From IMG/VR virus record IMGVR_UViG_3300023179_000530, positions 1 to 23,293 of that record: a stretch of DNA of 23,293 nucleotides; one strand, written 5' to 3'. The position numbers and the translations under genes were made by a program. The DNA is from a virus. The notes below the pieces were generated by a model. That model did no database searches, was not told the origin of the DNA, and worked only from the letters and a program-made list of their open reading frames with translations. Positions 1-23,293 of this stretch are shown piece by piece; positions within the stretch are counted from its first letter, which is position 1; every line of letters begins with the position of its first letter.

Positions 1-1
1 G

Positions 2-748
2 AGCGACGTTATTAACAACGTTGAAGATCAGTTCATTGAGCAAGTAAATGAATTTGTAACTCCAGAACCTAAAACAGAGGCTTTTGACAAGTCTTATACG
101 GAAGAGGATCTTCGTAAGGTTCGTGAACAGGAAAAATCAAAACTTTACCCTCAAATTGAAAAACTAAAAGAAGAACTTGATCTCATTAAAAAAGAAAAAG
201 AAGCCGAACAAGAAAGACTAGCAGCTATAGAAGCTGAAAAAGCTGAACAAGCTAAGAAGAAGCAAGAAGAGGAAATTGACGTTCGCGATCTACTTTCGAT
301 CAAAGAACAAGAATTTGCATCTCAGCTTCAAGCAGAACGTGAAGAACGCGAAAAGGCATTTGCACTCTTAGAGGCGGAACGTCGATTTGGCGAACTTCAG
401 AACTACCGTTCTTCTCGCATTGAGCAAGAACGAGACAACATCATTCCTGAACTAATCGATTTAGTTACTGGTGAGACACCAGATGAAATTGAATCGAGTA
501 TTGCAGGACTTAAGGAACGTTCATCACGTATCCTTGAATCAGCGCAACAGGCGTTATCGTCTGCACGGCGTGAAATGACAGGGAGCCGCGTAACGGTTCC
601 CGCATCAGGACCCCTGGACACTAATTCGGAAAACCAATCGTTTACGGCAGAGCAAATTGCCTCCATGTCGATGAGCGAATTCGCTAAAAACCGTGCGAGA
701 CTGCTTGGTCAAGCAGCCTCAGAACGCGGACAGGGTCTATTTAGCTAG
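2..748 (+). CDS. Capsid scaffolding protein, 5' end missing
   Basis: The reading frame is open from base 2 to a TAG at 746-748 and gives 248 residues; the start lies upstream of the window. The first two thirds are a long charged helix rich in Glu, Lys and Gln (about residues 30-135), as expected for a coiled-coil scaffold. The C-terminus contains SFTAEQIASMSMSEFAKNRARLLGQ, a basic helical tail of the kind that docks onto the capsid protein. Its position directly before the major capsid gene, 48 bases away, is the classic scaffold position. Scaffold acts inside the prohead and leaves before DNA packaging. A protease or other domain could lie in the missing N-terminus. The role is inferred from composition, tail motif and synteny; no catalytic motif is visible. 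Confidence 0.8.
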   Translation, partial: SDVINNVEDQFIEQVNEFVTPEPKTEAFDKSYTEEDLRKVREQEKSKLYPQIEKLKEELDLIKKEKEAEQERLAAIEAEKAEQAKKKQEEEIDVRDLLSIKEQEFASQLQAEREEREKAFALLEAERRFGELQNYRSSRIEQERDNIIPELIDLVTGETPDEIESSIAGLKERSSRILESAQQALSSARREMTGSRVTVPASGPLDTNSENQSFTAEQIASMSMSEFAKNRARLLGQAASERGQGLFS

Positions 749-796
749 AAATAGCAAAATCCCACTCAATTATTCTACTTTAAGGAGTAAGACGAC

Positions 797-1882
797 ATGG
801 CAGCAGCCATTACCGGTACCGGCAATCTCGCCGCATCCCCAACAGCGTACTCTGGTGCTAACAGCCAGCTGACGCAATCAATCCAGACAATCTGGTCAAA
901 GGAAATCCTTTTCCAGTCAATGCCGATTCTTCGCTTTGAGCAGTTCGCTGTAAAGAAGACCGAACTTGGTGTTGCTCCTGGTCTCCAGATCAACTTCATG
1001 CGTTACAACAACCTCGGCAGTGCAGCGCCACTTGTTGAAGGCGTTCGCATGTCAACTAACGCACTAACCGCACAGCAGTTCTCAATCACTGTTGCTGAGC
1101 ACGGTTACGGCATTGCAGTTTCAGAGCTTCTTCTGAATGCATCATTTGATGACGTTATGGCTTCTGCTTCACGTCTTCTTGGTCGTAACATGGCTCTGTA
1201 CCTTGATGGACAGTCACGCGATACCCTTATGGCAGCTTCTTCAGCTATCTACGGTGAAGACGTCTCAGGCATCGCAGGCACCACTAACTGGTACGGCTAC
1301 GGCACTCAGGTTGATACAACGCAGGCTAACAAGCGTGCACAGATGACAGGTAAGTTCTACATGAGTCCTCACACTGTTAAGGACGCTGTAGAAACCCTTG
1401 CAACCAAGAACATCCCAAGATTGGGCGAAACTTACGTTGCATTCGTTCATCCTCACCAGAGCCGTCGTCTACGCGACAATCCTGAATTCATCGAAGTAAC
1501 GAAGTACGCCGCTCCAGGTAACTTCATGCTTGGTGAAATCGGTCGTTTGTACGACACCGTATTCATCGAAACAACTCAGGTTGTTAAGACTCCAGGCGGT
1601 GCTGGTTCAGGTTACACTACTGATTCAGCAACTGTTCCAACCGGTTACTCAACCGGCGGTGGTTACATCACACCAACAACCACAAAGGGTGACGGCGCTA
1701 GCGATCGTTACACCGCTATTGTTATTGGTGACAACGCATTCGGTCACGCTATCTCACTTCCTGTGGAATTGCGTGATGGTGGTATCCTAGACTTCGGTCG
1801 TGAGCATGCACTTGCATGGTACTCGATCTACGGTTTGGGACTAATCACCGATCAGTCAGTTGTTCTTGTAGAGACCAACTAA
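797..1882 (+). CDS. Major capsid protein (HK97-fold, N4-gp56-like)
   Basis: The 361-residue product starts at an ATG with AAGGAG at 782-787, nine bases upstream. The length is right for an HK97-fold shell protein. N-terminal sequence SQLTQSIQTIWSKEILFQSM followed by LRFEQFAVKKTELGVAPGLQINFMRYNNL resembles the N4-gp56 family of coat proteins, with an N-arm and then a beta-rich E-loop region. LGRNMALYLDGQSRDTL suits the spine helix. Residues about 265-305 are a Gly/Thr-rich loop that may be surface exposed. The gene sits between scaffold and a small capsid-associated gene and is followed by a strong hairpin. It prefers C-ending codons (AAC for Asn, TTC for Phe), unlike the T/A-ending fibre genes, which fits very high expression. 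The family name rests on recalled similarity. Confidence 0.92.
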   Translation: MAAAITGTGNLAASPTAYSGANSQLTQSIQTIWSKEILFQSMPILRFEQFAVKKTELGVAPGLQINFMRYNNLGSAAPLVEGVRMSTNALTAQQFSITVAEHGYGIAVSELLLNASFDDVMASASRLLGRNMALYLDGQSRDTLMAASSAIYGEDVSGIAGTTNWYGYGTQVDTTQANKRAQMTGKFYMSPHTVKDAVETLATKNIPRLGETYVAFVHPHQSRRLRDNPEFIEVTKYAAPGNFMLGEIGRLYDTVFIETTQVVKTPGGAGSGYTTDSATVPTGYSTGGGYITPTTTKGDGASDRYTAIVIGDNAFGHAISLPVELRDGGILDFGREHALAWYSIYGLGLITDQSVVLVETN

Positions 1883-1893
1883 CAAACTTGTTG

Positions 1894-1924
1894 GGTGGGG
1901 GCCAGCTTCGGCTGGCCGCCCACC
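1894..1924 (+). terminator. Stable hairpin with TTCG tetraloop after the capsid gene
   Basis: The left arm 1894-1906 (GGTGGGGGCCAGC) pairs with 1911-1924 (GCTGGCCGCCCACC) in 13 base pairs, with one bulged G at 1918 and a C(TTCG)G loop at 1907-1910, one of the most stable RNA tetraloops. It lies 11 bases after the capsid stop. There is no T-run downstream (the next bases are TGATCTTAC), so it is not a complete intrinsic terminator. It may cause partial termination or protect the 3' end of the abundant capsid message. The hairpin is directly seen; its function is inferred. Confidence 0.75.
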
Positions 1925-1970
1925 TGATCTTACACTACAAATATCGAGATATTCATTAGGAGAATACATA

Positions 1971-2339
1971 ATGGCTACCAAAGCTAAGCACGGTGACGTA
2001 ACAGGCCGTCAAAGAGAAGAACTAATCAAGGAGCAGGCTGCAGAGCAGGTTCGTCGATCAGATGAACTAACAATGGCTTCCGCTAAAGAAGCTGCTCGCC
2101 TTGAGACTGAAGTTGTAGACTTAACCCAGCCAGATTCACCCACAGTAATTGATGAGGTTGAAGATCTAGGCGTGGCTTTAGCAAACGACTCAGTTATTGT
2201 CCGCGTTGCTGAAGACATCGACATGATGACAATCGGTGCCGGAAATCACTACAGTTTTAGAGCTGGACAGAAGTACAAAGTAAGCCCAGGTGTTTACGAA
2301 CATCTTAAAGAAAAAGGTCTTTTGTACGACCGTATGTAA
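1971..2339 (+). CDS. Small capsid-associated protein after the capsid gene, function unknown
   Basis: The 122-residue product starts at an ATG with AGGAG at 1958-1962, eight bases upstream. The N-terminal half is Lys/Glu/Arg-rich and looks helical or disordered (KHGDVTGRQREELIKEQAAEQVRR), followed by an acidic linker. The C-terminal 50 residues look like a compact beta domain (VIVRVAEDIDMMTIGAGNHYSFRAGQKYKVSPGVYEHLKEKGLLY). From memory, this kind of C-terminus is common in the small gene right after the capsid gene in actinobacterial phages, where it is usually left as hypothetical or head protein. A capsid decoration or head-completion role is inferred from position. It is the last gene before a strong terminator, so it closes the head transcription unit. 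Confidence 0.7.
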   Translation: MATKAKHGDVTGRQREELIKEQAAEQVRRSDELTMASAKEAARLETEVVDLTQPDSPTVIDEVEDLGVALANDSVIVRVAEDIDMMTIGAGNHYSFRAGQKYKVSPGVYEHLKEKGLLYDRM

Positions 2340-2355
2340 CGGCTCTTATTAGACT

Positions 2356-2399
2356 GCTCGCGCCTATGACCGCCCTCCCGTAGGCGCGAGCTCCTTTTT
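2356..2399 (+). terminator. Rho-independent terminator
   Basis: A perfect 11-base-pair stem pairs 2356-2366 (GCTCGCGCCTA) with 2381-2391 (TAGGCGCGAGC), with a 14-base loop, and is followed by TCCTTTTTA ending in five T at 2395-2399. This is a textbook intrinsic terminator on the + strand, 16 bases after the stop of the 122-aa gene. It separates the head genes from the neck and fibre genes. Bases 2401-2464 after it are AT-rich and contain GATAAT at 2425-2430, which could be a -10 box, but no convincing -35 box is visible, so I do not call a promoter. Confidence 0.92.
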
Positions 2400-2464
2400 A
2401 TACAGATTAATAGCGAAAAAGCAGAGATAATAGTAATTGCTCAGCGCTAACAAAGGATGTTTAA

Positions 2465-3547
2465 GTGGCCAGTATTTCAACACTATCTAATAGTTTACGG
2501 TCTGAGATTTCTGATATTGGTAAAACTTTTGTTGATACTTTTATTGGTGATGGCGCTACTAAGATTTTTCAATTAAATTACTACCCCGTTAACGGTACCG
2601 GCCTTGTAGTTAAGGTAGGGAATACCGACGTCTCCAGTACTTCCACTATTGAAGAACATACGGGAAAATTAACCCTTGCTTCTGCCCCTGCGGCAAATGC
2701 CATAGTTAGCGTTGGCGGCACATATTATCGTTACTTTACTGATGCTGAGATCCAAAACTATATAAATATAGCCTTTGCTCAGCACGCCAATACCGAAGTA
2801 AATCCTTACGGTACAAAGACTACAATTGCTAACCTTCCTACGGTTGAAGAATACCCCGTAGTTGTTCTTGCTTCAACCTTAGCTTTGTTTACGTTGGCAA
2901 CGGATTCTGCATATGATATTGACATCCAAGCCCCTGACGGCGTTAATATCCCAAGATCTGAGCGTTATCGCCAGCTCATGGACATTATTGCAACCCGTAA
3001 AGAACAGTACCGAGAACTATGTACTCTTCTTAATATTGGCCTTCATCGCATTGAGGTTGCTACTCTTCGTCGAATTTCTCCGCGTACAAACCGGTATGTA
3101 CCTGTTTACAAGCCTCAGGAATTGGACGACTCAAGCTTCCCACAAAGGCTACATGTCCCTATTCCTACGTATATGGATCAGACAGTAAGCAACGTCATTA
3201 GTTACGATATATTGATGTACCAGGAAGATTCATATGTCTTTACTGTGGACTTCCCTTACAGCCTAACCGGATACAATTTATTAGCTCAGATCCGGGCATA
3301 TGCAGGTGCAGATCTTGTACTAGCCACATTTAATATCGATGTAATTGACGCTGCAAACGGTAAAGCTACTCTTTCTTTAACTAGTGATCAAACAAGAAGC
3401 CTTCCTCAAAGATCAATTTGGGATCTTCAGGTTACTTCTACAACAGACCCTACGTGGCAGCACACTTACATTAAAGGCACGGTAATTGTTGAACGTCAGG
3501 TAACTACCACTAATCGTGAGCCTTATGCTTCAGGATGGATGGGCTAA
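2465..3547 (+). CDS. Putative head-tail adaptor/neck protein with C-terminal beta domain
   Basis: The 360-residue product starts at GTG 2465, with AAAGGA at 2452-2457, seven bases upstream. Two parts are visible. Residues about 25-90 look like a small beta domain (IFQLNYYPVNGTGLVVKVGNTDVS). Residues about 95-210 are helical and carry YFTDAEIQNYINIAFAQH, then PRSERYRQLMDIIATRKEQYRELC, the type of helical core seen in connector and adaptor proteins. After about residue 240 a second beta domain begins (YVFTVDFPYSLTGYNLLAQIRAY, later IWDLQVTS), which recalls small Ig-like or BppU-like modules of virion proteins. It is the first gene after the terminator and overlaps the next start in a TAATG junction. 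An adaptor role is recalled from actinobacterial phage synteny; a fibre-anchoring role is an alternative, because fibre genes follow at once. Confidence 0.6.
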   Translation: MASISTLSNSLRSEISDIGKTFVDTFIGDGATKIFQLNYYPVNGTGLVVKVGNTDVSSTSTIEEHTGKLTLASAPAANAIVSVGGTYYRYFTDAEIQNYINIAFAQHANTEVNPYGTKTTIANLPTVEEYPVVVLASTLALFTLATDSAYDIDIQAPDGVNIPRSERYRQLMDIIATRKEQYRELCTLLNIGLHRIEVATLRRISPRTNRYVPVYKPQELDDSSFPQRLHVPIPTYMDQTVSNVISYDILMYQEDSYVFTVDFPYSLTGYNLLAQIRAYAGADLVLATFNIDVIDAANGKATLSLTSDQTRSLPQRSIWDLQVTSTTDPTWQHTYIKGTVIVERQVTTTNREPYASGWMG

Positions 3548-4878
3548 TGGATGAAATTATAATCATTCCCCCAGCAGCTGATGAGCTAACGATTGGATTA
3601 GGGCAAGGCGGCTCTATGGGGCCGTCTGGAATTATTAATGTTAATAGTCCTATTGTTAACACTGGTAGTTTAACTTCTGCAGTATTAAGCTTAAATTCTT
3701 CTAGCGCCAATACACAGAACTATGTGGTCCAACGAGATTCTTCAGGAAACTTTTCTGCAGGCGTTATTACTGCAAGTCTGGCTGGAAATGCTACAACGGC
3801 GTCGCAATTGTATACTTCACGCAATATAAATGGAGTTCCATTTAATGGAACTGCCGATATTACAATTTTTGCCGTACCTTCCTCTCACGGCGGAACTCAC
3901 GTTCTGGGGTCTACTGACGTTACCTATATAGATGCTGGACAAATAACTGCGGGAGTTCTTGGGGTTACTCGAGGCGGTACGGGGACTACTACATCAACTG
4001 GCACTGGGTCTAATGTACTAAGCGACTCTCCCACGTTTACCGGCACTCTTGCACTGCCCTCTACTACATCTGTTGGGACTACAACTTCTGCAGAACTTGG
4101 GTATGTGCACGGCGTAACCTCTGCTATTCAAACTCAGATTGATTCTAAAATTGCTAAAACTGGCGGTACATTTACTGGAGCAGTCACCATTAGCGATGCT
4201 ACTCAATCAACTAGCTACAGCACTGGCTCCCTAATTCTTTCTGGCGGTCTTGGAGTTGCCAAAAACTTATATGTTCAAGGTAATGTAGACATTACTGGAA
4301 ACATTAATATTAATGGTCAGATTACTGGTAGCTTGACCCAAATTGATGTAACTAACTTAAATGTTACTGACTCTCTAATTTATTTAGGCAGCGGTAATCT
4401 TACTTCTGATTCTATTGACATTGGGTTTTACGGTGCTTACCGCCCTGCTGGTGATACTAGTGGCCATAAACATACTGGCCTTATTCGCGACCATAATGAC
4501 AGCGGTATATGGAAACTTGTGTCTGGGGGTCCTGAATCTGACTCAAATGATGTTGATTTTGGTACTAATGACGCCAATGTTAATTTTGATCAATTAAAAC
4601 TAAGATCATTCATAGTTACAGACCCAGGCACTACACGCACAAATTTAGGACTAACTATTGGCACTGATGTACAGGCTTATAGTGCTGCTTTACAGGGCAT
4701 TAGTGCTCTAGGTAATGGTACTGGGGTACTAAAAAATGCAGCAGGTACTTGGTCATATGACACAAATATTTACGATACAATTGTATCTGCTACTGCACCC
4801 TCTACAACAGATAATGTTTTTTGGGTTGACACTGCTAGCACCAATACCATTGCAGCTATATTTGGAGGCACACCATGA
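3547..4878 (+). CDS. Fibre-like virion protein 1
   Basis: The start at ATG 3547 shares its A with the TAA of the previous gene and has AGGA at 3532-3535 upstream. An in-frame ATG at 3535 would add four residues but has no SD. The product is 443 residues, rich in Thr, Ser, Gly and Asn with almost no Cys. Motifs typical of environmental phage fibres are clear: SPTFTGTLALPST, TGGTFTGAVTISDATQSTSYSTGSLILSGGLGVAKNLYVQGNVDITGNI, then LNVTDSLIYLGSGN and an HKHTGLIRDHNDSGIWKL block. These recall trimeric beta-helical shafts of marine phage structural proteins. It starts a run of four fibre-type genes coupled by overlapping stop and start codons. Whether it belongs to tail or head fibres cannot be told from sequence. 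Confidence 0.8.
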   Translation: MDEIIIIPPAADELTIGLGQGGSMGPSGIINVNSPIVNTGSLTSAVLSLNSSSANTQNYVVQRDSSGNFSAGVITASLAGNATTASQLYTSRNINGVPFNGTADITIFAVPSSHGGTHVLGSTDVTYIDAGQITAGVLGVTRGGTGTTTSTGTGSNVLSDSPTFTGTLALPSTTSVGTTTSAELGYVHGVTSAIQTQIDSKIAKTGGTFTGAVTISDATQSTSYSTGSLILSGGLGVAKNLYVQGNVDITGNININGQITGSLTQIDVTNLNVTDSLIYLGSGNLTSDSIDIGFYGAYRPAGDTSGHKHTGLIRDHNDSGIWKLVSGGPESDSNDVDFGTNDANVNFDQLKLRSFIVTDPGTTRTNLGLTIGTDVQAYSAALQGISALGNGTGVLKNAAGTWSYDTNIYDTIVSATAPSTTDNVFWVDTASTNTIAAIFGGTP

Positions 4879-5966
4879 GTTCTTTAAAATATTGGGATGG
4901 TACTCAATGGGTTTCCGTATCTGTGGATTCCTCTAACTACACAACAACTGTTCAGTCAAACTTAACTGCGCATACCTCCCTAACTAATGCTGTTCATGGT
5001 TCAACCTCTAGTGCTACACCTAACAGACTTGTTCAAAGAGATGGTACTGGCGGCGCACAATTTGGCGGAACATTGACTGCTTCAGCTCTTACAGTCACTG
5101 GCGGAGCAACTATAATCTCAGGACTTACCCTTAGCTCTGGAAATTTGTCAGTTAGTACTGGAACAATTAGTGCTAGTTCAAGTATTACCAGTTCTGGAGG
5201 ATCTTTAGTTAGTGGATCTGGCTCAGGCGTTCAAGGAGGACTGAATCTTTATTCTTCCTCCACCGGCTCCAGTAGTATATTAAGATCACAAAACACGAGT
5301 TTTGCAAATACTACTAACTATTTGCCTACAAATGCTTCGGGTGAATTAATGCTAGCAAGCGGAGCTAATGCCACCGCTTCTCCAAACTATTTAAATAGTT
5401 TTTACAATATTCTTACTTCTGATAAAGTTTTTTATGGCCCCAGCTCACCAACTATTTCAAGTTATGGAAGTATATTTGGATCTGTCACTTTATCGGCAGG
5501 TACTTATTTTGTAGATGGTACTTTATATTGGCAAGTCACTTGCACAAGTGGTAGTTTTACTGCAAGCACCAGTGCCTATTTATACTCTGCATCATCCCCT
5601 ACCGGTATAGCAATAAACTATAGTACTACCTCTAGTAGTGTTAACCCACCATCTTCACTAAATGGAGCTAGTAATATAACTGGCTTAATAACTGCGGCAA
5701 GTACTGCACCTAATGCCAACACTGGTGGTTATGCGGCTTCTTTTACTGGTAGTAATACTATAACTGTAGGTGCAGCATCTTCCTCTTATGTATCAAGTCC
5801 TATTTCCGGTGTAATAACTATTCCTTCCGGAGGCGGTTCAATCGGTATTATAACAACTGCTACATCTAGTACTGGCAGTTTGGTTACATATCATAGAGCA
5901 CTTACCGGTAGTTATTTAAGAGTAACCCCGATTACAACACTTCCAACTAAGGGTACGTGGACATAA
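4875..5966 (+). CDS. Fibre-like virion protein 2
   Basis: The ATG at 4875 overlaps the TGA of the previous gene (ATGA), and GGAGG at 4864-4868 lies six bases upstream. The product has 363 residues. The N-terminus SSLKYWDGTQWVSVSVDSS resembles a small carbohydrate-binding or fibre-tip WDGTQW module. It is followed by HGSTSSATPNRLVQRDGTGGAQFGGTL, a repeat-type shaft motif shared in outline with the previous gene (YVVQRDSSGNFSAG). The remainder is Ser/Thr/Gly-rich beta sequence. A globular C-terminal domain of about 190 residues begins near VFYGPSSPTISSYGSIFG and ends with SYLRVTPITTLPTKGTW, an ending similar in style to fibre 3 (WFRIRAIGTDTVNYVGPW). This C-terminal head is a candidate receptor-binding domain. 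Assignment as a fibre is by composition, motifs and neighbours. Confidence 0.78.
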   Translation: MSSLKYWDGTQWVSVSVDSSNYTTTVQSNLTAHTSLTNAVHGSTSSATPNRLVQRDGTGGAQFGGTLTASALTVTGGATIISGLTLSSGNLSVSTGTISASSSITSSGGSLVSGSGSGVQGGLNLYSSSTGSSSILRSQNTSFANTTNYLPTNASGELMLASGANATASPNYLNSFYNILTSDKVFYGPSSPTISSYGSIFGSVTLSAGTYFVDGTLYWQVTCTSGSFTASTSAYLYSASSPTGIAINYSTTSSSVNPPSSLNGASNITGLITAASTAPNANTGGYAASFTGSNTITVGAASSSYVSSPISGVITIPSGGGSIGIITTATSSTGSLVTYHRALTGSYLRVTPITTLPTKGTWT

Positions 5967-7279
5967 TGGCAGTTCAAACATTAATACAGGTTAGACAAGG
6001 AACAACAGCACAATGGTCTGCCGCTAATCCAGCACTTTCTCCTGGAGAATTTGGCTATGATATTGACACTAAACTTTTAAAGATTGGTACTGGTGGCACC
6101 GTATGGTCTGATCTAGTAGCTATTGGTGCCGACGCTAGTCAATTAACTACTGGTACAACTGCCGTTGCCAGAGGTGGAACCGGCGTTAATACTTTTTCGT
6201 CAGGCGGTGTTTTATATTCTTTAGGAGGAACTACTCCAATAAGTACGTTAAGTTATTCAGCTACTCCAACGACTTCAAATAACCTAGTACTAACTGGTAC
6301 TAATGGTTTAATTACTGCAGGTACTGGCGGTTTTTCTACTTCTGGACCTATTAGTAGTGGTTCTATAACGGGATCATCTATAACTGTTGGATCAGGATCT
6401 GTTACTGCTCAGACTATAAATTTAAACCAAGGGTCTACACCGGCAATTAACATTAAAGCTGGGTCTGCTTCTTTTTCAACTACTTTGCAAGCAACTTCAA
6501 GTCTTGCTGCTGCTAATACTGTTAACTTGCCTACTGGAAATGGTACATTAGCTTTAACTGCATCCCCAACATTTACTGGAACGGTATACCTGCCAACTGG
6601 GACTGCTACGGCTGCTCCTTTAGATTTTAATTCTGGAATTCTTTTATCTACTCCTGTTTCTGGAGCAGTAGAGTATGACGGAAAAGTATTTTATGGAACT
6701 AATGCAACTGGCCGTGGCTACATACCGACAGAGCACTTTATTAGTTCTAACACTATTCACACTTTAGCGGGTAGTGCTACGATTACTCAGCCGTTGTTTT
6801 ATTCTGATAATGCAGGAGTTGGCGGTACTACTGGTGCGACTTTGCCAGTTCAAGGCGGAACCACATACTTTTTTGAATGTATGCTTTATTTAACAGGCAT
6901 GTCTACAACATCGGGTAACTTACTTTTTGACTTACTTAATAGCTTGCCTAGTTCAACTACCGCAGGAACTGCAAGCATAGGATCAATAGCCTATTTTACT
7001 ACCGGCTACGACGTAACTACTGTTACTACCGGTGGAGCTGCCGGCGCAAGTTTTAATACTACTGCTAAAAGTGCTGGTAGCATTTCTACCGCTAATACTG
7101 GAACTTCATACGCTGCATTGATTTCAGGCACTGTGCGGGTGTCAACATCAGGACTTATAGTTCCTTCCATTCAGTTGGTTAACGCCGCTACTACCCCAAT
7201 TGTACAACCTAATACTTGGTTTAGAATTAGGGCAATTGGAACAGATACTGTTAACTACGTAGGACCTTGGAGCGTATAA
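5966..7279 (+). CDS. Fibre-like virion protein 3 with MTD-type N-terminus
   Basis: The start is ATG 5966, sharing its A with the TAA of the previous gene; an in-frame GTG at 5957 is possible but less likely. The product has 437 residues. Residues 1-50 (TLIQVRQGTTAQWSAANPALSPGEFGYDIDTKLLKIGTGGTVWSDL) match the pattern of the major-tropism-determinant N-terminal fold found at the base of many fibres. A Gly/Thr/Ser shaft follows, with GGTGVNTFSSGGVLYSLGGTTP and SPTFTGTVYLPTGT motifs. From about residue 230 (VEYDGKVFYGTNATGRGYIPTEHF) a C-terminal domain runs to the end with LPVQGGTTYFFECMLYLTG and WFRIRAIGTDTV, a fibre-head type widespread in aquatic phage sequences as I recall them. Probable adhesin. 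The next short gene starts on its stop codon. Confidence 0.82.
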   Translation: MAVQTLIQVRQGTTAQWSAANPALSPGEFGYDIDTKLLKIGTGGTVWSDLVAIGADASQLTTGTTAVARGGTGVNTFSSGGVLYSLGGTTPISTLSYSATPTTSNNLVLTGTNGLITAGTGGFSTSGPISSGSITGSSITVGSGSVTAQTINLNQGSTPAINIKAGSASFSTTLQATSSLAAANTVNLPTGNGTLALTASPTFTGTVYLPTGTATAAPLDFNSGILLSTPVSGAVEYDGKVFYGTNATGRGYIPTEHFISSNTIHTLAGSATITQPLFYSDNAGVGGTTGATLPVQGGTTYFFECMLYLTGMSTTSGNLLFDLLNSLPSSTTAGTASIGSIAYFTTGYDVTTVTTGGAAGASFNTTAKSAGSISTANTGTSYAALISGTVRVSTSGLIVPSIQLVNAATTPIVQPNTWFRIRAIGTDTVNYVGPWSV

Positions 7280-7398
7280 TGAGTAAGAACCCTAATTGTA
7301 GATCAGGATGCAAAACCCAGGATCATGAGTCCTATGGAGATTGCCTAAAAGACGCGTCTATTAGCATAGATAAGACAAGTCTCCAGGTTAAAGGCTGA
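7279..7398 (+). CDS. 39-aa Cys-containing small protein
   Basis: This ORF is short but well supported. Its ATG shares the A of the previous TAA (TAATG), GGAG at 7269-7272 sits six bases upstream, and it ends at TGA 7396-7398. The product begins MSKNPNCRSGCKTQDHESYG and has three cysteines, at residues 7, 11 and 22 (C-x3-C-x10-C), with a histidine at 16. The block CKTQDHESYGDCLK resembles short proteins I recall from structural regions of actinobacterial phages (CxTxDHxSYGxC), usually without assigned function. The Cys/His set could bind zinc or form a disulfide. It sits between two fibre genes, so a fibre-associated or assembly role is possible but unproven. Confidence 0.68.
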   Translation: MSKNPNCRSGCKTQDHESYGDCLKDASISIDKTSLQVKG

Positions 7399-7449
7399 CC
7401 CAAAAACTAAAAACCCTTACTATTTAAGAGAGAAGAAAGGCCCATATTA

Positions 7450-7791
7450 ATGGCTGCAACTACAATCTATAAGATTCTTGGACAGTATGCATCTAGTGGC
7501 ACTACTGCTAATGATATTTATACGGTAAGTACCGGTAAACAAGGACTAGTATCTACCATTACTGTTTGTAATACTACTGCCTCTGCTTTGACGTTTTCTA
7601 TTTCAGTAAGACCCGCAGCGGATAGTACTGTAGCAGCTAAGCACTATATTGTTAGCGGCGCCAGTGTTCCCGCAAATGGTACAATTTCCTACACTCTAGG
7701 AATTACAATGTCAGCCAGTGATAAAGTAAACGTTGCTGCTAGTGCTACAGGAGTTTCATTTAGCCTCTTTGGCACCGAAGTGAGTGCATAA
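7450..7791 (+). CDS. Small beta-rich virion protein in the fibre island
   Basis: The 113-residue product starts at ATG 7450 after AGAAAGG around 7434-7440. It looks like a single beta-sandwich domain: IYKILGQYASSGTTANDIYTVSTGKQGLVSTITVCNTTASALTFSISVRP, then VPANGTISYTLGITMSASDKVNVAASATGVSFSLFGTEVS. This pattern (an anchor, a corrected-to-standard-state term, then a terminal strand) is common in small phage proteins next to fibre genes, which may be fibre tips or capsid surface proteins. It ends in a TAATG overlap with the next and largest fibre gene, so the two are probably translated together. No catalytic motif or signal peptide is visible. The exact role is unknown. Confidence 0.72.
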   Translation: MAATTIYKILGQYASSGTTANDIYTVSTGKQGLVSTITVCNTTASALTFSISVRPAADSTVAAKHYIVSGASVPANGTISYTLGITMSASDKVNVAASATGVSFSLFGTEVSA

Positions 7792-9791
7792 TGAGCGTAA
7801 AACTTAATGGAGATGGTACTCCATCCACAGTTGCGGGCGGATCTTTAACGGGAAACTACCCCAATCCAACTATTGCTGCAAACGCTGTAAGCAATGCGAT
7901 GCTTGTAAATTCTGTTATTACTCTTAATGGTACCGCAATGTCTTTGGGTGGATCATATACAATTACTGCTTCGGGCGTTACAGGGCTTGGAACTGCAGCA
8001 ACTAAAGATATTCCAGCTACTGGAGATGCTTCAACGACCCAAGTTGTATACGGTACAGATACTCGCCTAACTAACTCCCGTACCCCTTCTGGCACTGCTG
8101 GCGGGGACCTAACAGGCTCATATCCAAACCCAACTCTTGCTGCCACAACTGTAACGGCTGGGTCTTATGGCTCTGCTACCGCTCATCCATCTATTACCGT
8201 AGATGCTAAAGGCCGCATAACTGCGGCGTCAAACACCGCTATTCAGCTTGCTTCTACCGCAGCGGTTACTGGTCTGGATACTGCTCTTAGTGGTAAGTTG
8301 TCCTCTACAGCAACTGCTGGTGGAGATCTTACCGGAGCCTACCCAAATCCTACACTAGCTGCTACAACCGTAACTGCGGGATCATACGGCTCTGCTACAG
8401 CTGTTCCAGCAATCACTGTAGATGCTAAAGGTCGTCTAACTGCAGCGGCTAGTACTGCTATTCAGCTTGCAAGCACAGCCGCAGTTACAGGCCTTGACAC
8501 GGCTTTATCTGGAAAACTATCTTCAGGTGCAACTGCTGGCGGTGACTTAACGGGGACTTACCCAAGCCCGACTCTGGCTGCTACAACAGTTACCGCTGGG
8601 TCTTACGGCTCTGCTACTTCTCACCCAGCTATAACCGTAGATAGCAAAGGTCGATTAACTGCTGCATCTAACCAGGCCATTCAATTGGCAAGCACGGCTG
8701 CAGTTACTGGATTAGACACTGCTTTGGGACTAAAGGCTAATAGTGCCGCACCAACTCTTACAGGTACTGTAACTTTATCTGGTCTTAGCACTGCAGGAGT
8801 TGTGCATAACTCAGCAACAGGTGTTCTTTCTACTTCTTTAATTGTAGACGCAGATGTTTCTTCAACTGCGGGCATTGCCCCTACAAAAATTGCAGGCACA
8901 TCTTTAACTCAAAGTAGCACTTTTGGAGCTACTGGAACTGTTTCTGGAAACTATAATACGCTATCTGTTAATGCCTCTGGCGTTACTCCAGGTACATACA
9001 CTAAGTTAACTGTACAAGCAGATGGTCGAATAACTACCGGTACAACCCTATCTTCTAGCGATGTTCCTAGTTTAGATGTTAGCAAAATTACAACTGGAAC
9101 GACTCTTGGGAATACTATTGTTAACTCTTCTCTAACTAAAGTAGGGGCTTTATCTGGAGGGGTAAATGCAGTAGTTCACGTGGATTCCGTTGGAAATTTA
9201 AGTTCTTCACAAATTGTAGACGCTGATATTTCTAGTAGTGCGGCTATCTCACAGTCTAAAATTGCAGGAATTGGAGCTTGGAGTACTTGGACACCGGTAT
9301 TTGCAACTGACTTTATGGATACCGCAAATTATCAGGTAACCAATGCTAGATATAGTCAAGTAGGTAAAACGGTTAATTACAAGCTTACCGTTGTTATCAA
9401 AACCGCTGGCGATGGGTCTTTAACCTATAGTTCAGGAGCATTTAGGTTTAGCCTTCCCGTACCTGCTAATCTTGAAACTGCTGGTACAGGTCTTGGTATT
9501 GGGCAGGCCATGATGGGGCTGTCGGTTTCTCTTAATCCAGATGGAATTACGTCTGCTACTAGAGGTTCTTTTCCGGGAGAAGCTGTTTTACAGACAACTA
9601 ATGGCTATATTACTGGAGGAATACCGAGCGGCAGCTCTGTTGGTATTGTACAGATTTTAAGAACTTCTACTTACAACTCTATATCATTTGTAATTAGATC
9701 CTCTCTTCTTGCTAGTGTTATTCCAAATAGCGCCGGTCATTTAGCTGTTGGAGACTACTTTATTATTAGTGGCACTTACGAAGCCGCCTAG
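7791..9791 (+). CDS. Large repeat-containing fibre protein 4
   Basis: The ATG at 7791 shares the A of the previous TAA; there is no strong SD, which suggests translational coupling. The product has 666 residues. Residues 12-30 hold half a repeat (TVAGGSLTGNYPNPTIA). Residues 101-319 are three tandem 73-residue repeats, each of form TAGGDLTG-YPNPTLAATTV, SYGSAT, ITVDAKGR-TAA, AIQLASTAAVTGLDTAL, typical of a trimeric fibre shaft. A further Ser/Thr/Gly shaft with IVDADVSS/IVDADISS duplications follows. A C-terminal globular domain begins near residue 494 (GAWSTWTPVFATDFMDTANYQVTNARYSQVGKTV) and runs to the end; it is the likely receptor-binding head. The gene closes the fibre island and is followed, eight bases later, by a neck gene. 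Confidence 0.85.
   Translation: MSVKLNGDGTPSTVAGGSLTGNYPNPTIAANAVSNAMLVNSVITLNGTAMSLGGSYTITASGVTGLGTAATKDIPATGDASTTQVVYGTDTRLTNSRTPSGTAGGDLTGSYPNPTLAATTVTAGSYGSATAHPSITVDAKGRITAASNTAIQLASTAAVTGLDTALSGKLSSTATAGGDLTGAYPNPTLAATTVTAGSYGSATAVPAITVDAKGRLTAAASTAIQLASTAAVTGLDTALSGKLSSGATAGGDLTGTYPSPTLAATTVTAGSYGSATSHPAITVDSKGRLTAASNQAIQLASTAAVTGLDTALGLKANSAAPTLTGTVTLSGLSTAGVVHNSATGVLSTSLIVDADVSSTAGIAPTKIAGTSLTQSSTFGATGTVSGNYNTLSVNASGVTPGTYTKLTVQADGRITTGTTLSSSDVPSLDVSKITTGTTLGNTIVNSSLTKVGALSGGVNAVVHVDSVGNLSSSQIVDADISSSAAISQSKIAGIGAWSTWTPVFATDFMDTANYQVTNARYSQVGKTVNYKLTVVIKTAGDGSLTYSSGAFRFSLPVPANLETAGTGLGIGQAMMGLSVSLNPDGITSATRGSFPGEAVLQTTNGYITGGIPSGSSVGIVQILRTSTYNSISFVIRSSLLASVIPNSAGHLAVGDYFIISGTYEAA
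8091..8747 (+). repeat. Three tandem 219-bp coding repeats (73 aa each)
   Basis: Units start at 8091, 8310 and 8529, an exact 219-base period inside the large fibre gene. At protein level the units are nearly identical over most of their length. At DNA level they differ at many third positions, for example GGC GGG GAC CTA, GGT GGA GAT CTT and GGC GGT GAC TTA for the same Gly-Gly-Asp-Leu. The repeat is therefore maintained as protein, not as recent DNA duplication. Confidence 0.9.
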
Positions 9792-9799
9792 GAGCTTAA

Positions 9800-10309
9800 A
9801 TGAAAGCCAATGAACCGGGTGGACGTTTTGATTTTAACTATGAAAGACGATCCATACTAAGCGGTATTACTCAGGATCTTCGTAGACCTGTCGGTGGAAC
9901 AGTTCAATGGTGGCGTTGGGATGCCACAGACACAGGCGTAGATAGCATTTACGATACAGGCTCAAGTACTATCGGGCGTAGATGGTACGCAGGTATTCAA
10001 ATGCCTTGCGTAAATGCCGTTATTTATCAGGGCGTTACCCTTCAAGATGAGCGTGGTTTTTACAATACTGACGTTTTAAGAGTAACTATGAACATGGAAG
10101 ATATTGAATCTATATTCCCTACAATGCCTACAAACCCTGATGATTTCTTAAAAGACCGCATAGTTTATCGAAATGAAGTTTTTAGGCCTACCCACTTTTA
10201 CCCACGTGGTTTAATTAAAGGTAAGTACACATTGTTTACGTTGGATGCTAATCAGGTTAACCCTGAAGAAATGGTTAACGACGAACAATTTGCCCAGTAT
10301 TCAAATTAG
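9800..10309 (+). CDS. Putative head-tail adaptor/stopper-like neck protein
   Basis: The 169-residue product starts at ATG 9800 with AGGAG at 9790-9794, five bases upstream. It begins GGRFDFNYERRSILSGITQDLRRPVGGTVQWWRWD, then DSIYDTGSSTIGRRWYAGIQMPCVNAVIYQGV, and ends with RIVYRNEVFRPTHFYPRGLIKGKYTLFTLDANQVNPEEMVNDEQF. I recall this arrangement (FDFxYE at the start, IYD-GRRW in the middle, RxVYR-x-FxPxxxYPRG and VNPEEMVND at the end) from a family of neck proteins in actinobacterial phages, often annotated as head-to-tail stopper. It is not fibre-like: few Ser/Thr repeats, many charged and aromatic residues. Position after the fibre island and before other neck genes agrees. Family assignment is from memory. 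Confidence 0.66.
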   Translation: MKANEPGGRFDFNYERRSILSGITQDLRRPVGGTVQWWRWDATDTGVDSIYDTGSSTIGRRWYAGIQMPCVNAVIYQGVTLQDERGFYNTDVLRVTMNMEDIESIFPTMPTNPDDFLKDRIVYRNEVFRPTHFYPRGLIKGKYTLFTLDANQVNPEEMVNDEQFAQYSN

Positions 10310-10316
10310 GAGCACA

Positions 10317-10511
10317 ATGTCTAGATCTCGAGTATTTAAAGTAGCTAGCGAATCCCATAAAGTCTTTGAAAAAGACGGAGATATTTACGTAGATCATGTT
10401 GAGAAGCATGGCGGTAAATGGGATAAGATTAATTTGACTGAGAAATCAGGAGCAAAAACTGTAGCACAAGGTGTGCAAGCAGTTAAAGACTGGCATAGAA
10501 AGAACGGTTAA
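10317..10511 (+). CDS. 64-aa charged small protein
   Basis: I place the start at ATG 10317, with AGGAG at 10308-10312 four bases upstream, giving 64 residues. A frame extension to 10245 would run 65 bases into the previous gene and has no reason to be used. The protein is rich in Lys, Asp, Glu and His, with KVFEKDGDIYVDHVEKHGGKWDKINLTEK and a C-terminal helix GVQAVKDWHRKNG. It has no Cys, signal peptide or membrane segment. I recall similar proteins of this size in virion gene clusters of actinobacterial phages, without known function. It sits between the neck adaptor and the six-cysteine miniprotein. Perhaps a small virion component or assembly factor. Confidence 0.75.
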   Translation: MSRSRVFKVASESHKVFEKDGDIYVDHVEKHGGKWDKINLTEKSGAKTVAQGVQAVKDWHRKNG

Positions 10512-10513
10512 AC

Positions 10514-10630
10514 ATGTGTAAGGGTTGTGGATGCGACTGCTCAAAGACAAACTGTAAGGGTAAATGCGGAACCGGTAAGTTCTCCAAAGCTGCCAAGACA
10601 GTTAAAAAAGCAGTAAAAAAAAGTTACTAA
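10514..10630 (+). CDS. 38-aa six-cysteine Lys-rich miniprotein
   Basis: The ORF starts at ATG 10514, two bases after the previous stop, and ends at TAA 10628-10630. The product begins MCKGCGCDCSKTNCKGKCGT and continues with a Lys/Ala/Val-rich helix (KFSKAAKTVKKAVKKSY). Cysteines are at 2, 5, 7, 9, 14 and 18, six in the first 18 residues, with no His. This looks like a metal-binding knot (zinc or iron) or a set of disulfides, fused to a basic tail that could bind nucleic acid. There is no strong SD, so it may depend on coupling to the upstream gene. A run of eight A at 10615-10622 near its end allows an alternative C-terminus (see findings). It is a real gene by spacing and composition; the function is unknown. 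Confidence 0.62.
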   Translation: MCKGCGCDCSKTNCKGKCGTGKFSKAAKTVKKAVKKSY

Positions 10631-10658
10631 AAAGAAGTAATAGTTAATTAAGACTATC

Positions 10659-10734
10659 GAGGGATTTTGCGGTACATTCAGTAGTGACGCCGGATTCATC
10701 CGGATACTGCTGAATTACTGCCCCTCAGAAGAGG
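10659..10734 (+). promoter_or_regulatory. Long structured RNA hairpin that can compete with an SD-masking hairpin
   Basis: In the 113-base gap between genes, 26 base pairs can form between 10659 and 10726: GAGGG (10659-10663) with CCCTC (10722-10726); GCGGTA (10669-10674) with TACTGC (10716-10721); ATTCAGTAGT (10676-10685) with ACTGCTGAAT (10706-10715); and CCGGA (10690-10694) with TCCGG (10699-10703) around a TTCA loop. The left arm has bulges ATTTT and C. There is no T-run, so it is not a terminator. The 3' arm CCTC (10723-10726) can instead pair with GAGG (10731-10734), which is the SD of the gene at 10744. The two pairings exclude each other, like a switch. Structure is read from sequence; regulation is inferred. 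Confidence 0.68.
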
Positions 10735-10743
10735 AACTTTGCA

Positions 10744-10893
10744 ATGTTAGATCTAGCCGCTAGATTAGCCAGACAAGAGTCTGAAGCCGACCGACGAGAG
10801 TTTCTCGCTGGTGTTACTGGCATTAATGGCATAGATATAAAGTCTTTAGCAGCCGGCGTTGTTTCAATGGCACTGCTGCTAAAGGGCAAATAA
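10744..10893 (+). CDS. 49-aa small protein behind the structured leader
   Basis: The ATG at 10744 has GAGGAA at 10731-10736 upstream, and the ORF ends at TAA 10891-10893, directly followed by the GTG of the next gene. The product begins MLDLAARLARQESEADRREF, a charged amphipathic helix, and ends with GIDIKSLAAGVVSMALLLKGK, a hydrophobic stretch of about 14 residues. This could be a short membrane-active or protein-binding helix, but it is shorter than a standard membrane span. No known family comes to mind. Its SD can be masked by the hairpin upstream, so it and perhaps the genes after it may be under translational control. Confidence 0.62.
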   Translation: MLDLAARLARQESEADRREFLAGVTGINGIDIKSLAAGVVSMALLLKGK

Positions 10894-11223
10894 GTGGCCA
10901 GTACAGAAAATTTACGCGAAGTTATTCATCAAATTGGAGAGCAGCTTTCTAAGAAAGCTACTGCAAATTTGCGGGGCCATGCCTATGATAGCGGCTGGCC
11001 TGTAGAGCTTTCTCGCCAACTTAAAGTTATTCACCTTGGCGAAGGTCAATTTAAAGTAACTTACCCTGAAGATCTAGAAGATCAAATTTTAGATCAAGAA
11101 GTGGGTACCCAAGACTCCCCAGCTAACCCTGTTATTAGAACCTTTATGAACAGGTTTACAGACAACACTTCTTATTACGACACTTTGCTGGCTGCCGCAA
11201 TTAATAAATGGCAGGTGTTCTAA
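10894..11223 (+). CDS. Putative neck/tail-completion protein (gp10-like)
   Basis: The 109-residue product starts with GTG 10894, immediately after a TAA, with AAAGGG at 10881-10886 seven bases upstream. The N-terminal helix LREVIHQIGEQLSKKATANLRGHAYDSGWP is followed by short strands (LKVIHLGEGQFKVTYPEDLEDQILDQEVGTQDSPANPVIRTFMNRF). The YP-x-LEDQILDQEVGTQDSPANPVIRTF block, with its strand-then-tight-turn pattern ahead of a helix, resembles the HK97 gp10-type neck/tail-completion fold. The next gene begins on its stop codon, and the pair stands just before the sheath, where tail-terminator and completion genes normally lie. Assignment is by synteny and motif style, not confirmed homology. Confidence 0.6.
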   Translation: MASTENLREVIHQIGEQLSKKATANLRGHAYDSGWPVELSRQLKVIHLGEGQFKVTYPEDLEDQILDQEVGTQDSPANPVIRTFMNRFTDNTSYYDTLLAAAINKWQVF

Positions 11224-11819
11224 TGCCTTTTATTCTTAATGAAGATAAAGCTTTAAAGGCCCTATTGACTGGGATCACCGTAAGTGACTTTAAAAGTAAT
11301 AGTAGACCAGTAGGAGTTTGGTTTGGGCAACCTGATGTAGAAATCAGAAATCAGAGCTACCCATATATAACCATAGAACTTATAGATATTACTGAAGATC
11401 GTGCCCGTAATAACAGAGGCTATGGTAAGCTTAACTATACCCCTGAAGGCCTTGACTCTACTGTAGACCACTATTCAGAGCTACCTGTTCCGGTAGATCT
11501 TGAGTACCAAGTAGTTTCATACGCCCGCCAGCCTATGCATGACAGAATGATACTCTCAAGCATTTTGTCTACAAAACTTCCGCTTAGGTATGGTACATTA
11601 GAGATTCCAGAAGACAATACTTTACGAAGAGTTGAGCTTCTTGGACATAGAAAAAGGGACACAACAGAAGGCGGAAAAAAGCTTTATGTTAACCTTTTTT
11701 CAATAAAAGTAAGCAGTGAGTTGTTCTACAGCAAGATTGTAGCGGCAGCAGCAGCTATCGAACACGTAAATATTGCGCTATCAACTGTTACAAATATTAA
11801 CGTTACACCACCCGCATAA
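11223..11819 (+). CDS. Putative tail terminator / sheath-end protein
   Basis: I use ATG 11223, which overlaps the previous TAA as TAATG; an in-frame ATG at 11208 adds five residues and lacks a better SD. The product has 198 residues. The N-terminus FILNEDKALKALLTGITVSDFKSNSRPVGVWFGQPDVEIRNQSYPYITIELIDITEDRAR fits a small alpha/beta fold seen in tail terminator proteins. DHYSELPVPVDLEYQVVSYARQPMHDRMILSSILSTKLPLRYGTLEIPED continues it (domain of strands and a helix that binds the tube end). It is the last gene before the sheath. The function, capping the tube and sheath at the head-proximal end, is inferred from position and fold-like pattern. About 50 bases without features separate it from the sheath. 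Confidence 0.65.
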   Translation: MPFILNEDKALKALLTGITVSDFKSNSRPVGVWFGQPDVEIRNQSYPYITIELIDITEDRARNNRGYGKLNYTPEGLDSTVDHYSELPVPVDLEYQVVSYARQPMHDRMILSSILSTKLPLRYGTLEIPEDNTLRRVELLGHRKRDTTEGGKKLYVNLFSIKVSSELFYSKIVAAAAAIEHVNIALSTVTNINVTPPA

Positions 11820-11868
11820 CATCTGGACACCATAGAATAAAACCAACTATTAACTTAAGGAGTTAAGG

Positions 11869-13404
11869 ATGACTACATTTAGTCGCCCCGGTGCCTATAT
11901 ACAGGAGACAGTCTCCCAGCAACAGTATATTGCACCTCAAGACCGCGCCGATGCAATTGGCGCTTTTATTGGAAAGCTATCGCAGGGTCCAACAACCCCT
12001 ACGCTTGTTTCTACCTGGTCTGATTTTGTAAAATACTACGGTGGTTTGGACTACACGTTGCCAACAAGCGTGGCACTGTACCAATTCTTTGCTAACGGTG
12101 GCCGGGATGCTTACGTTCGCAGAGTAACTCAGTCTGGTGCTACTACCGCTTCTGTTACTCTTACAGACTCTGCTTCTGCAGCAACTCTTACCATTTCTGC
12201 AAAAAGTCCAGGTGCTTGGGCTACCGCTACTTCAACGTCAGGCATCTCAGTAGAAGCTTTGGCATACGGAACTGGTAGCCGCTTCTCTATTGTAGTTTAC
12301 GGGCCTGTTGCTACTGGCGCAGATAGCCGTTCAAATATCCTAGAGCAGTTCACTGATCTTAGTGTTATCTCAACCGATGCACGCTACGCCCCGGCAATTA
12401 TCAATGCTACTTCTGCATACATTACTGCAACTGATCTTTCAACCTCAACTTTGCGTCCTTTGGCAGACGGAACTCTTCATGGCCTTACCGGCGGTACTGA
12501 AGGCACTGGTGGAATCACTTCTGCAATTCTAGGCGCCGCAACTTCAGACCTTGATCAGTTTGATACCCCGCTTATTCTTAATATTCCAGATGCAGCCTAC
12601 TTTAACAGTTCAGACTGGGCAGTTGCATACGGTGCGTTAATTAACTATGCGGATACTCGTGGAGATTCATTTGTTGTAGTAGACCCTATTGCCGGTCAAA
12701 CAGCGTCTGGTGTTATTACCGCAGCCTCAGGTCTTTCCGGTTCAGGCAAGAATGCGGCTGTTTACTACCCATGGTTAACTATTCCAGATACCACAAAAGC
12801 CGTAAGAAGCGTTACTGTTAACGTTCCTCCAGGCGGTGCAATTGTTGGTCAGTACCAGGCAACTGATGCATCTCGCGGTGTATTTAAAGCCCCTGCAGGT
12901 TATGGAAACCGCATTGCTTTAGCTCTTGGTTTGGAAAAAAGACTTACCAACGCTGAACTAGATACTCTTAATGGTTCAGGAACTGCTGTAAATGCAATCC
13001 GAATTGTACCTGGAACAGGTATTTGCGTTATGGGTGCTCGCACTATTTCTAACCTTTCTCCAAATCAGTACGTAAATGTTAGAAGAAGCCTAAACTACAT
13101 CAAGAAGAACCTAACTAACCTAAGTAACTTTGCAACATTTGAAAATAATGATGCTTACTTGTGGGCTCAACTACGCTCATCATTAGGTCACTGGCTTGCT
13201 CAATACTGGGCGCAAGGCGGCTTAAGAGGAGCTAATCCAGTACAGGCTTACTACGTACTATGCGATGATACGACAACAACTGAGTCTGACATTGCATCTG
13301 GCAGGGTAAATATTCAAGTAGGTGTTGCTCTGCAATACCCTGCTGAATTCATTGTAATCACTATTGGACAGATTACGGGTAGTGCCGCTGTCGTCCAGGC
13401 CTAA
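11869..13404 (+). CDS. Tail sheath protein
   Basis: The 511-residue product starts at ATG 11869 with AAGGAG at 11857-11862. It begins with FSRPGAYIQETVSQQQYIAPQ, the usual sheath start PGVYI(x)E, followed by DAIGAFIGKLSQGPTTPTLVSTWSDFVKYYGGL and LYQFFANGGRDAYVRRV, all diagnostic sheath motifs. The C-terminal domain contains VPPGGAIVGQYQATDASRGVFKAPAGYGN, NAIRIVPGTGICVMGARTIS, NVRRSLNYIKKNL and a terminal strand (VNIQVGVALQYPAEFIVITIGQI) that interlocks sheath subunits. This proves a contractile tail. The sheath surrounds the tube and contracts on host contact. The insert between about residues 110 and 190 varies among families. It is followed by the tube gene 24 bases downstream, as in other contractile phages. 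Confidence 0.96.
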   Translation: MTTFSRPGAYIQETVSQQQYIAPQDRADAIGAFIGKLSQGPTTPTLVSTWSDFVKYYGGLDYTLPTSVALYQFFANGGRDAYVRRVTQSGATTASVTLTDSASAATLTISAKSPGAWATATSTSGISVEALAYGTGSRFSIVVYGPVATGADSRSNILEQFTDLSVISTDARYAPAIINATSAYITATDLSTSTLRPLADGTLHGLTGGTEGTGGITSAILGAATSDLDQFDTPLILNIPDAAYFNSSDWAVAYGALINYADTRGDSFVVVDPIAGQTASGVITAASGLSGSGKNAAVYYPWLTIPDTTKAVRSVTVNVPPGGAIVGQYQATDASRGVFKAPAGYGNRIALALGLEKRLTNAELDTLNGSGTAVNAIRIVPGTGICVMGARTISNLSPNQYVNVRRSLNYIKKNLTNLSNFATFENNDAYLWAQLRSSLGHWLAQYWAQGGLRGANPVQAYYVLCDDTTTTESDIASGRVNIQVGVALQYPAEFIVITIGQITGSAAVVQA

Positions 13405-13428
13405 GAATATCTAAGGAGATAAAAGAAA

Positions 13429-14073
13429 ATGCTAGAAGCAACATCAGGAAGTGGAACAACTCCCTCCACTTATACAGTGCCATTTAGCTCTGTAAAAACA
13501 GATGCAATCAGAAATTTTAGGTTTTTGGTTCAATTTTTACCGCACGATACCACTCAGACATCATGGTTTAGCGGAACTATGGGATTTACCAATGTTTCAG
13601 GATTAGCAGTAACTGTCGATCCTATCGCATACCGTGAAGGTGGATTCAACACAAACATGCACTACCTACCAGGTCAGGCAAGTTTTCAACCACTGCAGTT
13701 TACAAGAGGTCAAACGCTTGGCGGTAGTGCCAACGCTACATGGATGAAAAAGCTTTTTATTGCAGTACAAGGAAACGGTGGAGGATCACTTGGTTCTGAG
13801 TTCCGTGCAAATATTGACATCCACGTATTAAGTCATCCTAACCCACAAGGCACATCAGCTAGTGGCACCACTAATACAGTAGATGCATACAAACTACATC
13901 GTTCAATGAGTTTCCGAGTATACAATGCCTGGATTACAAGCCTTGTATACGGTGACTTGTCAGCGGGCGGAAACGGTCTTATGGTTGAAGGTATGTCAGT
14001 AGTCCACGAAGGCTTTGATGTAACCTATGCAGCGGATTACTCCGCTGGGCCGGCAGCATTAATTGACGCTTAA
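13429..14073 (+). CDS. Tail tube protein
   Basis: The 214-residue product starts at ATG 13429 with AAGGAG at 13413-13418. It carries the tube signature: IRNFRFLVQFLPHD at the start, TNVSGLAVTVDPIAYREGGFNTNMHYLPGQASFQPLQFTRGQTLG in the middle, and RVYNAWITSLVYGDLSAGGNGLMVEGMSVVHEGFDVTY at the end, the T4 gp19-like pattern for contractile-tail tubes. Subunits stack as hexameric rings inside the sheath and form the DNA channel. It follows the sheath directly, the standard order. Residues 1-25 (before DAIRNF) are Ser/Thr-rich and probably disordered. No anomaly seen. Confidence 0.94.
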   Translation: MLEATSGSGTTPSTYTVPFSSVKTDAIRNFRFLVQFLPHDTTQTSWFSGTMGFTNVSGLAVTVDPIAYREGGFNTNMHYLPGQASFQPLQFTRGQTLGGSANATWMKKLFIAVQGNGGGSLGSEFRANIDIHVLSHPNPQGTSASGTTNTVDAYKLHRSMSFRVYNAWITSLVYGDLSAGGNGLMVEGMSVVHEGFDVTYAADYSAGPAALIDA

Positions 14074-14098
14074 TTAAACTAAACAAAAGGAATATAAA

Positions 14099-14944
14099 AT
14101 GGAAAACGAATTCAGAGTAAACGCAGCAGATAACCCACAACTAGTAAATCAATTAATTGAACAAGCATTTTCTACTCCTGATGAAGGGGGAGAATCCCCG
14201 GCAGTTGCTCAAGAAGCATTAGCTATGGAGATTCTCCTCCCTTCTGATACTCACGTAGATTTGCTTGCTGGGATCCATGATCCTTTTACTGGGGAACACA
14301 TCTCTACTGCAGAAATCCGTGAATTAAATGGAGTAGACGAAGAAGCGCTAGCAAAAATAAAAGACTACGGAAAGAGCCTTCTAGCTATTCTTAGTCGCGG
14401 TGTAGTAAAAATCGGTGAAGAAAAAGTCTCTAAAGAACTTTTAGATCTTCTTCTTGCGGGAGACCGTGAATACCTAATCTTAAAGATTAGAATTGCAACT
14501 CTTGGTAAAGAAGTATCCCTTCCGGGTAACTGTCCTTTCTGCAAAACGGAGCAGGATTTTAAACTAGATCTAGAAGAAGACGTAAAGCTAACTAAAATAA
14601 ATGATCCATCAGACCTGTATTTTACGGTAAAGGGTAAGGCCGGAGACATTAAAGTAACTCTTCCTACCGGCAGCACACAGAAAAAACTAGTAGATTCCTC
14701 AAATAAAACGGCTCCTGAAATGGACTCAATTCTTTTGAGCGACTGTGTTATAGAAATTGGTGGATTACCAGTCATGGATCCTAATCAGATTCGTAACTTA
14801 AGTATTCATGATCGACGACTTGTATTGAAAGAACTCTCCGAAAGGAACCCAGGCCCTGACCTAGAAAGTCTTAAAAAGGCCTGTGTATCTTGCGGACAGG
14901 AGGTACCGATTCCGCTTGCCTTGGCGGATCTCTTTCGCATATAA
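14099..14944 (+). CDS. Tail assembly chaperone-like protein with four-Cys zinc site
   Basis: The 281-residue product starts at ATG 14099 with AAAGGA ending at 14091. It lies between tube and tape measure, where tail assembly chaperones are encoded. The N-terminal 50 residues look disordered and acidic; the core MEILLPSDTHVDLLAGIHDPFTGEHISTAEIRELNGVDEEALAKIKDYGKSLLAILSRGV is helical. Two C-x2-C pairs, C145-C148 (GNCPFCKTEQ) and C262-C265 (ACVSCGQE), probably bind one zinc. This resembles baseplate-hub/tail-chaperone proteins of the T4 gp51/gp26 kind in general form. The ORF ends at TAA 14942-14944, but a second ORF in the +1 frame overlaps its end and continues to the tape measure, a G/GT-like arrangement. 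Function is inferred from position and this arrangement. Confidence 0.75.
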   Translation: MENEFRVNAADNPQLVNQLIEQAFSTPDEGGESPAVAQEALAMEILLPSDTHVDLLAGIHDPFTGEHISTAEIRELNGVDEEALAKIKDYGKSLLAILSRGVVKIGEEKVSKELLDLLLAGDREYLILKIRIATLGKEVSLPGNCPFCKTEQDFKLDLEEDVKLTKINDPSDLYFTVKGKAGDIKVTLPTGSTQKKLVDSSNKTAPEMDSILLSDCVIEIGGLPVMDPNQIRNLSIHDRRLVLKELSERNPGPDLESLKKACVSCGQEVPIPLALADLFRI

Positions 14945-15092
14945 CAGAGATCAATTTTATATATTTATAACTACGGCTTATGAGTATATAAGTAAGGCTT
15001 ACCCCGGATGGTCGCTGTCTGACATAAAGGGGATGACGAATAGAGAAAGGCTAATGTGGTTCAAACGAGCACAGCAGCTTTTAAATTTATAG
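14916..15092 (+). CDS. +1-frame downstream partner of the chaperone ORF
   Basis: This ORF is open in the +1 frame relative to the upstream chaperone ORF and ends at TAG 15090-15092. It has no ATG near its start. I use TTG 14916, 12 bases after AGGAGG at 14898-14903, but GTG 14883 is possible, and so is a ribosomal +1 shift near 14933 (TTT C). The product has about 58 residues, with the convincing part FAYNRDQFYIFITTAYEYISKAYPGWSLSDIKGMTNRERLMWFKRAQQLLN, a helical domain. In lambda-like systems the second chaperone part is made by frameshift and binds the tape measure. It sits 9 bases before the tape measure start, which agrees with that role. Confidence 0.66.
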   Translation: MPWRISFAYNRDQFYIFITTAYEYISKAYPGWSLSDIKGMTNRERLMWFKRAQQLLNL

Positions 15093-15101
15093 GAGATTTT
15101 G

Positions 15102-18100
15102 ATGCCTAGTAGCGCACATAATTTAGGTGAAGGAATGATGGGCGGCAATAAAGCTGCTCAAGGTTTTGATGCCGCTGCTGCTGCTGCAACAGGTCTTGAT
15201 AACGTCTTAAAGAATATAGATAAATCCTTAAATAATATTTTGGGAAATCTTAATAAGATGTCGGGCTCCATGAAAGGTATGGGAGCCAGTCTTGGTGGCG
15301 GTCTCGGTGGCAGCACCGATTCGTCATTTTCTTCAGATTTAAATCAAAGCATAGCTGCAGTTCAAACAAGACTAAATGCTGCCTTTGATGTTCCTAAAAC
15401 GGGCATGGACTATGCCCTTAATGGTGCTAGATATGCAGCTATAGCAAGTACTGCTGCCATGGGGTTAATGCCCAATACTTCTGATGCGGTGACCCAAAGA
15501 ATCACCTCAGAGGCTGTGGCATCTATGTCAGGTCTGGATCCACTTAAGCTAATTTCTTCAAGCAATGCTTTATTGGCTGGAGGTATGACTAGTCCTCAGG
15601 CTGGATCGGCTACAACGGCTATGCTAGCTAGTAGCGGTATCCTGCCTACCATGGGCTCCTACCAGAATATTATGAAACAGGTTGGCGGCTTAAGTGCCCT
15701 GACTGGCATGAGTAACGAGCAAGCTGGCGCTGGGTTTGCGGGCATCAATGGTATGAATTTCTTGAGAATGGGCATTCGTCCTCGTAATGCAGACGGTAGT
15801 TTAAGAGATCCTAACCAACTTGCCAATGATCTTTATCATCGCATGTATGGTAATAGAAGAATTACTGAGGAACAGGCCGCACAGGTATTTAATCCCCATA
15901 GCCGTGCGTACCAAGATGTAATGATGGCTTCTGGAGGAGACGCTTCACTATTTCAATCTTTAGCAACTATGACTGTGTACCAGGCTAAAAATGGCGGCAA
16001 ACTTTTAGACATGAGTGCGCAAAATGTTAAAGATAATATCCTTAATCTTAGGAGCGATTCTCCTACTCGAGCTTTATTTAACTATCAGGGCAGCCAAGCA
16101 AAAAATCTTGAGATTACCGGTACTGGCCTTGTACAGGGTTACGATGCAGCCCTAAACACTTCAGCTGCAACCACTAATTTATTTGCATCAATTGCAAAAT
16201 TTGCAGGCCCGATTGCTACAGGTCTTGAAAGACTTAAAGGTATTTTAGACATTCTGCCCCAGGCGGGAAATACCGGAGCAATGCTTACATCCGTTGGAGC
16301 TATGCTGGGTGGAAAAGTGGGCGCTAATATTAGCACTAATTTACAATCAAAAGGCATTGACAGCGTTCTTGCTGCTATGGGTAATAGTGGAATTGTTGGG
16401 GGAATGTCACCAACACTTTCTCAAGGAGCCGATGCTGGTTGGGTTAGCAGTCTTTCTCAAACTATGCCTGCAGGTGCTCCAACTTTATTAGGCAGAAATG
16501 CCATGACATATAATGACTTTCTTCAAGCTACGGGTCAGCCTACTGTATCTCCGGCGGCCGGAGGTAATGAACCAGTTAGCCCTGACGATGCTAAAAAAAT
16601 TCTTGAAAAATTTGAGGGCGGCCACGAGATGGCCGGTAATGGGTCTTTTAGTTTTGGTCAATTACTTTCTAAAGGTGGAAGAGCCGAGCTAAGAACTAGT
16701 TTGGGGCTTGGTGAAGAAGCAAGTACTGGGGCGTTACTCAGAGGTGGGTTAAAAAGTATGGGATCCAAAATGTTTGGTAATCCCGCGGGTGCTCTAATCG
16801 GCGCTCAATTAGTAAACATGGCCGGTAACTGGGCCATACCTAAACTACAGCAATATGGGCAAAAACATTTTTCTAAGAACGTTAATAAATGGGGCACTAT
16901 TGCCGCAAGGACAGGTCAATGGGCTGCTACTGGAGCTCTTGTAGGATCCGCAATTCCAGTAATTGGTACTGCAGCTGGAGCTCTTCTGGGAACTGCCTAC
17001 GGAGCATTTCGTGGTTGGCAAGACTCTAAGCAGTTTGATACCGCTGGAGATGGTCAACAAGACCCAAATACTGGAGGTGATGGAGGGTATACCAGAGATA
17101 CTTGGGCTACTTCATTATTAAATAGGCTTAGTATTAAGCAAACAAATGATAATCGTAGAGCTATTGTTAACTGGGAAATCAAAGAAGGTGGGCATTGGAA
17201 CAACCCTGATAAATATAACCCTTTAAATACTACTCAACATATGCCCGGGTCTCATGGTACTAACTCTGCCGGAGTTCAGGCCTACACAAGTTGGGAACAG
17301 GGATTTGATGCAACTGTTAAGACTTTTGGGTACACAGGCAATGGATATGAAAATATTCTTAAGTCATTAAAAACAGGAAAAGCAGACGATATTTATCAGT
17401 CAATTGTAGACTCTAAATGGGGAACCCAAGAATTAATGGGTCACAAAAAGAATCAAAAATACCATGGACCTAGTAATTCGGGTATATCAACCGACCCTAA
17501 AAAAGATAACGACCATATCGGTAAAAGATACCGCCCTACCGGCGGCCCTATTACAGCTCATTATGGCCAAAAGCCTAAGAACAATACGTACTGGCAAATG
17601 AAGGGTTATCACACTGGAACTGATTTTGGTGTACCTAAAGGTACTGAAGTGTATGCATTTACTGACGGTAAAGTAGTACGAGCAGGTACTGACTGGGATG
17701 GTAAAGCTTATGGTACCGCACTTCTTATTGATCATAATGGTTATCAAAGTTTCTATGCCCACCTTGACAGCACTAAAGTTTCTGTAGGGGACAAGGTATC
17801 AGCCGGTCAGGTAGTTGCTCTTTCAGGACAATCCGGCACCGGAGCTAAAGCTGGACCCCACCTTCACTTTGAAATTAGAAAGGGCACAGATAACCCAGTT
17901 AATCCTTCTAAATGGTTAAGTGGTTTAATACCTTCTAGCGCAATAATTGCAGGATCTGAAGACGGTATCCTTGAAAGCATTACTAAAACAGCAGAAGGCA
18001 TTTTTAATCCTTTCTTTAAATCTATCTCTAATGCAGCTGGTTCTATGTTTGGGCTTGTTAAGTCTATCTTTGATAGTGGAGGAGGCCGCACTGAAGCTCC

Positions 18101-18458
18101 TGGTGACCACCTTTCAAAAGACAGCACAGCTTTAGCAAGCGGTGTGGGAAGTATATTCTCTGCGGATGCTACTGGATTTACATCTGTAAATAACTACGGT
18201 CTTAATCAAATATCTAGCGGTCTTGCTGGAAATACTGTTGATCCGATGACTTCTTCATCTGGATTTGGTGGAGATGCAGCTCCAGACTCTGGAGTCGCCT
18301 CGCATACAAATGCCCATACAAGCCATAACCACAATGTAACTATTAATATGAATGTAACAGTTACCCATGGAAATACTCAAGATGCTGTGAGATTGGCTAA
18401 AGATATACGCACTATATTAGAAAAAGATTTGCGCGTTAATCGTTTGGGAGAGTTCTAA
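15102..18458 (+). CDS. Tape measure protein with lysozyme-like and M23 peptidase domains
   Basis: I start at ATG 15102 (SD AGGAG at 15091-15095); the in-frame TTG at 15099 is less likely. The product has 1118 residues. Residues 1-60 are helical (NVLKNIDKSLNNILGNLNKM). Most of the rest is Ala/Gly-rich and helical, with a hydrophobic segment at about 595-637 (TGALVGSAIPVIGTAAGALLGTAYGA), likely membrane-active. About 680-775 is lysozyme-like (NWEIKEGGHWNNPDKYNPLN, then WEQGFDATVKTF). About 810-940 is an M23 endopeptidase: HxxxD ligands H837 and D841 (HTGTD), H887 in FYAHL, and H920-L-H922 in GPHLHF. All key M23 residues are present. The His-rich C-terminus ends with NMNVTVTHGNTQDAVRLAKDIRTIL, common for tape measures. 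It sets tail length and likely cuts peptidoglycan at infection. Confidence 0.95.
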   Translation: MPSSAHNLGEGMMGGNKAAQGFDAAAAAATGLDNVLKNIDKSLNNILGNLNKMSGSMKGMGASLGGGLGGSTDSSFSSDLNQSIAAVQTRLNAAFDVPKTGMDYALNGARYAAIASTAAMGLMPNTSDAVTQRITSEAVASMSGLDPLKLISSSNALLAGGMTSPQAGSATTAMLASSGILPTMGSYQNIMKQVGGLSALTGMSNEQAGAGFAGINGMNFLRMGIRPRNADGSLRDPNQLANDLYHRMYGNRRITEEQAAQVFNPHSRAYQDVMMASGGDASLFQSLATMTVYQAKNGGKLLDMSAQNVKDNILNLRSDSPTRALFNYQGSQAKNLEITGTGLVQGYDAALNTSAATTNLFASIAKFAGPIATGLERLKGILDILPQAGNTGAMLTSVGAMLGGKVGANISTNLQSKGIDSVLAAMGNSGIVGGMSPTLSQGADAGWVSSLSQTMPAGAPTLLGRNAMTYNDFLQATGQPTVSPAAGGNEPVSPDDAKKILEKFEGGHEMAGNGSFSFGQLLSKGGRAELRTSLGLGEEASTGALLRGGLKSMGSKMFGNPAGALIGAQLVNMAGNWAIPKLQQYGQKHFSKNVNKWGTIAARTGQWAATGALVGSAIPVIGTAAGALLGTAYGAFRGWQDSKQFDTAGDGQQDPNTGGDGGYTRDTWATSLLNRLSIKQTNDNRRAIVNWEIKEGGHWNNPDKYNPLNTTQHMPGSHGTNSAGVQAYTSWEQGFDATVKTFGYTGNGYENILKSLKTGKADDIYQSIVDSKWGTQELMGHKKNQKYHGPSNSGISTDPKKDNDHIGKRYRPTGGPITAHYGQKPKNNTYWQMKGYHTGTDFGVPKGTEVYAFTDGKVVRAGTDWDGKAYGTALLIDHNGYQSFYAHLDSTKVSVGDKVSAGQVVALSGQSGTGAKAGPHLHFEIRKGTDNPVNPSKWLSGLIPSSAIIAGSEDGILESITKTAEGIFNPFFKSISNAAGSMFGLVKSIFDSGGGRTEAPGDHLSKDSTALASGVGSIFSADATGFTSVNNYGLNQISSGLAGNTVDPMTSSSGFGGDAAPDSGVASHTNAHTSHNHNVTINMNVTVTHGNTQDAVRLAKDIRTILEKDLRVNRLGEF

Positions 18459-18460
18459 TA

Positions 18461-19663
18461 GTGGGTACCGTAAACATACCTAAAGTAGACACTCAACCCG
18501 ATAAAACTTGGGTTGGTCGGCATGTAGACATAAATGGTCATTTTATTGCAAATCAAAAAGGCGGATATATTGTTGTAAGTGTTATCCCCAGTAGACATGC
18601 TCTTGTTCCTGGAGGGCGTAGTACTCACTATAAATGGACTGATGCATCTTTAACTATAAAGTTACCTAACGGTAAGACAAAAATAATTACTGTTCCTCAT
18701 ACCCCTAAGGGAGACCCTAACGTAACCTCCTGGATATCTGCCCTTAAAAAAGCAAAACAAAAACAGCAAACAAATTCAGGAACTGATAGTGGGTCTACTA
18801 CAAACAACCCAATTATTAGCATAACGGATGTTGTAAAAGGCAAAATAGGGAAGTTTAATCCTCCGCCCCATAATAGTAGTAGGCCTACTTCTCCTCTTAT
18901 TTTTCCATCAAATCTTGGAGGACATAGTGCTGAAAGAGTTTCTGATTTAAATACTCGAATTAAAACAGCAGAAAAGTTTAATAATAGAGGCTTTATTTAT
19001 GAAGATATAGATAGCGCACAAGATGTGGATCATAAACCAAAAGCTAGAAAAAATTTGTGGGGATTTGAATTTATGTACAATCCCACCACTATTTCGCACA
19101 CTCTTTCTCTTAGCCCTAATACTGATTATACAAACCCGCTGGACGTTGCCAATCAACTTACAGGCAGCCAGATGTTTAGTATAACAATTCTTCTTAATAG
19201 AGTTACCGATATGTCTGCACTGCATAAAAGAACTGGCGCTGGAACAGCTCAGGGCTATCCTAGGGCTTTAACCTCTGCAGAAGTAAAGGGCATACAAACC
19301 CGTGGAACAGAATATGATTTAGAATTTCTTTATAGAGTTGTAAATGGAGACCCTTCAGAAGTTCCAGGAAAAACATCGGCCAGTTCTGATTTTGGGTTTA
19401 TTAGTGGCATTCCAATTTGGATAAGACTAAATAATCAAATGAGATATAAAGGACTTCTTGCAGGCATAAGCGTTACACACACCATGTTTACTCCCAGCAT
19501 GGTTCCTATTATGTCTGAAGTTTCTTTGCAATTCTTAAGAATTCCGGTAATGAGTTACGGTGATAATGGCGGCGCTATCAGCGATCGGTACACTACTCAC
19601 AATGGTAAAACTAGTCGTATACCTAAATACGGCGGTAGTGACACGCCAACGAGTGGAGGATAA
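18461..19663 (+). CDS. Baseplate/tail-end protein, paralogue A
   Basis: The 400-residue product begins at GTG 18461, two bases after the TMP stop (TAATAGTG), with GGGAGAG at 18446-18452. Residues 1-100 form a beta-rich domain (WVGRHVDINGHFIANQKGGYIVVSV). A Lys/Gln/Thr linker follows (KAKQKQQTNSGTDSGSTTNN). Residues about 117-390 are a conserved module: GKFNPPP, SRPTSPLIFPSNLGGHSAE, KFNNRGFIYEDIDSA, KNLWGFEFMYNPTTI, LTGSQMFSITILLNRV, TRGTEYDLEFLYRVVNGD, GIPIWIRLNNQM. The FEFMYNP-then-strand pattern recalls LysM-associated tail or Afp7/gp53-like proteins. The same module occurs in the next gene, so this is one of two paralogues. Place at the tail tip is inferred from order TMP, here, LysM, hub. 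Confidence 0.72.
   Translation: MGTVNIPKVDTQPDKTWVGRHVDINGHFIANQKGGYIVVSVIPSRHALVPGGRSTHYKWTDASLTIKLPNGKTKIITVPHTPKGDPNVTSWISALKKAKQKQQTNSGTDSGSTTNNPIISITDVVKGKIGKFNPPPHNSSRPTSPLIFPSNLGGHSAERVSDLNTRIKTAEKFNNRGFIYEDIDSAQDVDHKPKARKNLWGFEFMYNPTTISHTLSLSPNTDYTNPLDVANQLTGSQMFSITILLNRVTDMSALHKRTGAGTAQGYPRALTSAEVKGIQTRGTEYDLEFLYRVVNGDPSEVPGKTSASSDFGFISGIPIWIRLNNQMRYKGLLAGISVTHTMFTPSMVPIMSEVSLQFLRIPVMSYGDNGGAISDRYTTHNGKTSRIPKYGGSDTPTSGG
18809..19630 (+). repeat. Duplicated baseplate module, copy A
   Basis: This 822-base stretch codes for 274 residues (PIISITDVVKGKIGKFNPPP to SRIPKY) that match, motif by motif, the stretch at 20456-21277 in the next gene. Shared blocks include GTAQGYPR, RGTEYDLEFLYRV, SSDFGFISG and MFTPSMVP. 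DNA has diverged, so the duplication is old. The two copies have the same length because two one-codon insertions/deletions balance. Confidence 0.85.
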
Positions 19664-19669
19664 TTAATA

Positions 19670-21304
19670 ATGGCTACAGTAGCAGCACCAACAAACTTTA
19701 AAGCTGGTGCAGGAAATAAAGTTGTATGGTTGACCTGGACTATTGTAATAGGTGCCCTTAAGTATAAAATCTATCGTGATGGCGACTTGTTAGTAGAACT
19801 AAGCGATCCGTTAGATAATTATTTAGATAACCGAGTAACTAATGGAAAAACTTATGAATATACTATAAAAGCTTCTAATAGTACCGGGGACTCTGCCGCA
19901 AGCAGTAAAGTCTCTGCTACTCCTACTACTAAGAAAAAAGGCATTGAGTTACCTCCTCATGACCTGGTATTCCCAATTTCTACTTTTAAAGAAAAGTATA
20001 AACAAGGGTACACCTCTTTTAAAATTTATATGGTGCCTGGAAAACACTATCAATCAATTAAATTTTCAAAGCAGGCCCAAGCTGGATGGTGGGTAATGAC
20101 TGGAAAGTTTTCAAACATAACCTCAAGAAAAACATTCACTAGAGGCTATATTTATGGTGGCGGAATTGGAATTAGAGATTTTCATGGTGGGTTGTCACAA
20201 GTTTTAGACCCAGAGCTACACTATGATAATAGAGCAGAAGCTTGGGTATTAACTACAGGGCAAGATGCAGCGCACAAAGATCCACTGGATCCAAAGCACC
20301 GTTTGTTTGGAAACCTGCCTAGCGCAAGAACCATTACAATCCATCCCTATGATATAGATGGAGGCAGCGTATCTCCTTATAAACCTCAAAATCAAAATGA
20401 TGCTCCGCCAGCAAAACCCGCGGTTGTAGATTCCGGTAAGATAAAAAATAGAAATGCTATTATTACTATTAATGATGTTGTAAAAAGCAGGTATGGAAAA
20501 TTTAATCCTCCACCTCATCGGAGTAGCCGTCCTACATCTCCTCTTCTTTATCCTTCTAATCTTGGGGGACATAGTGCTGAAAAAATTAAGGATCTAAATA
20601 CTCGGATTGCAACCGCAGAAAAATTCAATAATAGAGGGTTCATTTATCAGGATATAGACAGCGCCTATGGAGACAATGGCAAGCCAAAAGCTAAAAAGAA
20701 TCTTTGGGGGTTTGAATTTATGTATAACCCTACAAGTATTAAAAGCACTGATCAAGCTAATACCGCAATTGACTACACGCTGCAAGATGCAAGTTTTGCT
20801 AATTTATTGACGGGTAGCCAAAGCTTTACTATTACTATTCTTCTTAATAGGGTAGGAGACATGGCCGCTTTACATAAAGTAACTCAAGCTGGAACAGCTC
20901 AAGGCTATCCTAGACCATTAACTACTGAAGAAATAAATGGCATAAGGTCTAGAGGAACTGAGTATGATCTTGAATTTCTATACAGAGTTATGAATGGGGA
21001 GCCTGCAACTACCCCTTCCATGGATATGAAAAGCTCGGATTTTGGATTTATTAGCGGGTTACCTATTTGGATTAGACTAAATAACGAGATGAATTACAAA
21101 GGCGTAATTGCTTCCTTAAATGTTACTCATGCAATGTTTACCCCAAGTATGGTACCAATGATGAGCCAAGTTGAGATAACCTTTAATAGAATTCCTGTAA
21201 TGGGCTTTGGTGACAATAGTAAAGCAATCAAAAAACGGTATACAAATACTGATGGTACTTCTAGAGTTCCTAGCTATACCAAATCAACTTCGAACACTAC
21301 TTAA
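19670..21304 (+). CDS. Baseplate/tail-end protein, paralogue B, with N-terminal FN3 domain
   Basis: The 544-residue product starts at ATG 19670 with GGAGGA at 19655-19660. Residues about 1-88 are a fibronectin type III domain (APTNFKAGAGNKVVWLTWTIVIGALKYKIYRDGDLL, later GKTYEYTIKASNSTGDSAASSKVSATP). Residues about 95-245 are a separate beta domain (FKIYMVPGKHYQSIKFSKQAQAGWWVMTGKF, then YIYGGGIGIRDFHGGL) with no family I recognise. Residues about 263-536 are the same module as in paralogue A, including KNLWGFEFMYNPTSI and TRGTEYDLEFLYRV-like blocks. So the two genes share the C-terminal module and differ in what stands before it. FN3 domains in virion proteins often bind surface glycans. Likely a baseplate protein that carries an outward domain. 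Confidence 0.74.
   Translation: MATVAAPTNFKAGAGNKVVWLTWTIVIGALKYKIYRDGDLLVELSDPLDNYLDNRVTNGKTYEYTIKASNSTGDSAASSKVSATPTTKKKGIELPPHDLVFPISTFKEKYKQGYTSFKIYMVPGKHYQSIKFSKQAQAGWWVMTGKFSNITSRKTFTRGYIYGGGIGIRDFHGGLSQVLDPELHYDNRAEAWVLTTGQDAAHKDPLDPKHRLFGNLPSARTITIHPYDIDGGSVSPYKPQNQNDAPPAKPAVVDSGKIKNRNAIITINDVVKSRYGKFNPPPHRSSRPTSPLLYPSNLGGHSAEKIKDLNTRIATAEKFNNRGFIYQDIDSAYGDNGKPKAKKNLWGFEFMYNPTSIKSTDQANTAIDYTLQDASFANLLTGSQSFTITILLNRVGDMAALHKVTQAGTAQGYPRPLTTEEINGIRSRGTEYDLEFLYRVMNGEPATTPSMDMKSSDFGFISGLPIWIRLNNEMNYKGVIASLNVTHAMFTPSMVPMMSQVEITFNRIPVMGFGDNSKAIKKRYTNTDGTSRVPSYTKSTSNTT
20456..21277 (+). repeat. Duplicated baseplate module, copy B
   Basis: This 822-base stretch codes for 274 residues (AIITINDVVKSRYGKFNPPP to SRVPSY), matching copy A at 18809-19630. 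The start-to-start distance between copies is 1647 bases. Differences cluster in the loop after FEFMYNP and in the 15 residues before SSDFGF, as expected for two subunits with different partners. Confidence 0.85.
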
Positions 21305-21321
21305 GGACGTGACTATTAAAA

Positions 21322-21612
21322 ATGATTTTTAATAACTCAAGATATCAAATTGGTTTAGTGGGTCAAGTTAATGACATTCACTCTACTGAAGCTACAACTT
21401 ATGTGCTTAGAGACTTTAGTTCCGTTTCTACCCCAGAAAAATATTTTTTATACAGAATAACTGAGGCGGATAGACTAGATACTATTGCTACTAATTTTTT
21501 AGGTGATCCAAATGCTTGGCATAAGATTATGGATATCAACCCTGATTTTCTAGACCCGTTTAATATTCCTATTGGTTCAGTGATTAGAGTTCCAGATGTC
21601 AGCATCTATTGA
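21322..21612 (+). CDS. LysM/gpX-type tail protein
   Basis: The 96-residue product begins at ATG 21322. The SD AAGGA at 21303-21307 is rather far (14 bases). The C-terminal half is a LysM-like domain: YFLYRITEADRLDTIATNFLGDPNAWHKIMDINPDFLDPFNIPIGSVIRVP, with the DRLDTIA helix start, WxxIMDINP and the P-x-G-x-x-I-x-V-P end of the fold. Phage tail protein X and the gp53-linked LysM share this form. In contractile tails it joins the hub to the inner baseplate, next to the tube end. It overlaps the hub gene by 17 bases. The first 40 residues are probably an anchor to neighbouring subunits. Confidence 0.88.
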   Translation: MIFNNSRYQIGLVGQVNDIHSTEATTYVLRDFSSVSTPEKYFLYRITEADRLDTIATNFLGDPNAWHKIMDINPDFLDPFNIPIGSVIRVPDVSIY

Positions 21613-22438
21613 GAGACAAATTAATTGGGACTACGTATTCCCTCAAACTCCTGATTTTTATATGCCAGTTTTATCTGCAGAGCTTGTTCAAAAACAAGGG
21701 GCGCATGATGTTTTAATTCTTAGGTTTAAAGGTGCTTTACAAAGACACTCAAGTAGTCCTATAAAGACTGGAGAGCCTATACAATTTACTTGGAAAAGCG
21801 GAGTTAATAGCTGCACATTTGTAGGGTTTGTACATACCATAGAAAAGAACACAACTGCGGGCAATACATTTACTAAAATAATTTGTGTTAATAACTCAGA
21901 GATGTTAAAAAAATCTGGTAAAAGAGTCTTTAAAAATGTTACGGCTGATCAGGTTGCTGCCTCAATTGCTAAAGAAAATGATCTTAGTTGTGATACCTCG
22001 AGGCACCCGTATGAACATAAGCACATAGCCCAAGCAGGTCAGTCTTATTGGCAGTTGCTAAGAAGGCTATCAAAGTCAACAGGCTACGCATTACGGGCAG
22101 AGAATACAGACCTTATATTTAAGAACCCCGATAAGATCATTGCAGAGAAAATAGCAACTGCTCCTGTATTTGTGCATAATGATCTTGGTCCTTCCGGTCT
22201 TATAGCAAACCAAACTTTAATAAGTTTTACCGCTTTAGATTCTAAAAACTCTGCGGAAGTTGACCAGGGAGATTTAGGTATTTCTGTTTCTGGAACGGAT
22301 GGCACTACCTACACCTTTGAAACTTCTAGAAAAGTTGATAATGGGTATAACTTTGGGGATACCATTACTCCGTCTAATACTTGGCAAGAAACCTATGGAG
22401 TTGTGCCCGACACTACAATAGATGGATTAGGTGGATAA
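21596..22438 (+). CDS. Baseplate hub protein, N-terminal part (gpD/gp27-like)
   Basis: The ATG at 21596 overlaps the LysM gene by 17 bases, so translation is coupled. The product has 280 residues. Residues 1-85 form a beta-barrel-like domain (FYMPVLSAELVQKQGAHDVLILRFKGA), with PIQFTWKSGVNSCTFVGFVHTIEK and then the FTKIICVNNSEMLKKSGKRVFKNVTADQVAASIAKENDLSC block, a classic gpD/VgrG gp27-like pattern. QAGQSYWQLLRRLSKSTGYALRAENTDLIF is the usual 'WQLLRRLA..-G(Y/L)..R....' signature of late-control D proteins. The protein stops after a short tail at LGG, and the usual rest of a gpD protein is in the next gene. Function: trimeric hub between tube and spike. Confidence 0.85.
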   Translation: MSASIERQINWDYVFPQTPDFYMPVLSAELVQKQGAHDVLILRFKGALQRHSSSPIKTGEPIQFTWKSGVNSCTFVGFVHTIEKNTTAGNTFTKIICVNNSEMLKKSGKRVFKNVTADQVAASIAKENDLSCDTSRHPYEHKHIAQAGQSYWQLLRRLSKSTGYALRAENTDLIFKNPDKIIAEKIATAPVFVHNDLGPSGLIANQTLISFTALDSKNSAEVDQGDLGISVSGTDGTTYTFETSRKVDNGYNFGDTITPSNTWQETYGVVPDTTIDGLGG

Positions 22439-22439
22439 A

Positions 22440-23033
22440 GTGGATGAAAAAAACTTAACACTAGTTCACGAAGTTATTGATAATACATTAAATGCTGAAC
22501 TTCTTGCTGAAGCTCAAAGTAGTGTATCTAGATACAAATATGTAGGCAATGCATTACTGGCCGGCTATGCCCCGTTACGCCCGTACGATCCTGTATATTT
22601 ACATGGATTAACGGACGGAATGTCGGGCGTATGGATTGTTATATCTGTTACCCATTCTTTTGGAAAAGACTTATCTTATGCAATGAGAGCTGTCCTAGGG
22701 TCAAATGACATGCTTTTACAAATTCAGCCAGCACAAATAGTAGACCTAGATTCGACCACGCCGGCAAAACAGATTCCAATATTTCATGAAACAGATACTT
22801 TATTAACTGCTAAACCGCCTAAATCTAATACCTATACTTTGCAGGTATTGAACTACCCAAGTCTTATGGGAGAAACCACATACAATACGGACTACTACAA
22901 TCCTGTTAAAACCTATATAGAAAGCATAGATGGTGCGACCCCAAGTATTGAAAAATTTAATACTTCAGATGTTGCTACGCCAAGGCTTAACGAGTTACGC
23001 CCTACGATTAAATGGATTAAAAATACAAAATGA
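22440..23033 (+). CDS. Baseplate hub protein, C-terminal part
   Basis: I place the start at GTG 22440 with AGGTGG at 22429-22434 five bases before it. GTG 22431, which overlaps the previous gene by eight bases, is possible and adds three residues. The product has about 197 residues. The first 80 residues (AELLAEAQSSVSRYKYVGNALLAGYAPLRPYDPVYLHGLTDGMSGVWIVISVTHSF) follow the last domain of gpD/gp27-type hubs, where LxPGxxVxLxGL..G..G.W.V..V.H.F appears; here L-R-P-Y-D-P-V-Y-L-H-G-L and GVWIVISVTHSF. The C-terminal 100 residues are Thr/Pro/Asn-rich and probably extended. So the hub seems encoded by two adjacent genes. It ends in ATGA with the spike gene. Confidence 0.72.
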   Translation: MDEKNLTLVHEVIDNTLNAELLAEAQSSVSRYKYVGNALLAGYAPLRPYDPVYLHGLTDGMSGVWIVISVTHSFGKDLSYAMRAVLGSNDMLLQIQPAQIVDLDSTTPAKQIPIFHETDTLLTAKPPKSNTYTLQVLNYPSLMGETTYNTDYYNPVKTYIESIDGATPSIEKFNTSDVATPRLNELRPTIKWIKNTK

Positions 23034-23293
23034 GCTACAACGAATATATAAATTACTCTCTTGACCCTACTGGTAGGCCAAGGTTTTACGGAATATACCG
23101 CGGAATTGTAACCAATAATGTTGACTCTTCGGGAGAAAATAAACTCTCTATTATGGTTCCACAAGTTATTGGCGGACAAACTTTTGATAATGTTCCGGCG
23201 TGTATCCCTCCCACAAATACCTTTATTCAACCTCAAATTGGAAGTCAAATTTGGGTAATGTTTGAAGCTGGAGACTCTGAATACCCAGTATGG
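23030..23293 (+). CDS. Baseplate spike/assembly protein V (gp5 OB-fold), 3' end cut
   Basis: The ATG at 23030 overlaps the TGA of the hub gene (ATGA), and the frame is open to the window end, 88 residues so far. RFYGIYRGIVTNNVDSSGENKLSIMVPQVIGG, then VPACIPP, PQIGSQIWVMFEAGDSEYPVW, is the pattern of the gp5/gpV/VgrG OB-fold: YxGxV..N.D..G.G.V.V.VP, then PxxGxxVWVxFExGDxxxPVW. This domain forms the collar between hub and membrane-piercing spike. The rest of the protein (beta-helix needle or lysozyme domain) is outside the window. The OB call is strong by motif. Confidence 0.88.
   Translation, partial: MSYNEYINYSLDPTGRPRFYGIYRGIVTNNVDSSGENKLSIMVPQVIGGQTFDNVPACIPPTNTFIQPQIGSQIWVMFEAGDSEYPVW

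Follow-up and report, generated by a model that had tools for sequence, protein, structure and literature searches.

Stem-loops of the ompA type, located at the 5' terminus of the transcript, are mRNA stabilisers. In phage T4, genes e, soc, 49 and I-TevI carry translation-initiation hairpins over the SD, and the late promoters of gene e lie in the sequence encoding the 5' arm of a hairpin found in longer transcripts only (PMC3014915). We analysed a 23,293-nt stretch of viral DNA (IMG/VR record IMGVR_UViG_3300023179_000530, hereafter the window), in which a leader precedes a 49-aa gene in a virion operon.

For a promoter located in a hairpin arm, the closest known case is T4 gene e: the putative -10 TACATT of the window lies inside the arm of a long hairpin, and the same was found in all near relatives. 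In T4 gene e the hairpin covers the SD, but here a separate local hairpin masks it in both transcripts, the 5' arm does not sequester it, and the long form of the window would expose it. As in the ompA type, a short hairpin is predicted within about 4 nt of the predicted mRNA start, and in divergent groups its position is kept and its sequence changes; in the main group here, however, the hairpin sequence is also conserved, and an mRNA-stabilising role is putative. As in riboswitches and RNA thermometers, the SD is occluded in the leader and two competing pairings exist in the window, but there is no Rfam match, no sign of an aptamer, and the competing pairing is unconserved.

The closest cultured relatives are the Streptomyces phages of the BRock group (BRock, GiJojo, LuckySocke and pSt2308), with capsids 69-70% and sheaths 34-37% identical. 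They share the gene order scaffold, capsid, tailspike, neck and sheath, but no 49-aa gene is listed in their records, nor any comparable gap ahead of the neck and sheath genes. So far undescribed, the leader is conserved in phages whose hosts are probably freshwater actinobacteria; a literature search on leader RNA of freshwater actinophages found nothing relevant.

Relatives of the leader

About 75 distinct leaders, all located before homologues of the 49-aa gene, were collected through protein searches and DNA patterns. They comprised a near group (the window, L001-L008, L018, L023-L026, L028-L034 and L056; 16 distinct sequences in the promoter and folding comparisons), a large wide group (most of L088-L151 and L168-L285; 55 distinct leaders) and the divergent members L011, L035, L037, L040, L042, L082 and L146. 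L034 was left out of leader alignment A8. The core pattern matched in at least 120 stretches; among 69 distinct matches, five were judged to be chance, having no terminator, TANNNT or ~50-aa gene. For the neighbouring tail protein, 459 relatives were found. No DNA homologues were found among cultured phages and no protein homologues in species genomes.

Predicted promoter and 5'-terminal hairpin

The conserved unit is composed of a predicted promoter, a 5'-terminal hairpin, a C-rich spacer and an SD-masking hairpin (Table 1). In wide-group sequences a terminator stem and a T-run come first and TANNNT next; after 6-7 nt there is (G/A)ACGCCGG-loop-CCGGAACCCUGC, then the C-rich spacer, and finally anti-SD, SD and start. 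Divergent members have hairpins of unrelated sequence, yet their terminator, TANNNT, hairpin and SD hairpin follow one another in that same succession.

TANNNT was located 5-8 nt upstream of the small hairpin in every group, and 55 of 55 distinct wide-group leaders have it at the equivalent place with the middle three bases varying. This is as expected of an actinobacterial -10, TANNNT being the preferred SigA -10 in Mycobacterium smegmatis (PMC6448022). The near-group variants are TACATT, TATATT and TAAATT. A -35-like hexamer reads AAGAYT or AAGATA in 15 of the 16 distinct near-group sequences and AGGATT in the remaining one; its distance to TA[CTA]ATT is exactly 17 bp in all 16, with a spacer of drifting sequence. 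No -35 is evident in the wide group, and the consensus sigma-70 scan found no promoter at the leader. Both results weigh against a promoter, although the latter is expected if TANNNT alone is kept. The fixed distance of TANNNT, together with the terminator that lies upstream outside the near group, suggests that the mRNA probably starts near 10686. In RNA initiated there, the SD hairpin would be accompanied by the core hairpin (10690-10703) alone.

The stem of the 5'-terminal hairpin is predicted 4 nt from the predicted mRNA start, and compensatory changes were found at three of the five core pairs among 32 leaders. A covariance model of 32 leaders matched strongly just once in the window, and once in each of 11 out of 12 long relatives of 55-104 kb. 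Every one of these matches preceded the ~50-aa gene, which abuts neck/tail genes; the relative left unmatched was L035, whose hairpin is divergent. Three further matches were weak (E 0.04-0.3). A mobile or repeated element was ruled out by the one strong match per phage genome. When folded as a whole, from the predicted mRNA start to slightly beyond the start codon, most leaders are no stabler than shuffles. A single-stranded motif ACCC(C)UGC was also observed 3' of the 5' hairpin in wide and divergent leaders, often twice (e.g. L088:1790-1815).

Table 1. Features of the leader region and neighbouring genes (positions in the window)
Feature	Position	Strand	Basis or remark
Cys/Lys-rich mini-ORF upstream	10514-10630	+	8-A run shifts its end relative to L001
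-35-like hexamer AAGACT (predicted)	10650-10655	+	Near-group conservation
GAGGG, competitor for CCCTC 10722-10726	10659-10663	+	Complete in window, L001 and L056 only; similar G-runs in L028-L033
Long hairpin, stem segment 1	GAGGG 10659-10663 with CCCTC 10722-10726	+	RNAfold
Long hairpin, stem segment 2	GCGGTA 10669-10674 with TACTGC 10716-10721	+	RNAfold
-10 hexamer TACATT, TANNNT (predicted)	10673-10678	+	TANNNT at equivalent position in near, wide and divergent leaders
Long hairpin, stem segment 3	10676-10686 with 10705-10715	+	RNAfold
Predicted transcription start	10686 (+/- 1-2 nt)	+	First G of GACGCC, 7 nt after -10
5'-terminal hairpin GACG-CCGGA-TTCA-TCCGG	10686-10703	+	Compensatory changes; position kept in divergent leaders
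Long hairpin, stem segment 4	CCGGA 10690-10694 with TCCGG 10699-10703	+	RNAfold; cap TTCA
SD-masking hairpin CCTC-AGAA-GAGG	10723-10734	+	SD stem statistics across leaders
49-aa gene (predicted leader-controlled)	10744-10893	+	Conserved small protein, hydrophobic C-terminal helix
109-aa neck-like gene	10894-11223	+	Abuts 49-aa gene (TAA-GTG)
198-aa tail protein	11223-11819	+	Weak Pvc16_N match, below Pfam cut-off; adjoins sheath
Tail sheath	11869-13404

Predicted masking of the SD

The earlier note had proposed that CCUC/GAGG pairing can mask the SD in the window; this predicted masking has strong support and is conserved. The anti-SD/SD pairs are CCUC/GAGG, CCUUC/GGAGG or CUCC/GGAG, located upstream of the start as in SD-sequestering leaders. 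An SD stem of at least 4 bp was found in 71 of 71 leaders versus 45 of 145 control genes, which were picked by a simple ORF/SD rule; the loops vary in sequence and length. With a stricter stem count the figures were 86% for leaders, 27% for shuffled leaders and 7% for control genes. The SD was predicted to be masked in 97% of leaders versus 26% of control genes (p=2e-22), with a median unpaired value of 0.09 versus 0.48. The C-rich spacer alone supplies part of this masking: shuffled leaders had a mean SD unpaired value of 0.20 versus 0.10 observed, and 76% of them were below 0.3. At 4-5 bp, the SD hairpins are weak and may be opened by ribosomes. The 49-aa protein had no Pfam or PHROGs match above cut-off.

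The long hairpin and its distribution

RNAfold of 10620-10780 (37 C) gave a long hairpin of 27 pairs with -48.9 kcal/mol and a z of -4.8; none of 200 shuffles was equally stable, and when every 75-nt window of either strand was scanned, it ranked among the three most stable regions. The fold is exactly the one described in the earlier note, with four stacked segments that are interrupted by two bulges and an internal loop and capped by TTCA. The two alternative pairings of the last CCTC (10723-10726), with the GAGGG arm or with the SD GAGG at 10731-10734, are both present. As had been stated, there is no T-run 3' of the hairpin, and the intrinsic-terminator scan of the window had no match there. 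Nor does it belong to a known riboswitch class: Rfam covariance models gave no match at gathering score in the window, nothing relevant in the window stretch at E up to 5, and nothing in ten relatives at E up to 1. A chance fold was ruled out by the shuffles and the conservation in relatives. The presence of G.U pairs (pair 15-42 in 14 of 14 sequences) makes a DNA operator palindrome appear unlikely.

The long hairpin was present in all near members (z -2.5 to -6.8). In this group 94.4% of cells are paired, the covariation score exceeds that of all 500 shuffles, and double changes occur at three pairs; bulges, and in several members A.C or U.U mismatches, were also found. In the wide group the genes are the same but the long hairpin is missing, and the cross-pairing of promoter and leader has a mean of 15.5 expected pairs in the near group versus 6.4 in the wide group. 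On what the earlier note gave as refuting its reading, a lack of covariation or homologues that lack the hairpin, the answer is therefore divided: judged from these alignments, the long hairpin is specific to the branch of the window, and its covariation is modest.

The near group has no upstream terminator and the other groups have one, so read-through RNA would be expected in the near group. By sequence, the 5' arm of the long hairpin (10659 to about 10685) is predicted promoter DNA, and the hairpin would therefore form in read-through RNA only. The case illustrates that promoter DNA folded onto a leader can resemble a riboswitch when a single sequence is considered.

Folding of the 16 near sequences as long and short RNA gave a restricted result for the GAGGG/CCCUC switch claimed earlier. 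In the window, L001 and L056 the SD was predicted to be unpaired at 0.74-0.76 in the long RNA versus 0.00-0.01 in the short RNA, and the claim holds for these three. It fails in the other 13 near sequences, where the value was 0.0-0.22 in the long RNA, and in the wide group. Conserved mutually exclusive pairings, as in a riboswitch, were not found beyond the three sequences. This confinement suggests that the predicted switch is possibly a peculiarity of one small lineage rather than a function of the leader.

Proposed function and alternatives

We consider, with a probability of about 0.62, that the locus supplies the neck and contractile-tail genes with an operon promoter and with a leader that restrains translation. 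The comparison of leaders establishes the layout, its conservation, the compensatory pairs, the single copy and the constant place; the start of transcription, the protection of the mRNA, the extent of translational restraint, the coupling and the role of the long hairpin are inferred. The promoter would start a new transcription unit at ~10686, and the short hairpin at the very 5' end would likely shield the mRNA from decay. The CCUC/SD hairpin would to some degree restrain translation, not only that of the 49-aa gene but also, through coupling, that of the neck and tail genes abutting it; the products of all these genes would thus be made at a low or controlled rate. The branch of the window would have lost the upstream intrinsic terminator; its read-through RNA would fold the promoter sequence onto the leader, and the resulting long hairpin most likely insulates the two units from each other, through processing or blocking. 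Leaders of this kind occur across a large phage group that is largely uncultured, and with such a single fixed cis-element the promoter, start site and translational control of the tail operon would be predictable from sequence.

The long hairpin could instead be a T-less terminator or RNase III site that ends or cuts the read-through RNA and replaces the lost terminator, the leader hairpins being incidental. The branch of the window, which lacks the terminator of the other groups, alone has the long hairpin, and another strong T-less hairpin follows the capsid gene; but the bulges and mismatches of several members do not suit this function and the conserved SD hairpin is left unexplained, so that we regard it as unlikely. 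A transcript-length switch, in which GAGGG of the read-through RNA captures CCCUC and frees the SD, the promoter RNA keeps it masked, and the 49-aa gene is translated differently from the two, agrees with the predicted exposure of the SD in three sequences. It appears quite improbable, since the 13 other near sequences are predicted to mask the SD in both forms, the whole wide group lacks the switch, and GAGGG sits in the drifting promoter spacer and by shared sequence probably belongs to one lineage only. More improbable still is timing of the T4 gene e type, with a long early RNA that masks the SD and a late RNA, from the promoter in the 5' arm, that is translated freely. The predicted promoter shares with that of T4 gene e (PMC3014915) its location within 5'-arm DNA, but the arm here does not pair with the SD, which is predicted to stay masked in the short RNA.

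A true sensor might also be speculated, in which the GACGCC hairpin and the ACCCUGC repeats are bound by a phage or host protein or by a ligand, whose binding opens or closes the SD hairpin at a defined stage of infection. GACGCCGG and AACCCUGC are near-invariant in the wide group in the sequence itself, beyond pairing, and ACCC(C)UGC is kept beside unrelated hairpins in divergent leaders. Yet the structure is small and simple and has no Rfam relation, the sequence of the 5' hairpin is replaceable in divergent groups, and ACCC is eroded in the branch of the window, which makes a sensor doubtful. Equally tentative is the wider idea of a new class of phage leader RNA, with the 5'-terminal GACGCC hairpin and repeated ACCCUGC recognised by some phage or host factor; by opening the SD hairpin, this factor would time or dose the whole tail operon in actinobacterial myoviruses.

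Genomic setting and host

The window contains a contractile-tail virion operon with major head protein, sheath, T4 gp19-like tube, baseplate and tape-measure proteins. In relatives the 49-aa and neck-like genes overlap by GTGA, and translational coupling of the 109-aa neck-like gene to the 49-aa gene is likely.

WhiB is encoded in 12 of 12 long uncultured relatives (none in the 23-kb window itself) and in one of 14 control genomes, that of Corynebacterium; actinobacterial hosts are therefore likely. The capsid, ~70% identical to that of the Streptomyces phage BRock group, was also counted for an actinobacterial host. The hosts are probably freshwater actinobacteria.

The 113-base gap reported before the 49-aa gene is right for this record, though the end of the upstream mini-ORF depends on an 8-A run. 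The window has 8 A at 10616-10640 versus 7 A in L001, and the frame ends in KKSY-stop with 8 A versus VTKKK-stop with 7 A, about 10 bases later. This difference may reflect a slip in sequencing or genuine slippage. Cys-rich and Lys-rich mini-ORFs (MCATCGCG..., ...KKKK) were also observed upstream of the leader in L028-L042, with number and order varying among close relatives.

A very stable T-less hairpin is located at 1894-1927, just 3' of the major head gene. L289 contains a different strong hairpin in a similar place, followed by a very similar leader (CAAATATCGAGxTATTCATTAGGAGAATACA).
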